NCBI GenBank assembly: GCA_004028765.1
Contig: SAIX01000049.1
Span: forward strand, 1-64,000
Length of the DNA: 64,000 nucleotides
Origin: Chitinophagaceae bacterium
GTDB taxonomy: Bacteria > Bacteroidota > Bacteroidia > Chitinophagales > Chitinophagaceae
Reading direction: 5' to 3'
Of the stretch, positions 1-64,000 are shown piece by piece. How positions within the stretch are numbered: the stretch's first letter is position 1; each line of letters opens with the position of its first letter. The notes under the pieces are model-generated. The model had not been told where the DNA came from. It did no database searches and saw only the letters and a list, made by a program, of their open reading frames with translations. A program made the position numbers and the translations under genes.

Positions 1-61
1 ATAACACTTAAAAGTACGCCACGCCACCGAATATCTCAACTTATTTCCAACTGAATAAACA

Positions 62-117
62 TGCGCTATATGCGTAGCGCAGGGTGGGGGGTAGTAGTGC
101 GTTATATGGGTAGCGCA
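62..117. repeat. Two near-identical 20-bp hairpin-forming repeats (62-81 and 98-117)
   Basis: tgcgctatatgcgtagcgca and tgcgttatatgggtagcgca, 18/20 identical, start-to-start 36 bp. Each forms a 7-bp stem (TGCGCTA/TAGCGCA; the second copy keeps the stem by a G-T pair). Lies just beyond the 3' end of the integrase gene. Confidence 0.75.
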
Positions 118-137
118 TGGATGCCGGTAGAATAAAA

Positions 138-1295
138 TTACCATACCAGCCGGTCGAGCGGGCTCTCAATCCGTCCAATATCTTTCCGGCTTACATGGGT
201 ATAACGCATCGTAGTCGTAATGCTGTTATGCCCCAGCAACTCCTGGATAATACGGATATCTGTTCCCGATTCCAGCAAATGTGTGGCATAACTGTGCCGC
301 AACATATGGGTACTGCCTATTTTATGGATTCCCGCCCTTTCTTTGGCTGCTTTTACAATATTCTGCACACTGCGTATGCTGTATGATCCGCCCGCCTGCC
401 CCTCAAATACATATACTTTTGGTTTGTATTCCCGGTAATACTCCCTCAGCGATTCAAGGAACTTGTGCGACAGCGGAACCATCCTGTCTTTTTTGCCTTT
501 TGCACAACGGATATGTAACATCATACGCTGACTGTCAATATCGATCAGTTTCAACCCAACGATCTCGCTAACCCTAAGCCCTGCGGAATAACCGGCCATC
601 AGTAAACAGCGGTGTTTCGGGTTCTCAATTTTCAGGATCATATTCATCACTTCCGTTTGCGCCAGCACATCGGGCAGTTTGAGGGGTTTCTTGGGCCGGG
701 GGAGGTCATAGAATTCGTTCTCGCGACCCAGCACTTTTTCGAAATAGAATTTAATCGCATTCACTGTCGTATGTACATGCGTTTCACTGTGCCCGCATTG
801 TTCAATCAGCCATAATAGGTACGAAAGAATATGTTTTTTTTCCAGCACATACACGGGATGTTTCCCCAGCAGCCTCAGCAGGTGGTGAAACTCATTACAG
901 TAATTACGGATGGTATTGGCACTATACCCTTTTAAATGCAGCATATCCCGGAACTGGGCAAGCGCGGATAAATTGGGCTCCGACAAAGGATGCGCCAGCA
1001 TCATTTTCGATTGTGTATAATGCGGCTGCTCAACCGTAGCGGGAACCAGCACTTTTTTCTGCTGTAAATACCTGCGTAATTCTTCACTGTCCAGCAAAGC
1101 ACTGTCTCCGATATACCCCTTAAGCTCTTCATAAGCTTCACGGGTGCAGGGGATATGCCAGCAATGATAAGTGCCGCTCCAGCGTGCATGCTTTACCCGT
1201 TTTACTTTTTCCGTGAGGTCTTTTTCACCCGGAAAATAAAGGGCGATCCTGTCTTCGCCTTTGTGGTGAACCGGGCGTAATGTAATTGTGCGCAT
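138..1295 (-). CDS. Tyrosine recombinase / site-specific integrase with extra N-terminal domain
   Basis: C-terminal catalytic motifs: AGYSAGLRVSEI (Arg), HMLRHSYATHLLESG (HxxR), LLGH and the Y of TMRYTHV; SAM-like N-terminal core-binding domain FRDMLHLKGYSANTIRNY. Confidence 0.93.
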   Translation of the reverse strand: MRTITLRPVHHKGEDRIALYFPGEKDLTEKVKRVKHARWSGTYHCWHIPCTREAYEELKGYIGDSALLDSEELRRYLQQKKVLVPATVEQPHYTQSKMMLAHPLSEPNLSALAQFRDMLHLKGYSANTIRNYCNEFHHLLRLLGKHPVYVLEKKHILSYLLWLIEQCGHSETHVHTTVNAIKFYFEKVLGRENEFYDLPRPKKPLKLPDVLAQTEVMNMILKIENPKHRCLLMAGYSAGLRVSEIVGLKLIDIDSQRMMLHIRCAKGKKDRMVPLSHKFLESLREYYREYKPKVYVFEGQAGGSYSIRSVQNIVKAAKERAGIHKIGSTHMLRHSYATHLLESGTDIRIIQELLGHNSITTTMRYTHVSRKDIGRIESPLDRLVW

Positions 1296-1337
1296 GTAAA
1301 CCGTTTGATGGGGTTACGGCTCGCACACAAATTAAGG

Positions 1338-1368
1338 ATCACGTACCTGCAGCAAACAGGTACGTGAT
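1338..1368. repeat. Perfect 12-bp inverted repeat upstream of the integrase gene
   Basis: ATCACGTACCTG (1338-1349), 7-nt loop cagcaaa, CAGGTACGTGAT (1357-1368); no T tract on either strand. Confidence 0.8.
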
Positions 1369-1432
1369 AAAACACCGCAGATATGGATAGGAATCCGCCA
1401 TTTTTTCACGGTGTAAAAGCATCGAAGATTAT

Positions 1433-1939
1433 CTAATGTTTCGACAAACCCGCTAACAGCGTTTCGAGGAAATTCAATGTCATGGTGAATCCGCCCTGGA
1501 AGCCCATTTCGATCAGTTTCTCGAGGTTCGCGAGGGTTTTGTGCACGATGGTAATATGTACTTTCGTGATCCCGTTCTCTTCACTGAAATGAAGATCCCA
1601 TATTGAGCCGGGCATATCAGGGTTGCGGTTTTCATCCTGGTCCGTAAATACGGATTCCATCCTGAAATGGGAAACTGGTGTGATGGCAGAGAACAATTGC
1701 AGCGACCAATGTTCGGCCCCCTCCGGACTAACCATCGCGTAAAACCGGCGGCCGCCTTCTTTGAATTCCATGATCTTTGTCCGCGAGATCCAGGGTTTGG
1801 GCGCCCACCACTGGTCCAGTATTTCCTGCTGTGTAAACGCATCCCATACCAGCGAAATCCCTGCATTAAATTCCCTTGTCACAAATACGGAGTTGGTGGA
1901 TTTGTCGATGGCAAAATCGAATAGTAGGCTATTTTCCAT
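1433..1939 (-). CDS. SRPBCC / AHSA1-family protein
   Basis: [31 protein letters not shown] is characteristic of AHSA1-like START-fold proteins; downstream of an ArsR regulator on the same strand. Confidence 0.85.
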
Positions 1940-2300
1940 GTTTCTGTTTTTTTAGGTTGGATAATAAAGTATCGAGCTGGTTGAAGCGGGTCTCCCATAA
2001 TTTCCGGAACTGGTCCAGCCATTTGTCGATCTCTTTCATTTTTTCAATTTCGAGCGAGTAATAAATTTCCCGGCCCTGCTGCTGGGGTTTTACCAGTTCG
2101 CACTCAGTTAGTATGCGCAGGTGTTTTGAAACCGCCTGCCGGGTGGTATGAAAATTATCGGCGATCGCGTTTGGCGTCATGGCCTGCAGGGCAATCAGGG
2201 CAATAATGGCCCGCCGCGTTGGGTCGGCAATGGCCTGGAAAATATCTCTTCTCATAGCGGGAAGTTTTATGAAACTGTTCGGTTGCAAATATATATGCAA
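1929..2300 (-). CDS. ArsR-family winged-helix transcriptional regulator
   Basis: [52 protein letters not shown]; start likely at an internal Met (e.g. [15 protein letters not shown]). Confidence 0.88.
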
Positions 2301-2518
2301 CTATTCGGTTTCGCAAAATTTATTTTTGCAGGTGGCGATAATCGTAAAAATCCAGGCAATTTATTGGGGATACCGGCAGCAGTATTCCATGGCATCCCTG
2401 TTGCGTCGCAAGCACTTCATCTGCCTGTTTTCATGGCAGCTATGATTCAGTGCCTCTCAGTGCCATCAGTGGCTATTGAAGAAAAAATGGAAACGAAGAT
2501 TGCGGATGTTTTTTACAA

Positions 2519-2908
2519 TTAATGCTGCCGGCGCTTCTGCATGCCGGCTTTCATTCCCATTTCATCGGCTGCTTTTTCTAAACCTTCAATATCATTCACA
2601 GGAGGATGGCCGGGTTTTACAGAAGTTGGTGTTACCCGTCCCTGTTTTTGCTGCACCACATGCCAGCTTTCTTTGAGTGGCGTAGAAGAAGCGCCCGGCG
2701 CAATATGGATATCGCTTCCCTGCGCATTAACCTCTGCCGAAAGCTGCGCAGGTTTATCACTGTTAAAATGGACAGTTGTGTTTTTCATAGCTATACCAGA
2801 AAGCGCTTCGATCGATTCTTTTAATTGTAAGGGTAATGTACTTGCGGGAACTGTTTTTTTTCTTTGCGAAAATTTTTGAAACCAGTTTTTATTTTTAGCA
2901 GGAGGCAT
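2519..2908 (-). CDS. Small stand-alone DUF4157 (eCIS core)-like protein, degenerate zinc site
   Basis: LPLQLKESIEALSGIAMKNTTVHFNSDKPAQLSAEVNAQGSDIHIAPGASSTPLKESWHVVQQKQGRV...VNDIEGLEKAADEMG matches the DUF4157 pattern, but HExxH is KESWH. Confidence 0.8.
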   Translation of the reverse strand: MPPAKNKNWFQKFSQRKKTVPASTLPLQLKESIEALSGIAMKNTTVHFNSDKPAQLSAEVNAQGSDIHIAPGASSTPLKESWHVVQQKQGRVTPTSVKPGHPPVNDIEGLEKAADEMGMKAGMQKRRQH

Positions 2909-3069
2909 GGCTCAGTGTTGCATTGTAAGATACATACTGTTGCAGTAGAAAATGCAGGGAACTTCCGTTTCATTTTTCAGGGATACTGCCGCCACAAAGG
3001 GGGAACGATGCAGTGAGTGACACAAGCGCCGATGCCATAGAAAACCGTCGCTGGTGCAAAGAAAATTTT

Positions 3070-4461
3070 CTATAATAAAATTCCCTGCAGGAACAAGTAC
3101 GCGAAGCTGAAATAGATGATCAGCCCTGTTACGTCCACAAGTGTTGCCACAAATGGTGCGGAAGAAACGGCCGGATCGGCACCGAGTTTTTTGAGGAAGA
3201 TGGGCAGCATGGAGCCCGATAATGTGCCCCATAAAACCACACCGATCAGGGCCACGCCTACGGTCAGGGCGATGAGCATCCAGTGCTCGCCGTACAAACC
3301 GGGGGCAATGCTGTGCCATACCGCTACGCGAACAAAGCCGATGATACCTAGCACAGAGCCTAATAGCAAACCGCTCAGCAGTTCCCGGCGTAACACGCGC
3401 CACCAGTCGGCGATGGTGATCTCGCCTACGGCCATGGCCTGTATAATAAGGGTGGAAGCCTGTGACCCGCTGTTGCCGCCGCTTGAGATGATGAGAGGTA
3501 CAAATAATGCGAGTACCACTGCCTTCGCGATCTCATCTTCAAAGTATCCCATGGCAGTCGCCGTGAGCATTTCGCCAAGGAACAGCACCACGAGCCAGCC
3601 GATGCGTTTGCGGAAAAGTTTGAACAACGGGATATCCAGATAGGGTTCTTCGAAAGCCTCGGTACCACCCATCATTTTCATATCCTCGCTGAATTCTTCA
3701 TTGGCAACCCATAGCATATCGTCGATGGTTACGATGCCAAGCAGGATATTGTTATCATCCACTACGGGAAGGGCCACCCGGTTATTCATTTTAAATACCT
3801 GGCTGGCATGCTCCTGGTCGTCGGTTACATTGAGGGAAACATAGCGGCCATCGATAATTTCCTCCACACGTTTTTCGGGAGATGCGAGGATGATGTCGCG
3901 GATACGGATATCATCGATGAGCTGGCCATTGGTATCGATCACATAGATCACATCAATGGTTTCGCTGTTTTTCGCATGCTTTCGAATTATTTCGAATACT
4001 TCGCTGATGGTGTTGTGGAGGTAGATGTACACATAATCAGGCGTCATCAAACGGCCCACGCTGTCTTCGGGATATCCCAGCATCGAAAGGGTGATCTTTC
4101 TTTCCTCCGGATCCAGCAGTTTGATCAGGTCGCGGATGGCGGCTTTGGGCAATTCTTCCAGGAAGTCGGTACGGTCATCAGCAGGCAGTTCATTCAGCAG
4201 TTCCGCGGTTTTGGCAGAGGGGAGCTCTTTCACGATATCCTTCTGCTGCGAAATGTCGAGAATTTTGAAAACACTGGCGGCGCGGTGGATGGCCATATTG
4301 GCAATGATCTGCGCCTCGTATTCGGGGTATTCGCTGATGAGATTGGCTACATCAGAAATGTTCTGGTCGTCGAGGAAATCACGGATCTCCAGCTTATCCT
4401 CTTTGGATACCAGTTGTTCAAATTGTTCGAAAAGCCCGGGTTGTTCCAATTCCAGCGACAT
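3070..4461 (-). CDS. mgtE: Magnesium transporter MgtE
   Basis: N-terminal MgtE domain (LPADDRTDFLEELP), CBS pair, and membrane domain with SSGGNSGSQASTLIIQAMAVGEI and the C-terminal acidic TM segment DPAVSSAPFVATLVDVTGLIIYF. Confidence 0.95.
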   Translation of the reverse strand: MSLELEQPGLFEQFEQLVSKEDKLEIRDFLDDQNISDVANLISEYPEYEAQIIANMAIHRAASVFKILDISQQKDIVKELPSAKTAELLNELPADDRTDFLEELPKAAIRDLIKLLDPEERKITLSMLGYPEDSVGRLMTPDYVYIYLHNTISEVFEIIRKHAKNSETIDVIYVIDTNGQLIDDIRIRDIILASPEKRVEEIIDGRYVSLNVTDDQEHASQVFKMNNRVALPVVDDNNILLGIVTIDDMLWVANEEFSEDMKMMGGTEAFEEPYLDIPLFKLFRKRIGWLVVLFLGEMLTATAMGYFEDEIAKAVVLALFVPLIISSGGNSGSQASTLIIQAMAVGEITIADWWRVLRRELLSGLLLGSVLGIIGFVRVAVWHSIAPGLYGEHWMLIALTVGVALIGVVLWGTLSGSMLPIFLKKLGADPAVSSAPFVATLVDVTGLIIYFSFAYLFLQGILL

Positions 4462-4515
4462 GAACGCAAGGTAGAGAATAATTAAAAATTAAAAATTAAG
4501 AATTCAGGAGTGGGG

Positions 4516-4925
4516 ATTGTTTACTGGTTTATTTGGTTATTAGTCTTTGGAGGTTGGTCTTTGGTTTTAGCTGTTGGTCTTTAGTCTTTGGCTTATTTGT
4601 CTATATGTTTTTTTGAATACACTCACCACTGACAACTCACCACTCACTTTTTCACCGCAGAGGCGCGGAGTACGGAGAGCTTTCGCAGAGTAAAATCACT
4701 CACGATTCACCATTGACGATTCACGATTCACGATTCAACGGATACAGATGCACCATTCAACCATTTCACCGCAGAGGCTCGGAGCACGGAGAGCTTTCGC
4801 AGAGTAAAGATCACTCACGATTCACCATTGACGATTCACGATTCACGAATTGCCGAATTAGCGGATTGCGGATACAAACTCACCACTCACCATTCACCAC
4901 AAAGACACAAATCCACAAGGTGATA
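4516..4925. repeat. Mosaic intergenic repeat array with an 82/83-bp direct duplication (4651-4732 and 4765-4847)
   Basis: ttcaccgcagaggcgcggagtacggagagctttcgcagagtaaaatcactcacgattcaccattgacgattcacgattcacg occurs twice with few differences; flanked by tttattggtttatt- and actcaccactcac-type units. Confidence 0.85.
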
Positions 4926-5055
4926 CAAGGTAAATTCTGACCTTTTACTTTTGATTTTTGAATCAGGTAGTTGCCACAGATTACTCTGAAGGGCACCAAG
5001 AAATATCGCTTTGCCAGTACCTCATTCAATATTCGCTATTCCTTATCTTCACCCC

Positions 5056-5439
5056 ATGATATTGCCAATTCTCACCATTGCGCCATCGCCGAAACGGGGG
5101 CGCGGGGTATTTGCAACAGAAGCGATCCCTTCAGGGACCACGATTGAGATATCGCCCGTACTGGTTTTAAATGAACAGGAACGTGTGGAAGTGGAGAAAA
5201 CACTTTTGTACGATTATATTTTTGAATGGGGCGAAACCGGTAAACAGTGCTGTGTGGCTTTGGGTTATGTTTCATTGTACAATCATTCCTACGAAGCCAA
5301 TTGCGATTACCAGATGGATTTTGCCCATTCGCTGATCTGCATCATTACCGTAAAAAATATCGCTGCAGGCGAAGAATTGTTCATCAACTACAACGCCGAC
5401 CCGGAAGAGAAGAAGAAGGTTTGGTTTGAAACAAAGTGA
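5056..5439 (+). CDS. SET domain-containing protein
   Basis: SPKRGRGVFATEAIPSGTTIE, YVSLYNHSYEANC (NHS motif) and VKNIAAGEELFINY; start at Met16 of the ORF preferred. Confidence 0.85.
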   Translation: MILPILTIAPSPKRGRGVFATEAIPSGTTIEISPVLVLNEQERVEVEKTLLYDYIFEWGETGKQCCVALGYVSLYNHSYEANCDYQMDFAHSLICIITVKNIAAGEELFINYNADPEEKKKVWFETK

Positions 5440-5497
5440 AAAGTTAATAATCAATAGTTACAAGTGGCAGCAGATAACATACTTTCACTATTAACTC

Positions 5498-6790
5498 CTA
5501 ATTCCAATACTGGTACCCCATTAGTCTCGCTAGCTCCAGTTTCGCAACACAAAGCTGGTATTCATACTGCAGTTTGGTGAGCAGGGCACGTTGAACATTG
5601 GTACTGGCATTGGTGATCTCCAGGTTGGTTCCGGTCCCGTTTTTCAAACGGTTGGTGGCCAGTTGCTGTGCGGTTTGTGACTGTTCGATCTGCCCCCTGG
5701 TATTTTTGATGCGCTCGAGGCTTGATGCGATATCAGTGATGGCCTGGTCGATATCTTTGCGGTAAGTACTGCTCAGCGTTTCCACCGCCAGTTCATTTTG
5801 TTTGATCAGGTTCTGCTGTAATTTTTGCTGCTGTTTGTTTTTCCCGCCATTATAAACCGGGATCGAAATACCGATACCGGCGAGATAATTAAAACGCATA
5901 TCCTGTATATAAGGAACGTAACCGTTTTTTACACCGGCGGCAGCTTTTAAACCCACCATTGGCTTCTCAACGGTTTTGGTGATGGCGAGATCGCTTTCTG
6001 CCTGTTTGATCCTGTCTTTGGCAATCATAAAATCCGGGTTCTGTGCCTGCGCCAATCCCAATGCAGATGCAGCATCGGTGAGATTGACATCAAAATCAAA
6101 ACTGCGGCCATTGCTTTGTTTCTGGCCGGTGGTATATGCAAGCAGGTTCCATTGTTTCTGCAGGTTATTGTTCAGGTCGATCTTTCGGTTTTCTTCATTA
6201 TCGATGGAAGCCTGGATATTCAGCAGGTCGATACGCAAAGCGGTGCCGTTCTTCAGCTGGCTTTCCACGATCTTTTTACTTTCATTTAAAAAACTGAGCA
6301 CGCTGTCCTGTATGCTGATGGCTTTTTGCAGGTACACAATATTATAATACACATTCGCCACCTGGAAAGCCAGTTGTGATTTGATATTATCGAGATTGTG
6401 TTTTGCAAATTGCAGGTCGTCTTTCGAGCGGTTGATATTTGCCTGCAGCCTGCCGAAATCGAACAACGCATAATTTGCATTTAAGGAAGTGCTGAGGTTA
6501 TGCACAGGTGCAAACTGGAATTTGTCGCCATTGATCGGCAGTTCAATTTTCGGCCGTACATATGCATAAGAAGCATCTGCCGTGATCTCCGGGAATTTAT
6601 TGAGTTCGGTAAGCGAGAGTTTTTCCTGTGCGGTGGCAACGGTATTCTCCACTTCTTTTACTTTCGGGAAATAGCCAAATGATAACCCTACAAGGTTTTT
6701 CAATTCACTGTTCACCGTTACCTGCGCCTGCATATGCAGTGCATTCAGCAGGAAAATACCAGCCAGTAATATTTTTTTCATGGTATTCAT
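5498..6790 (-). CDS. TolC-family outer membrane efflux protein
   Basis: Signal peptide, coiled-coil OEP repeats, last gene of a tetR-emrA-emrB-tolC type operon. Confidence 0.92.
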   Translation of the reverse strand: MNTMKKILLAGIFLLNALHMQAQVTVNSELKNLVGLSFGYFPKVKEVENTVATAQEKLSLTELNKFPEITADASYAYVRPKIELPINGDKFQFAPVHNLSTSLNANYALFDFGRLQANINRSKDDLQFAKHNLDNIKSQLAFQVANVYYNIVYLQKAISIQDSVLSFLNESKKIVESQLKNGTALRIDLLNIQASIDNEENRKIDLNNNLQKQWNLLAYTTGQKQSNGRSFDFDVNLTDAASALGLAQAQNPDFMIAKDRIKQAESDLAITKTVEKPMVGLKAAAGVKNGYVPYIQDMRFNYLAGIGISIPVYNGGKNKQQQKLQQNLIKQNELAVETLSSTYRKDIDQAITDIASSLERIKNTRGQIEQSQTAQQLATNRLKNGTGTNLEITNASTNVQRALLTKLQYEYQLCVAKLELARLMGYQYWN

Positions 6791-6830
6791 TCATTTTTTA
6801 TAATCAGTCAATTCTTAGTCATTTGTGATC

Positions 6831-8414
6831 TTAGTGCGATTCTGCTGCCGCTTTCATCGAAGCTGCCAGTTCTGCCTGCGATTTCTTTTTCACGCGTAAG
6901 AAAGCCACGAGGGGTATTACGAGGATAAAGAAGATCGTGATCAGCCGGAATGTATCGAGATAGGATAAGTAATATGCCTGCCTGTCAACAATGCCATTGA
7001 TCATTGCCACTGCTTTGGTGCTTGCGCCGGCCACATCGCCTGAGCGGTTAATGATACCGCCTGCAATGGTGCGACTGCGTTCCAGGAACATTTCCGATTC
7101 GCCGGTTACTTTCGTTACGAGGTCATACCGGTGCTGCGCATATTGTTTCGCGATATAATTATTTGCCATGGCGATACCGAATGCGCCGCCAAGCTGCCGG
7201 ATCATGTTATTCAATGCAATACCCGATGCATAATCTTTGGGCTGCAGCCCGGCCACAGCCTGGTTGATCAATGGCAACTGCACCATACTGATGCCTATTG
7301 CCCGCAATGCAAGTGGGAAAAAGAAATCACCGCGAACCACATCGGGGCTCATTCCAGCACTCATCCAGGCATAGGCCGCAAACAACAGGAAACCCATTAC
7401 AACAAATGGAATCGGGTTCACACCTTTGCTCATCACTTTCCCGATGATGGGCATGAGCGCCACCGTGATCAGGGTTGGCCCCAATAAGGTAAAGCCTGTT
7501 TCAAAAGCGGTGAAGCCCAGAATTCTTTGTGCAAGAACCGGGAATACAAAAACCGAAGTAAACAAACCGAGCCCAACCACGAAAGTAAAGATGGTGGTGA
7601 ACGCGAGGTTTCTGTTTCCGAGTACGCGCAGGTTTACGGCGGGATGGTCAATGCTGAGTTCATAGATAATAAAACCGATCATACCCACAAAAGCCACCAG
7701 GGAAGTGATGCGGATCACATCACTGCTGAACCAGTCTTCCGATTCGCCTCTCTCAAGAACATATTGCAGGCACCCGATCCCGATGGTAAGCAGCAGTATC
7801 CCGGTATAATCGATTTTGATCTCTTTCTTTTTTTTGCCTTCGCCTTCTTTTTGTTCGATAAATGTGAATGCGAGAAAAGTGGCGAGTATCCCGATGGGGA
7901 TATTGATCATAAAGATCAGCGGCCAGGATGCGTGATCAATGATGTACCCGCCCAGTGTGGGGCCGAGTGTAGGGCCAAGCACGATACCCATCCCGAACAG
8001 CCCCGAGGCGAGCGGCCGGTCCTTGGGCTCAAATGCATCAAAGAGGATGGCCTGTGAAGTGGATAACAATGCACCGCCACCCACGCCCTGTACAAAACGC
8101 CAGATGATGATCTCCACCAGTGTGCCCGATTGCCCGCACATATAGGATGCGATGGTGAAGATGATCATTGAAACGATATAATAGTTTTTTCTTCCGAAAT
8201 ATTCTGCCAGGAAACCGGTGAGCGGTATGATGATCACATTGGCGATGGCATAAGAAGTGATCACCCAGCTGATATCTTCAATATTCACGCCAAGGCTCCC
8301 GCTCATATCACTGAGTGCCACATTCACGATCGAGGTATCAATCAGTTCCATCACAGCGGCAGTAACCGTAGTGAGAACAATGATCGCCCTTGCAAATCCT
8401 TTAGGTGTTGCCAT
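6831..8414 (-). CDS. DHA2-family MFS multidrug efflux permease (EmrB-like)
   Basis: MELIDTSIVNVALSDMSGSLG, WVITSYAIANVIIIPLTGFL, GLFGMGIVLGPTLGPTLGGYI; start at MATPKGFARA preferred over 8435. Confidence 0.94.
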   Translation of the reverse strand: MATPKGFARAIIVLTTVTAAVMELIDTSIVNVALSDMSGSLGVNIEDISWVITSYAIANVIIIPLTGFLAEYFGRKNYYIVSMIIFTIASYMCGQSGTLVEIIIWRFVQGVGGGALLSTSQAILFDAFEPKDRPLASGLFGMGIVLGPTLGPTLGGYIIDHASWPLIFMINIPIGILATFLAFTFIEQKEGEGKKKKEIKIDYTGILLLTIGIGCLQYVLERGESEDWFSSDVIRITSLVAFVGMIGFIIYELSIDHPAVNLRVLGNRNLAFTTIFTFVVGLGLFTSVFVFPVLAQRILGFTAFETGFTLLGPTLITVALMPIIGKVMSKGVNPIPFVVMGFLLFAAYAWMSAGMSPDVVRGDFFFPLALRAIGISMVQLPLINQAVAGLQPKDYASGIALNNMIRQLGGAFGIAMANNYIAKQYAQHRYDLVTKVTGESEMFLERSRTIAGGIINRSGDVAGASTKAVAMINGIVDRQAYYLSYLDTFRLITIFFILVIPLVAFLRVKKKSQAELAASMKAAAESH

Positions 8415-8469
8415 AATATAACAGCCTGCCCGCATTGCTTATCGCAACGGGAACAGTGGATAAGATGAA

Positions 8470-9510
8470 TTAATTGGTATCTGCGCTGATAAGTACACTC
8501 AAACCTGCCCGCAGCATATTGCGGTATTTATCGATATCCTTTATGCGGATCTTCACCGGCACACGCTGGGTTACTTTTACAAAATTGCCACTGGCATTAT
8601 CAGGCGGCAGCAGTGAAAATTTTGCACCTGTTGCTTCACTCATACTTTCGATGGATCCTTTCAGTTTCAGGTCGGGAAATGCATCCACTTCGATATCCAC
8701 TTCTTTCCCTGGATATAATTTTTTTAACTGGTTTTCTTTGAAGTTGGCAACGATCCAGTACGTGGTATCATTCACGATCGAGAAAAGAGGGGTGCCGGCC
8801 TGCACATATTGACCTTCCGAAACATTTTTCTTACCGATCTTTCCTGCCTGCGGCGAATAGATCTTTGTGTAAGTGATCTTCAGCTGTGTCTGTTCGATCT
8901 TGGCTTTTTTTACACCCAGCCCGGCTTCCGCTTTTTGAACGCCTGCTTGTAATACGGCAATCCGGCTTTCCGCAGCAGTAAGATCGGTCTTGTTATTGTC
9001 CAGTTGTTGTGCAACAGATTCGAGATTGAATTTTGAATCGTCCAGTTGTTTGCGTGTGATGGCCTGGTCGGCAAAAAGGTTCTGGTCGCGTTTCAGGTCG
9101 TCTTCCGCTTTTTTCCTGCGCAGTTGTGCCAGTTCGATATTGCCTTTGTTCACACGGAGTGAAACGATGGCATTGGTTAATGCAGCTTTTGCATTGATCA
9201 CATCCACTTCGGCCTGTTTATAATCGGCTTCCATTTCGGCGAGTTGTGTCTGCAACTCGGCATCATCCAGTTCAACCAGTAACTGACCGGCTTTTACAGA
9301 ATCATAGTCTTTTACGGAAATGGTTTTTACATAACCGGCAACGCGCGGTAATACCGGTGTGATCTGCGTTTCCACCTGTGCATTGTCGGTGGTTTCATGT
9401 GTCATCGCGTAATGGATCTTTTTATAACCGAAATAGCCTGCTACCAGCAGAACGGCTACCAGTACGATGATCTTTACAGGTGATTTTTTCGGATTGCTTG
9501 CTTGTGACAT
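8470..9510 (-). CDS. HlyD/EmrA-family membrane fusion protein
   Basis: Single N-terminal TM, TTDNAQVETQITPVLPRVAGYVKTISVKDYDSVKAGQLLVELDD, SPQAGKIGKKNVSEGQYVQAGTPLFSIV. Confidence 0.94.
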   Translation of the reverse strand: MSQASNPKKSPVKIIVLVAVLLVAGYFGYKKIHYAMTHETTDNAQVETQITPVLPRVAGYVKTISVKDYDSVKAGQLLVELDDAELQTQLAEMEADYKQAEVDVINAKAALTNAIVSLRVNKGNIELAQLRRKKAEDDLKRDQNLFADQAITRKQLDDSKFNLESVAQQLDNNKTDLTAAESRIAVLQAGVQKAEAGLGVKKAKIEQTQLKITYTKIYSPQAGKIGKKNVSEGQYVQAGTPLFSIVNDTTYWIVANFKENQLKKLYPGKEVDIEVDAFPDLKLKGSIESMSEATGAKFSLLPPDNASGNFVKVTQRVPVKIRIKDIDKYRNMLRAGLSVLISADTN

Positions 9511-9518
9511 TCGGGTGA

Positions 9519-9655
9519 TTGGTTTATTTGTTTAGTGGTTTATTCGTTTATTGGTCTTTAGTCTTTAGATATTCATCTTTTGTCTTTGGCTATCCGGGTT
9601 TTCTGTATTCATTATTTCTTGTTCTATATTCTACTGTTCATTATTCACCAGGAGA
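9519..9655. repeat. Intergenic low-complexity repeat units (tttattggtttatt, tctttagtctttag, cattattcttgttctatatt)
   Basis: Degenerate tandem heptad-like units also present at about 4.5, 32.7, 42.1 and 48.6 kb. Confidence 0.65.
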
Positions 9656-10287
9656 TAGCTGTGCATCATTTGTTTGAGGTGCTTCATCAAACGGTTTTTA
9701 AATGCAGGGTCGGTATACGGATTAAAATTTTTATCCTTTTCCATCAGCATCACGCAAAGTGCTTTTGACAGCATTACCTGGTTGATGGTGCCTATGAGTG
9801 AAGCCATGGTGAGTTCGGGGTCTACTTTTTTAAATACTTTCCGGCGGATGCCCTGTTCAATGATCTTGCGGAGCGTTTGGGTATTCCGTACAAAAATGCG
9901 GATGATGTTCTGGTGCATGGTTTCCCGGTCGTCTTTCAGCAGTTCCTGGTGCATCACGCGGTGAAAGGAGGGCTGTGAGAATATTTTTTCCACGTAATGC
10001 TCAATGATGGCGTCGATCTTTTCGATCTCGGTCAGGTTTTTATCGGCTTCAATCTCATCCAGTTTTCCACGCATAAAAGAAGCCCGGTATTCAACAATGG
10101 TTTCAAAGAGTTTGTCTTTCGAGCCAAAATAATAATTCACCATGGCCACATTCACATGGGCTTTGGCCGCCAGCTCGCGGATAGAACTGCCCTCAAATCC
10201 CTTTTCTGCAAAAAGTTCGATAGCGGCATTGATGATATGCTGTTTCTTATCAGACAGGACCGTATCGGCGATTGTATTATCCATCAT
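9631..10287 (-). CDS. TetR-family transcriptional regulator
   Basis: KQHIINAAIELFAEKGFEGSSIRELAAKAHVNVAMVNYYFGSKDKLF; start at MMDNTIAD likely. Confidence 0.93.
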   Translation of the reverse strand: MMDNTIADTVLSDKKQHIINAAIELFAEKGFEGSSIRELAAKAHVNVAMVNYYFGSKDKLFETIVEYRASFMRGKLDEIEADKNLTEIEKIDAIIEHYVEKIFSQPSFHRVMHQELLKDDRETMHQNIIRIFVRNTQTLRKIIEQGIRRKVFKKVDPELTMASLIGTINQVMLSKALCVMLMEKDKNFNPYTDPAFKNRLMKHLKQMMHSYLLVNNEQ

Positions 10288-10311
10288 AGATCGTTTAAAA
10301 ATGCAAATTTC

Positions 10312-10344
10312 AAACAAATGTTTGAATTAATCAAACGTTTGTTT
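10312..10344. promoter_or_regulatory. Probable TetR operator upstream of the tetR-efflux operon
   Basis: aaacaaatgtttga-attaa-tcaaacgtttgttt, 13/14 matching inverted repeat; each arm contains a CAAAC(g)TTTG half-palindrome. Confidence 0.75.
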
Positions 10345-10529
10345 AAAAATTTTTAAAAAAATCCATTACCGGAAAACCAGGCCAGCTTAAATGGCTGGGG
10401 GTCCATTTCCCGGACAAAGGCTTTCTGTACCTGCCTGGTAAACCTGTTACGGGAAATCTTCCATGAATGATAACAATAGGATAATATCCCGCTAAAACAG
10501 GCTTTACCAATTTTGCATAAACGAATTGT

Positions 10530-11885
10530 TTGACGAACCCATCCATCAGCGCCAACGCATTCGGCCCGAAATTTCAGTGGGGCATCGCCATCGCCGCCCC
10601 ACAGAATGAAGGGGCTTATCTTACCGACGGGCGCGGACTTTCTATCTGGGATGTTTTTTCCCGCCGTACAGGAAAAATCAAAGGGGGAGCAAAACCTTAT
10701 GAGGCCTGCGATTTTTATCACCGCTACAAAGATGACCTGATGCTGGTGAAAGCACTGGGCTTTACCGTATTCCGGTTTTCGATTTCCTGGAGCCGCATCT
10801 TACCCGAAGGGATGGGAAAAGTAAACAGAGAAGGCATTGCATTTTACCACCGCCTCATCGATGAATGTTTGTTGCTGGGTTTAACCCCTTATGTAACCCT
10901 TTACCATTGGGACCTCCCGCAGGAACTGCAGAAACAGGGCGGCTGGACAAGTCACCAGATGCTGAAATGGTTCACACGTTTTACCACGCTTTGCTGTGAA
11001 GAATACGGCGATAAAGTAAAGAACTGGATCATCCTGAACGAACCGATGGGATTTACTTCCCTTGGCTATATGCTGGGGATGCATGCACCGGGTAAAACGG
11101 GGATCCGTAATTTTTTTCCGGCAGTACATAATGCGGTGCTATGCCAGGCAGAAGGCGGCAGGATCGTAAAATCAGCCGTAACAAAAGCAAGGGTAGGCAC
11201 GAGTTTTTCCTGCAGCGAAGTGGTGCCTTACTCACAAAGAGAGGAGGATATACTGGCTGCCCAAAGAGCCGATGCATTGCTGAACCGTTTATTTATTGAA
11301 CCGGCTTTGGGAAGGGGTTACCCGCAAATGGAACGTTTCCCCTTACTGGATAAACTGCACCTGCATAATAAAGCCTGGAAATACACCGAACGCATGCAGT
11401 TTAATTTTGATTTTATCGGCATCCAGAATTATTTTTCATTAACGGTACGCAACAATGCACTGATCCCATATCTCCATGCATCGGAAGTAAAAGCTGCTTC
11501 GCGGAAAGTGCCGCATACCGATATGGGCTGGGAGATTAACCCGGAAAGTTTTTACCGCATGATCAAACGCTTCTGGTTATACGGTGGTGTAAAAGAGATC
11601 ATGATTACAGAAGGCGGTGCTTACTTTAAAGACATACTCCACAACGGGGTGGTAAACGATGCACGACGCATCGATTATTTCAAGCAATATCTTTCTGCTG
11701 CTTTAAAAGCCAGAAAAGAAGGCGTGAACCTCACCGGTTATTTTGCGTGGACACTCACAGATAATTTTGAGTGGTCGGAAGGATATAAAGCACGTTTCGG
11801 ACTGGTGCATGTTGATTTTGCCACGCAGCTGCGAACGATCAAGAATTCGGGTTACTGGTTCCGCGATTTTCTGCGTGGTTCCTGA
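10530..11885 (+). CDS. Glycoside hydrolase family 1 (beta-glucosidase-like), probable TTG start
   Basis: FGPKFQWGIAIAAPQNEGAY, WSRILPEG, ILNEPMGFTSLGY (acid/base), ITEGGAYF (nucleophile) and GYFAWTLTDNFEWSEGYKARFGL. No in-frame ATG between the upstream stop (10518-10520) and the first conserved motif. Confidence 0.93.
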   Translation: MTNPSISANAFGPKFQWGIAIAAPQNEGAYLTDGRGLSIWDVFSRRTGKIKGGAKPYEACDFYHRYKDDLMLVKALGFTVFRFSISWSRILPEGMGKVNREGIAFYHRLIDECLLLGLTPYVTLYHWDLPQELQKQGGWTSHQMLKWFTRFTTLCCEEYGDKVKNWIILNEPMGFTSLGYMLGMHAPGKTGIRNFFPAVHNAVLCQAEGGRIVKSAVTKARVGTSFSCSEVVPYSQREEDILAAQRADALLNRLFIEPALGRGYPQMERFPLLDKLHLHNKAWKYTERMQFNFDFIGIQNYFSLTVRNNALIPYLHASEVKAASRKVPHTDMGWEINPESFYRMIKRFWLYGGVKEIMITEGGAYFKDILHNGVVNDARRIDYFKQYLSAALKARKEGVNLTGYFAWTLTDNFEWSEGYKARFGLVHVDFATQLRTIKNSGYWFRDFLRGS

Positions 11886-11919
11886 ATTGTTTGCTAAATT
11901 GGTTGTTTAAAACCAACCC

Positions 11920-13578
11920 ATGTTCCGTCCCTTCTGTATCATCATTTTTTTCTTTGCTGGATTTTCCTGTTATGCGCAAACGGCTCGTATCCCGGCTTTT
12001 ACCGGTTATGCTGTACCGGCTGAAAAAGAGGATGATCAAATGTTCTCTGAAAAAAACGGGCTGCACTGGGTAGATTCAAAACAAACGGTAGATTATTATT
12101 TCTATGCAAAAAAAGCAGGCAGTCTTTCGATCGCACTGCTTGCCTCCAATACAAAACCCGGTTCTGTGATCGCATTGCGTTGTGCAGGGAAGGAAGCCAC
12201 AATTGCGGTACCTTCTTCCAAAACAGCGAAATCCATTCATTGTATCACAGTATCTATTCCTGACAGCGGTTTTTACAATATCACACTCCGCGCAATAAAA
12301 AAAGCGGGCAACACGATCGCTGATATCCAATCCATCGAATTATCAGGTACTGCCGCAGACATTCATTATAATCCCAAACCCCGCCGCAATGCAGCTTCGG
12401 TTCATTTACGGTACCCATTGCCCGATTCAGTAAAAGCCGTTGCCTTTTACAATGAGATCACCATCCCGCAGGGAGCGGATATCGTTCACAGTTATTATAT
12501 GGCCTGTGGTTTTGCACGTGGTTATTTCGGCATGCAGGTAAACAGCGCTTCTGAACGACGGGTGATATTTTCTGTATGGGATTCCGGGAACGAGGCGGTT
12601 GACAGGAATAAGGTACCCGATTCGAACCGTGTTCAATTACTCGCCAAGGGAGAAGAGGTGATCGCAAACGATTTTGGTAATGAAGGAACCGGCGGGCATA
12701 GTCATTGGGTATATAACTGGAAGGCAGGCGTTACGTATCCGTTGATGGTAACGGCCCTGGCCGACAGTGCCACACAAAGTACCATTTATACGGGTTACTT
12801 TTTTATTCCTGAATTACAGAAATGGAAACTCATCGCCAGTTTCCGTGCGCCGAAAGATGGAAAGAACCTGCGCAGCCTTTATTCCTTCAATGAAAATTTT
12901 GTGGGATTGAACGGTCAACTGCAGCGAAAAGCATTTTTCAGTAACCAGTGGATACAAAGAGAGAATGGTAGCTGGAAAGAAATCACCCAAAGTAGTTTTT
13001 CATACGATGCAACCGGAAAAGCAGGAGACAGGATCGATTATGGCGGTGGTATGGATAATGGTAAATTTTATTTATGGAATGGTGGTTTTCAGAAAGCCAA
13101 TGCTGCTTATGGCGATCTGTTTAACCGACCTGCTGCCAATCTGCGCCCTGTGATCGACTGGACAAAAAATGCAGACAGCGCAATTCAGGCAGGTAAAGAA
13201 CAGCAAATGATATTTGCCGCGGTGGCCAATCACACCATCGATACAACAGGCAGTAAGGAAGGTGTGTATTACCAGATATTAAAGGAGGGAGCAGGTGAAG
13301 GTTTTACAGCGAATGATACACTCACGGTATTTTATAAAGGTTGGTTGCTGAAAGATGGTTCGGTATTTGATCAGACCAAAGAAAAACCGGCCACTTTTCC
13401 GCTGAAGCGGCTTATCAAAGGCTGGCAGATAGGATTGCCGCTTTGTAAGACAGGCGGAAAAATACGGCTCATCATTCCATCTGGGCTTGCTTATACGATC
13501 AGGAGCCGCAGCAAAGCCATACCGCCGAACAGTGTGCTGGTATTTGATATTGAAGTATTGGGTGTGAAAAAAGGATAG
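11920..13578 (+). CDS. Secreted DUF5077/DUF3472-type protein with C-terminal FKBP-type peptidyl-prolyl isomerase domain
   Basis: Signal peptide; HSHWVYNWKAGVTYPLMVTA and YTGYFFIPELQKWKLIASFRAP are DUF3472-like; C-terminus VYYQILKEGAGEGFTANDTLTVFYKGWLLKDGSVFDQTKEKP...LIKGWQIGLPL...IRLIIPSGLAY is FKBP. Confidence 0.85.
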   Translation: MFRPFCIIIFFFAGFSCYAQTARIPAFTGYAVPAEKEDDQMFSEKNGLHWVDSKQTVDYYFYAKKAGSLSIALLASNTKPGSVIALRCAGKEATIAVPSSKTAKSIHCITVSIPDSGFYNITLRAIKKAGNTIADIQSIELSGTAADIHYNPKPRRNAASVHLRYPLPDSVKAVAFYNEITIPQGADIVHSYYMACGFARGYFGMQVNSASERRVIFSVWDSGNEAVDRNKVPDSNRVQLLAKGEEVIANDFGNEGTGGHSHWVYNWKAGVTYPLMVTALADSATQSTIYTGYFFIPELQKWKLIASFRAPKDGKNLRSLYSFNENFVGLNGQLQRKAFFSNQWIQRENGSWKEITQSSFSYDATGKAGDRIDYGGGMDNGKFYLWNGGFQKANAAYGDLFNRPAANLRPVIDWTKNADSAIQAGKEQQMIFAAVANHTIDTTGSKEGVYYQILKEGAGEGFTANDTLTVFYKGWLLKDGSVFDQTKEKPATFPLKRLIKGWQIGLPLCKTGGKIRLIIPSGLAYTIRSRSKAIPPNSVLVFDIEVLGVKKG

Positions 13579-13711
13579 AAGCACTTCATTGATCACAGCG
13601 GTAAATTCCCCGGGTACTCTACTGGGATTTTCCCCCTTTTTGAGGAATAGATGACAAGCATCGTAGTATTTCCTATGTATTTTGATTTACTTTACTGATC
13701 AATCATACAAG

Positions 13712-14173
13712 ATGAAATCCGCCCGTCAACTTTCGATCGCCATGCTTGCCCTGACGGGAATTACCGCGTTGTTCCTGAGTTATTATATGATCACAGAACC
13801 CAGCGGCAGTTCCCTGGGTTTCCCCGTGTACCTGCTCAACGGCAGTATGTTCAGCGATTATGCTACACCGGGATGGATATTACTGGTAACGGTTGGCTTA
13901 CTAAGCATGTTCGTGATCGTGATGATCACATTGCGGAACAGGTATTATTCTGTATTGATCATGTTACAGGGTGCGATAGTATGCCTGTTTGTATTTATGG
14001 CGATCTTGCTGCTCGATGAAACTTTTCTGATACAATATCTTTTTCTTGCCGCAGGTATCTTACTCATTGCACTGGGTGTACTGCAATACCAGCGTAAGAT
14101 CATGTCCGAAACCAAGAAGCCCGAACACCCGGTACAGAAAAGCCATCACCACAAGCACCGCAAACACAAATAA
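13712..14173 (+). CDS. Small multi-pass membrane protein
   Basis: Several hydrophobic segments and a His/Lys-rich C-terminus (KSHHHKHRKHK); no family recognised. Confidence 0.6.
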   Translation: MKSARQLSIAMLALTGITALFLSYYMITEPSGSSLGFPVYLLNGSMFSDYATPGWILLVTVGLLSMFVIVMITLRNRYYSVLIMLQGAIVCLFVFMAILLLDETFLIQYLFLAAGILLIALGVLQYQRKIMSETKKPEHPVQKSHHHKHRKHK

Positions 14174-14177
14174 GCCA

Positions 14178-15680
14178 TTACTCTTTTTTCTCTGCGAGAA
14201 AACGCAGGTACACGCCGTTAGTCCAGCCAAAACCGTCCTGGTTGGGGTATTCGCCGCCGCCTGCTTTTCGTGTAGTGTCACGCACATTGTATTTCTCCAT
14301 CATCTTACCGGTTTCAGCATATACTTTTTCGCAGTTGCGCATCCAGTTGGCACGGATTTTTTCAGCAACTGTATCCTGGTTATACGGATCTTTCTTTAAT
14401 CCATCATAAGCAACCCATTGGAGCGGTGCCCAGCCATTGGGAGCATCCCATTGCTGACCGGTTTCAGCAGGTGTTGTAAGTAAACCGCCGGGTTGTAAAA
14501 ATTTTTCTTCCATAATTTTTGCGACGCTTTCTGCCTGTTCAGGCCCGGCAATGGAAAGAAAAAAAGGAAACAGCCCTGCCAGCGAATACACGGCCGTTGT
14601 TTGTTTCTTTTTAAAATGGTAATCAAAGTAAAACCCTTTTTCTGCATTCCAGCAGTAGGTTTGGATGGCAGCTCTGCGGAGAGTGATTCTTTGCTGCATC
14701 ACCCTTTGCTGTTCACGGTTTTGTTTTTTTTCATAGCCCTTGTGCAACAGCGTTTCGAGCCATAGCATCAAACAGTTCAGGTCTACCGGAATGATATTCG
14801 TAGTTTCGATCGTTGCCATATCTTTTTCATCGGCAAACCAACGGCTGCTGAAATCCCATCCCGATTCAGCCGCGGCTCGGATATGGCGGTATATTTCCCC
14901 GGCCTTCTTACCCGATCTTTTGGCAAGGTGCAGGTCTTCCGAAAACGCTTCAGGCCTTGGGGTATCATATTCATCCCAATACCGGTTCATGATACTGCCA
15001 TCGGGCATCCGTACCACGCGCTGGATGGCGGTCTTCTTTTCAGTAAGCTCAAGTGTGCCGCGCATCCAGAAAAAATATTCGCGCTCCAGTTGCGGCAGGT
15101 AGGTAAGCAGGGTTTCTTCTCCTTTCAGTTCCATCAGCAGGCTAACCATCAGCGAAAAAAAAGGAGGTTGGGATCGGCCGAGGTAATAGGTGCGGTTCCC
15201 GTTCGGGATAAAACCCACCGTATCGATGAGGTAGGCAAAATTGTTGACCATGTTTTCGATCAGGTCGGTACGGCCGGATTCTTTTAATCCCAGCATGGTG
15301 AAATAACTGTCCCAGTAATAGATCTCCCTGAAACGCCCGCCCGGAACCACATAAGGATAGGGTAGCGGGATCAATGTTCCTTTACGGTTATCAGGTTTGC
15401 GTGTCAATACATCCCATAATATATCGAGGTGTTCATGTATCGGTTTACCGGCAGACTGGTAAGAATCGTCTGCTTCCCCTGGCAATTCGAAATACTGCCC
15501 GATAAAATCACGCAGTTGAAAACCCTCTGTATTTTTTGCAGAACGGTATGATTCGAGTATTTCAGCACTGTCGGCTTTGGGAATGCAATCCACAAAATAT
15601 TTTGAATCAGGAAAAATGCCGCTCACCTGCACTTCTTCATACAACTCAGCCAGTTGATCGATATAAAAAAAAGAAGCCAT
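14178..15680 (-). CDS. treA: Trehalase family protein (GH37)
   Basis: PYPYVVPGGRFREIYYWDSYFTMLGL, GNRTYYLGRSQPPFF, QQWDAPNGWAPLQW, GGGEYPNQDGFGWTNGVYL trehalase signatures. Confidence 0.95.
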   Translation of the reverse strand: MASFFYIDQLAELYEEVQVSGIFPDSKYFVDCIPKADSAEILESYRSAKNTEGFQLRDFIGQYFELPGEADDSYQSAGKPIHEHLDILWDVLTRKPDNRKGTLIPLPYPYVVPGGRFREIYYWDSYFTMLGLKESGRTDLIENMVNNFAYLIDTVGFIPNGNRTYYLGRSQPPFFSLMVSLLMELKGEETLLTYLPQLEREYFFWMRGTLELTEKKTAIQRVVRMPDGSIMNRYWDEYDTPRPEAFSEDLHLAKRSGKKAGEIYRHIRAAAESGWDFSSRWFADEKDMATIETTNIIPVDLNCLMLWLETLLHKGYEKKQNREQQRVMQQRITLRRAAIQTYCWNAEKGFYFDYHFKKKQTTAVYSLAGLFPFFLSIAGPEQAESVAKIMEEKFLQPGGLLTTPAETGQQWDAPNGWAPLQWVAYDGLKKDPYNQDTVAEKIRANWMRNCEKVYAETGKMMEKYNVRDTTRKAGGGEYPNQDGFGWTNGVYLRFLAEKKE

Positions 15681-15691
15681 GCTTACTTATA

Positions 15692-16927
15692 TTATGCCTG
15701 TTTGATTTTTTTCTGCAACCTTCTGAAGAAAAACAAGCAGGTGATGAGGATTGCCATTGGTACCAGTGAAAAATAAAACGCGGTTTCACCACCATAACTT
15801 TCAAAAATATGACCGGTGATGATGGAACCTGTTGTGCCACCCAATGCGGAAAAGATGATGATAAGGCCTGACATCAACCCGTGTTTTTGTACCGGCAGTG
15901 TGCTCAGGATAACAGAATTTACTGCCGGGTAAATGGGTGCAATCAGCAAACCGATCAGCGGGAATATAAAAGCGGCCAGCGGCGCATCGCCCCAGCCTGT
16001 AATAGGATGTGCGGGAACGTTCTTCGCCAGCGGGATAGCCACCAGTACCAATGCTGCTGCCAGCACCACGCAGCAGGAGAGCACGGTAAACCAGTTGAAT
16101 TTTTTTAGGAGTACGCCTGCGAGGAAACGGCCCAGTGCTGTAGATCCAGCAAGGATGCTTGCCATCTGGATACTTAATGCAGCGGGCAGGTTCAATACTT
16201 TGTTGTTAAAAGTAGGTAACCAGCTCATGATGCTTTGTTCGATCAGAACATAAAAGAAAGCACAGAAAATAAAAACGAGTACAATGGGTGCAGCCACCAG
16301 TTCAAACATTTTTCCAAAATCGGCGACCATCGATTTTGTCTCTGTATTTTTTACGGATGATTCATCAAGCGGTGCGCTGAGCAGAAGCAGGAATGCCAGC
16401 AGCGAAATACTGCCCAGGAGATAATATACTTGTAACCAGGCGGTGGATTGCGGGTGACTGCTATCAACAAAAGAACTGAAAATAAAATAACCTGTGAGGA
16501 TGCCGATCATGAAAAAGGATTCGATAAAATTCATCAGGCTGATATGTTCTTTTTCATCTTTTGTGACGAGCCCGATGGTACTGTATACCGACATTTTGAT
16601 CAACGCAAACCCCGAACCCACTGCGGCGAACAATAATTTGGTGGTGAGGAAACTGCCGGTGAATGGCATCACAAAACAAACCGCCGTTACAAAACCCAAT
16701 GCAATCAGCATCGCATTTTTATAACCGATCCTCGTGATGTACGAAGAAACAAGAAAAGAAACCACGGCGATACTAAGGTCTTTAAACGCTTCCAGTACGG
16801 ATGCGGCGCCTTGTGTAACACCGTAGTTATTTTGCACCTGCAGTATCACTGTGCCAACGCTGTTCAATAATATGGCGAATACAAAATAGTTGAGGAACAA
16901 TGAAAGTTTGATTCTCCAGTTTTGCAT
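15692..16927 (-). CDS. MFS transporter (sugar-type, FucP-like)
   Basis: Twelve-TM pattern; MQNWRIKLSLFLNYFVFAILLNSVGTVI; located between trehalase and lactonase genes. Confidence 0.85.
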   Translation of the reverse strand: MQNWRIKLSLFLNYFVFAILLNSVGTVILQVQNNYGVTQGAASVLEAFKDLSIAVVSFLVSSYITRIGYKNAMLIALGFVTAVCFVMPFTGSFLTTKLLFAAVGSGFALIKMSVYSTIGLVTKDEKEHISLMNFIESFFMIGILTGYFIFSSFVDSSHPQSTAWLQVYYLLGSISLLAFLLLLSAPLDESSVKNTETKSMVADFGKMFELVAAPIVLVFIFCAFFYVLIEQSIMSWLPTFNNKVLNLPAALSIQMASILAGSTALGRFLAGVLLKKFNWFTVLSCCVVLAAALVLVAIPLAKNVPAHPITGWGDAPLAAFIFPLIGLLIAPIYPAVNSVILSTLPVQKHGLMSGLIIIFSALGGTTGSIITGHIFESYGGETAFYFSLVPMAILITCLFFFRRLQKKIKQA

Positions 16928-16938
16928 GGGGATGAAAA

Positions 16939-18057
16939 TTATAGTTTTAATAATTGCAGACAAACCGGGTTGGGTATTTCGATCTGTTGCAGGGTGGGTT
17001 GCAGCAAACCGGTATTCATATCGCGGCGGAACACCACGATATTGCTGGTTTTCTGGTTGGCAACCAGCAGGAATTTGCCGGAGGGATCAATGATAAAATT
17101 ACGGGGAGCCGTTCCGCCTGCAGACTGGTAACCAACCATACTCAGCCTTCCGCTTCCTGCATCAACTGAAAAGATTGCGATATTATTTTCTTCACCTCGG
17201 TTGGATGCATATAAAAATTTTCCGTCGGGCGAAATATGGATATCGGCACTGCCGGGTTGCCCTTTAAAATCGGCGGGGTGCGTTGCAATGGTCTGGATAT
17301 TTTTCATCACTCCGTTCTGGTAGGCAGAAACCGTTACGGTTCCGGATAATTCTTCGATGCGGTAAACAAATTTCTGATTCGGATGAAATACCAGGTGCCT
17401 TGGGCCGCTGCCCGGTGCAGAAGCAGAGAAAGGGACGGCGGCGGGTGTTAAGGTTTTTGCACTGGTTGCATTAAAACGATAAGTCATTATTTTATCTGTT
17501 CCGAGATCCGGGGCCAGGATATATTGAAAATCGGGTGAAAAAAAAGTGGAATGTACATGTGCGGTTGCCTGTCTTTCTTTATTGGGGCCATTGCCTTTGT
17601 GCTGGATCATTTGTGCATAAGGTTTGATGCTGCCATCGGCTGCAACGGGGAATACAGATAAATTACCGCCGCTGTAATTACCTACCACAATCCATTTGCC
17701 GGTAGAATGCGTGGTGATAAAACAGGGATCATCCCCGCCGGAAACCTGCTGGTTCAGGAACTGCAGTTTACCGGTGGTTTTGTCGAACGAAAATGCGCTT
17801 ACCCTTCCTGGTTGTTCACGGCCCGTTTCATTAACTGCATATAAATAACGCCCATCGGGTGAAACGGAAAGAAAGGAGGGATTGGTGCAACTGTCGGTAT
17901 TTCCCACCCACTGCAATTCGCCGTTGACCGAGTTGAATTTGTAAACATAAATGCCTTTGCTTTTTCCTGTTGTATAAGTTCCTGCAAAAAGATAATAATC
18001 CTGTGCGCTTATAGCGGTACATAGAAAAAAAGCCAGGGCGGCAAGCAATGATCGCAT
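16939..18057 (-). CDS. Lactonase family beta-propeller protein (6-phosphogluconolactonase-like)
   Basis: FAGTYTTGKSKGIYVYKF, PSFLSVSPDGRYLYAVNE, GPRHLVFHPNQKFVYRIEELSGTVTV, DIHISPDGKFLYASNRGEENNIAIF; signal peptide. Confidence 0.93.
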   Translation of the reverse strand: MRSLLAALAFFLCTAISAQDYYLFAGTYTTGKSKGIYVYKFNSVNGELQWVGNTDSCTNPSFLSVSPDGRYLYAVNETGREQPGRVSAFSFDKTTGKLQFLNQQVSGGDDPCFITTHSTGKWIVVGNYSGGNLSVFPVAADGSIKPYAQMIQHKGNGPNKERQATAHVHSTFFSPDFQYILAPDLGTDKIMTYRFNATSAKTLTPAAVPFSASAPGSGPRHLVFHPNQKFVYRIEELSGTVTVSAYQNGVMKNIQTIATHPADFKGQPGSADIHISPDGKFLYASNRGEENNIAIFSVDAGSGRLSMVGYQSAGGTAPRNFIIDPSGKFLLVANQKTSNIVVFRRDMNTGLLQPTLQQIEIPNPVCLQLLKL

Positions 18058-18131
18058 GGTGTTGATTTTACACGTTGAAGATAAAGATTGGATATGATAA
18101 ACTGAAGCGCTTGTTACGGTATCTTAGCAAG

Positions 18132-18605
18132 ATGCACCGTCTTATACTGATTTTTATTTTTTTCGCTTCCGCAATCGTTTGCTGTAAAACGCCACATACC
18201 ATGAATCCAACACATCATGCATTTCGTTTAAAGCCCGGGCAGGACCTGCGTGTATCCATCGACAGTTTTGTAAAAGCCGCCGGCATTAAAGCGGGATGGA
18301 TCGCTACCTGTGTGGGCAGCCTTACGGATTACCATATCCGGTTTGCCAACCAGGAAAAAGGATATAGCGATAAGGGACATTTCGAGATCGTAAGCCTCGT
18401 AGGTACGGTTTCGGTGAGTGGTTCACATTTGCATATTGCATTGTCTGACAGCACCGGTAAAACCATCGGCGGGCATTTACTGGAAGGATGTAAAATTTAT
18501 ACGACTGTAGAAATTGTGATCAGCGAAACAAAAGATCTTGTTTTTAAAAGGGAAAAAGATGGCAGCACACCCTGGGAAGAGCTGCAGGTAAAGAAGCGGG
18601 AATAA
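18132..18605 (+). CDS. Exported PPC/DUF296-domain protein
   Basis: HAFRLKPGQDLRVSIDSFVKAAGIKAGWIATCVGSLTDYHIRFAN...GHFEIVSLVGTVSVSGSHLHIALSDSTGKTIGGHLLEGC; hydrophobic N-terminus with Cys-Cys (possible lipoprotein). Confidence 0.85.
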   Translation: MHRLILIFIFFASAIVCCKTPHTMNPTHHAFRLKPGQDLRVSIDSFVKAAGIKAGWIATCVGSLTDYHIRFANQEKGYSDKGHFEIVSLVGTVSVSGSHLHIALSDSTGKTIGGHLLEGCKIYTTVEIVISETKDLVFKREKDGSTPWEELQVKKRE

Positions 18606-18635
18606 TTTTTACATCGTAATGCTGACAAAATCATT

Positions 18636-18675
18636 TACCAAAAAGGGGCTTCCGTACGGAAGCCCCTTTTTGGTA
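18636..18675. terminator. Bidirectional rho-independent terminator
   Basis: taccaaaaaggggcttccgtacggaagcccctttttggta is a perfect palindrome with A/T tracts between convergent genes. Confidence 0.9.
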
Positions 18676-18692
18676 AACATCTGTAAACAATA

Positions 18693-21113
18693 TTATTTTC
18701 CTCCTTTTACATATTTCTCCAGCCACTGGTATTGTTCCCATAGCATATGCAGCAGGTTTTCCTTGCCACGATAGCTGTGCGCTTCATAAGGTAAGAATAC
18801 AAAACGTACCGTTCCGCCATTCCCTTTGATGGCAGCAAATAAACGTTCGCTATTAATGGGAAAGGTTCCGGTATTGTCATCTGCTTCACCATGTATCAGC
18901 AGGATCGGTGTTTTGATTTTATCGGCATAGCTGAACGGGCTCATTTCATAATACAGTTTAGGAGCCTGCCAGTAAGTGCGGTCTTCATTCTGGAAACCGA
19001 ATGGGGTAAGTGTGCGGTTGTATGCACCACTCCGTGCAATACCTGCTTTAAAGAGATTGGTATGCGCCAGCAGGTTGGCTGTCATAAATGCGCCGTAGCT
19101 ATGCCCGCCAACCGCCATCCTGTTTTTATCGCCCACACCCATTTCCACTAATTTATTAATCGCAGCTTCTGCATTGAGTTGTAATTGTGCAACAAAATCA
19201 TCGTTTGGTTTTTTATCCGGACCCGTGGAAACGATCGGCATTTCTGCATTGTCGAGAACGGCATATCCCTGTGTTACATAAAAGATGGGAGATGCCCAGC
19301 TGATGGCAGTAAAGCGGTCTTTGCTTCCGCGTACCTGTGCGGCATCTGCAGCGGAATTGAATTCTCTCGGATAAGCCCACATCAAAACGGGAAGCGGCCC
19401 GTCTTTTTCTTTGTTATATCCTTTGGGAAGGTAGAGATCGCCGGTGAGATCAACCCCATCGGCTCTTTTGTATTTGATCTTTTCTTTGGTAACGCCTTCC
19501 ATCTGCGGATAAGGATTAACAAAGCTGGTGATCGCTTTGTCGGCCATCCGCAATACAAGGTTTTTGATATAATAATTGGGAACTTCTTTCTGCGATTCAC
19601 GGCGGGTAAGCAAAACAAGTTTATCCGCATCGATCACGTCTTCCACCACTTCAAAAACACCTTCCTGGCAGCGCCAGATAATTTCATTCTTTTTACCCGC
19701 AAGATCAAACTTGGCGAGGAAGGGAAGATCGCCTTTGGGCGAAGAACCCGTGGTGTTGTTCATCAATATTTTTGTTCCATTGTCTGTGGTCTGTATCGCT
19801 GGTCTGCCGAATTTATTCCGGGTTAATACCGGGCTGCCGGGATTGTTATACGCATCGGTCTGATTGCGTTCGTATAACAATTCCATTGCGCCGGTAGCAG
19901 TATTAAAACGGCTTACCCTGTTCATCTGTTTGGTACGGGAAATTTCGGCTACCAGCGATAATGATGCATCGCCCCAGGTAGTGCCTGCATACCGCATTTT
20001 GGTTTTGAAAAGTTCTTTTGCTTCGCCGGTAAAAGGGGCGCTCAATGCATATACGGCATCATGGTATTCCACGTTGGTTTTGATCAAACCACCATCCAGT
20101 GGCATGGCCCATGTAATAGTAGCAGGTTCATCATCGCGCCAGTCGAAAGCACGGGCTACATTTTGTGTGTTATCGTAGCCCGATGGGGTTCCTTCGGTAG
20201 AAGGAAGTTCTGCAAGCACTTTCACTACTTTACCCGTAAGATCGGTAATGGCAACGGTTGAAGGAAAGCCATTGGCGGTAACGAGATAAGAGAATGGTTT
20301 TTTGATGGTGCGCACCAACATGTATTTTTTATCAGGTGAAATAGAAAAGCTGCTGATCAAACCCGCTTTCCCGATATTGGTTTCAACTCCGTTTTTATTT
20401 TGTACAAGTTGGGTGGTTGCATAAAATTCAAACAACTGCTCATCGTAAGGTGATTTGATCAGGTCCTGGAAAGTGGGACTGGGCGCGGCTTTGCCAAGAT
20501 TCTGCTGTACCGTTGGCCCTTTTGGCGTAATGGGGCGTTTGGCTGCATTGGTAGCGGGCTGGGTAGCTGTTTTGTACAACAGCGTATTATCATCCACCCA
20601 TGTATAGCTTTGCCCGAGTACTGCATTCAAAGGTTGTTTGTTGATCTTGGTGGCTTTTTTGGAAGCGATGTCGATCACATACAGGTCCACACGCGAACCG
20701 GTTGTATTGGTGAAGGCAATCTTTGTTTCAGAAGGGTTCCAGGTTGCGGCACCGGCGAGCATACCTGCGGGCAAACCTGCAATAGGGAATTCCTGGTTGC
20801 TTTTGATATTTTTTAACCTGAAATCATTCACAAAAGACTGCCTGCTGGGCGAATAATTATTCGGGTTCAGTCGTAAACCCGCGATGCGGATTTCGGGCTG
20901 GCCCAGTTCTTCCACTGTGGGATAAGAATTGCGTTCGCTTAACAGCATCCATTCTGCTTTGCTGTCGATGCGTACGCCGGGTGTAGGTTTGGCTAACAAC
21001 AGCTCAGCGATTTCTTTGGGAGGAGTTTGGTAACTCACGGCATCCTGTGCTTTTGGGCCGCTGAATGCCAGCAAAAGCAGGCAGCCTGCCAGGATCGGTT
21101 TTAGATTTCTCAT
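18693..21113 (-). CDS. S9-family prolyl oligopeptidase-type peptidase
   Basis: GGHSYGAFMTANLLAHT (nucleophile elbow), ILLIHGEADDNTGTFPINSERLF, YEAHSYRGKENLLHMLWE. Confidence 0.93.
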   Translation of the reverse strand: MRNLKPILAGCLLLLAFSGPKAQDAVSYQTPPKEIAELLLAKPTPGVRIDSKAEWMLLSERNSYPTVEELGQPEIRIAGLRLNPNNYSPSRQSFVNDFRLKNIKSNQEFPIAGLPAGMLAGAATWNPSETKIAFTNTTGSRVDLYVIDIASKKATKINKQPLNAVLGQSYTWVDDNTLLYKTATQPATNAAKRPITPKGPTVQQNLGKAAPSPTFQDLIKSPYDEQLFEFYATTQLVQNKNGVETNIGKAGLISSFSISPDKKYMLVRTIKKPFSYLVTANGFPSTVAITDLTGKVVKVLAELPSTEGTPSGYDNTQNVARAFDWRDDEPATITWAMPLDGGLIKTNVEYHDAVYALSAPFTGEAKELFKTKMRYAGTTWGDASLSLVAEISRTKQMNRVSRFNTATGAMELLYERNQTDAYNNPGSPVLTRNKFGRPAIQTTDNGTKILMNNTTGSSPKGDLPFLAKFDLAGKKNEIIWRCQEGVFEVVEDVIDADKLVLLTRRESQKEVPNYYIKNLVLRMADKAITSFVNPYPQMEGVTKEKIKYKRADGVDLTGDLYLPKGYNKEKDGPLPVLMWAYPREFNSAADAAQVRGSKDRFTAISWASPIFYVTQGYAVLDNAEMPIVSTGPDKKPNDDFVAQLQLNAEAAINKLVEMGVGDKNRMAVGGHSYGAFMTANLLAHTNLFKAGIARSGAYNRTLTPFGFQNEDRTYWQAPKLYYEMSPFSYADKIKTPILLIHGEADDNTGTFPINSERLFAAIKGNGGTVRFVFLPYEAHSYRGKENLLHMLWEQYQWLEKYVKGGK

Positions 21114-21141
21114 ACAGTTTTGTTTAGTTGTATTGTTCCGG

Positions 21142-21921
21142 TTATTGGTATACTCTCACATAATCCACTTCCATTTTTACCGGGTATATTGTTTCATCCA
21201 CGCCTTTTTGCCCGCCCCAGTCGCCACCCACGGCAATGTTCAGCAGCAGGTGAAATGGTGCATTAAAAGGCCAGGCTTCTTTTCCGGTATGTTCATTTTT
21301 GAAAGTGAAATAGGGTTTGCTGTCTACCGAGATCGTAATACTTTCCGCATCCCAGTCGAGCGAATACACATGAAACGCATCCCCGAAATCAGGAACGGAA
21401 GTAGTGGCAGTTTTCTGCGTGCCGATGCTGTGAAAATATTTCCGGGTATGTGCCGATGCATGGATCACGCCCGGATTGTATCCTACATGCTCCATGATAT
21501 CGATCTCCCCGTCATCGGGCCATTTCAATGGCGTAGTGGATCCGAGCATCCAGATAGCGGGCCAGGTACCCAGCCCTTTCGGCAACTTAGCCCGGACATC
21601 GATATGGCCATAGGTCCAATCGCCCTTGCCTTTTGTAACAAGGCGGGCAGAAGTGTAATGATTGGTGCCGTTTTTTTCTTTCCGGGCTTCAATAATGAGG
21701 TAACCATTTTCCACACGTGCGTTTTCGGCTTTGCGGGCTGTATAATACTGGAGTTCGTGGTTGCCCCATCCGTTTCCGCCCACATCATAACTCCATTTGG
21801 TGGAATCGGGTAAACCTTTGTAATTGAATTCATCGCTCCATACCAGCTTCTTTTTATCCTGTGCTATAGAAGCACTGTAACAGGCAAGGCTGCAGAGTAT
21901 AACAACTGTAAGTTTTCTCAT
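21142..21921 (-). CDS. Glycoside hydrolase family 16 protein (beta-glucanase/laminarinase-like)
   Basis: WGNHELQYYTARKAENARVENGYLIIEARKE, GTWPAIWML, DGEIDIMEHVG (ExDxxE catalytic motif). Confidence 0.94.
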   Translation of the reverse strand: MRKLTVVILCSLACYSASIAQDKKKLVWSDEFNYKGLPDSTKWSYDVGGNGWGNHELQYYTARKAENARVENGYLIIEARKEKNGTNHYTSARLVTKGKGDWTYGHIDVRAKLPKGLGTWPAIWMLGSTTPLKWPDDGEIDIMEHVGYNPGVIHASAHTRKYFHSIGTQKTATTSVPDFGDAFHVYSLDWDAESITISVDSKPYFTFKNEHTGKEAWPFNAPFHLLLNIAVGGDWGGQKGVDETIYPVKMEVDYVRVYQ

Positions 21922-21999
21922 CAGGTCAGTTTTTACGGATCAACAATATACTTACAAACCGCTACCCGGTTACATGAAATCGGTAAGACCCCAAAAAAA

Positions 22000-22031
22000 T
22001 TTGCCTGAAAACCTTTTGGGTATTAGCTTTG
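22000..22031 (+). promoter_or_regulatory. Bacteroidetes-type promoter for the his operon
   Basis: TTTG (22000-22003), 20-nt spacer, TAGCTTTG (22024-22031), exact match to TTTG/TAnnTTTG. Confidence 0.75.
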
Positions 22032-22038
22032 CCGCATC

Positions 22039-22089
22039 ATGAAAAGTTTTACGCACAAACATCACCATCATTTCTTACCCCGCGGGTAA
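22039..22089 (+). CDS. hisL: his operon leader peptide MKSFTHKHHHHFLPRG
   Basis: Direct translation gives 5 His in 16 codons, four consecutive (CAT CAC CAT CAT); upstream of hisG and followed by a terminator with an alternative pairing partner. Confidence 0.9.
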   Translation: MKSFTHKHHHHFLPRG

Positions 22090-22126
22090 GCTGTTGGTGT
22101 TTTGTGCAGGTCACAATAAAACATTA

Positions 22127-22155
22127 AAGGGCTTACTCCAGGGTAGGCCCTTTTT
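22127..22155 (+). terminator. his attenuator terminator
   Basis: AAGGGCTTAC-tccagg-GTAGGCCCTT (one G-U) followed by T tract; competing GGGTAAGC (22084-22091) / GCTTACTC (22131-22138) pairing. Confidence 0.88.
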
Positions 22156-22199
22156 ATTTTCCCGGAAGGGAAGCAAACCAAATGAATATGTCAAATACC

Positions 22200-23063
22200 A
22201 TGAATATTGTTAAACTGAAACTGGCGATCCAGAAAAGCGGCCGCCTGCACGACGATTCGATACGGCTGCTGAAAGAATGCGGTATCGATATCAGCAATGG
22301 CGTAAACAAACTGAAGGCGGAAGCCAGCAATTTCCCGATCGAAGTATATTTTTTACGCGACGACGATATCCCGCAATACGTAGAAGATGGCGTGGCCGAT
22401 ATCGGTTTTGTAGGAGAGAACGTGGTGTATGAAAAAAAGAAAAAAGTGACCGTTGCCGAAAAACTGGGCTTTGGAAAATGCAGGCTGAGTGTGGCGGTAC
22501 GGAAAAGTGAAGCCTTTACCGGCCCTTCTTTTCTGGAAGGGAAAAAAATTGCCACAAGTTATCCTGTGATCCTCGGAGACTATCTGAAAGCAAATAATGT
22601 AAATGCAGAGATACATGAGATCAGTGGCAGTGTTGAAATTGCACCGGGTATCGGCCTGGCCGATGCCATCTGCGACCTGGTAAGCAGTGGCTCCACTTTG
22701 TTTATGAACGGGTTAAAGGAAGCAGAAACCATCCTGCAATCACAGGCCGCGCTGATCAAAAACCAGGGGCTATCTGCAGAGCAGGAACAACTGATCGCGA
22801 GATTGTTGTTCCGTATTCAATCCGTAAAAAAAGCGAAGAACAATAAATACATTCTCCTGAATGCCCCGAATGAAAAACTGAAAGAGATCATTTCATTGTT
22901 ACCCGGAATGAAAAGCCCGACGGTATTGCCGCTGGCAGAAGAAGGCTGGAGCAGTGTACACAGCGTGCTGAATGAAAACGAATTCTGGGACATCATTGAG
23001 CAACTGAAAGCTGCGGGAGCACAGGGGATACTAGTGGTGCCGATTGAAAAGATGGTGGTGTAG
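22200..23063 (+). CDS. hisG: ATP phosphoribosyltransferase
   Basis: LAIQKSGRLHDDSIRLLKECGI, DIGFVGENVVYE, EISGSVEIAPGIGLADAICDLVSSGSTL; C-terminal regulatory domain present. Confidence 0.96.
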   Translation: MNIVKLKLAIQKSGRLHDDSIRLLKECGIDISNGVNKLKAEASNFPIEVYFLRDDDIPQYVEDGVADIGFVGENVVYEKKKKVTVAEKLGFGKCRLSVAVRKSEAFTGPSFLEGKKIATSYPVILGDYLKANNVNAEIHEISGSVEIAPGIGLADAICDLVSSGSTLFMNGLKEAETILQSQAALIKNQGLSAEQEQLIARLLFRIQSVKKAKNNKYILLNAPNEKLKEIISLLPGMKSPTVLPLAEEGWSSVHSVLNENEFWDIIEQLKAAGAQGILVVPIEKMVV

Positions 23064-23165
23064 GGGAGGTAGGAGTTAAAAGTTAGGAGTTAGAAGTTAA
23101 AAGTTAGAAGTGAAGGTGGGGCTCTCTGCGAAACTTCGCGGCCTTCGCGGCTCTGCGTTGAAAAA
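23064..23165. repeat. Intergenic repeat block between hisG and hisD
   Basis: aggagttaaaagttaggagttagaagttaaaagttagaagtg units followed by ctctgcgaaacttcgcggccttcgcggctctgcg. Confidence 0.75.
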
Positions 23166-23191
23166 TATTTTTTATCTCGAACCAAATATAC

Positions 23192-24469
23192 ATGCAACAA
23201 ATAAAATACCCGGCCAAAGATCAATGGTCTTCCATATTAAAAAGGCCGGTGATCGATAACAGTTCCTTACAGCAAACGGTAAAAACCGTGATGGAACAAG
23301 TGCGGATGAACGGTGATGAAGCGATCAGAAAATACAGCTTACAATTCGATGGCGTTGCACCCGATGATTTTTTAGTGCCTGCAGAAGATTTTGCTACCGC
23401 TGAAAAAGCCGTTTCTGCAGAACTGAAAAAAGCGATACAACAGGCGGCTGCCAATATCCGTCTCTTCCATGAACAACAGGTTACAAAGCCAGCTGTTGTT
23501 GAAACCATGCCCGGTATCCAATGCTGGCGCAGTTCAGTGGGAATTGAAAAAGTAGGGCTGTATATTCCGGGCGGTACGGCACCATTGTTCTCTACCATCT
23601 TAATGCTCGCGATCCCCGCGAAGATCGCCGGTTGTAAGGAGATCATTTTATGTTCCCCCCCAGGAAAAGATGGCAAACTGAACCCCGCAATTCTATATGC
23701 CGCATCGCTGACAGGTATCACGTCAGTATATCGCATAGGAGGTGTACAGGCCATTGCTGCAATGACCTACGGCACAGAAACCATTCCCAAAGTGTATAAA
23801 ATTTTTGGTCCGGGTAACCAATATGTAACCTGCGCCAAACAACTGGCACAACAGGAAGGTACCGCCATCGATATGCCCGCCGGGCCGAGTGAAGTATGTG
23901 TAATGGCAGATGATACTGCCGATCCCGTTTTCATTGCCGCCGATCTGTTGAGCCAGGCCGAACATGGGGCCGACAGCCAGGTATTACTGGTGAGCACTTC
24001 GCCTGCAATCATCGATGTAGTTGAAAAAGAACTTTCTCGGCAACTGGATCTTTTGCCAAGAAAAGAATTTGCGGCAAAAGCTTTGCAGAACAGCAAAGCC
24101 GTTTTACTGAATAACAGGGAAGAAATGATTGAATTGGTAAACGAATATGCGGCCGAACACCTGATCATTTCCTGCGCGGAGGAAGATGCAGTTGCAGAAC
24201 GCATCATAAATGCAGGCTCTGTTTTTCTTGGTAATTATTCGCCCGAAAGCGTGGGTGATTATGCAAGCGGCACCAATCATACACTTCCTACCAATGGCTA
24301 TGCCCGGGCATACAGCGGAGTGAGTGTGGATAGTTTCGTAAAAAAGATCACGTACCAGAAATTAACGAAACAGGGCTTGCATCAGATTGCCGCTGCTGTT
24401 GAACAGATGGCAATGGCCGAAGGCCTGGAAGCACATGCCAATGCCGTTCGGGTAAGGATCCAGTCATAA
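23192..24469 (+). CDS. hisD: Histidinol dehydrogenase
   Basis: VGLYIPGGTAPLFSTILMLAIPAKIAGC, KIFGPGNQYVTCAKQLAQ, DMPAGPSEVCVMADDTADP, AEHGADSQVLL. Confidence 0.97.
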   Translation: MQQIKYPAKDQWSSILKRPVIDNSSLQQTVKTVMEQVRMNGDEAIRKYSLQFDGVAPDDFLVPAEDFATAEKAVSAELKKAIQQAAANIRLFHEQQVTKPAVVETMPGIQCWRSSVGIEKVGLYIPGGTAPLFSTILMLAIPAKIAGCKEIILCSPPGKDGKLNPAILYAASLTGITSVYRIGGVQAIAAMTYGTETIPKVYKIFGPGNQYVTCAKQLAQQEGTAIDMPAGPSEVCVMADDTADPVFIAADLLSQAEHGADSQVLLVSTSPAIIDVVEKELSRQLDLLPRKEFAAKALQNSKAVLLNNREEMIELVNEYAAEHLIISCAEEDAVAERIINAGSVFLGNYSPESVGDYASGTNHTLPTNGYARAYSGVSVDSFVKKITYQKLTKQGLHQIAAAVEQMAMAEGLEAHANAVRVRIQS

Positions 24470-24479
24470 AAAAAGCACT

Positions 24480-24899
24480 ATGTTCGAATACAAACTCATC
24501 GCGAAGGAAAATATGCAGAGCATTATCCCGCTGCTGCAGGTTCTGAATGATAAGATCGAAAGAAAAATACTGGAAGAAAGGCTTGCAGAAATGCTGCAGC
24601 GGGGATATGAATGCCTCGGTGTATATGATGGCGAAAAACTTATCGGCATCTGCGGGATATGGATACTTGTAAAATATTATGCCGGCCGCCACATCGAGCC
24701 CGATAATGTAATGATACTGCCTGAATACCGCAACAGGGGCATTGGCGAGGAAATGATGCAATGGATATATGCGTATGGCCGTTCAAAAGGTTGTGTGTCA
24801 TCTGAACTGAATTGTTATACCACGAACAGCGGCGGCCAGAAATTCTGGGCCAACGAAGGATATAAAATACTGGGGTTTCACTACCAAAAAAATCTGTAA
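24480..24899 (+). CDS. GNAT-family N-acetyltransferase
   Basis: IEPDNVMILPEYRNRGIGEEMMQWIYAYGRSKGC and NSGGQKFWANEGYKILGFHYQK. Confidence 0.88.
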   Translation: MFEYKLIAKENMQSIIPLLQVLNDKIERKILEERLAEMLQRGYECLGVYDGEKLIGICGIWILVKYYAGRHIEPDNVMILPEYRNRGIGEEMMQWIYAYGRSKGCVSSELNCYTTNSGGQKFWANEGYKILGFHYQKNL

Positions 24900-24909
24900 A
24901 AGAAAAAAT

Positions 24910-25965
24910 ATGGCATTTGATCTCGATACATTTGTAAGGCCCAATATCAAAAAACTTATCCCGTATTCTTCCGCCAGGGATGAATTCAGCGGGGAGGCAA
25001 AAATATTTCTCGATGCGAATGAGAACAGCCTTGGCTCACCATTGCTCAAATGGTATAACCGATACCCGGATCCACACCAGCTTGCGATCAAGAAAAAACT
25101 GGCGGTGATAAAATCCATCGGTGCGGAACATATTTTTCTCGGCAATGGCAGCGATGAATGTATCGATCTTTTATTCCGCAGCTTTTGTGAACCGGGAAAA
25201 GACAATGTGATCATTTGTCCGCCCACCTATGGTATGTATGAAGTATCTGCCAATATCAATGATGTGGCGATCAGGAAAGCGCCGTTGCTGGATGATTTTC
25301 AACTCAACCTCGCACATATCGAAACACTGGCGGATGCCAACACAAAACTCATCTGGCTTTGTTCTCCCAATAACCCGACGGGCAATGCATTGAACAGATC
25401 CGATATTGAAATGGTGCTGAATAATTTTGAAGGGATCGTTGTGATCGATGAAGCCTATATCAATTTCTCGAAACAGAAATCATTTATACAGGAACTGGCC
25501 GATTATCCGAACCTCGTTGTATTGCAGACACTGAGTAAGGCATGGGGCCTGGCCGGGCTTCGGCTCGGGATGGCATTCGCTTCTGAAGCCATTATCGGGA
25601 TTCTTGATAAAGTAAAACCTCCTTATAATATCAATCAAGCCACACAGGAACTGGTGCTGAAAGCACTGGATGAAGTGGGGCAGGTAAATGATATGATCCG
25701 CCTGCTGGTGGATATGCGCGATGCACTTGCCGATGTGTTCCGGTCGATGCCAACCGTGGAGAAAGTATATCCCTCCGATGCCAATTTTTTCCTGGTAAAG
25801 ATCAGGGAAGCCAGGAAAATCTATGAATTTTTACTCGGGAAAGGTATCGTGGTGCGCGACAGGAGCCATGTGAAACTGATTGAAGACTGTCTGCGTATCA
25901 CCGTTGGCACAGAACAGGAAAACACGCAGCTGGTGGAAGCGATGCAGCAATGGTATGAACAATAA
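24910..25965 (+). CDS. hisC: Histidinol-phosphate aminotransferase
   Basis: LDANENSLGSP, FLGNGSDECIDLLFRSF, LCSPNNPTGNAL, DEAYINFS, TLSKAWGLAGLRLGMAFAS. Confidence 0.96.
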   Translation: MAFDLDTFVRPNIKKLIPYSSARDEFSGEAKIFLDANENSLGSPLLKWYNRYPDPHQLAIKKKLAVIKSIGAEHIFLGNGSDECIDLLFRSFCEPGKDNVIICPPTYGMYEVSANINDVAIRKAPLLDDFQLNLAHIETLADANTKLIWLCSPNNPTGNALNRSDIEMVLNNFEGIVVIDEAYINFSKQKSFIQELADYPNLVVLQTLSKAWGLAGLRLGMAFASEAIIGILDKVKPPYNINQATQELVLKALDEVGQVNDMIRLLVDMRDALADVFRSMPTVEKVYPSDANFFLVKIREARKIYEFLLGKGIVVRDRSHVKLIEDCLRITVGTEQENTQLVEAMQQWYEQ

Positions 25966-26022
25966 ACAAAACCGCCGGGTATCTGTTTTCATTGTAATTT
26001 CAAAGCCCAAATAAATACTGTT

Positions 26023-27342
26023 ATGAAAAACAACTTTCTTCTCTCACTCTCATTACTGGCCGTTTTCAGCGCCTGCGCCCAGCAACCGGGCGATAACCCT
26101 GGTGTTTATTCACCTGAAAAGAGCGCTGTCCCGAAACCGGCAGGGCTCGTAGCTGATGCGGACAACGCCGGATTAAAACTGCCCGCAGGTTTTGGTGCGA
26201 TCAAAGTTGCGGATGGCATTGGCCGTGCAAGACATATTGTGGTTACCCAGCAGGGAGATATTTATGTAAAACTGATGCGTGCTGTGGATGGGAAAGGAGT
26301 TTTAAAATTGCATGACAACAATGGTGATGGTAAATCAGACGCCACCACCGGCTTTGGTAATTATGGCGGTACAGGTATCGCCATTAAGAACGGGTACCTC
26401 TACGCATCTTCCGATGAAGAAGTGTTCCGCTATAAGCTGGATGCAAAAGGCGATGTGATCGCCCCGCTTCAACCTGAAAAAATTATTTCCGGACTGATTA
26501 ACCGCCGCCAGCATGAATCAAAGTCCATCGCGCTGGATAACAATGGAAATATTTATGTGAACATCGGCGCTTATTCCAATTCCTGCCAGGAGCGCGACAG
26601 GCAAACAGGTTCAATGGGGATGAAACCCTGCCCCATACTCGATTCTGCCGGTGGCATCTGGCAGTTCAAAGCGGATAAACTGAACCAGACTTATGGAGAT
26701 GGGGTTCGCTATGCCACCGGTTTGCGCAATGTCGTAGGGCTCGACTGGAACAGCCAGGCCAACCAGCTGTTTGTAATGCAGCATGGAAGAGATGACCTGC
26801 ATAATATTTTCCCTGCCTTATACACCGAGCAGGAAAATGCAGACCTGCCTGCTGAAACCATGTATGCTTTAAAGAAAGGCGACAACGCGGGCTGGCCTTA
26901 TATTTATTACGATCCTTTTAAGAATAAAAAAATACAATCACCTGAATATGGTGGCGATGGTAAGAAAGAAGGCAGCAGCGAATATGTAGATCCGGTTGTA
27001 GCATTCCCTGCGCACATGGCGCCGAATGGATTATTGTTTTATACCGGGAATATGTTTCCTGCAAAATATAAGAATGGTGCATTCATTGCATTTCATGGTT
27101 CCTGGAACCGCGCACCACTTCCGCAGGAAGGATATTATGTAGCATTTGTTCCTTTTGAGAATGGAAAACCCAGTGGTAAATGGGAAGTATTCGCCAATGG
27201 TTTTGCAGGCATAGAAGTGGTTACCGGTACGCGCGGCGCGCAACACCGCCCTTGCGGATTGGCCCAGGGCCCCGATGGGTCGCTCTACGTATCCGATGAT
27301 GTTAAGGGAACCATTTACCGTATCATTTATACCGGCAAATAA
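26023..27342 (+). CDS. PQQ-type glucose/sorbosone dehydrogenase family protein
   Basis: Signal peptide with AC-A lipobox-like site; GIAIKNGYLYASSDEEVFRYKL, GLRNVVGLDWN, VMQHGRDDLHNIFP, FIAFHGSWNRAP, PCGLAQGPDGSLYVSDDVKGTIYRI. Confidence 0.9.
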   Translation: MKNNFLLSLSLLAVFSACAQQPGDNPGVYSPEKSAVPKPAGLVADADNAGLKLPAGFGAIKVADGIGRARHIVVTQQGDIYVKLMRAVDGKGVLKLHDNNGDGKSDATTGFGNYGGTGIAIKNGYLYASSDEEVFRYKLDAKGDVIAPLQPEKIISGLINRRQHESKSIALDNNGNIYVNIGAYSNSCQERDRQTGSMGMKPCPILDSAGGIWQFKADKLNQTYGDGVRYATGLRNVVGLDWNSQANQLFVMQHGRDDLHNIFPALYTEQENADLPAETMYALKKGDNAGWPYIYYDPFKNKKIQSPEYGGDGKKEGSSEYVDPVVAFPAHMAPNGLLFYTGNMFPAKYKNGAFIAFHGSWNRAPLPQEGYYVAFVPFENGKPSGKWEVFANGFAGIEVVTGTRGAQHRPCGLAQGPDGSLYVSDDVKGTIYRIIYTGK

Positions 27343-27345
27343 AGT

Positions 27346-27816
27346 ATGAAACAAAAAGCATTGATGGCACTAAGTGCATTGGCCCTGCTCTCATTCCAAA
27401 CGGCTCCAAAAAAAACTGCTTCTGCTTCGGCGGTGAATAAATCCAATGCTGCCACGCCTGCAAAGACGACTGCAGGCAATGCAGCTGTGATGGAAAGGGG
27501 GAAAACGGTTTACCTCACCCAATGCCTTGCCTGTCACCAGGTAGATGGCGGTGGTGTACCTCACCTGAATGCACCCCTTGATGGCGCAACTGCGGTTACG
27601 GGTAAAGACAAGGCAAAACTGATTACGATTGTGATAAAGGGACTAAAAGGGGTGGAACTGGATGGCGAATTTTACAGCAATGCCATGGCCCCGCATCCTG
27701 AAATGACCGATCAGCAGATTGCAGATGTATTAACCTATATAAGGAACAGTTGGAGCAATAAAGCCTCTGCTGTTACAGCAGCGGAAGTAAAAGCCGTTAG
27801 GGCTAAAATAAAATGA
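27346..27816 (+). CDS. c-type cytochrome
   Basis: [21 protein letters not shown] (CxxCH) and [25 protein letters not shown] (distal Met). Confidence 0.93.
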
Positions 27817-27817
27817 A

Positions 27818-28951
27818 ATGGCCAAAAGGATCTTATTTATTGACAGGGATGGAGTAGTGTTACAGGAACCGCCTTTGGATTTCCAGGTAGACAGTATTGA
27901 GAAAACTTCTTTTGTTCCCGGGGCAATCACTGCATTGGCACGGATAGCAGCAGAACTGGATTTTTATAAAGTGATGGTGACCAACCAGGACGGGTTGGGT
28001 ACTGAATCGTATCCTGAAAAAGATTTTAGCCCTTATCATAACCTGATGCTGCGCACATTGCAGGGTGAAGGGTTTGTGTTTGATGAAATGATCATCGACA
28101 AAACTTTTGCACACGAAAACAAGCCTACACGTAAACCGGGTACAGCTTTACTGCAGCACTTCATCAACAACCCGGAATATGATCTCGCCAATTCATTTGT
28201 GATCGGCGACAGGTGGAGTGATATTGAACTGGCAAAAAACCTCGGTTGTAAAGCCATTTATTTTCGTTCAGGTCTGCACCAGTTAACGGATGAACAGGAA
28301 ATAAGGTTGCGTGAGACGATCGTTTTTGAAACCGGCGACTGGCAGGCAGTATATACTTTTCTGAAGCTTGGATTAAGAAAAGTAACGCATGAACGGAATA
28401 CAAACGAAACAAAGATCCATATAGAACTGAACCTGGATGGCAGCGGTAAGGCAAAAATTGAAACGGGCCTTGGTTTTTTTGATCATATGCTCGACCAGAT
28501 CGCGAGGCATGGGAAGATGGATCTCACCGTGATCACAAAAGGTGACCTGCATATTGATGAACACCACACTATTGAAGATACCGGTATTGCTTTGGGCGAA
28601 GCGTTTGCAAAAGCGCTGGCCGATAAACGCGGCATGGAAAGATATGGATTCGCACTGCCGATGGATGAAGCCGAAGCAAAAGTACTGATCGATTTCGGCG
28701 GGCGTAACTGGATCGTTTGGGATGCTGAATTTAAAAGAGAAAAAATAGGGGAGGTGCCTACTGAAATGTTTTTTCATTTCTTCAAATCATTCAGTGATGC
28801 GGCAAAATGCAACCTGAACATCGAATGTACCGGCGAGAACGAACACCATAAAATTGAAGCCATCTTCAAAGCCTTTGCCAAAGCTATCCGTATGGCCGTA
28901 AAGCGCGACCCGATGAGTAATCACCTGCCTTCTACGAAAGGGGTTTTGTGA
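27818..28951 (+). CDS. hisB: Bifunctional histidinol-phosphatase / imidazoleglycerol-phosphate dehydratase
   Basis: HAD domain [15 protein letters not shown]...[22 protein letters not shown] plus IGPD domain [36 protein letters not shown]. Confidence 0.96.
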
Positions 28952-28954
28952 GAG

Positions 28955-29021
28955 AGTTAAAAGTGAATAGTTAAAAGTGAGGAACAGTATACTTTAGACT
29001 TTTAACTATTCACTTTTAACT
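28955..29021. terminator. 24-bp perfect inverted repeat between convergent genes, possible bidirectional terminator built from repeat units
   Basis: agttaaaagtgaatagttaaaagt (28955-28978) and acttttaactattcacttttaact (28998-29021), 19-nt loop. Confidence 0.6.
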
Positions 29022-29022
29022 T

Positions 29023-29460
29023 TTAACTCTGCCTCACCCTCGTCCACACTTCCGTTCTCCCGATCAGTGAAATGCCGATATAGCCACGGATGCTGAGTGT
29101 ATTGGCATCTTTAAGTTTCATGTAGCATTTATAGTCTTTCCCGTTTTTGGGGTCATAGATACGACCGCTGTTCCATTCACCGTCATTGTATGTAAAACTG
29201 CGCAGCAGGATGGTGCCCTGTAAAGGTTTTGTACGAAGTGATGCATCAGGGTTATTGGCGTCGAGTTTGGGGTTGCCATTTTTATCATTGGGTTCTTTCA
29301 TCCAGATAAGCCTGCCGAAATATTGGTTTCCTTCTTTATAGATCTGCACTTTCCCTTCGCCCGTGGAACTTAACCAGGTACCGATGATGTCATCAGGCCC
29401 ACCATAGGCAAAAGCTTTCGAACAAAGGAAAAGACCGATAAGAACCCATATCTTTTTCAT
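29023..29460 (-). CDS. DUF2147 domain-containing secreted protein
   Basis: DDIIGTWLSSTGEGKVQIYKEGNQYFGRLIWMKEPND...WNSGRIYDPKNGKDYKCYMKLKDANTLSIRGYIGISLIGRTEVWTR. Confidence 0.9.
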   Translation of the reverse strand: MKKIWVLIGLFLCSKAFAYGGPDDIIGTWLSSTGEGKVQIYKEGNQYFGRLIWMKEPNDKNGNPKLDANNPDASLRTKPLQGTILLRSFTYNDGEWNSGRIYDPKNGKDYKCYMKLKDANTLSIRGYIGISLIGRTEVWTRVRQS

Positions 29461-29556
29461 GTAAATGATTTTTCAAAAATTCATGATCCAGAAAACAGAA
29501 ATTTAAGTCAGGATTTGATAACAATTTCAATATTCGTTCTTCTTTTGATTTTTTTT

Positions 29557-29720
29557 CACCACAGAGGCACAGAGTGTATGAAGTTTCGCGGAGGTGGTTA
29601 AAGAAGTTAAAAAGGTTAAAGAGGTCAAATTACTTTCCGATTTGCTGCTCCTTGTTCTTCTGCTCCTCTGCTCCCTTTAACATTCATTATCCCTTGTTCG
29701 ATATTCAATATTCCCTACGC
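29557..29720. repeat. Intergenic mosaic repeats (caccacagaggcacagag, agtttcgcggag, cttgttcgatattcaatattc)
   Basis: Units match repeat families at about 4.65, 9.6, 38.6 and 48.4 kb. Confidence 0.65.
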
Positions 29721-29723
29721 GAT

Positions 29724-30995
29724 TCAGGGCTTCACATAGAGCACCCCGTTCTTCATCACAAGCGCAGTTTTTCGTATCGAGGAAATTTCCTGCGTGGGGT
29801 CACCATCAACAGCAATGATATCTGCCAGTAACCCTTTTTTTAACCTGCCGATACTATTGCCATATCCAAACACGTCCGCATTTACCGAAGTGGCGCTTTT
29901 TAAAACATCAAGTGGTTTCATTCCGTATGCCACCATCGCTTCCATCTCTCTCGCATTGTCACCATGTGCATATACGCCCACATCCCCGCCAAAGCAAATT
30001 GTCACATTTTTTTTCATCGCCAGCTGAAACGCTTTTCGCTTGGTAATGATACGTGTTGGTTCAGGCAGGGATCCTTTTATCCATCCGTCATATTGCGCGG
30101 TTGCTTCAGCTGCGCTGAGTGTGGGGCAATACGCAGTTTTATGCTGCAGCATCAGGTCAAAAATTTCTTCTGTTGCATTGTCGCCATGTTCAATGGTTGA
30201 AACACCGGCCAGAATTGCCCTGCGCATCCCTTCTTCAGTAACTGCATGTGCCACTACTTTTCTGCCGCTGCTTGCTGCCACCGCAACAACCGTTTTTAAT
30301 TCCTCGAGTGTGAAAGTGGGCTCCGATTTTTTCTTATCAAGTCCCCAGCGGTAATCGGCATATACTTTTACAAGATCAGCGCCATTCCCGATCTGTGTCC
30401 GCGCTTCTTTGATCAATGCATCCACACCATCTGCTTCAGCCGCACCGCGGATAATGGTATGATCCGTATTTTTTGTTTTAGGCCCGTAACTCCCGGTGGC
30501 TACTATCGCCCTGGTGGCAATAATCATTCTCGGGCCGGGTATTACACCCTTTTCGATTGCGGATTTCAATCCCACATCATCATAATCCGCACCCTCAGTG
30601 CCGAGATCGCGTACGGTGGTAAACCCGGCCAGCAGTGTTTTTTGCGCATGCACTACAGCCCTTGCCACTCTTTCCGAGCGCGCTTCATTCAGTACCTGTT
30701 CGTCCCATTTGGTTTCATTGTATGGGTGCAGCAGCAGGTGAGAATGCCCTTCGATCAACCCCGGCAAAAGCGTTTTCCCTTTGAGCTCTATCGTGCGGTA
30801 GTTACCACTTGGGTGAATCGAAGCACTCTCTCCAACCGCAGTGATCTTATCGCCACTGATCAATACCGCCCAGTCCTGGTGCAGTGTTTCCCCATCAAAT
30901 AACCTGTCTGCTTTCAGCAGGATCGCAGTATCGGTTTGCTGTGCTGACGCGCATAGCCCGTTTAATAAAAGGGTTGCAATCAATATTTTTTTCAT
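29724..30995 (-). CDS. Secreted amidohydrolase family protein (Xaa-Pro dipeptidase-like)
   Basis: ADRLFDGETLHQDWAVLISGDKITAVG, GKTLLPGLIEGHSHLLLHPYNE, VVAHAVTEEGMRRAILAGVSTIEHGDN; internal Met with signal peptide MKKILIATLLLNGLCASAQ preferred. Confidence 0.92.
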   Translation of the reverse strand: MKKILIATLLLNGLCASAQQTDTAILLKADRLFDGETLHQDWAVLISGDKITAVGESASIHPSGNYRTIELKGKTLLPGLIEGHSHLLLHPYNETKWDEQVLNEARSERVARAVVHAQKTLLAGFTTVRDLGTEGADYDDVGLKSAIEKGVIPGPRMIIATRAIVATGSYGPKTKNTDHTIIRGAAEADGVDALIKEARTQIGNGADLVKVYADYRWGLDKKKSEPTFTLEELKTVVAVAASSGRKVVAHAVTEEGMRRAILAGVSTIEHGDNATEEIFDLMLQHKTAYCPTLSAAEATAQYDGWIKGSLPEPTRIITKRKAFQLAMKKNVTICFGGDVGVYAHGDNAREMEAMVAYGMKPLDVLKSATSVNADVFGYGNSIGRLKKGLLADIIAVDGDPTQEISSIRKTALVMKNGVLYVKP

Positions 30996-31045
30996 AGTAA
31001 AGGCTGTAGATGAAGATAACAAAGGATCGGGGCTGCTAAAAAAAA

Positions 31046-31077
31046 TTTGTTTATCCAAACATTCTGCCCCAAATTTG
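31046..31077 (+). promoter_or_regulatory. Bacteroidetes-type promoter for the trp operon
   Basis: TTTG (31046-31049), 20-nt spacer, CAAATTTG (31070-31077), one mismatch to TAnnTTTG. Confidence 0.6.
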
Positions 31078-31111
31078 CCCTGTCATGAAACAAATAGCAG
31101 GGCAAAATTGG
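31069..31111. repeat. 13/14-matching inverted repeat around the trp leader start codon
   Basis: CCAAATTTGCCCTG (31069-31082), 15 nt, CAGGGCAAAATTGG (31098-31111). Confidence 0.75.
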
Positions 31112-31144
31112 TGGTGGCATTCAAACTCCGGTCGGGGATTGTAA
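31085..31144 (+). CDS. trpL: trp operon leader peptide MKQIAGQNWWWHSNSGRGL
   Basis: Direct translation shows three consecutive TGG codons; upstream of trpE and followed by a terminator. Confidence 0.92.
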   Translation: MKQIAGQNWWWHSNSGRGL

Positions 31145-31173
31145 TGGCATGCCAGTACGTTTGAATCATATTC

Positions 31174-31206
31174 AAAACCCCGACAATAAAATGTCGGGGT
31201 TTTTGT
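31174..31206 (+). terminator. trp attenuator terminator
   Basis: AAAACCCCGACA-ataaaa-TGTCGGGGTTTT perfect 12-bp stem plus T tract; competing GTCGGGG (31131-31137) / CCCCGAC (31178-31184). Confidence 0.92.
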
Positions 31207-31263
31207 TTTTGTGAATTGATGATACCGCTGAAAACAAGCGGCGGAAAAGAGGAAATACATACC

Positions 31264-32679
31264 ATGAAAAAGATCGAATTACAGACTGAATGCCGCAAGA
31301 TGCTGGCCGACCTGTTCACCCCCGTAGGCGTTTACCTGCGCGTGCGCGACCGTTTCCGCGATACGGTACTGCTCGAAAGCACCGATCACCACCAGGCGGA
31401 GAACAGTTATTCGTTTATCTGCATCAATGCCATCGCGGGTATCGAGATCAGTTCCAAAAAAAGTATCGAATTCAAATTGCCCGGGCAAAAACCGGAGCGT
31501 ATAGATATCAAAGATGTGGCTGCTGTGCCGGAACAGTTGTGGTCGTTTATGCAGCGCTTCGATGTGCATAAGCCATCGGTAAAAGAGGGCCGTTTTGCGC
31601 AGGGCCTGTTTGGTTATACCAGTTTTGATGCGGTACAGTTTTTCGATACCATCACCTTGCATACGGCTGCATCAACTGAACCTGCCATCCCATTGATCCG
31701 TTACAGGTTGTACCAGTATGTGATCGCTTTTAATCATTTCAAAGACGAACTCTATATCTGCGAAAACAGTTTGCCGGGCATCGAATCTGAACTCGCTGTT
31801 GTTGAATCGCTGATCAGGAGCAAAGATGTCCCGGTATTTCCTTTTAAGGCAAAGGGCAGTGAAACCTCCAATATGACCGACAGTGAATACCGGGAAATGG
31901 TGGAGAAAGGGATACGCCGCTGTATGCGTGGCGATGTTTTCCAGGTAGTGCTGAGCCGCCGCTTCCAGCAATCTTTTACCGGCGATGAATTCAATGTGTA
32001 CCGTTCGCTGCGCAGTGTGAACCCTTCCCCTTATCTTTTCTTTTTTGACTATGGCGATTATAAACTGATGGGCTCTTCTCCCGAGGCACAGCTCATTATT
32101 CAGAATGGGAAAGCGGTTGTACATCCCATCGCGGGAACTTTTAAAAGAACCGGTGATGATACACTTGACCAGCAGATGGCCGAAAAATTACTCAGCGATT
32201 CAAAAGAAAATGCAGAACACGTAATGCTCGTGGATCTTGCACGTAACGATCTCAGCCGTGCCTGTGAAGAAGTGGAGGTAAGTCATTACCGGCAGGTGCA
32301 GTATTACAGTCATGTGATCCACCTCGTTAGCGAAGTGGCCGGCAAAGTACGGGCTGGACAGAACCCGTTTGAACTGCTCGCCAAAACATTCCCTGCCGGG
32401 ACACTGAGTGGTGCGCCCAAATTCAAAGCGATGGAGATCATTGACGAATATGAACCAACCGCGCGCAGTTATTACGGGGGCGGAATCGGTTTTATTGGTT
32501 TTGATGGGACCTGTAACCATGCCATCATGATCCGCACGTTCCTTAGCAGGCACAATACACTGGTGTACCAGGCGGGAGCAGGTGTGGTGGCAGCCAGTGT
32601 CCCCGAAAATGAATTACAGGAAGTGAATAATAAGCTGAATGCATTGAAAAAAGCGATAGAGATCGCGGAAACGATTTAG
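31264..32679 (+). CDS. trpE: Anthranilate synthase component I
   Basis: VFQVVLSRRFQQSFTGDEFNVYRSLRSVNPSPYLFFFDYG, SPEAQLIIQNGKAVVHPIAGTFKRTGDD, PAGTLSGAPKFKAMEIIDEYEP. Confidence 0.96.
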   Translation: MKKIELQTECRKMLADLFTPVGVYLRVRDRFRDTVLLESTDHHQAENSYSFICINAIAGIEISSKKSIEFKLPGQKPERIDIKDVAAVPEQLWSFMQRFDVHKPSVKEGRFAQGLFGYTSFDAVQFFDTITLHTAASTEPAIPLIRYRLYQYVIAFNHFKDELYICENSLPGIESELAVVESLIRSKDVPVFPFKAKGSETSNMTDSEYREMVEKGIRRCMRGDVFQVVLSRRFQQSFTGDEFNVYRSLRSVNPSPYLFFFDYGDYKLMGSSPEAQLIIQNGKAVVHPIAGTFKRTGDDTLDQQMAEKLLSDSKENAEHVMLVDLARNDLSRACEEVEVSHYRQVQYYSHVIHLVSEVAGKVRAGQNPFELLAKTFPAGTLSGAPKFKAMEIIDEYEPTARSYYGGGIGFIGFDGTCNHAIMIRTFLSRHNTLVYQAGAGVVAASVPENELQEVNNKLNALKKAIEIAETI

Positions 32680-32758
32680 TGCGGTTGGTTTATTTGTTCA
32701 CGGGTTTAATTGTTTATTAATTAAATGGTTTAGCAGGTTTAAAACAAGCAATCAGGTA

Positions 32759-33388
32759 ATGAAAATTTTAGTATTTGATAATTACGATTCGTTCACCTAT
32801 AACCTGGTTCATTTGGTGGAAAAGATCACAAATGAGAAAGTGGATGTATTCCGCAACGATGAACTGCCGATGGAGAAGGTGAAAGTGTATGATAAGATCA
32901 TTCTTTCTCCCGGCCCAGGCATACCTTCTGAAGCCGGCATGTTATTGCCATTGATCCGTGAATACGCCGCCAGCAAATCGATACTCGGCGTATGCCTTGG
33001 TCACCAGGCAATCGGCGAAGCGTTTGGTGGTACATTGACAAACCTCTCTACGGTATTTCATGGAGTGGCAACGAAGATCAAAGTGATCGGTCATGAATCA
33101 AAGACGCTGGATCGAGAAAGTGCAACTCACCATTCACCATTCACGACTCACCACTCACCCAGTGTTTTCGAAAACCTGCCTGATGAATTGGAAGTGGGCC
33201 GTTACCATAGCTGGGTGGTGGATGAAAAAAATTTTCCTTCCGAATTGGAAATCACCGCAAGGGATGCAAATAATTATATCATGGCCTTACGGCATAAAAC
33301 ATACGATATACAGGGTGTGCAGTTCCACCCGGAAAGTGTATTGACCCCCGACGGAGAAAAAATGTTACGAAACTGGTTAACAAAATAA
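32759..33388 (+). CDS. trpG: Anthranilate synthase component II (glutamine amidotransferase) with in-frame repeat-derived insertion
   Basis: ILVFDNYDSFTYNLVHLVE, LSPGPGIP, ILGVCLGHQAIGEAFGG, GVQFHPESVLTPDGEKML; contains ESATHHSPFTTHHSPS. Confidence 0.96.
   Translation: MKILVFDNYDSFTYNLVHLVEKITNEKVDVFRNDELPMEKVKVYDKIILSPGPGIPSEAGMLLPLIREYAASKSILGVCLGHQAIGEAFGGTLTNLSTVFHGVATKIKVIGHESKTLDRESATHHSPFTTHHSPSVFENLPDELEVGRYHSWVVDEKNFPSELEITARDANNYIMALRHKTYDIQGVQFHPESVLTPDGEKMLRNWLTK
33125..33160. repeat. actcaccattcaccattcacgactcaccactcaccc repeat inside trpG
   Basis: Same unit family as the intergenic arrays at about 4.63, 4.87, 42.14 and 47.8 kb. Confidence 0.85.
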
Positions 33389-33390
33389 TT

Positions 33391-34383
33391 ATGAAAAAGA
33401 TCCTTCAATACTTATTTGAATACAAAACACTTTCCAGGGAAAAAGCAAAAGAAGTGTTGCTGAATATTTCCCGGGGCCAGTACAATGAGAGCGAGATATC
33501 TGCATTTATCACCGTATTCCTCATGCGCAGTATCACGATCGAAGAATTACAGGGTTTCAGGGATGCCCTGCTTGAACTTTGTGTAAAAACCGATCTGCAG
33601 GGACATAAAGTGATGGATATTGTTGGTACGGGCGGGGATGGGAAAAATACGTTTAATATTTCCACTTTGTCTTGTTTTATTGTGGCGGGCGCCGGACAAA
33701 AAGTAGCCAAGCATGGCAATTATGGTGCAACTTCTATCAGCGGTGCCTCGAATGTGATGGAACAACTGGGATATGTTTTTAAAAACGACAATGACCGCTT
33801 GCTTTCTGAACTCGAAAAAACCAATATCTGCTTTTTACACGCGCCCTTATTTCATCCGGCATTGAAAATTGTAGGCCCTATCCGGAAAAACCTGGGTGTG
33901 CGTACATTTTTCAATATGCTCGGCCCGATGGTAAACCCCGCAGTTCCTGCCTATCAACTGGTGGGTGTTTATAATCTTGAGATGGCACGGATCTATAACT
34001 ATCTCCTGCAGCAAACCGGCAACGCATTCACGATCATCCATAGCCTCGACGGATATGATGAAATATCTCTCACCGGCGATACCAAAGTGATCACCAATCA
34101 GGGGGAAAGGGTGATGACACCTGAGCAACTGGGTAAACGAATTGTTTCGCCCGAAGACATTTATGGCGGTAACTCAGTGGAAGATGCTGCAAAACTGTTT
34201 ACAAAAATCATCCGGGGCGAAGGCAGCTGGGCGCAGAATGCAGTGGTGCTCGCCAATGCGGCAATGGCATTGCATTGCACCAGCAATTACCCCGGATATG
34301 CCGAAGCTTATGATGCGGCAGTAGAAAGCCTCGAAAGCGGAAAAGCTTACCAGGCATTGCAAACTTTAATCAGCATGCAGTAA
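33391..34383 (+). CDS. trpD: Anthranilate phosphoribosyltransferase
   Basis: DIVGTGGDGKNTFNISTLSCFIVAGAGQKVAKHGNYGATSISGASNVMEQLG. Confidence 0.97.
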   Translation: MKKILQYLFEYKTLSREKAKEVLLNISRGQYNESEISAFITVFLMRSITIEELQGFRDALLELCVKTDLQGHKVMDIVGTGGDGKNTFNISTLSCFIVAGAGQKVAKHGNYGATSISGASNVMEQLGYVFKNDNDRLLSELEKTNICFLHAPLFHPALKIVGPIRKNLGVRTFFNMLGPMVNPAVPAYQLVGVYNLEMARIYNYLLQQTGNAFTIIHSLDGYDEISLTGDTKVITNQGERVMTPEQLGKRIVSPEDIYGGNSVEDAAKLFTKIIRGEGSWAQNAVVLANAAMALHCTSNYPGYAEAYDAAVESLESGKAYQALQTLISMQ

Positions 34384-34384
34384 T

Positions 34385-35170
34385 ATGAATATCCTTGATA
34401 CCATCATCGCGCGGAAAAAAGAAGAAGTGGCTTCACAGAAGCAACTGGTCAGTATTGCTGAACTGGAACAAAGGCCTTTGTTTCCGGCTGCGGCTTTATC
34501 GCTCAAAAAATTCCTGCTGGATGGAACACGTACAGGCATCATTGCAGAATTTAAACGTAAATCGCCCAGCAAGGGTGTCATCAACGATACAGCTTCTGTG
34601 GAGGAAGTAACTGCTGCTTATGCCAGCAACGGTGCATCCGGGATTTCTGTTCTTACGGATACTGATTTTTTCGGCGGATCATTGAACGACCTGCTGAAAG
34701 CCACGGGCACGGGTGTTCCTTTGCTGCGCAAAGATTTTATGATCGATGAATACCAGCTCGTGGAAGCAAAAGCCCATGGTGCTTCTGTGATCCTGCTGAT
34801 TGCCGCCTGCTTATCGCCCGAACGCGTGAAGCAACTGGCGGGTACGGCAAAACAGCTGGGACTTGAAGTATTGCTGGAAATACACAATGAAGAAGAACTG
34901 GAACATATCTGCGATTCGGTTGACCTGGTAGGTGTAAATAACCGCAACCTGAAAAATTTTGAAGTGAGTATCGATACTTCTTTATCACTGATCAACAGGA
35001 TCCCACGCGAAAAACCCGCGGTGGCCGAAAGTGGTATCAGTGATGTAGATACTATTGTAACTTTACGCCAGGCCGGTTTTAAAGGATTTCTCATTGGAGA
35101 AAATTTTATGAAACAGGCCAACCCTTCGATTGCTTTTACTGATTTCGTACATCAACTAAAAGCAAAATAA
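34385..35170 (+). CDS. trpC: Indole-3-glycerol phosphate synthase
   Basis: IIAEFKRKSPSKGVIN, GISVLTDTDFFGGSLNDL, LLRKDFMIDEYQ, VGVNNRNLKNFEV, AESGISD. Confidence 0.97.
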   Translation: MNILDTIIARKKEEVASQKQLVSIAELEQRPLFPAAALSLKKFLLDGTRTGIIAEFKRKSPSKGVINDTASVEEVTAAYASNGASGISVLTDTDFFGGSLNDLLKATGTGVPLLRKDFMIDEYQLVEAKAHGASVILLIAACLSPERVKQLAGTAKQLGLEVLLEIHNEEELEHICDSVDLVGVNNRNLKNFEVSIDTSLSLINRIPREKPAVAESGISDVDTIVTLRQAGFKGFLIGENFMKQANPSIAFTDFVHQLKAK

Positions 35171-35171
35171 C

Positions 35172-35819
35172 ATGCGGATCAAGGTATGTGGTATGACAAG
35201 CACCGAACAGGTTCTACAACTCGATGAAATGGGTGTGGAATTTGCGGGGTTTATCTTCTATCCCAAATCGCCCCGTTATGTGTACCGGTTTATGCCAAGG
35301 CCGGAGATCAAACGCATCCGCGGAAAAGGGATCAACAAAGTGGGGGTATTTGTAAATGCGCCTGTGGAAGAAGTACTGCAAACCGTTGACGACTGTGGCT
35401 TATACCTGGTTCAGCTCCATGGAGATGAAACGCCGAGGTATTGCGAGAAGATCGCGAATTATGTAACGGTGGTAAAAGCTTTCCGCCTGCGCGAGGAAGA
35501 CAATATCCCCTGGAAGATCAAAGATTACCAGGATATCGCGGATATGTTTCTTTTTGATACGGAAGGCGCAGGATATGGCGGAACCGGAAAAAAATTCAAT
35601 TGGGAGTTATTAAGAGGATTGAATATCGGTAAACCTTTTTTCCTGAGCGGAGGAATTGACCCCGCGGATGCAGGGAAACTGGTGGAGTTCACAAAAGACC
35701 CTGTTGCCAAAGACCTTTTCTCTATTGATGTGAACAGCAAATTTGAATTATCACCCGGGGTAAAGGACATGGAAAAACTGAGAACTTTTGTCCCGGAAAT
35801 AAAAATGATCGGAAAATGA
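35172..35819 (+). CDS. trpF: Phosphoribosylanthranilate isomerase
   Basis: [60 protein letters not shown]. Confidence 0.96.
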
Positions 35820-37012
35820 CAACAACCCAGACATACCAGCGGCCCGATGCGCAGGGCTATTACGGGCTTTTCGGAGGCGCCTATATCCCTGAAATGCTGC
35901 ACCGCAATGTGGAAGAACTGCGTGATCGTTATCTCGATATCATGTATGAAGCTTCTTTTCAGAAAGAGTTCCGGCAGTTGCTGAAAGATTATGTGGGAAG
36001 GCCCACGCCTTTGTTCCTTGCTGAAAGACTGAGCAAAGAATTCAATGCAGCTATCTACCTGAAACGTGAAGACCTCTGTCATACAGGTGCACATAAGATC
36101 AACAATACCATCGGCCAGATTTTACTGGCGCGTAAACTCGGTAAGAAACGCATCATCGCTGAAACCGGGGCCGGCCAGCACGGTGTGGCAACAGCTACAG
36201 TTTGCGCATTAAAAGGAATAGAATGCATCGTATACATGGGCGAAAAAGATATTGAACGGCAGGCGCCCAATGTAGCAAGGATGAAAATGCTGGGTGCAAA
36301 AGTAATTCCTGCCACCAGCGGAAGTAAAACATTGAAAGACGCCACCAATGAAGCTATCCGCGACTGGATCAATAACCCGGTGGATACACATTATATCATC
36401 GGCAGTGTGGTGGGCCCGCATCCTTACCCGGATATGGTGGCGCGTTTTCAGAGTGTGATCAGCGAAGAGACGCGCTGGCAGTTAAAAGAAAAAACCGGCA
36501 GCGAATTACCAACGCATGTGATTGCATGTGTAGGGGGCGGCAGCAATGCAGCAGGCGCTTTTTATCATTTCCTCGATGAATTATCTGTAAAACTTGTTGC
36601 CGTAGAAGCAGCAGGGCATGGTGTTAACAGTGGTATGAGTGCAGCAACTTCACAACTGGGTAAACCCGGTATCCTGCATGGAAGCAAGAGCCTTGTAATG
36701 CAGACTGCGGATGGACAGGTAGTGGAGCCACACAGTATTTCTGCCGGGCTTGATTATCCCGGTATCGGTCCGCTGCATGCACATTTGTATGACAGCGGCA
36801 GAGGTACTTTTATGAGTGCAACAGATAAAGAAGCATTAAGGGCTGCATTCCATGTGAGTAAAACGGAAGGCATTATTCCGGCGCTGGAAACCGCACATGC
36901 ATTTGCGGTACTCGGGAAACTGGGTTTGCAGGAAACAGATAAAATCGTGATCTGTTTGAGCGGCAGGGGTGATAAAGACCTCGCTACTTATATGAATGCA
37001 ATGGATTTGTAA
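35816..37012 (+). CDS. trpB: Tryptophan synthase beta subunit
   Basis: [76 protein letters not shown]; 4-nt overlap with trpF. Confidence 0.98.
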
Positions 37013-37119
37013 ATGCATTTGTTGTTTGTAGTGCGCCAGTGATGGTCAGGTTTCGCTGTTGTTGGTCGCCTGACCAACAACTTTGATAAAAAATAATTAC
37101 ACCAGTTGATGAAAATGAT

Positions 37120-37890
37120 ATGAGCAGGATCAAAACAGTATTTGAAAAGAAAAAAAACAGGGTGCTCAACGTGTATTGCACTGCAGGGTATCCTGAACTG
37201 CAAAGCACGCTTACCATCATGCAGGCCCTGCAGGAAAACGGAGCCGACCTTATTGAACTGGGCATGCCTTACAGCGATCCGCTCGCCGATGGCCCGGTAA
37301 TACAGGCCAGCAGTTCAAAAGCACTGGCAAATGGTATGACGATCGCCGCACTGTTTGAACAACTGAAAAATTTCCGTTCAGTGATCAATATCCCTGTGAT
37401 CCTGATGGGCTATATGAACCCCGTTCTGCAATATGGTTTTGAAAAATTCTGTGCAGATGCTGCTGCGCTTGGTATCGATGGACTGATATTGCCCGATTTA
37501 CCGGAATTTGAATTTGAAACAGAATATGGCCCCATCATTAAAAAATACGGGCTCGATTTTATTTTCCTGGTAACACCCGAAACTTCTGCCGAAAGGATAC
37601 AAAAACTGGATTTATTAAGCAGTGGTTTTTTATATGCGGTGAGTTCATCAGCCACAACGGGCAAAGACAAAGATTTTACTGCGGTGGAAGTATACCTGGA
37701 AAGGCTTCAGTCAATGCAGTTGCAAAACCCAGTGCTGGTAGGTTTCGGTATCAAAGACAAAACCACATTTGATACCGCCTGTAAATTTGCCAACGGCGCC
37801 ATCATCGGTACGGCTTATATCAAAATGCTTGAAAACGAAACAGACATAAAAAAAGGAACGAAATCGTTCCTTGATTCGGTATTAAACTGA
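37120..37890 (+). CDS. trpA: Tryptophan synthase alpha subunit
   Basis: GADLIELGMPYSDPLADGPVIQASSSKAL, LMGYMNPVLQYG, GLILPDLPEFE. Confidence 0.96.
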   Translation: MSRIKTVFEKKKNRVLNVYCTAGYPELQSTLTIMQALQENGADLIELGMPYSDPLADGPVIQASSSKALANGMTIAALFEQLKNFRSVINIPVILMGYMNPVLQYGFEKFCADAAALGIDGLILPDLPEFEFETEYGPIIKKYGLDFIFLVTPETSAERIQKLDLLSSGFLYAVSSSATTGKDKDFTAVEVYLERLQSMQLQNPVLVGFGIKDKTTFDTACKFANGAIIGTAYIKMLENETDIKKGTKSFLDSVLN

Positions 37891-37891
37891 G

Positions 37892-37964
37892 AGCGACAAA
37901 CGGGACTCGAACCCGCCACCTTCAGTTTGGGAAACTGATACTCTACCGGATGAGCTATTGTCGC
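37892..37964 (-). tRNA. tRNA-Gly (anticodon CCC)
   Basis: Reverse complement GCGACAATAGCTCATCCGGTAGAGTATCAGTTTCCCAAACTGAAGGTGGCGGGTTCGAGTCCCGTTTGTCGCT folds as a cloverleaf; loop TTCCCAA; no encoded CCA. Confidence 0.93.
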
Positions 37965-37976
37965 AGATTATGAAAC

Positions 37977-38007
37977 TAAAGTTACAATGAAACTGGCAAT
38001 CGTCAAA
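37977..38007 (-). promoter_or_regulatory. Candidate tRNA-Gly promoter overlapping the hisH start
   Basis: Minus strand TTTG (38007-38004), 19 nt, TAACTTTA (37984-37977), similar to TTTG/TAnnTTTG. Confidence 0.45.
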
Positions 38008-38568
38008 TACAATGCAGGAAATATTCAATCAGTGTTGTACGCACTGGAAAGAATCGGAATGGAAGCAGCGGTAACCGATGATCATGCAGTGTTGCGATCT
38101 GCAGATAAAGTGATCTTTCCGGGCGTAGGCGAAGCCAGCAGTGCCATGGCATACCTGCGGGAACGCAGATTGGATATTTTGCTGACCCAACTGAAACAAC
38201 CAGTGCTGGGGATCTGTCTTGGTATGCAACTCATGTGCCGGCACAGCGAAGAGAATGATACCGATTGTCTTGGTATTTTTGATACAGGCGTAAAACGTTT
38301 CAGCGGCAACCTGAAAATACCGCAGATCGGCTGGAACAAAGTGCTCGATACCAAATCACCTTTGTTCGATCAGGTTTCAGCGGAGCCGTATTGTTATTTT
38401 GTACACAGTTATTATGCCGAACTATGTGAAGAAACCGCCGGTGTTACGGAATACAGTATCCGTTTCAGCAGCGCACTGCAGAAAAATAATTTTTATGGTG
38501 TGCAGTTCCACCCTGAAAAAAGTGCCGGTGCGGGGGAACAGCTATTGAAAAATTTTATCTCACTGTAA
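37987..38568 (+). CDS. hisH: Imidazole glycerol phosphate synthase subunit HisH
   Basis: VKYNAGNIQSVLYALERIG, VIFPGVGEASSAMAYL, VLGICLGMQLMCRHSEE, FYGVQFHPEKSAGAGEQLLKNF. Confidence 0.96.
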   Translation: MKLAIVKYNAGNIQSVLYALERIGMEAAVTDDHAVLRSADKVIFPGVGEASSAMAYLRERRLDILLTQLKQPVLGICLGMQLMCRHSEENDTDCLGIFDTGVKRFSGNLKIPQIGWNKVLDTKSPLFDQVSAEPYCYFVHSYYAELCEETAGVTEYSIRFSSALQKNNFYGVQFHPEKSAGAGEQLLKNFISL

Positions 38569-38599
38569 ATAGGTGTTGGTCTTATTCATTTTTAAAATA

Positions 38600-38715
38600 A
38601 AACAATTGATACCTAAAGTCTCTGCGAAACCTCTGCCTCTCCGCGCCTCCGTGGTGAAAAGAAATAATCGCAGTATTGTAACCCCCCAATTCTTAATCCT
38701 TCATTCCTAATTCAT
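38600..38715. repeat. Intergenic repeat block between hisH and hisA
   Basis: ctctgcgaaacctctgcctctccgcgcctccgtggtgaaaa and caattcttaatccttcattcctaattcatcattc units. Confidence 0.7.
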
Positions 38716-38724
38716 CATTCTTTC

Positions 38725-39471
38725 ATGCTCATCATTCCCGCCATAGATATCATCGACGGAAAATGTGTCCGCTTAACGCAGGGCGATTATGCACAAAAAA
38801 CCGTGTACAACGAAAACCCGCTCGAAGTGGCCAAAGCTTTTGAGGGGGCGGGGTTACAGCGCCTGCACCTGGTTGATCTTGATGGCGCCAAAGCCGGTTC
38901 GGTGAAAAACCAGCAAGTGCTTGAAGCCATTGCAGCCGGAACAAAACTGGTGATCGATTTTGGAGGTGGTATCAAAAAAGAAGAAGACCTGAAACGGGTG
39001 TTTGATTGCGGTGCGGCATTCGCCACCATTGGCAGCCTGGCCGTAAAAAATGAAACGCTGTTTGCAGCGTGGATCCAAAAATACGGAGCGGATAAATTTT
39101 TACTGGGTGCGGATGTGAAAGAAGAAAAGATCGCTGTTGCCGGCTGGCTCGAAACAACCGATATCGGTATCTATCCATTTCTGGAAAAATATATTGGCTA
39201 CGGATTAATTAATGTGTTCTGTACCGATGTAAGCAAAGACGGTAAACTCGAAGGCCCTTCCATTGAACTGTATCAAAACATCATTCAACGTTTTCCTGCG
39301 TTACAGTTTATTGCAAGTGGTGGCGTAGCCACGGTTGATGACCTTCACCAACTGAATGCCATCGGCTGCAGTGGCGCCATTGTAGGAAAAGCTTTTTATG
39401 AAGGCAGGATCACACTCGATGAACTTGCGCGCATCAACCAATCCGGTAATCCGAAATCCGTAATTCATTAA
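38725..39471 (+). CDS. hisA: ProFAR isomerase HisA
   Basis: [80 protein letters not shown]. Confidence 0.97.
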
Positions 39472-39479
39472 TCAACACC

Positions 39480-40238
39480 ATGCTCACCAAAAGAATCATA
39501 CCCTGCCTCGATATCAAAGACGGCCGCACCGTAAAAGGGATCAATTTTGAAAATATCCGCGATGCCGGTGATCCCGTTGAACTGGGGGCATTGTATGCAG
39601 GGCAGGGTGCAGATGAACTGGTTTTTCTCGATATCACCGCAACGGTAGAGAAAAGAAAAACACTCAGTGAACTGGTGAACCGCATTTCGCATAAGATCAA
39701 TATCCCTTTTACAGTGGGCGGCGGCATCAGCAGCGTGGAAGATGTGCGGGTACTGTTGCAGAATGGCGCCGATAAAATTTCTGTGAATACGGCGGCCTAT
39801 AAAAACCCGCAACTCATCAACGAGCTCGCCAAACAATTTGGCAGCCAGTGTGTGGTACTGGCGATCGACACCAAACAGGAAGCTGATGGCAACTGGTATG
39901 TGTACCTGAATGGTGGCCGCACCAAAACGGATTCGCTTTGTACCGAATGGGCCAGGCAGGCCGTGGACCTGGGTGCGGGTGAAATATTGCTGACATCCAT
40001 GAACCATGATGGCACCAAACAGGGGTTCGCGCTGGATATCACTTCCCGTTTGGCAATGGATCTGCCGGTGCCGGTGATCGCATCGGGTGGTGGCGGAACG
40101 ATGGAACATTTTGTGGATGTATTTGAACAGGGCAAGGCTGATGCTGCATTAGCCGCTTCCATTTTTCATTTTAAAGAGATCGGGATACCTGATTTAAAAG
40201 AATACCTCTCGGCCAGGGGAATTGTGGTAAGACGATAA
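39480..40238 (+). CDS. hisF: Imidazole glycerol phosphate synthase subunit HisF
   Basis: [69 protein letters not shown]. Confidence 0.98.
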
Positions 40239-40382
40239 GCGGGGATCGCAGATTGTATAAGATGATGCAATCTTGCACTAACTTCGTTCGCTGCTGAAGG
40301 GGGTCATATAATTGCTGCCAAGCGGACCAACTGTACAAGTGTGCGACGCAAGAAAGCTGAACAGCGTACAAAAGCCGGTAAC

Positions 40383-40979
40383 ATGAAAATAGATTTTAAA
40401 AAATATGCAGACGGACTGGTTCCGGCCATTGTGCAGGATTATACCACCCATAAAGTGCTGATGCTCGGATTTATGAGCGCCGATGCCGTGCAGAAAACCG
40501 AACAGACCGGTAAAGTGACTTTTTACAGCCGCAGCAAAAAAAGACTTTGGACAAAAGGCGAGGAGAGCGGCAATTTCCTGGAGCTGAAAAGCATGGCGGT
40601 GGATTGCGACAATGACACACTGCTGATACAGGCACACCCGACCGGCCCGGTATGCCATACCGGCGCAGATACCTGCTGGAGCGAGCGCAACCATTCGGAT
40701 AATTTTTTGTTTTATCTCGAAGACATCATCCGCCTGCGCAAACAGGTGTCGCCCGATGAATCTTATGTGGCGAAACTGTTTGGCAAAGGCATCAATAAGA
40801 TCGCGCAGAAAGTGGGGGAGGAAGCTGTGGAACTGGTGATAGAAGCCAAGGACGATAACGACGAATTGTTTATAAATGAAGCCGCCGACCTGCTTTTTCA
40901 TTATTTACTTTTGCTTAACGCCAAAGGCCATAAATTACAGGATGTAATGAATGTGCTGCAAAAACGTCATTCTAAATAA
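40383..40979 (+). CDS. hisIE: Bifunctional phosphoribosyl-AMP cyclohydrolase / phosphoribosyl-ATP pyrophosphatase
   Basis: GLVPAIVQDYTTHKVLMLGFMSADAV, SRSKKRLWTKGEESGNFLEL, GPVCHTGADTCW; HisE part YVAKLFGKGINKIAQKVGEEAVELVIEAK. Confidence 0.96.
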   Translation: MKIDFKKYADGLVPAIVQDYTTHKVLMLGFMSADAVQKTEQTGKVTFYSRSKKRLWTKGEESGNFLELKSMAVDCDNDTLLIQAHPTGPVCHTGADTCWSERNHSDNFLFYLEDIIRLRKQVSPDESYVAKLFGKGINKIAQKVGEEAVELVIEAKDDNDELFINEAADLLFHYLLLLNAKGHKLQDVMNVLQKRHSK

Positions 40980-40980
40980 A

Positions 40981-42078
40981 ATGAGAAAAGGATTGCTTTT
41001 GTTGTTGTTGCCGGTACTGGGAATGGCCCAGGGCGGACAGGGTTTTGTGATGAACCCACCTGCTGCTTCCGGTTTTGAGATCAAAGGAACGCTTACCGGC
41101 GCGCCGGATACGATTACCGTTCGTTTGCTGGATGGCAATGATGGACATGTGGTAACCAGCGACAAAGCCAGGAAAGGTGTGTTTACCTTACGGGGCAAAC
41201 TGAATGAGGCCGGTATCATGCAGCTGGCTGTGAATGGAAAACCTTTTATGCTCGATATTTTTATCGGGAATGATAAAATGACGCTTACCGGAGATATCAA
41301 CAGCCTGCCTGCCGCCACAATCAAAGGGTCTGCTGCACAGGACGATTACCAGGTATTCAAAACACGTTTCAATAACCAGTTCACCACATTGCGTACACTG
41401 GTAGGAATGATCAATCCCGAAAAAGACCCTGCAAAAAAAGATTCGCTGATACAGGTATATAACCAGGCGAAGAATGTGATTGTGAATAATGCTATCCAGT
41501 TTGCCCGCGAAAAACCGGCTTCTGTGGTAAGCTCGCTTGCCGTGTATGCGGTAATGCCTGTGATGGGCAGCCAGGATGAAGTGGCGAATGCTTTTTCGAT
41601 ACTGCAGCCAGCTGCTAAAAAAACAATTTTCGGAAGAGAAATTGAGGGGAAATTAATAGGTATGGTCGGGACACAGGCGCTCGAATTTTCACAGAAAGAT
41701 GTGGATGGGAAACTGGTGTCGCTTTCTTCTTTCCGTGGCAAATATGTATTGGTTGATTTCTGGGCGAGCTGGTGCAGGCCCTGCCGGGCAGAAAACCCGA
41801 ATGTGGTGAACGCGTACCATGCTTTCAAGAATAAAAATTTTACCGTGCTTGGGGTGTCATTGGATCAGTCAAAACCCAATTGGCTGGAAGCGATCCGTGC
41901 CGATGGGTTAACCTGGACGCATGTGAGCGACCTTCAATACTGGAACAATGCCGTGGCTCAGCTATACCATATTCAAAGCATTCCTGCCAACCTGCTGATC
42001 GACCCCAACGGGAAAATTGTAGCCCGTGACATCAGGGGTGAGGAACTGCAACAAAAGTTACGGGAGTTGTTGAAGTGA
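40981..42078 (+). CDS. TlpA/ResA-like thioredoxin-fold protein with N-terminal DUF4369-like domain
   Basis: FRGKYVLVDFWASWCRPCRAENPNVVNAY (WCRPC) and LYHIQSIPANLLIDPNGKIVARDIRGEEL. Confidence 0.92.
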   Translation: MRKGLLLLLLPVLGMAQGGQGFVMNPPAASGFEIKGTLTGAPDTITVRLLDGNDGHVVTSDKARKGVFTLRGKLNEAGIMQLAVNGKPFMLDIFIGNDKMTLTGDINSLPAATIKGSAAQDDYQVFKTRFNNQFTTLRTLVGMINPEKDPAKKDSLIQVYNQAKNVIVNNAIQFAREKPASVVSSLAVYAVMPVMGSQDEVANAFSILQPAAKKTIFGREIEGKLIGMVGTQALEFSQKDVDGKLVSLSSFRGKYVLVDFWASWCRPCRAENPNVVNAYHAFKNKNFTVLGVSLDQSKPNWLEAIRADGLTWTHVSDLQYWNNAVAQLYHIQSIPANLLIDPNGKIVARDIRGEELQQKLRELLK

Positions 42079-42310
42079 GGTGTTTACTTGTTTATTTGTT
42101 ATTTGGTTTATTTGTTTATTGGTTTGCGGGATGTTTAGCCACACTCACCACTCACCATTGACGATTCACGAAATCACGAATTGACGAATTGGCGAATTGC
42201 GGATACATACTCACCACTGCCCACTCACCACTCACTGGTTTCTTGCAAAGAAGCAAAGGCTTGGAGTTACGCGAAGCAGGGTAAAAAGATTTCACTTCCT
42301 CTGTTCCTTG
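42079..42310. repeat. Mosaic intergenic repeat array
   Basis: tttacttgtttatttgttatttggtttatttgtttattgg followed by actcaccactcaccattgacgattcacgaaatcacgaattgacgaattggcgaattgcggata; latter part resembles 4838-4890. Confidence 0.8.
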
Positions 42311-42318
42311 TTCGGTAT

Positions 42319-42672
42319 TCATTTCAAAAACACTTCTTTATACCGCGCTTCATCAAAGCCGATAGCAATCACTTTTCCATCTTTCTCGATTACGGGTCGC
42401 TTGATGGCACTGGTATGTTGGATGAGCAGGGCAATGGCAGTTTTTTCATTGGTAACGGATGCCTGCGTGGCTGCATCAAGTTCGCGCCAGGTGGTGCTGC
42501 GCTTGTTCAGGAAATTTTCCCAGCCCACCTGCATGCTCCATTTTTTTAGTACAGTGGCGCTGATGCCCGATTTTTTATAATCATGAAAATCATATGGTAT
42601 TTTATGTTTATCTAACCAGGTAAATACCTTTTTTACCGTGTCGCAATTGGGGATCCCGTAAACTGTATACAT
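42319..42672 (-). CDS. ArsC/Spx/MgsR-family protein
   Basis: MYTVYGIPNCDTVKKVFTWLDKHKIPYDFHDYKKSGIS...RPVIEKDGKVIAIGFDEARYKEVF. Confidence 0.9.
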   Translation of the reverse strand: MYTVYGIPNCDTVKKVFTWLDKHKIPYDFHDYKKSGISATVLKKWSMQVGWENFLNKRSTTWRELDAATQASVTNEKTAIALLIQHTSAIKRPVIEKDGKVIAIGFDEARYKEVFLK

Positions 42673-42767
42673 ATTTTACCGATTAATGACACAAAAATAC
42701 CTAAGTATTGCTTTTTTAAACCTGCAAATACCCGCAGATACGCTTATTTTGCGGCAGCAATCGTTTC

Positions 42768-45224
42768 ATGCGTTTATTTCTACTCCTTTTTTTAATAACG
42801 GGTTTTTATCAACCAGCACAATCGCAGGATGCCAAACTGCGTAATAAAGTAGTGGGCAGTCTTATCGGAAACGTGGTTGATAACGGTTCGGGTAAACCGG
42901 TACCGGCCGCCACGGTATCCTTGTTCCGTATCGATATGGCAGCAGAAGCGGTTTCACAGCTCAGCGATAAGAACGGCGGCTTTGATTTTGAAAAATTAGC
43001 CCCGGGATATTATCGCTTACAGGTGGATATGGTTGGCTTTGCGAAGATGCGGATCGACAGTATCCATATTTACACCGAAAGAACAGATATCAACCTCGGG
43101 GATATCAAACTGAATTCAACCACTGCTGCTTTGAATGATGTGGTGGTGTATTCTGAGAAACCATTGGTGGAAAACAAAGACGGGAAAGTAATTTACAATG
43201 TTGCAGAAAGCGCTTTGAGCAACGGCTCCAATGCTTCCGAAATGCTGCGTAACCTTCCGCTGATGTCGGCCAACCCGGATGGCACATTAATGCTTCGCGG
43301 CAAAGAGCCCCTGATTCTGATGGATGAGAAACCCGTGAACCTGAATGGCCAGCAATTAACCGACCTGCTGGAAAGTTTACCCGCAAACGTGGTTGAAAAA
43401 GTGGAAGTGATGCAGAATCCGCCACCGGAATACGCGACTTACCCCGGCGGTGTGATCAATATCATTACCCGCAAAGGCCGTATCGGGATTTACCAGCGCA
43501 TCAGTGTCAGCGGCGGAACACGCGGTGAAGCGGCAGTTTCGGGGAATTTTAATTACCGCAGCAGCAAACTCAATATCAGTTCAAGTGCGGGTTATGGAGT
43601 GGGTGAGTCGATCGGCAATTCATGGTCGCACCGGCAGAATATTTATCGCGACTCCACAAATTATTTTTATTCTGAATCGCGTTACAATAATTTCAGCAGG
43701 CACCCCAATGCGCGTTTCCAGGCCGATTATGATTTTACCAAAAAGAGTACACTCAGTTTTGTGTACCAGGGCAATCTCAATTTCTTTAACAACGAGAGCA
43801 ATGTATTGTACAACAACCGGGATAGCGCTCTGAACGTTTACAAAGCCAGTTCCAGGGCCAATGCGTATGATGGTACCGGTTATAGTCATGGTTTTTCGTC
43901 TTCTTACCAGTGGAAAGGAAAGAACCCCGTGGAAAAACTGCAGGTGTACAGCGGGATCAGTTTCAGCAAAAACCTGAACGACCGTGATTTTTACCAGCAG
44001 TACCTGCAGACAGATTTTTTACCGACAGGCCTCGATTCCACGCAGCTGCAGATCACGGATAATTATATCACATCTTTTTATGTGAACCTGAATTATAACA
44101 AACCGCTGAATGATACGGGTACCATCTATCTCTCAACCGGGAGTTCGTATGCTTCCAATTCTTATCACAATATCCTGAACACAAGTTTCCTTCGCAAAAC
44201 CGACCGCATTTTTGTTGGTAACGATCTGCTCAGCAATAATTTTTATTTCCGCCAGGGTATTTATGCGGTGCGCGCTGCACTGGTGATCAGTTTATCCGAA
44301 CAAGTGAAACTGATACTCGGTGCGCAGGCAGAGCATACGCAAACCGATTTCCAGTTCATCAAAGGCAATGCGCCTGATGCAAACAATGCTTACTGGCGCC
44401 TGCTGCCCAATTTCACATTGCGCAAAGAATTCGACAAACAGTTCAATATGTCGTTCGTGTTCCGCGAAACCATCCGCCGGCCGGGTATCACGGAACTCAA
44501 TCCCAGCATCGATTACAGCGATCCGTACAATATCCGCTTTGGCAACCCTTATATCCAGCCATCGCTTACGGACAATTACGATCTTAACTTCAGCTACGCG
44601 GAAAGAAATTTCAATATCAATGCCAACCTGGGGTATAACCGGGTGAAGAATGTATTCAATTCTATCCGCACACTGGCCGACAGCGGTAAAACACAAACCA
44701 CTTACCAGAATATTTCAGACCAGGAAGAATACCAGGCCAGTATCTGGAGCGGTATCACCCTCGCAAAAAAATTACGGATCAATGTAAGTGGCGGATATAA
44801 TTATAATAAATACAGCGACCGCGAAAAACAATTATACCGCTATGTGGATGGCGGAACCATCTATGCCACGCTGAATTACAGTTATTCCCCCGATAACCTT
44901 ACCATGATCGAAGCCAATAACCGGTATACAAGTTATGCAGGTCCGCAGGGGCGTTCGAGGAGCAATGTGAACATGAGCCTGAGTGTGCAGCGGAAATTTT
45001 TTAATAAGCGATTTGTAGTTGCGCTTGCAGCGATAGACCCCTTGGGTCTGCAGAAATACCACGGCTATACTTACGGAACCAATTTCATGATCGAAAGCAA
45101 CAGTGTAAGCAATACAAGGAATTTCCGTTTATCGCTCAGCTACCAGCTTAGTAAAGTAAAGATCCGGAGCAACCTCAACGATAAGCAAAAACAGGACGCG
45201 CTCGATAAATTGAAACATAACTGA
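42768..45224 (+). CDS. Outer membrane beta-barrel (TonB-receptor-like) protein with carboxypeptidase-regulatory N-domain
   Basis: GNVVDNGSGKPVPAATVSLFRI, plug-like LILMDEKPVNLNGQQLTDLLESLPANVVEKVEVMQNPPPEYATYPGGVINIITRKG. Confidence 0.92.
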   Translation: MRLFLLLFLITGFYQPAQSQDAKLRNKVVGSLIGNVVDNGSGKPVPAATVSLFRIDMAAEAVSQLSDKNGGFDFEKLAPGYYRLQVDMVGFAKMRIDSIHIYTERTDINLGDIKLNSTTAALNDVVVYSEKPLVENKDGKVIYNVAESALSNGSNASEMLRNLPLMSANPDGTLMLRGKEPLILMDEKPVNLNGQQLTDLLESLPANVVEKVEVMQNPPPEYATYPGGVINIITRKGRIGIYQRISVSGGTRGEAAVSGNFNYRSSKLNISSSAGYGVGESIGNSWSHRQNIYRDSTNYFYSESRYNNFSRHPNARFQADYDFTKKSTLSFVYQGNLNFFNNESNVLYNNRDSALNVYKASSRANAYDGTGYSHGFSSSYQWKGKNPVEKLQVYSGISFSKNLNDRDFYQQYLQTDFLPTGLDSTQLQITDNYITSFYVNLNYNKPLNDTGTIYLSTGSSYASNSYHNILNTSFLRKTDRIFVGNDLLSNNFYFRQGIYAVRAALVISLSEQVKLILGAQAEHTQTDFQFIKGNAPDANNAYWRLLPNFTLRKEFDKQFNMSFVFRETIRRPGITELNPSIDYSDPYNIRFGNPYIQPSLTDNYDLNFSYAERNFNINANLGYNRVKNVFNSIRTLADSGKTQTTYQNISDQEEYQASIWSGITLAKKLRINVSGGYNYNKYSDREKQLYRYVDGGTIYATLNYSYSPDNLTMIEANNRYTSYAGPQGRSRSNVNMSLSVQRKFFNKRFVVALAAIDPLGLQKYHGYTYGTNFMIESNSVSNTRNFRLSLSYQLSKVKIRSNLNDKQKQDALDKLKHN

Positions 45225-45236
45225 TCAGACGATCAT

Positions 45237-45635
45237 TTATTCTTCCCATTCATCCACCGCTTCGTTTTCTGCCAATTCCCGGCCAAACTGGAGCATATAT
45301 CCATTGTTGTCGTAGATAGCGAATTCGCGCATATTGTGCGGGAAATTTCCAATGGCATAACCAATGGTGCATTGGGTTTTCAGTTTTTCCCATAATGCAT
45401 CCACTTCATCTGTATAAATATAAAAACTGCCGGTGCATACGGGCTTGCCATTATAAGGTTCATGTTCATTAGGGCGCGCAAACATCAACGCCACATCATC
45501 CTTATGTAAATGGCACCAGCCCCATGTTTCATTGTATTCATCCAGCGTAAATCCAAGGGTTTGCCCGTAGAAAAGGATGGTGGCAGCAAGGTCGTTGCTC
45601 CACAGCATGGGGGTTAATCCGTTGAAATGTATCAT
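45237..45635 (-). CDS. VOC/glyoxalase-bleomycin resistance superfamily protein
   Basis: LTPMLWSNDLAATILFYGQTLGFTLDEYNETWGWCHLHKDDVALMF...AIYDNNGYMLQFGREL. Confidence 0.9.
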   Translation of the reverse strand: MIHFNGLTPMLWSNDLAATILFYGQTLGFTLDEYNETWGWCHLHKDDVALMFARPNEHEPYNGKPVCTGSFYIYTDEVDALWEKLKTQCTIGYAIGNFPHNMREFAIYDNNGYMLQFGRELAENEAVDEWEE

Positions 45636-45639
45636 GTAT

Positions 45640-46158
45640 CTATTGAGCCGTGGCTTTTGTTTGGAGCTTTGCAGCCAGCCAGCTTTTTTTTACAGGTATC
45701 ATCCAGTTGGAAAGCAGAGCGGCTTTATCGGCTACCAGGTTATTGAAATAAATGGTATCTGCGCTTATAAAACCATTTTCCATTGCGTAGTTAATTTGAG
45801 CAAGTGGGATGGCTTGTATTTTTTCTTTTACAAGAAAGGCGAGATTCTGGCGGTTGAACATATCCACCTGAAATGTTTCTTCTATTTTTTTGATAAGATG
45901 TACGGAACTGTCGGTACTGCATCCGCTGACACCAGCCCTGGTTTCATCGGCCATTAATACAACGAATTGACCAAATAACAGGTTGGCATATCCTTTTACA
46001 GGGGTGCCATGTGTATTCCAGCGCGACAAAAAATCATTCAGCATATCCTCGATCTGCAAAGCTTCGCTGATCAGAAAAATGCGGCTGCTCTGGTATATCC
46101 ATACACGGGAATCTGGGGAAAAATATTCCGGTATTAAATGGCTGAATTCGTATTGCAT
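45640..46158 (-). CDS. Conserved Bacteroidetes protein of unknown function (often misannotated as ABC transporter ATPase)
   Basis: VWIYQSSRIFLISEALQIEDMLNDFLSRWNTHGTPVKGYANLLFGQFVVLMADE; no Walker motifs. Confidence 0.75.
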   Translation of the reverse strand: MQYEFSHLIPEYFSPDSRVWIYQSSRIFLISEALQIEDMLNDFLSRWNTHGTPVKGYANLLFGQFVVLMADETRAGVSGCSTDSSVHLIKKIEETFQVDMFNRQNLAFLVKEKIQAIPLAQINYAMENGFISADTIYFNNLVADKAALLSNWMIPVKKSWLAAKLQTKATAQ

Positions 46159-46215
46159 GGTGTAAAATTACAGAATTACCGGTTTTACCGGGAACTGGTT
46201 TCTTTGCCAAGAATA

Positions 46216-46995
46216 TCATTCCATACTCGCTGCGATCATTTCAGCGATATCGAGTACGGCCACTTCACTTTCTTTTTCGCGGTTTTTTACGCCATCGGTC
46301 ATCATGGTATTACAGAAAGGGCAGGCCGATGCGATAAAAGAAGCGCCGGTAGCGAGGGCTTCATCCGTTCTTTCGATATTGATCCGTTTTTCGCCAGGTT
46401 CATCTTCCTTGAACATCTGGGCGCCGCCTGCACCACAGCAAAGCCCATTGGTACGGCACCGTTTCATTTCCACGAGTTCGGCATCGAGGCTTTCCAGTAC
46501 TTTACGGGGTGCTTCATAAATATTGTTCGCACGGCCGAGATAACAACTGTCGTGGTAAGAGATTTTTTTTCCTTTGAAAGAACCGCCTTCTTTCAGTTTT
46601 ATTTTTCCTTCATCGATAAGCTGCTGCAACAAAGTGGTATGATGGATCACTTCATAATCACCACCGAGTTCGGGATATTCATTTTTTAAGGTGTTGAAGC
46701 AGTGCGGACAGGTGGTAACAATTTTTTTGATACCATAACCATTCAGCACCTGGATATTCTGGTAGGCCATCATCTGGAAAAGAAATTCGTTTCCCGCCCT
46801 TCGTGCCGGGTCGCCGGTACAGGCTTCTTCTTTTCCGAGTATCGCATATTGATAACCCACTTTGTCAAGTATCGCTGCAAATGCCTTCGTGATTTTTTGT
46901 GCGCGCTGGTCAAAACTGCCGGCACAGCCCACCCAGAAAAGAATATCGGGTGTTTTGCCTTCGGCCATCATCTCTGCTAGGGTATTCACTTTCAT
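46216..46995 (-). CDS. (Fe-S)-binding CCG-domain protein (LutA/HdrB-like)
   Basis: VGCAGSFDQRAQKITKAFAAILDKVGY, EEACTGDPARRAGNEFLFQ, TTCPHCFNTLKNEYP, YHDSCYLGR, LCCGAGGAQMF. Confidence 0.93.
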   Translation of the reverse strand: MKVNTLAEMMAEGKTPDILFWVGCAGSFDQRAQKITKAFAAILDKVGYQYAILGKEEACTGDPARRAGNEFLFQMMAYQNIQVLNGYGIKKIVTTCPHCFNTLKNEYPELGGDYEVIHHTTLLQQLIDEGKIKLKEGGSFKGKKISYHDSCYLGRANNIYEAPRKVLESLDAELVEMKRCRTNGLCCGAGGAQMFKEDEPGEKRINIERTDEALATGASFIASACPFCNTMMTDGVKNREKESEVAVLDIAEMIAASME

Positions 46996-47101
46996 CCGGA
47001 AGAATTTGTACGAATGTACTTTTTTTTCGATAACAGGTAACCTTGTGTGGAACGGAATAACGCGTGTTGGTATATGGCACAGTTATCGTACTTTCCCGCT
47101 T

Positions 47102-47731
47102 ATGATCTATGTGTTATTCCTGGGCTTTCTCGTTAGTTTTCTCGGGCAGTTGCCATTGGGCAATATGAGTTTTACTTCCACGCAGATCGGTTTGCAGGAG
47201 GGGTTCCGCAAAGCCTGGCAATTCGCAATCGGTGTGGCAATTGTTGAAATGATCTACCTGCGTTTTGCATTAACGGGGATGGATTGGGTGGTAAAGCACC
47301 GTGCATGGTTTCTTGTATTGGGATGGGTCACCGTAGTGATGTTCGGGGCATTGGGCATACTGGCATTCAGGGCAGCGGGAAAACAGGAAGGCGAAAAAAA
47401 AGCTTTGTTGCTGAACAATTCACTGCATCGTTTTTTTTTAGGGTTGATGATGAGCGCGCTCAACCCCGTGCAGATCCCTTTCTGGTTTTTATGGACTTCC
47501 ACTTTTATTCAAACAAAAGTTTTGCCTGTGGAAAGTTTTGCCTTTAACCTTTTCACTGCAGGCGCCGGTGCAGGCACCATCGGTGGTTTGGCTGTATATA
47601 TTCATGGGGGTAACTGGCTTGTATCCCGGATGAAAACCAGTAATAAAACCCTGAATAAAATCATGGGCATCATTTTTATCGTCACTGCATTGATACAATT
47701 GTACCGGATGATCTGGAAGCCGTTTATTTAA
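47102..47731 (+). CDS. LysE-family transporter
   Basis: MIYVLFLGFLVSFLGQLPLGNMSFTSTQIGLQEGFRKAWQFAIGVAIVEMIYL...SALNPVQIPFWF; downstream ATG chosen. Confidence 0.85.
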   Translation: MIYVLFLGFLVSFLGQLPLGNMSFTSTQIGLQEGFRKAWQFAIGVAIVEMIYLRFALTGMDWVVKHRAWFLVLGWVTVVMFGALGILAFRAAGKQEGEKKALLLNNSLHRFFLGLMMSALNPVQIPFWFLWTSTFIQTKVLPVESFAFNLFTAGAGAGTIGGLAVYIHGGNWLVSRMKTSNKTLNKIMGIIFIVTALIQLYRMIWKPFI

Positions 47732-47757
47732 CTTCTTTAACTATTTCAACCTATACC

Positions 47758-47940
47758 GCGAAACTTCGCGCCTTTGCGTCTTCGCGAGAAATTTGTGAAT
47801 GGTGAATGGTGAGTAGGGTCAGATTTTGCACACTAATAAACCAATAAACGATCCCGGCGAAACTTCGCGCCTTTGCGTCTTCGCGAGAAATTTGTGAATG
47901 GTGAGTGGTGAATTGTGAATGGTGAGTAGGATCAGGTCTC
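47758..47940. repeat. 48-bp direct repeat, period 99 bp (47758-47805 and 47857-47904)
   Basis: gcgaaacttcgcgcctttgcgtcttcgcgagaaatttgtgaatggtga present twice exactly. Confidence 0.9.
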
Positions 47941-47982
47941 CAAACCACTAGCCCGATAAACAAATAAACCAGGAAACCAATG

Positions 47983-48030
47983 CCCTCTGCGAAACTGAGC
48001 GTCCTCCGCGCCTCTGCGGTGAAAACTTAT
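47983..48030. repeat. ctctgcgaaactgagcgtcctccgcgcctctgcggtgaaaa repeat unit
   Basis: Same family as 23109-23160 and 38620-38660. Confidence 0.7.
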
Positions 48031-48058
48031 CGGAACGATTAGGTGATTTTATCAGGGT

Positions 48059-48388
48059 TCAATCCACAATCAATAACACACAACCTTCATCCGAATAAGT
48101 ACGGTGCACATCGCTGTTATCACCTACCGTATAAATAAGGCCTTTTGAGAGAAGGTGTTTCGTTCCATCGCCCAGTTCTGTTTCCATGGAACCTTCGATG
48201 CAGTAAATAATATGCCCCTTGCTGCACCAGTGATCGGCGAGATAACCGGGCGAGTAAATTACTTTCCGGACCCTTACTGCATCCCTGTAAAATGTGCGCC
48301 ATTCGGCAAAACCGGTTGTGCCGTTTTTAATCTCTGGTTCAATTGCAGAAAAGTCGGTGATCGAAAAAGGGAAAGAAGAAAATTGCAT
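48059..48388 (-). CDS. DHCW-motif cupin fold protein
   Basis: VIYSPGYLADHWCSKGHIIYCIEGSMETELGDGTKHLLSKGLIYTVGDNSDVHRTYSDEGCVLLIVD. Confidence 0.85.
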   Translation of the reverse strand: MQFSSFPFSITDFSAIEPEIKNGTTGFAEWRTFYRDAVRVRKVIYSPGYLADHWCSKGHIIYCIEGSMETELGDGTKHLLSKGLIYTVGDNSDVHRTYSDEGCVLLIVD

Positions 48389-48394
48389 AAATGA

Positions 48395-48600
48395 ATATTG
48401 AATATCGAACAAGGAATCATGAATGATGAAAGGAACAGAGGAAATGAACCCCTTTTTACCCCTTTCACTTTTTTAACCACCCTTTGTGAACCTTCATGAC
48501 TTTGCGGTGAAATTGGTGAATGGTGAGTTGTGAGTGGTGAGTATGTTCAAACAAACCTCTGCCAATAAACAAGTAAACCAATAAACTAATAAACCAACCC
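48395..48600. repeat. Intergenic mosaic repeat array
   Basis: atgaatattgaatatcgaacaaggaatcatgaatgatg; ctttgtgaaccttcatgactttgcggtgaaattggtgaatggtgagttgtgagtggtgag; ccaataaacaagtaaaccaataaactaataaacc. Confidence 0.8.
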
Positions 48601-48602
48601 CG

Positions 48603-49913
48603 CTAAGCTTCCGCTGCCCACTTGTCGCGTTCATCGGGTGAAAATTTCCAGGGCGCAAAATTGTTTTCGATATTACTAAAAGTACTGTTCCATTCCTGCG
48701 GTGCATTGCTTTCTTCCATAATCAGCGACCGGCGTAACTCGGTAATGATATCCAACGGCGAAATACTGACAGGGCAGGCTTCTACGCAGGCATTGCAGGT
48801 GGTGCAGGCCCTCAGCTCTTCCACGCTGATATAATCATGCAGCAATGATTTATTATCGGCAATAAAGGTTTTATTCGTATTGATATTTTTTCCCACTTCT
48901 TCCAGCCTGTCGCGTGTTGCCATCATGATTTTTCTCGGGCTCAATTTTTTCCCGGTAAGGTTTGCCGGGCAGGAAGCGGTGCAACGCCCGCATTCGGTGC
49001 AGCTATAGGCATCGAGCAGGTTTTTCCAGCTCAGTTCAAAAATATCTTTGGCGCCAAAATGAGCAGGCAGCACAGCATCGGCAGGGGCCGTTTCGGGCTG
49101 CATCGCATACAACACTTCTTTTTGTACCGAAGGCATATTGTGCATTTTGCCCGGCAGTTCCAGTCTGGCATAATACGCATTGGGGAAAGCAAGCAGGATA
49201 TGCAGGTGCTTGGAATAGGGCAGGTAATTGAGAAAAGCAAAGATCCCCGCAATATGCAGCCACCAGCAGCTTCTTTCAAGGACGATCAACGATTGTTCGC
49301 TCATGCCGCTGAGTAACGGGCTGATAAACGACGAAATCGCAAACACCCCTGTATGCAGATAATGTTCATTTCCCTTTGCTTGTAAAACCTGGTCGGCCGC
49401 ATTCATCGTTAGGAATAAGGACATCAGAACGATTTCCGTTAAAAGAATATAATTCGCATCGCTGCGGGGCCATCCATCAAGGTCGCGGCTGAGGAAACGT
49501 TTCAGCCTGAGTAAATTTCTGCGGACCAGGAAAATGATACAAACCAGGATCACTCCCGCAGCCAGCCATTCAAATGCATTGATAAGTATTGTATAAAGAT
49601 TGCCCAGCGGGGTTGCAAACAGCCTGTGTTTACCCGTAAGTCCATCGAGAACGATCTCAAGCACTTCAATGTTGATGATGACAAAACCGGCATATATCAC
49701 AAGATGCATCATAGCCACCAAAGGGTTCTTGAACATTTTTTTCTGTCCAAGTGCCAGCAGCAATAAGTTCCTCCATCTTGCCCCGCTGTTCCCGCTGATT
49801 TCTTCTTCTTTTCCCAGCAGGATATTTCTCCTGATCTCTCCGGCTTTTCGGGTAAATAACCAGGTTCCGAATGCGGTAAGCGCGATAAACAATACCTGTT
49901 GTAAGTAATGCAT
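48603..49913 (-). CDS. Membrane-bound 4Fe-4S (Fe-S)-binding protein (HdrC/NarI-like)
   Basis: N-terminal TM segments; two clusters CTECGRCTASCPANLTGKKLSPR and CTTCNACVEACPVSISPLDII. Confidence 0.93.
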   Translation of the reverse strand: MHYLQQVLFIALTAFGTWLFTRKAGEIRRNILLGKEEEISGNSGARWRNLLLLALGQKKMFKNPLVAMMHLVIYAGFVIINIEVLEIVLDGLTGKHRLFATPLGNLYTILINAFEWLAAGVILVCIIFLVRRNLLRLKRFLSRDLDGWPRSDANYILLTEIVLMSLFLTMNAADQVLQAKGNEHYLHTGVFAISSFISPLLSGMSEQSLIVLERSCWWLHIAGIFAFLNYLPYSKHLHILLAFPNAYYARLELPGKMHNMPSVQKEVLYAMQPETAPADAVLPAHFGAKDIFELSWKNLLDAYSCTECGRCTASCPANLTGKKLSPRKIMMATRDRLEEVGKNINTNKTFIADNKSLLHDYISVEELRACTTCNACVEACPVSISPLDIITELRRSLIMEESNAPQEWNSTFSNIENNFAPWKFSPDERDKWAAEA

Positions 49914-50012
49914 ATACTAAACTTAGGTTGCTAAGGTAACAGTTTTCTCTGCTGCAAAAGGGATTGTGGAATGGTTTTATTGTTGTTACATTTGGTATTC
50001 AATTAGTGAAGG

Positions 50013-50513
50013 ATGGGCGAAAAAAATTATATCCTTACCCGGGAAGAAATCAGTCAGAAACTGGAACGGATGGCGCTGGAACTGGCCGAATCACTTGCAG
50101 AAGATGCATTGCCGGTGGTACTCATCGGGGTGCGTGGCAGTGGAACAGTGATTGCCGATAAGATCGCTGCATCACTCAGGAAATATGTGAACAGACCTGT
50201 ATCCGTGATATCCGTCGATCTCGACAAACACCATCCTGTTTCTGTTGAATTGTCTGATGCGGTAGACCTCAATCATCTCCACGTAGTGGTTACCGATGAT
50301 GTTACCAACAGCGGCCGCACTTTATTATATGCGTTGAAACCTTTGCTTTCTTTTCATCCGCGCAGCATCCGTACATTGGTACTGGTGGAACGGATGCACA
50401 AACGTTACCCGGTAAAACCCGATTATGTGGGCCTATCCGTTGCCACCACTTTGCAGGAACATATACAGGTGGAAGTGGAACAGGGAGAGGTAACCGGTGC
50501 CTATATTATCTGA
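50013..50513 (+). CDS. Phosphoribosyltransferase (PyrR-like)
   Basis: LPVVLIGVRGSGTVIADKIAASLRKY, VVVTDDVTNSGRTLLYALKPLL (PRPP motif). Confidence 0.88.
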   Translation: MGEKNYILTREEISQKLERMALELAESLAEDALPVVLIGVRGSGTVIADKIAASLRKYVNRPVSVISVDLDKHHPVSVELSDAVDLNHLHVVVTDDVTNSGRTLLYALKPLLSFHPRSIRTLVLVERMHKRYPVKPDYVGLSVATTLQEHIQVEVEQGEVTGAYII

Positions 50514-50586
50514 GTAACCAATCCTCCGTTATTTGCTGAATAATACCTAAACTTGTAGAAACACTTACCAACCAAATTATTTGAAT

Positions 50587-52314
50587 ATGGATGCTGCCAT
50601 TCAGGAAAAGATCAACCTATGGCTTACCGGAGCCTATGATGCCGATACCAAAGCTGTCATCAGCAAACTGCAACAGGAAAACCGGGATGAACTTGCAGAT
50701 GCTTTTTACCGCAATCTCGAATTCGGAACCGGGGGCTTGCGCGGGATCATGGGTGTGGGAACCAACCGGATGAATAAATATACTGTGGGGATGGCCACAC
50801 AGGGCTTTGCCAATTACCTCTTGAAAACCTATGGCTCAGAAGAGATCAGCGTTGCCATTGCACACGACAGCCGTAATAACAGCCGCTTTTTTGCCGAAAC
50901 AACTGCCAATGTATTTGCAGCAAATGGTATCAAAGTATATCTCTTTGAAGCGCTGCGCCCTACACCCGAACTCAGTTTCGCCATCCGCAAACTGAATTGC
51001 AAAGCCGGTGTGGTTTGTACAGCATCACACAATCCCAAAGAATACAACGGGTACAAAGCTTACTGGAATGATGGCGGGCAACTGGTGCCGCCGCACGATA
51101 AAAATGTAATAAAAGAAGTGGAAGCCATTACCAGCGTGGCTGAAGTGAAATGGGAGGGAGGCGCTGCCAATATCACCCTTATCGGTAAGGAGATCGATGA
51201 AGCGTATATGGATATGGTGAAAGAGCTAAGTGTATATCCGGATGTGATCGAAAAACAAAAAGACCTCAAGATCGTATACACACCTATTCATGGAACAGGG
51301 ATCATGCTGGTACCCGAAGTGCTGAAACGTTTTGGTTTTACCAATGTTACGGTGGTGGAAGAACAGGCTACGCCCGATGGTAATTTTCCAACCGTGAATT
51401 ACCCGAACCCGGAAGAAAGTGAAACGATGAGCATCGGCCTGAAAAAAGCAAAAGAACTCGATGCGGATATTTTACTGGGTACCGATCCTGATGCCGACCG
51501 TGTGGGCATCGGTGTGAAAAACCATAAAGGCGAATGGGTACTGATGAACGGGAACCAGACCGCTGTACTTGCTTTCAGTTATATGATGGAAGCCCGAAAG
51601 GCCAAAGGTATCGCGCAGCCGAATGATATGGTGATCACCACCATCGTTACCACCGAAATGATCAATGAAGTGGCGAAACAGAATGAAGTGGCCTGTTATA
51701 ATGTATTGACCGGTTTTAAATGGATCGCCGAAAAGATCAAAGAACTCGACGGTCAGAAAAACTATGTGATCGGCGGGGAAGAAAGTTTTGGACTGATGAT
51801 CGGTAATAAGATCCGCGATAAGGATGCCGTTAGTGCTGTGGCACTTCTCTGCGAAATGGCCGCTTATGAAAAGAACCAGGGGAGGTCATTGTTTGATAAA
51901 ATGATCGATCTCTATGTGAAATATGGTTTTTATTATGAGAACCTGATCAGCATTACCAAAAAAGGCATGAACGGCCAGAAAGAGATCGCAGAAATGATGG
52001 AAAGTTACCGCAGCAATCCCCCGAAAACGATTGCCGGCGCTGCCGTTACTGCTTTACTCGATTATGAACTGCAGAAAGGCACAAATCTCACCACGGGCGA
52101 AACCTGGAAGATAGAATTGCCTAAGAGCAATGTGCTTCAGTTTATCACTGCCGATGGTACAAAGATTTCTGCCCGCCCTTCAGGAACAGAACCCAAGATC
52201 AAATTCTATTTCAGCGTAAATACCAAACTGGCAAATAAGGCAGATTTTGATGCCACATACGCCATACTCGCAAACAGGATCAGCCAGATCATCGCTGATA
52301 TGCAGCTGAAATAA
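50587..52314 (+). CDS. Phospho-sugar mutase (phosphoglucomutase/phosphomannomutase family)
   Basis: GTGGLRGIMGVGTNRMNKYTVG, VVCTASHNPKEYNGYKAYWNDGGQL, GTDPDADRVGIGVK, GGEESFGLMIGNKIRDKDAV, RPSGTEPKIKFY. Confidence 0.96.
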   Translation: MDAAIQEKINLWLTGAYDADTKAVISKLQQENRDELADAFYRNLEFGTGGLRGIMGVGTNRMNKYTVGMATQGFANYLLKTYGSEEISVAIAHDSRNNSRFFAETTANVFAANGIKVYLFEALRPTPELSFAIRKLNCKAGVVCTASHNPKEYNGYKAYWNDGGQLVPPHDKNVIKEVEAITSVAEVKWEGGAANITLIGKEIDEAYMDMVKELSVYPDVIEKQKDLKIVYTPIHGTGIMLVPEVLKRFGFTNVTVVEEQATPDGNFPTVNYPNPEESETMSIGLKKAKELDADILLGTDPDADRVGIGVKNHKGEWVLMNGNQTAVLAFSYMMEARKAKGIAQPNDMVITTIVTTEMINEVAKQNEVACYNVLTGFKWIAEKIKELDGQKNYVIGGEESFGLMIGNKIRDKDAVSAVALLCEMAAYEKNQGRSLFDKMIDLYVKYGFYYENLISITKKGMNGQKEIAEMMESYRSNPPKTIAGAAVTALLDYELQKGTNLTTGETWKIELPKSNVLQFITADGTKISARPSGTEPKIKFYFSVNTKLANKADFDATYAILANRISQIIADMQLK

Positions 52315-52324
52315 AATATTTCCC

Positions 52325-52357
52325 GCAGCAGGCAGTTGGTGTAAAACTGCCTGCTGC
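52325..52357 (+). terminator. Strong hairpin, probable terminator after phospho-sugar mutase gene
   Basis: GCAGCAGGCAGTT-ggtgtaa-AACTGCCTGCTGC perfect 13-bp stem; outer aaatatttcc/ggaatattttt pairing possible. Confidence 0.65.
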
Positions 52358-52448
52358 ATTTGTGGAATATTTTTTCTGCTTCAATTTCTTTTCACATACC
52401 CGCAATGCTTTCCGCAGCAAGCAGTTCTTACTGTATATTCGTACAGCT

Positions 52449-53105
52449 ATGAGAAAGTATGAAGATACCTACCAGCACAAAGGGTTGCGCCGGCAACTGG
52501 TGAACCTGCTCCGCGAAAAAGGTATCAGTGATGAAGCTGTGCTCGAAGCCATCAACACCATTCCCCGGCATTATTTTCTCGACTCTGCTTTTGATAAGAT
52601 TGCGTACGAAGACAGGGCCTTTGCCATTGCAGCGGGGCAAACCATTTCACAACCCTATACAGTTGCCTACCAGACACAGTTATTACAGCTGAAGAAAAAC
52701 GACAAAGTGCTCGAGATCGGTACCGGAAGTGTATACCAGGCCACAATACTGGCAGAAATCGGTGCAAGGGTTTACACGATCGAGCGGCAGAAAAAATTAT
52801 ACGAGCTGCAGAAGGATTATTATTTCAAAAAAAAATACCCCAATATCAAATTCTTTTTCGGAGACGGTTTTGAAGGTCTTCCCACGTTTGCGCCATTCGA
52901 TAAAGTAATCATCACCGCAGCAGCACCGTTTATTCCGCCAAAACTGGTACAGCAGTTACGCCCCGGCGGCATGATGGTGATACCGGTTGATGAAGGCGAT
53001 AACCAGCGTATGCTCCGTATCACCAAAAAGGAAGATGGTTCTTACGCAGAAGAATCCTTTGAAAAATTCTCATTTGTTCCCATGCTTACGGGTAAAAACC
53101 ATTAA
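52449..53105 (+). CDS. pcm: Protein-L-isoaspartate O-methyltransferase
   Basis: YEDRAFAIAAGQTISQPYTVAYQTQLLQLKKNDKVLEIGTGSVYQATILAEIGARVYTIER. Confidence 0.95.
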   Translation: MRKYEDTYQHKGLRRQLVNLLREKGISDEAVLEAINTIPRHYFLDSAFDKIAYEDRAFAIAAGQTISQPYTVAYQTQLLQLKKNDKVLEIGTGSVYQATILAEIGARVYTIERQKKLYELQKDYYFKKKYPNIKFFFGDGFEGLPTFAPFDKVIITAAAPFIPPKLVQQLRPGGMMVIPVDEGDNQRMLRITKKEDGSYAEESFEKFSFVPMLTGKNH

Positions 53106-53136
53106 TGGGTAAAGGTTTCCTACATTCGGGATATCA

Positions 53137-54321
53137 ATGAAAAAGCCCCGTTCTGTCTCATTTATTTTAACACTGATCGTGATTGCACAGTTTGCCTGCA
53201 CCTCCTTATGGTTTGCAGGCAATGCCGTTGTAAACGACCTTGTGCAACGGTTTTCTTTAAGCAGTGCTGCTGCAGGGCATATCACATCAACCGTACAGTT
53301 TGGTTTTATCGGTGGTACGCTTGTATTTGCTTTATTGGGTATTGCCGACAGGTTTTCTCCCTCACGTATCTTTTTTTGTTGTGCGATGCTGGCAGCAGCC
53401 ATCAACCTGTCCTTGTTTTTGATCGATGATTATAAGATGGTCATGATCACAAGGGCCTGTACCGGATTCCTGCTGGCTGGTATTTACCCGGTTGGGATGA
53501 AAATTGCAGCCGACCATCATGAAAAAGGGTTGGGCAAGGCGCTTGGCTGGCTGGTGGGTGCATTGGTATTGGGTACGGCATTCCCGCACCTGGTGCATGT
53601 ATTTACAAAATCACTTTCCTGGCAATGGGTGATCGCGATTTGTTCTTTGTTATCTGCAACCGGTGGGGTGCTGGTTTTATTACTGGTCCCCGACGGACCA
53701 TTCCGTACGAAGGCAACCGCTTTTTATCCTGCAAGAATGATCTGGTTATTTACAAAAGCAGGTTTCCGCCATGCAGCGTTTGGCTATTTTGGCCATATGT
53801 GGGAGTTATACAGTTTCTGGGCCTTTGTTCCTTTTATTCTTCAAAGCTGGGCCGATCAGCATGTAACAGTGTTACCGCTGAGTTTACTGGCTTTTATTGT
53901 TATTGCAATGGGTACCCCTGCCTGCATCATCGGCGGATTTCTTTCGCAGAAATATGGAAGCGCTAAAACGGCGTTCACCGCTTTGAGCATATCCGGTCTT
54001 TGTTGTGTGCTGTCTCCGTTTTTATTCGGCCTCCCTTTTTTTCTTTTTCTTTTCTTTTTGCTGATCTGGGGTATGGCTGTGATCACCGACTCGCCGCAGT
54101 TTTCGACCCTGGTGGCACAGTCGATCCCTGCTGAAATAAGAGGCACCGCACTTACCATTACCAATTCGATAGGTTTCGCTATCACGATCCTGAGTATTGA
54201 AACGATCAATTCCCTTCGCTCCATCGTTGACCCGAAATATCTCTGTCTTTTCCTCGCAATAGGGCCGCTAATTGGGTTACTGTCGATGCGCAGGCTACGG
54301 GAATTACGAATTAGAAATTAA
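53137..54321 (+). CDS. MFS transporter
   Basis: Twelve-TM hydrophobic pattern; TRACTGFLLAGIYPVGMKIAADH, QSIPAEIRGTALTITNSIGFAITI. Confidence 0.88.
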   Translation: MKKPRSVSFILTLIVIAQFACTSLWFAGNAVVNDLVQRFSLSSAAAGHITSTVQFGFIGGTLVFALLGIADRFSPSRIFFCCAMLAAAINLSLFLIDDYKMVMITRACTGFLLAGIYPVGMKIAADHHEKGLGKALGWLVGALVLGTAFPHLVHVFTKSLSWQWVIAICSLLSATGGVLVLLLVPDGPFRTKATAFYPARMIWLFTKAGFRHAAFGYFGHMWELYSFWAFVPFILQSWADQHVTVLPLSLLAFIVIAMGTPACIIGGFLSQKYGSAKTAFTALSISGLCCVLSPFLFGLPFFLFLFFLLIWGMAVITDSPQFSTLVAQSIPAEIRGTALTITNSIGFAITILSIETINSLRSIVDPKYLCLFLAIGPLIGLLSMRRLRELRIRN

Positions 54322-54482
54322 GAATGAAGAATGAAGAGTTGGGTTCATATTCCTGTTTCTTTTTTGTGAGGATGCATTCATTTGGATCCAAGTTCATTTC
54401 GCAATACCCTGCCTGTTAAATATGGGCGCCACTGAAAAAGAAAAGCCGCCCAACAGAGCAGCTTTTATAAATGTAGAATGCA

Positions 54483-54527
54483 GAATTAGGAATGATGAAT
54501 TAACTCCTAATCCTACATTCCTAATTC
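54483..54527. repeat. 12-bp perfect inverted repeat of repeat-family units at convergent gene ends
   Basis: gaattaggaatg (54483-54494) / cattcctaattc (54516-54527). Confidence 0.75.
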
Positions 54528-57215
54528 TTATTGTTGTATCATATCCATACCGCCACCCTGTTCGGCTTTTGTATTCTTCCGTTTGAAAAGGGTAGCATCG
54601 AATTTACCAAAGCGATAGCTGAAGTTCAGGCGAACGATCTGCTGATCCCTTCTTCTTTCACTGGTTTGGGTAAAGTAGGTACTTTCCGAATAGGATTTGA
54701 ATACCTGCGTACGGAAAATATCATTCACGCTCAGTGTTAATGAACCACTCTGACCATTCTTCCAGGTCCAGTCTTTGCGGACAGCAAGGTCAACCCCGTA
54801 GCGCGGCAGGTTATATCCCTGCGAAGTGGTTTGCGGACCACCCCACATCATACCACCACCGCCACCGCCGCGACCCATACCACCGCCGCCACCACCGGAA
54901 TTGGCAGGCAATACTGATTTAGCCTGGTAGTCGCCGCTCAGTTGCACAGACCATCCTTTGGCTACTTTAAAGTTATTGTTCACTTTTCCGAACCAGCTTA
55001 ACAGCGAGTTGCTGAGGCTTTGGCCGGGAACCGTGGCAGTGATCTGGGAGTTGAAAAGGTTCACGTTCACAGTAAAATCCCACCATTTGGCCAGCGGCAT
55101 TTTATTTGTCAGTTCCAACCCGAAAGATGAACTGTAATCAGCATTGATATAGGTATTGAAATAAGCACTGTCGCCGCTTGTCAAACCGTTTTTATCACGA
55201 TATACATAACGGGTGATCAGATCTGTCGTATGCTTGTAATAAACCGTAGCGAGGAAGTTGGCACCCCGGGTATATGAATTGCTGTAGGATACTTCAAATG
55301 AATTGGTGAATTCGGGCTTCAGTCCGGCATTACCGATATTGATATTCTGCGGATCTGAATAATCCGGGAAAGGCATCAACTGGAAAAAGTTCGGACGGTT
55401 TACACGACGTGAATAGTTCAACTGGAAATCCTGTTTGTCATCAATTTTATAAGTTACAAACGCACTTGGGAAAAGACTCAGCGGATATTTCACCGTAAAG
55501 TTGGCTGAATCCAGTCCTTTGCTGTTGAGCAGGGTACCGGTATAATTCGAACTTTCTGCACGCAGGCCAACCTGGTAACTCCATTTCTTTACTTTAAAGC
55601 TGTAAGTAAGATATGCAGCAGATACCTGGTCGTTGAATTTGTATTTGTTACTGATCAATGGCACCAGTACATAGCTGCTGGTGGTATAATCGTACCGGTA
55701 CTGGTCGCTGAGGTTGCTGAAATCACGGATTGCTGTACGCAAACCGGCTTCGAGTTTCATATCATCCGTGATCGGGTTTTCATAATCCGCCTGCAGGGTA
55801 TAATTCTTTGTTGAACCGCTGCCAATGGTTTGCTGCAACAAAGCCTGGCCCTTGGTACTTCCGTTCGTGTTATAGGTTTGCGTACCGATCGTGGAATTAT
55901 TTTCGTTGTTGCTGGAGTTATAGTTGAAATCGGCAGAGATGTTATGACCGTTCTTTTCAAAATTGTGTTTAAAGCTCACCTGTGTTCCTGCATTGCGCAT
56001 CATTGCATGGCTCATGGTAGAGATATTATTGTACGAGGTGAATACACTTTTGATGGTTGAATCCACTTTTTGCGTCTGGTCATTATCAAACTGGCCACGC
56101 ATAAAATTACCGGCGAGTGAAAGGGTGTTCCGGTTATCGAGGAAGATATCAAGGCCTCCACGGAAAAATCCGAAATAGCCGGTGTTCACACCATGACTGG
56201 TATTATACACCTGGCTTGGGGTGCTTAATAAATTATTACGATCGGTGATCCCGTCTGAAATCGATTTTCTTTCATTGAAGTTCCCACTGAGGGAAAAGTT
56301 GATTTTCTGCTGGCGTACGTTCAGGTCGCCACCGAGGTTCAGTTTCCCTCGGGAATCGATGCCGGTACGGATACCGCCATTATAACCTACTTTCTTATTT
56401 TTCTTCAACACGATATTCAGGATACCGGCATTGCCACCCGATGCATCATATTTGGCAGAAGGGTTGGTGATGATCTCCACTTTGTCGATGATATCCGCAG
56501 GGATCTGGTCGAGCGTTAAAGTGGTGGGGCGGTTGTCAATAAAAATAGTAGGTGAAGCGTTGCGGAGGGTCACATTTCCATCAATATCCACATTCAGAGA
56601 AGGGATGCTCTTCATGATCTCCGTTGCAGTTTGACCGGTGCTCGTCAGGTTCTTGTCTACATTGAACACTTTCCGGTCGATACCGAGTTCCAGTTGTGGT
56701 TTCGAAGATGAGGTCACGGTTACATTGCCGAGGTTTGTGGCATCTTCTTCCATTTTAATATTACCAAGGTCTTTATCTGCCATCGAAAGCATCTGCTGCA
56801 TCATCGCGCTTCCACCCCCGGATGCATTGGCAGCACCTCCCTGGGGCATTTTGATCCCGAAGTTGATCTGTTTGTCAATCGTTTTATAACCTAAAGCACT
56901 GGCTTTCAGTTTAAAATTCCCGAAAACAGGCAGGTTGTCGAAGCTGAAATTGCCATTTGCCTTGGTGATCTGGGTATTCAGGATCACTTCTTTCATTTTT
57001 TTGGCAGCCGTATCAAACTTGTTACCAACGAGTTGTACAGTTACAGCTTCCAGGCCTTTGTTGGTTTTGCTGTCTACCAGCTTCCCGTAAAAATGGCCGA
57101 TATTCATATTCTGGCTATTCGCGCCGCCCATTCCGCCGCGCATGCCACCGGGCATCTGGGCTGAAAGGCTAAGGGTTAGCAGTACGAGGGAACAGAACAA
57201 AAGGGATTTTCTCAT
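54528..57215 (-). CDS. Outer membrane beta-barrel (TonB-receptor-like) protein with Gly/Met-rich segments
   Basis: Carboxypeptidase-regulatory N-domain, plug ASPTIFIDNRPTTLTLDQIPADIIDKVEIITNPSAKYDASGGNAGILNIVLKKN, barrel repeats, SGGGGGGMGRGGGGGGMMWGG loop. Confidence 0.92.
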   Translation of the reverse strand: MRKSLLFCSLVLLTLSLSAQMPGGMRGGMGGANSQNMNIGHFYGKLVDSKTNKGLEAVTVQLVGNKFDTAAKKMKEVILNTQITKANGNFSFDNLPVFGNFKLKASALGYKTIDKQINFGIKMPQGGAANASGGGSAMMQQMLSMADKDLGNIKMEEDATNLGNVTVTSSSKPQLELGIDRKVFNVDKNLTSTGQTATEIMKSIPSLNVDIDGNVTLRNASPTIFIDNRPTTLTLDQIPADIIDKVEIITNPSAKYDASGGNAGILNIVLKKNKKVGYNGGIRTGIDSRGKLNLGGDLNVRQQKINFSLSGNFNERKSISDGITDRNNLLSTPSQVYNTSHGVNTGYFGFFRGGLDIFLDNRNTLSLAGNFMRGQFDNDQTQKVDSTIKSVFTSYNNISTMSHAMMRNAGTQVSFKHNFEKNGHNISADFNYNSSNNENNSTIGTQTYNTNGSTKGQALLQQTIGSGSTKNYTLQADYENPITDDMKLEAGLRTAIRDFSNLSDQYRYDYTTSSYVLVPLISNKYKFNDQVSAAYLTYSFKVKKWSYQVGLRAESSNYTGTLLNSKGLDSANFTVKYPLSLFPSAFVTYKIDDKQDFQLNYSRRVNRPNFFQLMPFPDYSDPQNINIGNAGLKPEFTNSFEVSYSNSYTRGANFLATVYYKHTTDLITRYVYRDKNGLTSGDSAYFNTYINADYSSSFGLELTNKMPLAKWWDFTVNVNLFNSQITATVPGQSLSNSLLSWFGKVNNNFKVAKGWSVQLSGDYQAKSVLPANSGGGGGGMGRGGGGGGMMWGGPQTTSQGYNLPRYGVDLAVRKDWTWKNGQSGSLTLSVNDIFRTQVFKSYSESTYFTQTSERRRDQQIVRLNFSYRFGKFDATLFKRKNTKAEQGGGMDMIQQ

Positions 57216-57376
57216 GACTTTATTTACTTATGTATGTTTTGCAAAGTTGCATTAGCGGCTGATGAACTGCATTTTTCATTACACCAGCGGTAATATGACA
57301 ATTTCGAGTGGACAAAGTTGGAAAATGGGGGGTAGATTTACCTTTTTTGTCGGTGACGGCCCTGAATCATCGGTGA

Positions 57377-57976
57377 TTATAGCGAACTGATGATGATCTG
57401 GAGCAGGCCGATCAGGAATCCCAGCACCCCGCCGATGATCTCCACAAAACGGAATTCCTTCGACATGATGCCGTTCAATATCTCTTCCAGCTTATCCGAT
57501 GAAAAGCCGGCCACTTTTTCCACCACGATCTTTTCCAGGTCCAGTTCTCCCTGCAGGCTGCCCATATACCGTTGCATGATCAACGGGAAAAGCTGTTCTA
57601 GTTCCGCGGTGAATACGGATTTTAGCTGACCAATTGTTTTATCACCGATAAACATGCTGATCACGGGCATCTGTTCGGCGAGTTTTACACGGAGAAACTG
57701 GTCGATATGCCCCTCAATCTGCGGCATCAGTTTTTTTACGTTCTCCGGGTTGGTGATCTTTTCCTCGATATCACGGAACGACAATAACTGTTCGCTTACC
57801 AGTTTTCCCAGTTTTTCAGCGAATTGCCGCTGTCTTTTCGGGAAAATACCCTGGAAGGTGAATCCCAGTATTTTTTTAGGTTCTCTCGGGTGAAACAGCA
57901 TTTTTATCGCGATCCAGTTGGTGAACCAGCCGATAAATGCCGAAATAAAGGGGATCAGCCATAAACCCATACGCAT
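57377..57976 (-). CDS. DUF445 family membrane protein
   Basis: PFISAFIGWFTNWIAIKMLFHPREPKKILGFTFQGIFPKRQRQFAEKLGKLVSEQLLS. Confidence 0.93.
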   Translation of the reverse strand: MRMGLWLIPFISAFIGWFTNWIAIKMLFHPREPKKILGFTFQGIFPKRQRQFAEKLGKLVSEQLLSFRDIEEKITNPENVKKLMPQIEGHIDQFLRVKLAEQMPVISMFIGDKTIGQLKSVFTAELEQLFPLIMQRYMGSLQGELDLEKIVVEKVAGFSSDKLEEILNGIMSKEFRFVEIIGGVLGFLIGLLQIIISSL

Positions 57977-57989
57977 GTCATTAAATTTA

Positions 57990-58024
57990 AAAACCTATCC
58001 CGCTCTACATGCAGGATAGGTTTT
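57990..58024 (-). terminator. Terminator downstream of tRNA-His
   Basis: aaaacctatcc (57990-58000) / ggataggtttt (58014-58024), 11-bp stem; minus-strand 3' flank is T-rich. Confidence 0.75.
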
Positions 58025-58029
58025 AAGCG

Positions 58030-58104
58030 GGAGAACGATGGGTCTCGAACCCACGGCCTTCAGTGCCACAAACTGACGCTCTAACCAACTGAGCTACGCT
58101 CTCC
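58030..58104 (-). tRNA. tRNA-His (anticodon GTG)
   Basis: Reverse complement GGAGAGCGTAGCTCAGTTGGTTAGAGCGTCAGTTTGTGGCACTGAAGGCCGTGGGTTCGAGACCCATCGTTCTCC; G-1:C73 pair encoded. Confidence 0.95.
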
Positions 58105-58250
58105 GTTTTTGGGAGAGCAAAAATAGGAAAATAGTGCATACGCACGAAGAGATTTTGCTTTCTTTTTCTTTAACCGTTCATCAAAACCTTTGTTAATTGG
58201 GACAAAGGTTGGCGCCTCGTACCCATTTTAGGTTATTTTTGGAAACAGAC

Positions 58251-60422
58251 ATGCAAAAATTTACGCAATTTATGAAGAGTAGAAAAGGGTTACTGTTGCT
58301 CGCCGTTGTATTGTTCGGCGGCCTGTTCTTTGCTTTTAAAACTTCCGGTTTTGGTTCAACTGATATTATACTTACCCCTCGCCAGCGTTTACTCGCAGCG
58401 GTTGGCGCTTATCTTGAAGAGCAGCATTACAGCCCCAAAGCGATCAATGATGTTTTTTCAAAACAGGTATTCAAAAAATACCTTGATGAACTGGATGGAG
58501 ACAAATCACATTTTCTTCAGTCCGATATCAATTCCCTGAAGAAATTCGAGACATTACTGGATGATGAGATCCATGGCAATGCCCCGCTTGATTTTGTGCC
58601 TGCTGTCAGCGCTATTTACGACCAGCGCATCAAAGAAGCACAGGACATTTACAAAGACATACTCGCAAAACCTTTTGATTTCAGTAAAGACGAAAGCATC
58701 GTACTCGATGGCGAGAAACTGAATTATGTAACCACGGAAGCAGAGCGCAAAGAACGCTGGCGCAAAAAGCTGAAATACTATACCCTTGAGCGTTATGCCG
58801 ACCTGGTGGAAGAACGCGAAAAAAACAAAGACAGCAAGGATTATAAAGTAAAAACCGATGCAGAGCTCGAGAAAGAAGCCCGTTCGCGTGTTTTGAAAGT
58901 GATGAATGATACGTATGAGCGCATACAGAAGACTTTTAAAGAAGATGAGCGCTTCAATTCTTATATCAATGTGATCACAAACCTGATGGATCCGCATACG
59001 GATTATTTCCCGCCGGTTGAAAAACGTTCTTTCGATGAAAGAATGAGCGGCAGGTTTTTCGGGATCGGTGCCACACTTACCAAGGATGATTATGGCATCA
59101 AGATCGCAAGTATTGTAACAGGTGGCGCTGCCTGGAAATCAGGAGAAGTGGTGGTGAATGATGTGATCACAAAAGTGGCGCAGGGCAAAGAAGAAGCGGT
59201 GGATGTTACCGGTTTTGATGTGACCGATGCGGTGAAACTGATCCGCGGAAACAAAGGGACCGAAGTACGCCTTACCATCAAGAAACAGGATGGCTCTATT
59301 AAAGTGGTGAGTATGATCCGCGAAGAAGTGGTACAGGATGAACTGGATGTACGCAGTGCCGTTATTAAAAACGGCAATGATAAGATCGGCTATATCTGGC
59401 TGCCCGATTTTTATGCCGATTTCGACAATGAGAACGGCCACCGCTGTTCGCAGGATGTGGCGAGAGAAGTGGTGAAACTGAAAAATGAAAATGTAAAAGG
59501 GATCGTGATCGATATCCGGAATAATGGAGGAGGATCTTTGTATGAAGTGGTGAAAATGGTAGGACTGTTTATCAAAAGCGGCCCTGTGGTGCAGGTGAAA
59601 GAAAGAAGCGGCCGTGTTGACCAGAATACCTGGCGCGACAATGATGAATCCGTTTTATACGATGGCCCGCTGGCAGTATTGGTGAACGAATTCAGCGCTT
59701 CCGCAAGCGAGATATTTGCAGGTGCCATCCAGGATTATAAACGCGGGATCATCATCGGCAGCACTTCTACCTATGGAAAAGGAACCGTGCAGCGCCAGAT
59801 ACCTTTTGGCAGCCGCAACGACCAGTTCAGCAGCCGCACCGATATGGGTGCGATGACACTTACGTTCCAGAAGTTTTACCGCATCACCGGTAATTCAACA
59901 CAACTGAAAGGAATTGTTCCGGATGTGGTATTACCCGATGCGTATGAGTATTATAAAGTGCGGGAGAAAGACAATCCTGCTGCATTGCCTTATGATGAGA
60001 TACAGCGCACAAACTACCAGACATGGCAGAATAATTTCGGGCTGGATGCGATCATCAAAAAAGAAAATGAGAAGATCAAAAACAATCCTTCACTTACATT
60101 ATTAAACAGCAACCTGCAATGGCTTGCTAAAAATGCCGAAATGCCGGTTCCGCTGAGTCTTGAAAAATACAAGGCCAGGCAGAAACAGATCATCACCACC
60201 GTTAACCAGAACAATACTTTATTAAAGAGCAAAGAGGAAATGATGATTTCTGCCTTAACGGCTGATAATGATAAATTTTACCACAATTCTGATACCGCGA
60301 AAGGACAGCGCTACCAGGCCTGGCTGAAATCGCTCAGGAATGATGTGCATATCGATGAAACGGTTAAGATGGTGGGAGAGATGGCGTCATCCATTCCGGT
60401 ACAAACCGTTCAGAATAAATAA
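58251..60422 (+). CDS. Carboxy-terminal processing (tail-specific) protease
   Basis: YFPPVEKRSFDERMSGRFFGIGATLTKDDYGIKIASIVTGGAAWKSG (PDZ), VKGIVIDIRNNGGGSLYEV, NEFSASASEIFAGAIQDYKRGIIIGSTSTYGKGTVQ. Confidence 0.96.
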   Translation: MQKFTQFMKSRKGLLLLAVVLFGGLFFAFKTSGFGSTDIILTPRQRLLAAVGAYLEEQHYSPKAINDVFSKQVFKKYLDELDGDKSHFLQSDINSLKKFETLLDDEIHGNAPLDFVPAVSAIYDQRIKEAQDIYKDILAKPFDFSKDESIVLDGEKLNYVTTEAERKERWRKKLKYYTLERYADLVEEREKNKDSKDYKVKTDAELEKEARSRVLKVMNDTYERIQKTFKEDERFNSYINVITNLMDPHTDYFPPVEKRSFDERMSGRFFGIGATLTKDDYGIKIASIVTGGAAWKSGEVVVNDVITKVAQGKEEAVDVTGFDVTDAVKLIRGNKGTEVRLTIKKQDGSIKVVSMIREEVVQDELDVRSAVIKNGNDKIGYIWLPDFYADFDNENGHRCSQDVAREVVKLKNENVKGIVIDIRNNGGGSLYEVVKMVGLFIKSGPVVQVKERSGRVDQNTWRDNDESVLYDGPLAVLVNEFSASASEIFAGAIQDYKRGIIIGSTSTYGKGTVQRQIPFGSRNDQFSSRTDMGAMTLTFQKFYRITGNSTQLKGIVPDVVLPDAYEYYKVREKDNPAALPYDEIQRTNYQTWQNNFGLDAIIKKENEKIKNNPSLTLLNSNLQWLAKNAEMPVPLSLEKYKARQKQIITTVNQNNTLLKSKEEMMISALTADNDKFYHNSDTAKGQRYQAWLKSLRNDVHIDETVKMVGEMASSIPVQTVQNK

Positions 60423-60506
60423 TTATTCCCTTTATAAAACCGGGATTTATCCCGGAACTCTGCAGCATCGTTTTCGTATATTTGGCAATCCAAACAAAAC
60501 TGCCTG

Positions 60507-61016
60507 ATGTACACTGAGCCTGTGAAGAAGTGGTACGCCTTATATACAAAACCACGTTGGGAAAAAAAGATCGATGGCCTTCTCCGGAAAAAAGGCATTG
60601 AAAGCTGGTGCCCGCTGCAAAAACTGGAACGGCAGTGGAGCGACCGGAAAAAGATCATTGAAGATCCCCTTTTCAAATCCTATGTTTTTGTACACATCGA
60701 TGATACCGAGCGTACCAAAGTACTGATGACCGATGGGGTGCTCAATTTTGTGTATTATCTCGGAAAGCCTGCTGTTATCCGCGAGGAAGAAGTTTCCACG
60801 ATAAAAAAATATCTCTCTGAAAAAGATGCCCTGATCCAGGTGATCTCGCAGGAAGGTTTCCGGGAAGATACCCGTATCCGGGTGGAACATGGCGTGTTCA
60901 TGGGAAATGAAGGCACCGTACTAAAAGGAAACCGCAAAAAAGTGTATGTGAAACTGGAAAGCCTCGGCCAAATCATGGTGGTTGAATTTCCGGCGGAATA
61001 TCTCTCACCTATTTAA
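60507..61016 (+). CDS. UpxY/RfaH-like NusG-family transcription antiterminator
   Basis: KKWYALYTKPRWEKKIDGLLRKKGIESWCPLQKLERQWSDRKKIIEDPLFKSYVFVHID (NGN), KOW-like RVEHGVFMGNEGTVLKGNRKKVYVKLESLGQIMVVEFP. Confidence 0.9.
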   Translation: MYTEPVKKWYALYTKPRWEKKIDGLLRKKGIESWCPLQKLERQWSDRKKIIEDPLFKSYVFVHIDDTERTKVLMTDGVLNFVYYLGKPAVIREEEVSTIKKYLSEKDALIQVISQEGFREDTRIRVEHGVFMGNEGTVLKGNRKKVYVKLESLGQIMVVEFPAEYLSPI

Positions 61017-61038
61017 TCTGAAAATTTGAAAATGGGGG

Positions 61039-61085
61039 AATTTGAAAATGCCTGACAACCATGGGCGATCTTTCATTTTCAAATT
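61039..61085. repeat. 12-bp perfect inverted repeat between convergent genes
   Basis: aatttgaaaatg (61039-61050) / cattttcaaatt (61074-61085). Confidence 0.75.
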
Positions 61086-61107
61086 ATCAAATTGCCTAAT
61101 TTTCAAA

Positions 61108-62382
61108 TTACACTGTCCATTCCACGACCTGGTTGGCCCATTCTTTCCGGTAAGGGGTGCTGATTCGGATATAGTTATCGGTATAACCTTCCATCATCCC
61201 GTTCTTCTCAAAAGCTTCAAACAGCACTTTTCTTTTCTGTCCGCTGAACTGGTTATTGAAATACTGCGATTTCATGTAAGAAAGATTGCGCAATGTTTTA
61301 TTGCGTTCGTTCCGGGTATGCACCGGGATCACGGGTTTAATCTCAAGCGCTTTTGTGTTATCCCGCTCGGAATAAGTGAACACATGCAGGTATGAAACAT
61401 CCAGCGAGTGCAGAAAATCGAAAGTCTCCTTGAAATGCGCATCTGTTTCGCCAGGGAAGCCAACGATCACATCCACACCGATGGCACAATGCGGCATCAG
61501 GGTTTTGATCAGTTGCACACGGTCGGCATACAGCTCACGTTTGTATCTTCTGCGCATCATTCCCAATATCTCATTGCTCCCGCTCTGTAAGGGGATATGA
61601 AAATGCGGCATGAACCTGTCGCTGTTGGCCACGAATTCGATGATCTCGTTGGTAAGCAGGTTGGGCTCGATAGAGGAGATACGGTAGCGTTCGATACCCG
61701 CAACTTTATCAAGGGCTTTTACAAGGCTGAAGAAATTTTCAGGATATTTCTGGTCGCCATCCGGTCCGCGGCCGAAGTCGCCGAGGTTCACGCCGGTGAG
61801 AACAATTTCTTTTACGCCATCTGCCGCCAGTTGTTCTGCATGCTTAACCACATTGGCAACATTGTCGCTCCGGCTCTTTCCTCTCGCCATGGGGATGGTG
61901 CAGAAAGAACAATTATAATCGCAGCCATCCTGCACTTTCAAAAAAGTACGGGTGCGGTCGTTCTGCGAAAAAGAGGCATTGAAGCCGCTCACTTCTTCAA
62001 TATCACAACTACAGATCCGGGCTTCTTCTGATTTGGCCAACTGACCGATATGTTCCGCGATATTAAATTTCTCGGCAGCGCCGAGCACCAGGTCAACACC
62101 CGGTATTGAAGCGATCTCTTTGGGTTTCAGCTGTGCATAACACCCTGTGATCACTACGAAACTTTCCGGGGCTTTTCGCTGTATGCGCCGAACAAGCTGG
62201 CGGCATTCTTTATCGGCATTATCAGTCACCGAACAGGTATTGATCACATATACATCCGCCCGGTCGTCGAAATCTTTTTTCTCAAAACCCTCTCTCTCCA
62301 GTAAACGGGAAAGCGTCGAGGTTTCTGAGAAATTCAGTTTACAACCCAGTGTGTGAAAGGCTACGCTGCGTTTCTTTTCCAT
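61108..62382 (-). CDS. mtaB: tRNA (N6-threonylcarbamoyladenosine37-C2) methylthiotransferase
   Basis: VAFHTLGCKLNFSETSTLSR, VINTCSVTDNADKECRQLVRR, VQDGCDYNCSFCTIPMARGKSRS (radical SAM CxxxCxxC), GVDVIVGFPGETDAHF. Confidence 0.95.
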   Translation of the reverse strand: MEKKRSVAFHTLGCKLNFSETSTLSRLLEREGFEKKDFDDRADVYVINTCSVTDNADKECRQLVRRIQRKAPESFVVITGCYAQLKPKEIASIPGVDLVLGAAEKFNIAEHIGQLAKSEEARICSCDIEEVSGFNASFSQNDRTRTFLKVQDGCDYNCSFCTIPMARGKSRSDNVANVVKHAEQLAADGVKEIVLTGVNLGDFGRGPDGDQKYPENFFSLVKALDKVAGIERYRISSIEPNLLTNEIIEFVANSDRFMPHFHIPLQSGSNEILGMMRRRYKRELYADRVQLIKTLMPHCAIGVDVIVGFPGETDAHFKETFDFLHSLDVSYLHVFTYSERDNTKALEIKPVIPVHTRNERNKTLRNLSYMKSQYFNNQFSGQKRKVLFEAFEKNGMMEGYTDNYIRISTPYRKEWANQVVEWTV

Positions 62383-62402
62383 CGGCGCAAAGATAGGTAT
62401 TT

Positions 62403-62486
62403 GGGAGTCTGGAGTCAGGAGTAGGGAATTAGGAGTTATCTGTAATGTCATCCAACTCCTAACTCTTAACTCCTAATTCCTAACTC
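62403..62486. repeat. Inverted repeat of ggaattaggagtta units in divergent intergenic region
   Basis: ggaattaggagtta (62425-62438) / taactcctaattcc (62467-62480), perfect 14 bp; additional related units on both sides. Confidence 0.8.
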
Positions 62487-62587
62487 TCTATGGTATAAGG
62501 TTTTCTTAAAATAGGGGAAACCCCTGTCCTCATTTTCCATTTTACGATATAAAAGTTATGTTTGCCAGTCTTAAAAAACCAAAACCA

Positions 62588-64000
62588 ATGCAGTTTAAGA
62601 AGATCAATAACCTTGTTGGATGGGTAGTTTGCCTTATCGCCTGTACCGTATATGTAATGACCACGGAAGCAGGTGGCAGTTTCTGGGATTGCGGCGAGTT
62701 TGTGAGTAGCTGTTTTAAATTACAGATACCGCACCCGCCGGGCGCCCCGCTTTTCGTAATGCTTGGCCGTATTTTTATCGTTCTTTTTGGCGATGACCCG
62801 CTGCGTGCAGCCAAAGCCGTGAACATTATGAGTGCACTGGCCAGCGGTTTTACCATTTTATTCCTTTTCTGGAGCATCACCCACTTTGCAAGAAAAATGA
62901 TGCAGGTGAAAACTTCAGATATCCTGGGCTCTTCACAGGCATGGGCCATCATGGGTGCCGGTGTTGTTGGCGCATTGGCTTATACTTTCAGCGATTCATT
63001 CTGGTACAGTGCAGTGGAAGGTGAGGTATATGCCATGTCTTCTTTCTTTACTGCCATCGTATTCTGGGCCATCCTCAAATGGGAAAACCATGCGGATGAA
63101 CCGGGTGCCGACAGGTGGATCGTGCTGATCTTCTTCCTCATGGGATTATCCATCGGGGTACACCTGCTGAACCTGCTTACGATCCCTGCAATCGTAATGG
63201 TGTATTATTTCCGCAGGAGAGAAACTTTTAATTATCCGTTGATCCGCAAATGGTTCCTACGACTAGTAGGTGTTGGCGGGATACTCGCTGTTATATTCGC
63301 CTTGGTCATGGCTTCTTCTGAGTCTACCGACAATGTTCCGATGGATGGTACGTTGGCCGGGCTGATGGTACTGGCCACACTTGCCGGTATCGGGTTGCTT
63401 TTTCTTTCAGAAAGACTGGGCAAAGCGAACAAAGCTTATTACGGTGGTATCTATATTTTCTTTGTGATCGGTTGTGTGATCACAGGTGCAGTTCAGGTTG
63501 GTGTGATACAGTATTCGGTAAAATTAGCCGGAACCTTCGACCGCTATTTTGTAAATGGATTCGGGCTGCCTTTCTTTTCCGGGTTCACTTTTTTCTTCGT
63601 ACTCGTAGCTGCCGTGCTTTGGTATTGCCTCAAACTGGCTTCTAAAAAAGGATGGGCTTACCTGCGTTTGGGCATCTGGTGCCTCGCATTTATGCTGATC
63701 GGTTACAGCACGTATGTAACCACCATGATCCGCAGTAATGCCAACCCCTCCGTGGATATGTATAACGTGGATAACCCGATGAGCCTTGTGGGTTACCTGG
63801 GCCGTGATCAATACGGTGATTTCCCTTTATTGTACGGACAGAAATTCACTGCCGATCCCATCGATCTGCGTAATACAGGGATGCGTTACCAGAAGTCAAA
63901 AGATAAATATATCGAACTGGGGCAGGACAGGAAATATGTGTATGCTTCTGATGATAAAATGGTTTTCCCCCGTGTATGGGATCCCAGCAACGATCAGAAC
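62588..64000 (+). CDS. DUF2723 family membrane protein (glycosyltransferase-like), truncated by window end
   Basis: Open frame to window end: MQFKKINNLVGWVVCLIACTVYVMTTEAGGSFWDCGEFVSSCFKLQIPHPPGAPLFVMLGRIF. Alternative in-frame ATG at 62558. Not in the ORF track because no stop is reached. Confidence 0.92.
   Translation, partial: MQFKKINNLVGWVVCLIACTVYVMTTEAGGSFWDCGEFVSSCFKLQIPHPPGAPLFVMLGRIFIVLFGDDPLRAAKAVNIMSALASGFTILFLFWSITHFARKMMQVKTSDILGSSQAWAIMGAGVVGALAYTFSDSFWYSAVEGEVYAMSSFFTAIVFWAILKWENHADEPGADRWIVLIFFLMGLSIGVHLLNLLTIPAIVMVYYFRRRETFNYPLIRKWFLRLVGVGGILAVIFALVMASSESTDNVPMDGTLAGLMVLATLAGIGLLFLSERLGKANKAYYGGIYIFFVIGCVITGAVQVGVIQYSVKLAGTFDRYFVNGFGLPFFSGFTFFFVLVAAVLWYCLKLASKKGWAYLRLGIWCLAFMLIGYSTYVTTMIRSNANPSVDMYNVDNPMSLVGYLGRDQYGDFPLLYGQKFTADPIDLRNTGMRYQKSKDKYIELGQDRKYVYASDDKMVFPRVWDPSNDQN

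Follow-up and report, generated by a model that had tools for sequence, protein, structure and literature searches.

The window, by which we mean the whole stretch of 64,000 nucleotides analysed here (contig SAIX01000049.1 of a Chitinophagaceae bacterium), carries a set of histidine biosynthesis genes on its plus strand. The first structural gene, hisG (ATP phosphoribosyltransferase, 22182-23063), was assigned by PF01634 (E 3.2e-52) and PF08029 and would head the controlled operon. Downstream of it the operon continues over 23192-28951 of the window and, according to Pfam, includes hisD (23192-24469), a gene for a HisC-like aminotransferase (24910-25965) and hisB (27818-28951), all on the plus strand. 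Unrelated plus-strand genes are interspersed, encoding a GNAT acetyltransferase between hisD and hisC (24480-24899) and a sorbosone-dehydrogenase-like protein and cytochrome c between hisC and hisB (26023-27816). The upstream neighbour of hisG is a GH16 gene on the minus strand, giving a divergent intergenic region, and a plus-strand terminator in this position can therefore act on the his transcript only.

A conserved His-rich leader ORF upstream of hisG

Direct reading of the plus strand upstream of hisG reveals an ORF of 16 codons (22039-22089; ATG at 22039-22041, TAA at 22087-22089) that translates as MKSFTHKHHHHFLPRG and contains five His codons. A first-pass annotation of this DNA had proposed a His-rich leader at this place, and we reproduced it base for base. 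We compared the region with 80 related hisG loci in an alignment of 80 sequences. A His-rich leader is found in all 80 relatives, 79 of them with an ATG start and one (L063) with GTG, the latter translating under table 11 as MKQNTHIHHHHEHPIG. The His-rich leader ORF is beyond chance; an ATG ORF with at least four His per seven codons is present in 78 of 80 hisG upstream regions versus none of 2000 shuffled regions, and the background rate across tiles of the window is 4 in 850. The peptide ends in Leu-Pro-x-Gly, probably because RNA pairing constrains these codons: TTA CCN and GGG TAA/TAG would encode the segments 1 and 2 described below.

Mutually exclusive pairings between the leader ORF and hisG

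Segment 1 (A, CTTACCC, 22074-22080) lies within the ORF and is followed by segment 2 (B, GGGTAAGCT, 22084-22092), which is common to a 1:2 stem and an antiterminator, and by segment 3 (C, GGCTTACTC, 22130-22138), which is common to the antiterminator and a terminator. Segments 1 and 3 are near copies of each other (CUUACCC and GCUUACUC), as are segments 2 and 4 (GGGUAAGC and GGGUAGGC), so that partner swapping is possible. Both the folds and the alignment indicate that the 1:2, 2:3 and 3:4 pairings are mutually exclusive. In the MFE and the centroid fold the 1:2 pairing forms an extended stem (22053-22107): the His-codon segment is joined to GGUGUUUUGUGC 3' of the ORF, and A:B, read directly from the sequence and conserved, sits at the tip. 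The antiterminator consists of B:C together with a fold-derived inner helix (22094-22105 with 22116-22127), jointly -22.3 kcal/mol. The intrinsic terminator with its U tract (22126-22159; stem 22126-22137 with 22142-22153, -16.8 kcal/mol, z -3.7) is located between the leader ORF and hisG.

The pairings had all been seen in the first-pass annotation, and direct reading places them exactly: CTTACCC (22074-22080) with GGGTAAG (22084-22090), GGGTAAGC (22084-22091) with GCTTACTC (22131-22138) as antiterminator with one G-U, and AAGGGCTTAC (22127-22136) with GTAGGCCCTT (22143-22152) as terminator, also with one G-U and with a T tract from 22151. All three are present, but two of them had been drawn too short: the first helix is the tip of the 22053-22107 stem, and the antiterminator has a second helix (22094-22127) that had been overlooked. 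The leader region as a whole has an MFE of -42.6 kcal/mol (z = -5.8), matched by none of 200 shuffles, and the 1:2 part, the antiterminator and the terminator folded singly each give a z of about -3.7 to -3.9 against shuffles.

Segments A to D are present in the window and in all 79 ATG-start relatives, and by inspection in L063; the earlier expectation that relatives would carry both the His run and the alternating helices is thus borne out in 80 of 80. The terminator is found in all aligned relatives, and 94% of its cells are paired; 5 of its 12 pairs vary on both sides, and a compensatory A-U/G-C exchange occurs in 30 of 80 sequences at each of two neighbouring pairs. Across the whole helices, 90-94% of cells retain the antiterminator and terminator pairings. 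For A:B the figure is 88%, and for the helices flanking it in the 1:2 stem 38-82%. The antiterminator core B:C is paired in 97-100% of aligned sequences; its bases are nearly invariant because each must serve two partners, and covariation is therefore uninformative for this core. The inner antiterminator helix is paired in 76% of cells and has changes on both sides at 10 of 12 pairs, a modest signal over controls. For the whole terminated structure, none of 500 shuffles matches the observed percentage paired or the covariation score, and slid controls, only 31-47% paired, all fall below the observed structure in both cells paired and covariation score. Run on the whole alignment, RNAalifold recovered just the terminator and, from the 1:2 hairpin, three pairs; competition between the two folds is the probable reason. 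A covariance model of the element that we built ourselves gave one strong match in the source genome (E about 1e-24). Outside this genome we examined the 29 top loci of the class, and 25 of them precede hisG. What the analysis shows at this locus is the sequence, its conservation, the alternative pairings and their folding energies.

Hairpins resembling terminators are frequent and the ORF is just 16 codons long, as would suit a plain terminator or RNA-stability hairpin next to a His-rich ORF that is accidental or encodes a non-regulatory small protein. We consider this explanation very improbable in view of the His run in 80 of 80 relatives and in the hisG upstream regions of many other families, and the failure of all 2000 shuffles to produce a His-run ORF. 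Also against it are the position of the terminator, directly after the promoter and within the divergent intergenic region, and the presence in the same genome of leaders rich in Trp, Phe and branched-chain residues ahead of trpE, pheA and a branched-chain aminotransferase gene, respectively.

A predicted leader-peptide attenuator and its relation to known systems

To follow the pairings with a ribosome on the leader, we removed the ribosome footprint from the RNA before folding (masked-ribosome folding) in 80 sequences. The terminator wins in 75 of 80 without a ribosome and in 80 of 80 with a ribosome at the stop codon. When the ribosome is stalled at the first, second or third His codon and the RNA extends as far as segment 3, 78 of 80 sequences give the antiterminator a value above 0.5. 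In the window itself, the antiterminator reaches 0.73-0.92 with a stalled ribosome even when the terminator is complete. Under the same circumstances, equilibrium favours the terminator in 61-66 of about 80 sequences, and the switch in most relatives must therefore depend on folding order. The suggestion made earlier that a ribosome stalled on the His run would leave segment 2 free agrees with the masked folding, which frees segment 2 upon a His-codon stall and covers it upon completion of the ORF.

Taken with the conserved leader and helices and with hisG lying downstream, this switch geometry supports the attenuator first proposed for the site, and we are highly confident that the element serves the hisG-D-C-B operon as a ribosome-mediated (leader-peptide) transcription attenuator. 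Transcription would start some 3 nt 5' of the leader ATG, and a ribosome would begin to translate the His-rich ORF of 16 codons. Given sufficient His-tRNA, this ribosome would reach the stop codon and cover segments 1 and 2, allowing 3:4 to pair and transcription to end at about 22151-22155. When charged His-tRNA is scarce, the ribosome would stall on the His run and disrupt the 1:2 stem; segment 2 would then pair with segment 3 before segment 4 exists, and polymerase would continue into hisG. Were there no translation, 1:2 and 3:4 would form and transcription would stop. We infer, in this model, that the leader is translated, that transcription begins at the predicted site, that the operon responds to histidine and that transcription and translation are coupled.

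Riboswitches and tRNA-sensing T-boxes elsewhere control amino-acid genes through just such terminator/antiterminator switches, and a metabolite-binding riboswitch or a T-box could in principle take the place of the leader peptide. The chance of this appears negligible. T-box models gave no match in 21000-23000 or in the window in an Rfam scan, no noteworthy T-box or riboswitch match falls at the element, the run of His codons is kept in frame, and nothing resembling a conserved aptamer can be seen beyond the ORF and pairing segments. The Rfam model of the enterobacterial his leader, RF00514 (His_leader), had no match at E up to 10 in 21000-23000 and none at gathering score in the window. Thr_leader and AbsR25 gave weak matches below gathering score, which reflect the terminator and the general layout. 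Bacteroid-trp RNA, thought to be a trp-operon attenuator, was also considered; its model (RF01692) matched neither 22000-22160 nor the window's trp leader. It has been reported as a cis-regulatory RNA in Bacteroidetes (PMC2864571) and resembles the present leader in being such an RNA of this phylum, but concerns another amino acid.

Leader-peptide attenuation of his operons is textbook knowledge in Proteobacteria, and in the enterobacterial his attenuator (hisL) a His-codon run and segments pairing as 1:2, 2:3 and 3:4 precede a terminator before hisG. The Chitinophagaceae attenuator described here is similar to hisL (RF00514) in all these respects, including the short leader, but has other pairing sequences (CUUACC/GGUAAG repeats), a Bacteroidota promoter and almost no predicted 5' UTR. 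The mechanism of his leader-peptide attenuation is summarised in PMC9413887. In Firmicutes His-leader attenuators, the short peptide has three to five His codons in succession (PMC9413887, PMC2965389), and this His run likewise precedes attenuator, antiterminator and terminator hairpins; they belong to another phylum, and the comparison made here is of layout. Closer to our case is Flavobacterium psychrophilum, where a structured 5' element without an Rfam match was found upstream of hisG and "strong clues" for leader-peptide attenuation were noted upstream of amino-acid operons (PMC9723704). Phylum and gene are the same, but the main text of that report gives neither a peptide nor an alternative pairing. 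In a literature search we came upon no account of a Chitinophagaceae His leader peptide and its switch. The hisG 5' element and the hints of attenuation in F. psychrophilum are thus already known, as is this kind of switch in general; added here are the leader peptide, the switch, their presence in every relative examined, their absence from Rfam, and the promoter spacing described below.

His leaders are also found outside the family. Among 89 further Bacteroidota hisG regions, a crude and simple ORF scan picked out 72-75 with a short His-rich ORF, and in distant lineages some of these ORFs are probably spurious; a terminator-like hairpin follows 63 of the His-rich ORFs, and 39 regions have an antiterminator complement better than 5% of shuffles. 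In most of the other families sampled, hisG is preceded by a His-rich leader. Many of these further loci use a different terminator, and the Flavobacteriaceae-like loci differ from the Chitinophagaceae element both in this terminator (CCCGUUUGAG...CAAACGGG) and in a leader ATG farther from the -7 box.

In two other lineages (L089, L090, L094 and L098; L114-L117, L158 and L159) the His-rich leader stands before hisG without a recognisable intrinsic terminator, and this would favour a leader that governs hisG translation, or works via Rho, instead of intrinsic termination. For the window and its relatives such control is most improbable, as they have a strong hairpin and U tract, and the partner of segment 4 is segment 3 and not the hisG start. 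In the terminator-less lineages themselves a hairpin overlaps the leader stop codon (for example ATTCCTCTTGAGGAGGAAT), and control there may act through Rho or at translation.

As a predicted histidine attenuator common to a bacterial class, outside Rfam coverage and now annotated for a core pathway, the element also bears on how transcription and translation are connected. Attenuation works only with a ribosome close behind RNA polymerase, and conserved his, trp, phe and branched-chain attenuators would therefore be indirect evidence for coupling in Bacteroidota. To our knowledge, transcription-translation coupling has hardly been studied in Bacteroidota, and these attenuators would be ready reporters of it.

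Promoter spacing and other amino-acid leaders in the same genome

The first-pass annotation overlooked a consensus promoter whose end lies 7 nt 5' of the leader ATG. This predicted Bacteroidota primary-sigma promoter, TTTG-N20-TAGCTTTG (22000-22031, plus strand), has TTTG as its -33 element (22000-22003) and TAGCTTTG as its -7 box (22024-22031; consensus TAnnTTTG), and both sequence and spacing are kept in relatives. Permitting the earliest in-frame leader start in each of 80 sequences, we found an exact TAnnTTTG box ending 4-10 nt 5' of the leader start in 70, compared with a shuffled expectation of 0.8% per sequence, and an exact TTTG, mostly 20 nt 5' of the -7 box, in 65. Transcription is predicted to start at about 22036. 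The -7 box in F. psychrophilum occupies -12 to -5 (PMC9723704), and the predicted his leader 5' UTR is therefore 0-6 nt. From the conserved promoter spacing and this box position (PMC9723704), the leader-peptide mRNA is predicted to be near-leaderless. Such mRNAs are uncommon in Bacteroidota, judging by the 5.5% of leaderless mRNAs in F. psychrophilum (PMC9723704) and the approximately 3.7% of 5' UTRs shorter than 10 nt in Bacteroides thetaiotaomicron (PMC7366714). A precedent for leaderless leader peptides is provided by Sinorhizobium meliloti trpL, whose leader-peptide mRNA has its 5' end at the ATG (PMC7298713); that 5' end is reported, whereas the near-leaderless start in Chitinophagaceae is predicted, for his and trp leaders. 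A genome-wide scan for the promoter-plus-ATG pattern gave 14 matches versus 15 in a reversed control, so the box-to-ATG spacing is no general feature of the source genome.

A second, predicted attenuator upstream of trpE (31046-31210), ahead of the window's trp operon, had likewise been overlooked. Its Trp-rich leader MKQIAGQNWWWHSNSGRGL (31085-31144) follows the design of the his leader, starting 7 nt after a promoter-like TTTG-N20-CAAATTTG, with an antiterminator pairing GUCGGGG:CCCCGAC and a terminator at about 31174-31205 (CCCCGACA...TGTCGGGG plus T tract). Each of the 30 family trpE loci that we inspected has a WWW leader in front. In 24 of them a -7-like box, with one mismatch at most, lies within 11 nt of the start, and the commonest distance is 7 nt. 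In many relatives (L199-L225) the -7 box of the trp leader, which corresponds to 31070-31077 of the window, often reads CATATTTG, with C for the first T, and this departure from TAnnTTTG is consistent.

Whether the his and trp (probably also phe) attenuators of Chitinophagaceae share a near-leaderless design, with a start codon 4-10 nt past the -7 box and early ribosome loading without a Shine-Dalgarno sequence, we rate as an even chance. A start codon so placed would mean that the first ribosome could load almost upon emergence of the ORF. If true, the design would time ribosome against polymerase in Bacteroidota, and the predicted start sharpens the question of loading, namely how initiation would be fast without leader and without Shine-Dalgarno.

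Further leaders were noticed in the same genome. Upstream of the prephenate dehydratase gene pheA (L181:2173; C93:26672), a Phe/Tyr-rich leader, MKTIRTNTFYFFFYYFFEKRSRVVFVKA, begins 7 nt past TATATTTG and is accompanied by a terminator. An Ile/Val/Thr-rich leader, MFRKAINNVISTITVITVIVIIIPALHGG, followed by a strong terminator, is located upstream of a branched-chain-aminotransferase-like gene (L179:8627; C76:15626), with a box-like TAACTTCG 17 nt 5' of its ATG. Lastly, a possible Lys/Met/Thr leader, MMTMKHTKRSKKPL, 7 nt past TATTTTCG and followed by a terminator (L257:1511; C107:124957), lies upstream of an aspartate-semialdehyde-dehydrogenase-like gene.

Follow-up and report, generated by a model that had tools for sequence, protein, structure and literature searches.

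The segment ahead of trpE in a Chitinophagaceae bacterium (Bacteroidota) is very probably a classical trp-type transcription attenuator operated by the ribosome, with a full set of 1:2, 2:3 and 3:4 helices, as judged from its sequence, covariation and predicted folds. It heads a trpEGDCFBA operon that we recognized from the ORF list and an NCBIfam scan of the window, the whole 64,000-nucleotide stretch of DNA that was analyzed (Table 1). Attenuation by a trp leader is textbook knowledge: in E. coli, a leader ORF with adjacent Trp codons, the 1:2, 2:3 and 3:4 helices and a terminator lie ahead of trpE. Checked at the window, the locus has this anatomy in common with the E. coli trp operon attenuator (trpL; Rfam Trp_leader). 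A short ORF with consecutive Trp codons lies upstream of the trp genes, and an intrinsic terminator separates it from the first structural gene. Sequence, covariation and folding point to a mutually exclusive antiterminator that is suitably placed relative to the ribosome, and a 1:2 hairpin would favor termination without translation, with support weaker than that for the terminator.

Table 1. Promoter, leader and operon features at the trp locus, in window coordinates.
Feature	Position	Strand	Evidence
-33 promoter element TTTG, Bacteroidota sigma-A type	31046..31049	+	A-tract and TTTG/TTGG conserved at the same distance in aligned relatives
-7 promoter element CAAATTTG (consensus among relatives CATATTTG)	31070..31077	+	
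Predicted transcription start (+/-1-2 nt), 5' UTR ~3 nt	31082	+	Box position in F. psychrophilum
Leader peptide ORF MKQIAGQNWWWHSNSGRGL (ATG at 31085, TAA at 31142-31144)	31085..31144	+	Read in the sequence; kept in 90/92 Chitinophagaceae trpE loci
1:2 hairpin (anti-antiterminator), Trp/His codons with post-stop bases	31107..31156	+	MFE fold, consensus fold, pair counts
TGG TGG TGG, three consecutive Trp codons; putative ribosome stall site and 5' strand of the 1:2 hairpin	31109..31117	+	
Antiterminator 5' strand GTCGGGG (region 2)	31131..31137	+	Helix comparison, folding
Intrinsic terminator hairpin (3:4), 12 bp, then U-rich tract to about 31210	31174..31203	+	
Antiterminator 3' strand CCCCGAC (region 3), shared with the terminator 5' arm	31178..31184	+	
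trpE, anthranilate synthase component I, first structural gene	31264..32679	+	TIGR00564 match and operon position
trpG, trpD, trpC, trpF, trpB, trpA (putatively regulated operon)	32759..37890	+	NCBIfam scan, ORF list

The leader ORF and its conservation

When we re-read the window, every letter and coordinate in the original prediction proved correct, and the WWW-containing leader ORF that it had placed upstream of trpE is real. Counting both strands, the window has 1135 ORFs that begin with ATG and span 8-45 codons; WWW occurs in this one alone. A scan for promoter boxes followed by an ATG, a short ORF and a terminator returned two matches window-wide, the trp leader and a His leader. The best NCBIfam model for the first structural gene is TIGR00564 (trpE_most; E 6.6e-124), at 414 bits against a cut-off of 517.7 bits; we name the gene trpE because it heads the operon and trpG to trpA come after it. 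At the far end, a tRNA-Gly (CCC) gene lies on the minus strand at 37891-37964, between plus-strand trpA and hisH.

We compared 92 trpE loci, comprising the window, 11 loci of the same family and 80 relatives fetched from genome contigs, nearly all of them Chitinophagaceae or Bacteroidota MAGs. Leader and terminator are present in 90; in the other two, no leader was seen (L026) or the contig breaks off 1 nt short of trpE (L075). The Trp run is WWW in 76 leaders, WW in 6, a single W in 7 and WWWW in 1, and the usual peptide consists of M, 6 to 9 residues and then WWWHTNSxRGL or WWWHTNSSGVL. Loci L061, L062, L064, L065, L067 and L068 form a clade with a single Trp codon (for example MKLNQTNNGWHIIPFQG) that retains GGGG and the terminator. 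A single Trp codon is a weak sensor and, in this clade, counts against the attenuator reading.

The codons that follow WWW are strongly biased among synonyms: Asn is encoded by AAC 53 times and by AAT twice, and Ser by TCT or TCC. This skew implies a constraint at the RNA level, which we attribute to the RNA pairings described below. The G-run is likewise kept as RNA, because it falls in each of the leader's three frames (39, 18 and 10 loci).

Beyond the family, a leader with at least two Trp codons lies close upstream of trpE in 82 of 89 genomes sampled across the phylum, 11 of which are Chitinophagaceae members already counted among the 92 loci; TGGTGGTGG occurs in 68 of these 82. If these leaders act as their sequences suggest, trp leader-peptide attenuation upstream of trpE would be nearly universal among the sampled Bacteroidota. 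A model built from the 1:2 and 3:4 structure recovered the element from 109 of 150 genomes of the family (E<=0.01; 1.1e-13 for the window), of which the weakest matches, with E near 1e-3 to 1e-2, are probably due to chance. Searching the genome for a TTTG-ATG-TGGTGG pattern was too loose for defining a regulon.

Promoter and predicted start of the message

In 44 loci anchored at the leader ATG, the only conserved upstream blocks are a -33 block (A-tract and TTTG) and a -7 block (CATATTTG); from -150 to -50 no block is conserved and the information content is flat. The promoter consensus in Bacteroidota is TTTG/TAnnTTTG (PMC7366714). The TTTG/TTCG box ends 2-9 nt before the leader ATG in 85 of 90 loci, at 7 nt in 50 of them. 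Our choice of boxes required TTTG or TTCG near the ATG; neither the A within the box nor the -33 block was selected for. A occupies the second position of the -7 box in 99% of the relatives.

Transcription start data from Flavobacterium psychrophilum place the -7 box at -12 to -5 (PMC9723704), from which the length of the 5' UTR follows as the box-to-ATG distance minus 4. This predicts a 5' UTR of some 0-5 nt at 84-85 of the 90 loci and of 3 nt in the window, where the leader ATG thus seems to lie nearly at the first base of a messenger predicted to be near-leaderless. At one locus, a distance of 2 would put the start inside the codon, and the box or the start codon is probably misread there. 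Short distances recur in families f3 and f4 (4-10 nt), are mixed in f5 (1-18) and give way to 31-43 nt in f9. Two leaders of family f10, from two genera (L108 and L112), lie directly 3' of a same-strand tRNA-Pro (CGG) gene, with no promoter box seen ahead of the leader ATG.

Other amino-acid leaders were also found. Upstream of hisG, the window holds a His attenuator with a -7 box (TAGCTTTG) at 22024-22031, the leader MKSFTHKHHHHFLPRG at 22039-22089 and a terminator at 22126-22153; its 7-nt spacing from box to ATG equals that of the trp leader. An HHH leader precedes hisG in 27 of 29 family loci, 20 of the 27 with a spacing of 4-10 nt. A search at ilvD/ilvB found a branched-chain leader (MFRKAINNVISTITVITVIVIIIPALHGG) and a terminator upstream of ilv genes (L199:2127; G000:C76, about 15626), and there the nearest promoter-like box is weak and farther away, ~17 nt from the ATG.

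We lean toward the view that, in Chitinophagaceae and several sister families, trp and his attenuator leaders start ~0-6 nt from the first base of the transcript, with leaderless loading of the ribosome directly behind RNA polymerase. If true, this would amount to a lineage-wide means of coupling translation with transcription in a phylum where Shine-Dalgarno sequences are hardly used. Coupling would rely on leaderless initiation where leaderless messages and very short 5' UTRs are reported to be rare, at 5.5% leaderless mRNAs in F. psychrophilum (PMC9723704) and about 3.7% of 5' UTRs below 10 nt in B. thetaiotaomicron (PMC7366714). The predicted near-leaderless layout raises a testable question: does attenuation in such a phylum rely on leaderless ribosome loading?

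An inverted repeat of ~14 bp (CCAAATTTGCCCTG / CAGGGCAAAATTGG, 31069-31111) surrounds the -7 box and the leader start. The transcript might therefore begin further upstream and carry an ordinary 5' UTR in which the repeat folds into a hairpin that hides the start codon, and a 170-nt fold from 31046 does use this hairpin (z = -5.06). We consider such an arrangement unlikely and rejected the start-codon hairpin, because the left arm of the repeat falls within the -7 box, one of the sole two conserved upstream blocks, and the repeat is missing in locus L084 of the same genus.

Competing helices and the proposed switch

The 12-bp terminator that had been described as perfect is real. Its 12 pairs are followed by TGTTTTTG, and a terminator hairpin, with a median stability of -17.1 kcal/mol, occurs in 90 of 90 leaders, beginning 28-50 nt past the stop codon.

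To evaluate the antiterminator, we compared the best ungapped helix between the leader tail and the 5' arm of the terminator with dinucleotide shuffles. Anchored segments were used for this purpose because, for the SGVL group, the MAFFT alignment (A1) puts the G-run one column out of place. A 2:3 helix of at least 6 bp forms in 73 of 90 loci and beats the shuffles (p<=0.05) in 51, compared to 4.5 expected. In 76 of 90 loci, its 5' strand begins 12-17 nt downstream of the final Trp codon, just past the position of a stalled ribosome. Outside the GGGG:CCCC core, the helix is short in many loci, and in 39 of 90 it is no better than shuffles. Bases flanking the core pair better with their own partners than after permutation of the partners, with only 5 of 5000 permutations as exceptions; this control ignores relatedness.

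Compensated changes convert GGGG/CCCC into GAGG/CCTC in L033, L048 and L052 and into AGGG/CCCT in L055. The whole helix is replaced in L043, L045 and L047 (for example, TGTGTCG/CGACACA in L045), in L063 (TTGTGCCG/CGGCATAA) and in the Chitinophaga loci L076, L078 and L080 (GCTGTGTA/TACACAGC). Position, conservation, covariation, compensated changes and folding all support the original prediction that GTCGGGG pairs with CCCCGAC as an antiterminator.

In the window, the 1:2 hairpin is the minimum free energy fold of the free RNA before region 3 is made, and its inner stem joins CTCC (31126-31129) to GGGG (31134-31137). Across the relatives, Trp and His codons pair with post-stop bases (median z of -2.0; p<=0.05 in 51 of 90 loci), and the consensus fold places ACAA with UUGU and CUCC with GGGG inside the hairpin. 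With 1:2 and 3:4 taken together, 95.0% of cells are paired; shuffling brings this to 91.1% (0 of 500 shuffles) and sliding to 51% at the highest. In helix 1, variation is confined to one side, as the invariant Trp codons would lead one to expect. An extra 8-bp helix between ATTCAAAC (31119-31126) and GTTTGAAT (31159-31166), which had been proposed as a pause or competitor, is present in the window and not conserved, and we rejected it; the conserved competitor is the 1:2 hairpin, in which the Trp and following codons pair with the post-stop region.

Folded step by step, the window's leader adopts the 1:2 hairpin first; covering bases through 31127 gives the antiterminator, and covering bases through 31154 gives the terminator. 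Once the RNA has reached full length, the terminator has the greater stability even if region 1 is covered (-26.2 kcal/mol), so antitermination must depend on kinetics. A kinetic choice between folds also operates in the E. coli trp attenuator.

From these pairings, we infer a response to tryptophan through ribosome stalling and coupling of ribosome and polymerase. RNA polymerase would start at about 31082, a few nucleotides before the leader AUG, and a ribosome would load on the (nearly) leaderless message. With ample charged tRNA-Trp, the ribosome would pass WWW, reach the stop codon and cover region 2, leaving region 3 to pair with region 4 as the terminator. When charged tRNA-Trp is scarce, it would stall on WWW, covering region 1 and blocking the 1:2 hairpin; region 2 would then pair with region 3 before region 4 is made, and trpEGDCFBA would be transcribed. 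Without any ribosome, the 1:2 hairpin would form, hold region 2 through CTCC:GGGG and lead to termination. The idea that a stalled ribosome frees GTCGGGG and one at the stop codon covers it fits the position, conservation, covariation and stepwise folding of this segment.

The terminator might instead merely dampen expression, or end a small RNA or peptide made for its own sake, as with rnTrpL/peTrpL of Sinorhizobium, without any control by tryptophan. Products of trpL-type leaders do act in trans in S. meliloti (PMC7298713), and a terminated leader RNA with a conserved peptide of 14-21 aa would be made in rich medium. However, the 2:3 and 1:2 pairings, sensible only for switching, are conserved and compensated, and RNA pairing explains the conservation after WWW, where the G-run falls in all three frames. 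We therefore regard a leader devoid of tryptophan control as highly improbable; its RNA or peptide may have an additional role in trans besides attenuation. A riboswitch, a T-box-like tRNA-binding element or a TRAP-like protein-controlled attenuator with an incidental ORF would also account for leader structure and an intrinsic terminator upstream of trpE, yet is scarcely credible because the Trp-codon ORF is the most constant part, held in frame, start, stop and spacing while the remainder of the leader varies considerably, and because no T-box or trp-related family reached threshold in the Rfam scan of the window.

Relation to known leaders

The ribosome-mediated attenuator proposed here is of a known kind, with a near-leaderless leader ORF as its one mildly unusual, predicted trait. 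Bacteroidetes/Chlorobi are reportedly listed by Vitreschak et al. (2004) among the groups with candidate attenuators, and earlier reports of the leader in the Chitinophagaceae group may exist, our literature search having covered open-licence papers. Compared to E. coli trpL, the window's leader has three Trp codons rather than two, a region 2 that lies mostly inside the ORF tail, a predicted 5' UTR of ~3 nt, a Bacteroidota promoter and no Rfam match. The trpL of S. meliloti is leaderless, in that its RNA begins with the trpL ATG, and it attenuates trpE(G) (PMC7298713); that organism is an Alphaproteobacterium with a different promoter, and its start was measured whereas ours is predicted. Within the same phylum as the window, a paper on F. 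psychrophilum reports 'strong clues' that leader peptides precede amino-acid operons; its main text makes no mention of tryptophan (PMC9723704).

No Rfam model reached threshold for the window's trp leader. Sub-threshold matches (ncr1175, rnk, His_leader and others; best E 0.0037), far below gathering scores, were dismissed as chance matches to the terminator hairpin. The Bacteroid-trp RNA motif (RF01692), described by Weinberg et al. in 2010 (PMC2864571), had no match at its gathering score (49 bits) in the window or in genome G000, and was unlisted for the window even at E<=10. Attenuation of trp genes would thereby extend to a group covered by no Rfam model.

RF01692 likewise belongs to trp operons of Bacteroidota, and the members we recovered have a terminator and leaders of the type MRTILVNTYWWWHSVQLTRS; it represents this kind of element in certain other families of the phylum. 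Unlike the window's leader, most of its leaders that show a -7 box lie ~15-25 nt beyond it. Matches occur in 6 of 149 class genomes, from families f5, f11 and f12, with zero in the window's family. In families f11 and f12, no leader was seen beside trpE; the matches in G348, G238 and G352 lie ~0.7-1.4 kb further upstream, and these contain Trp-codon leaders.
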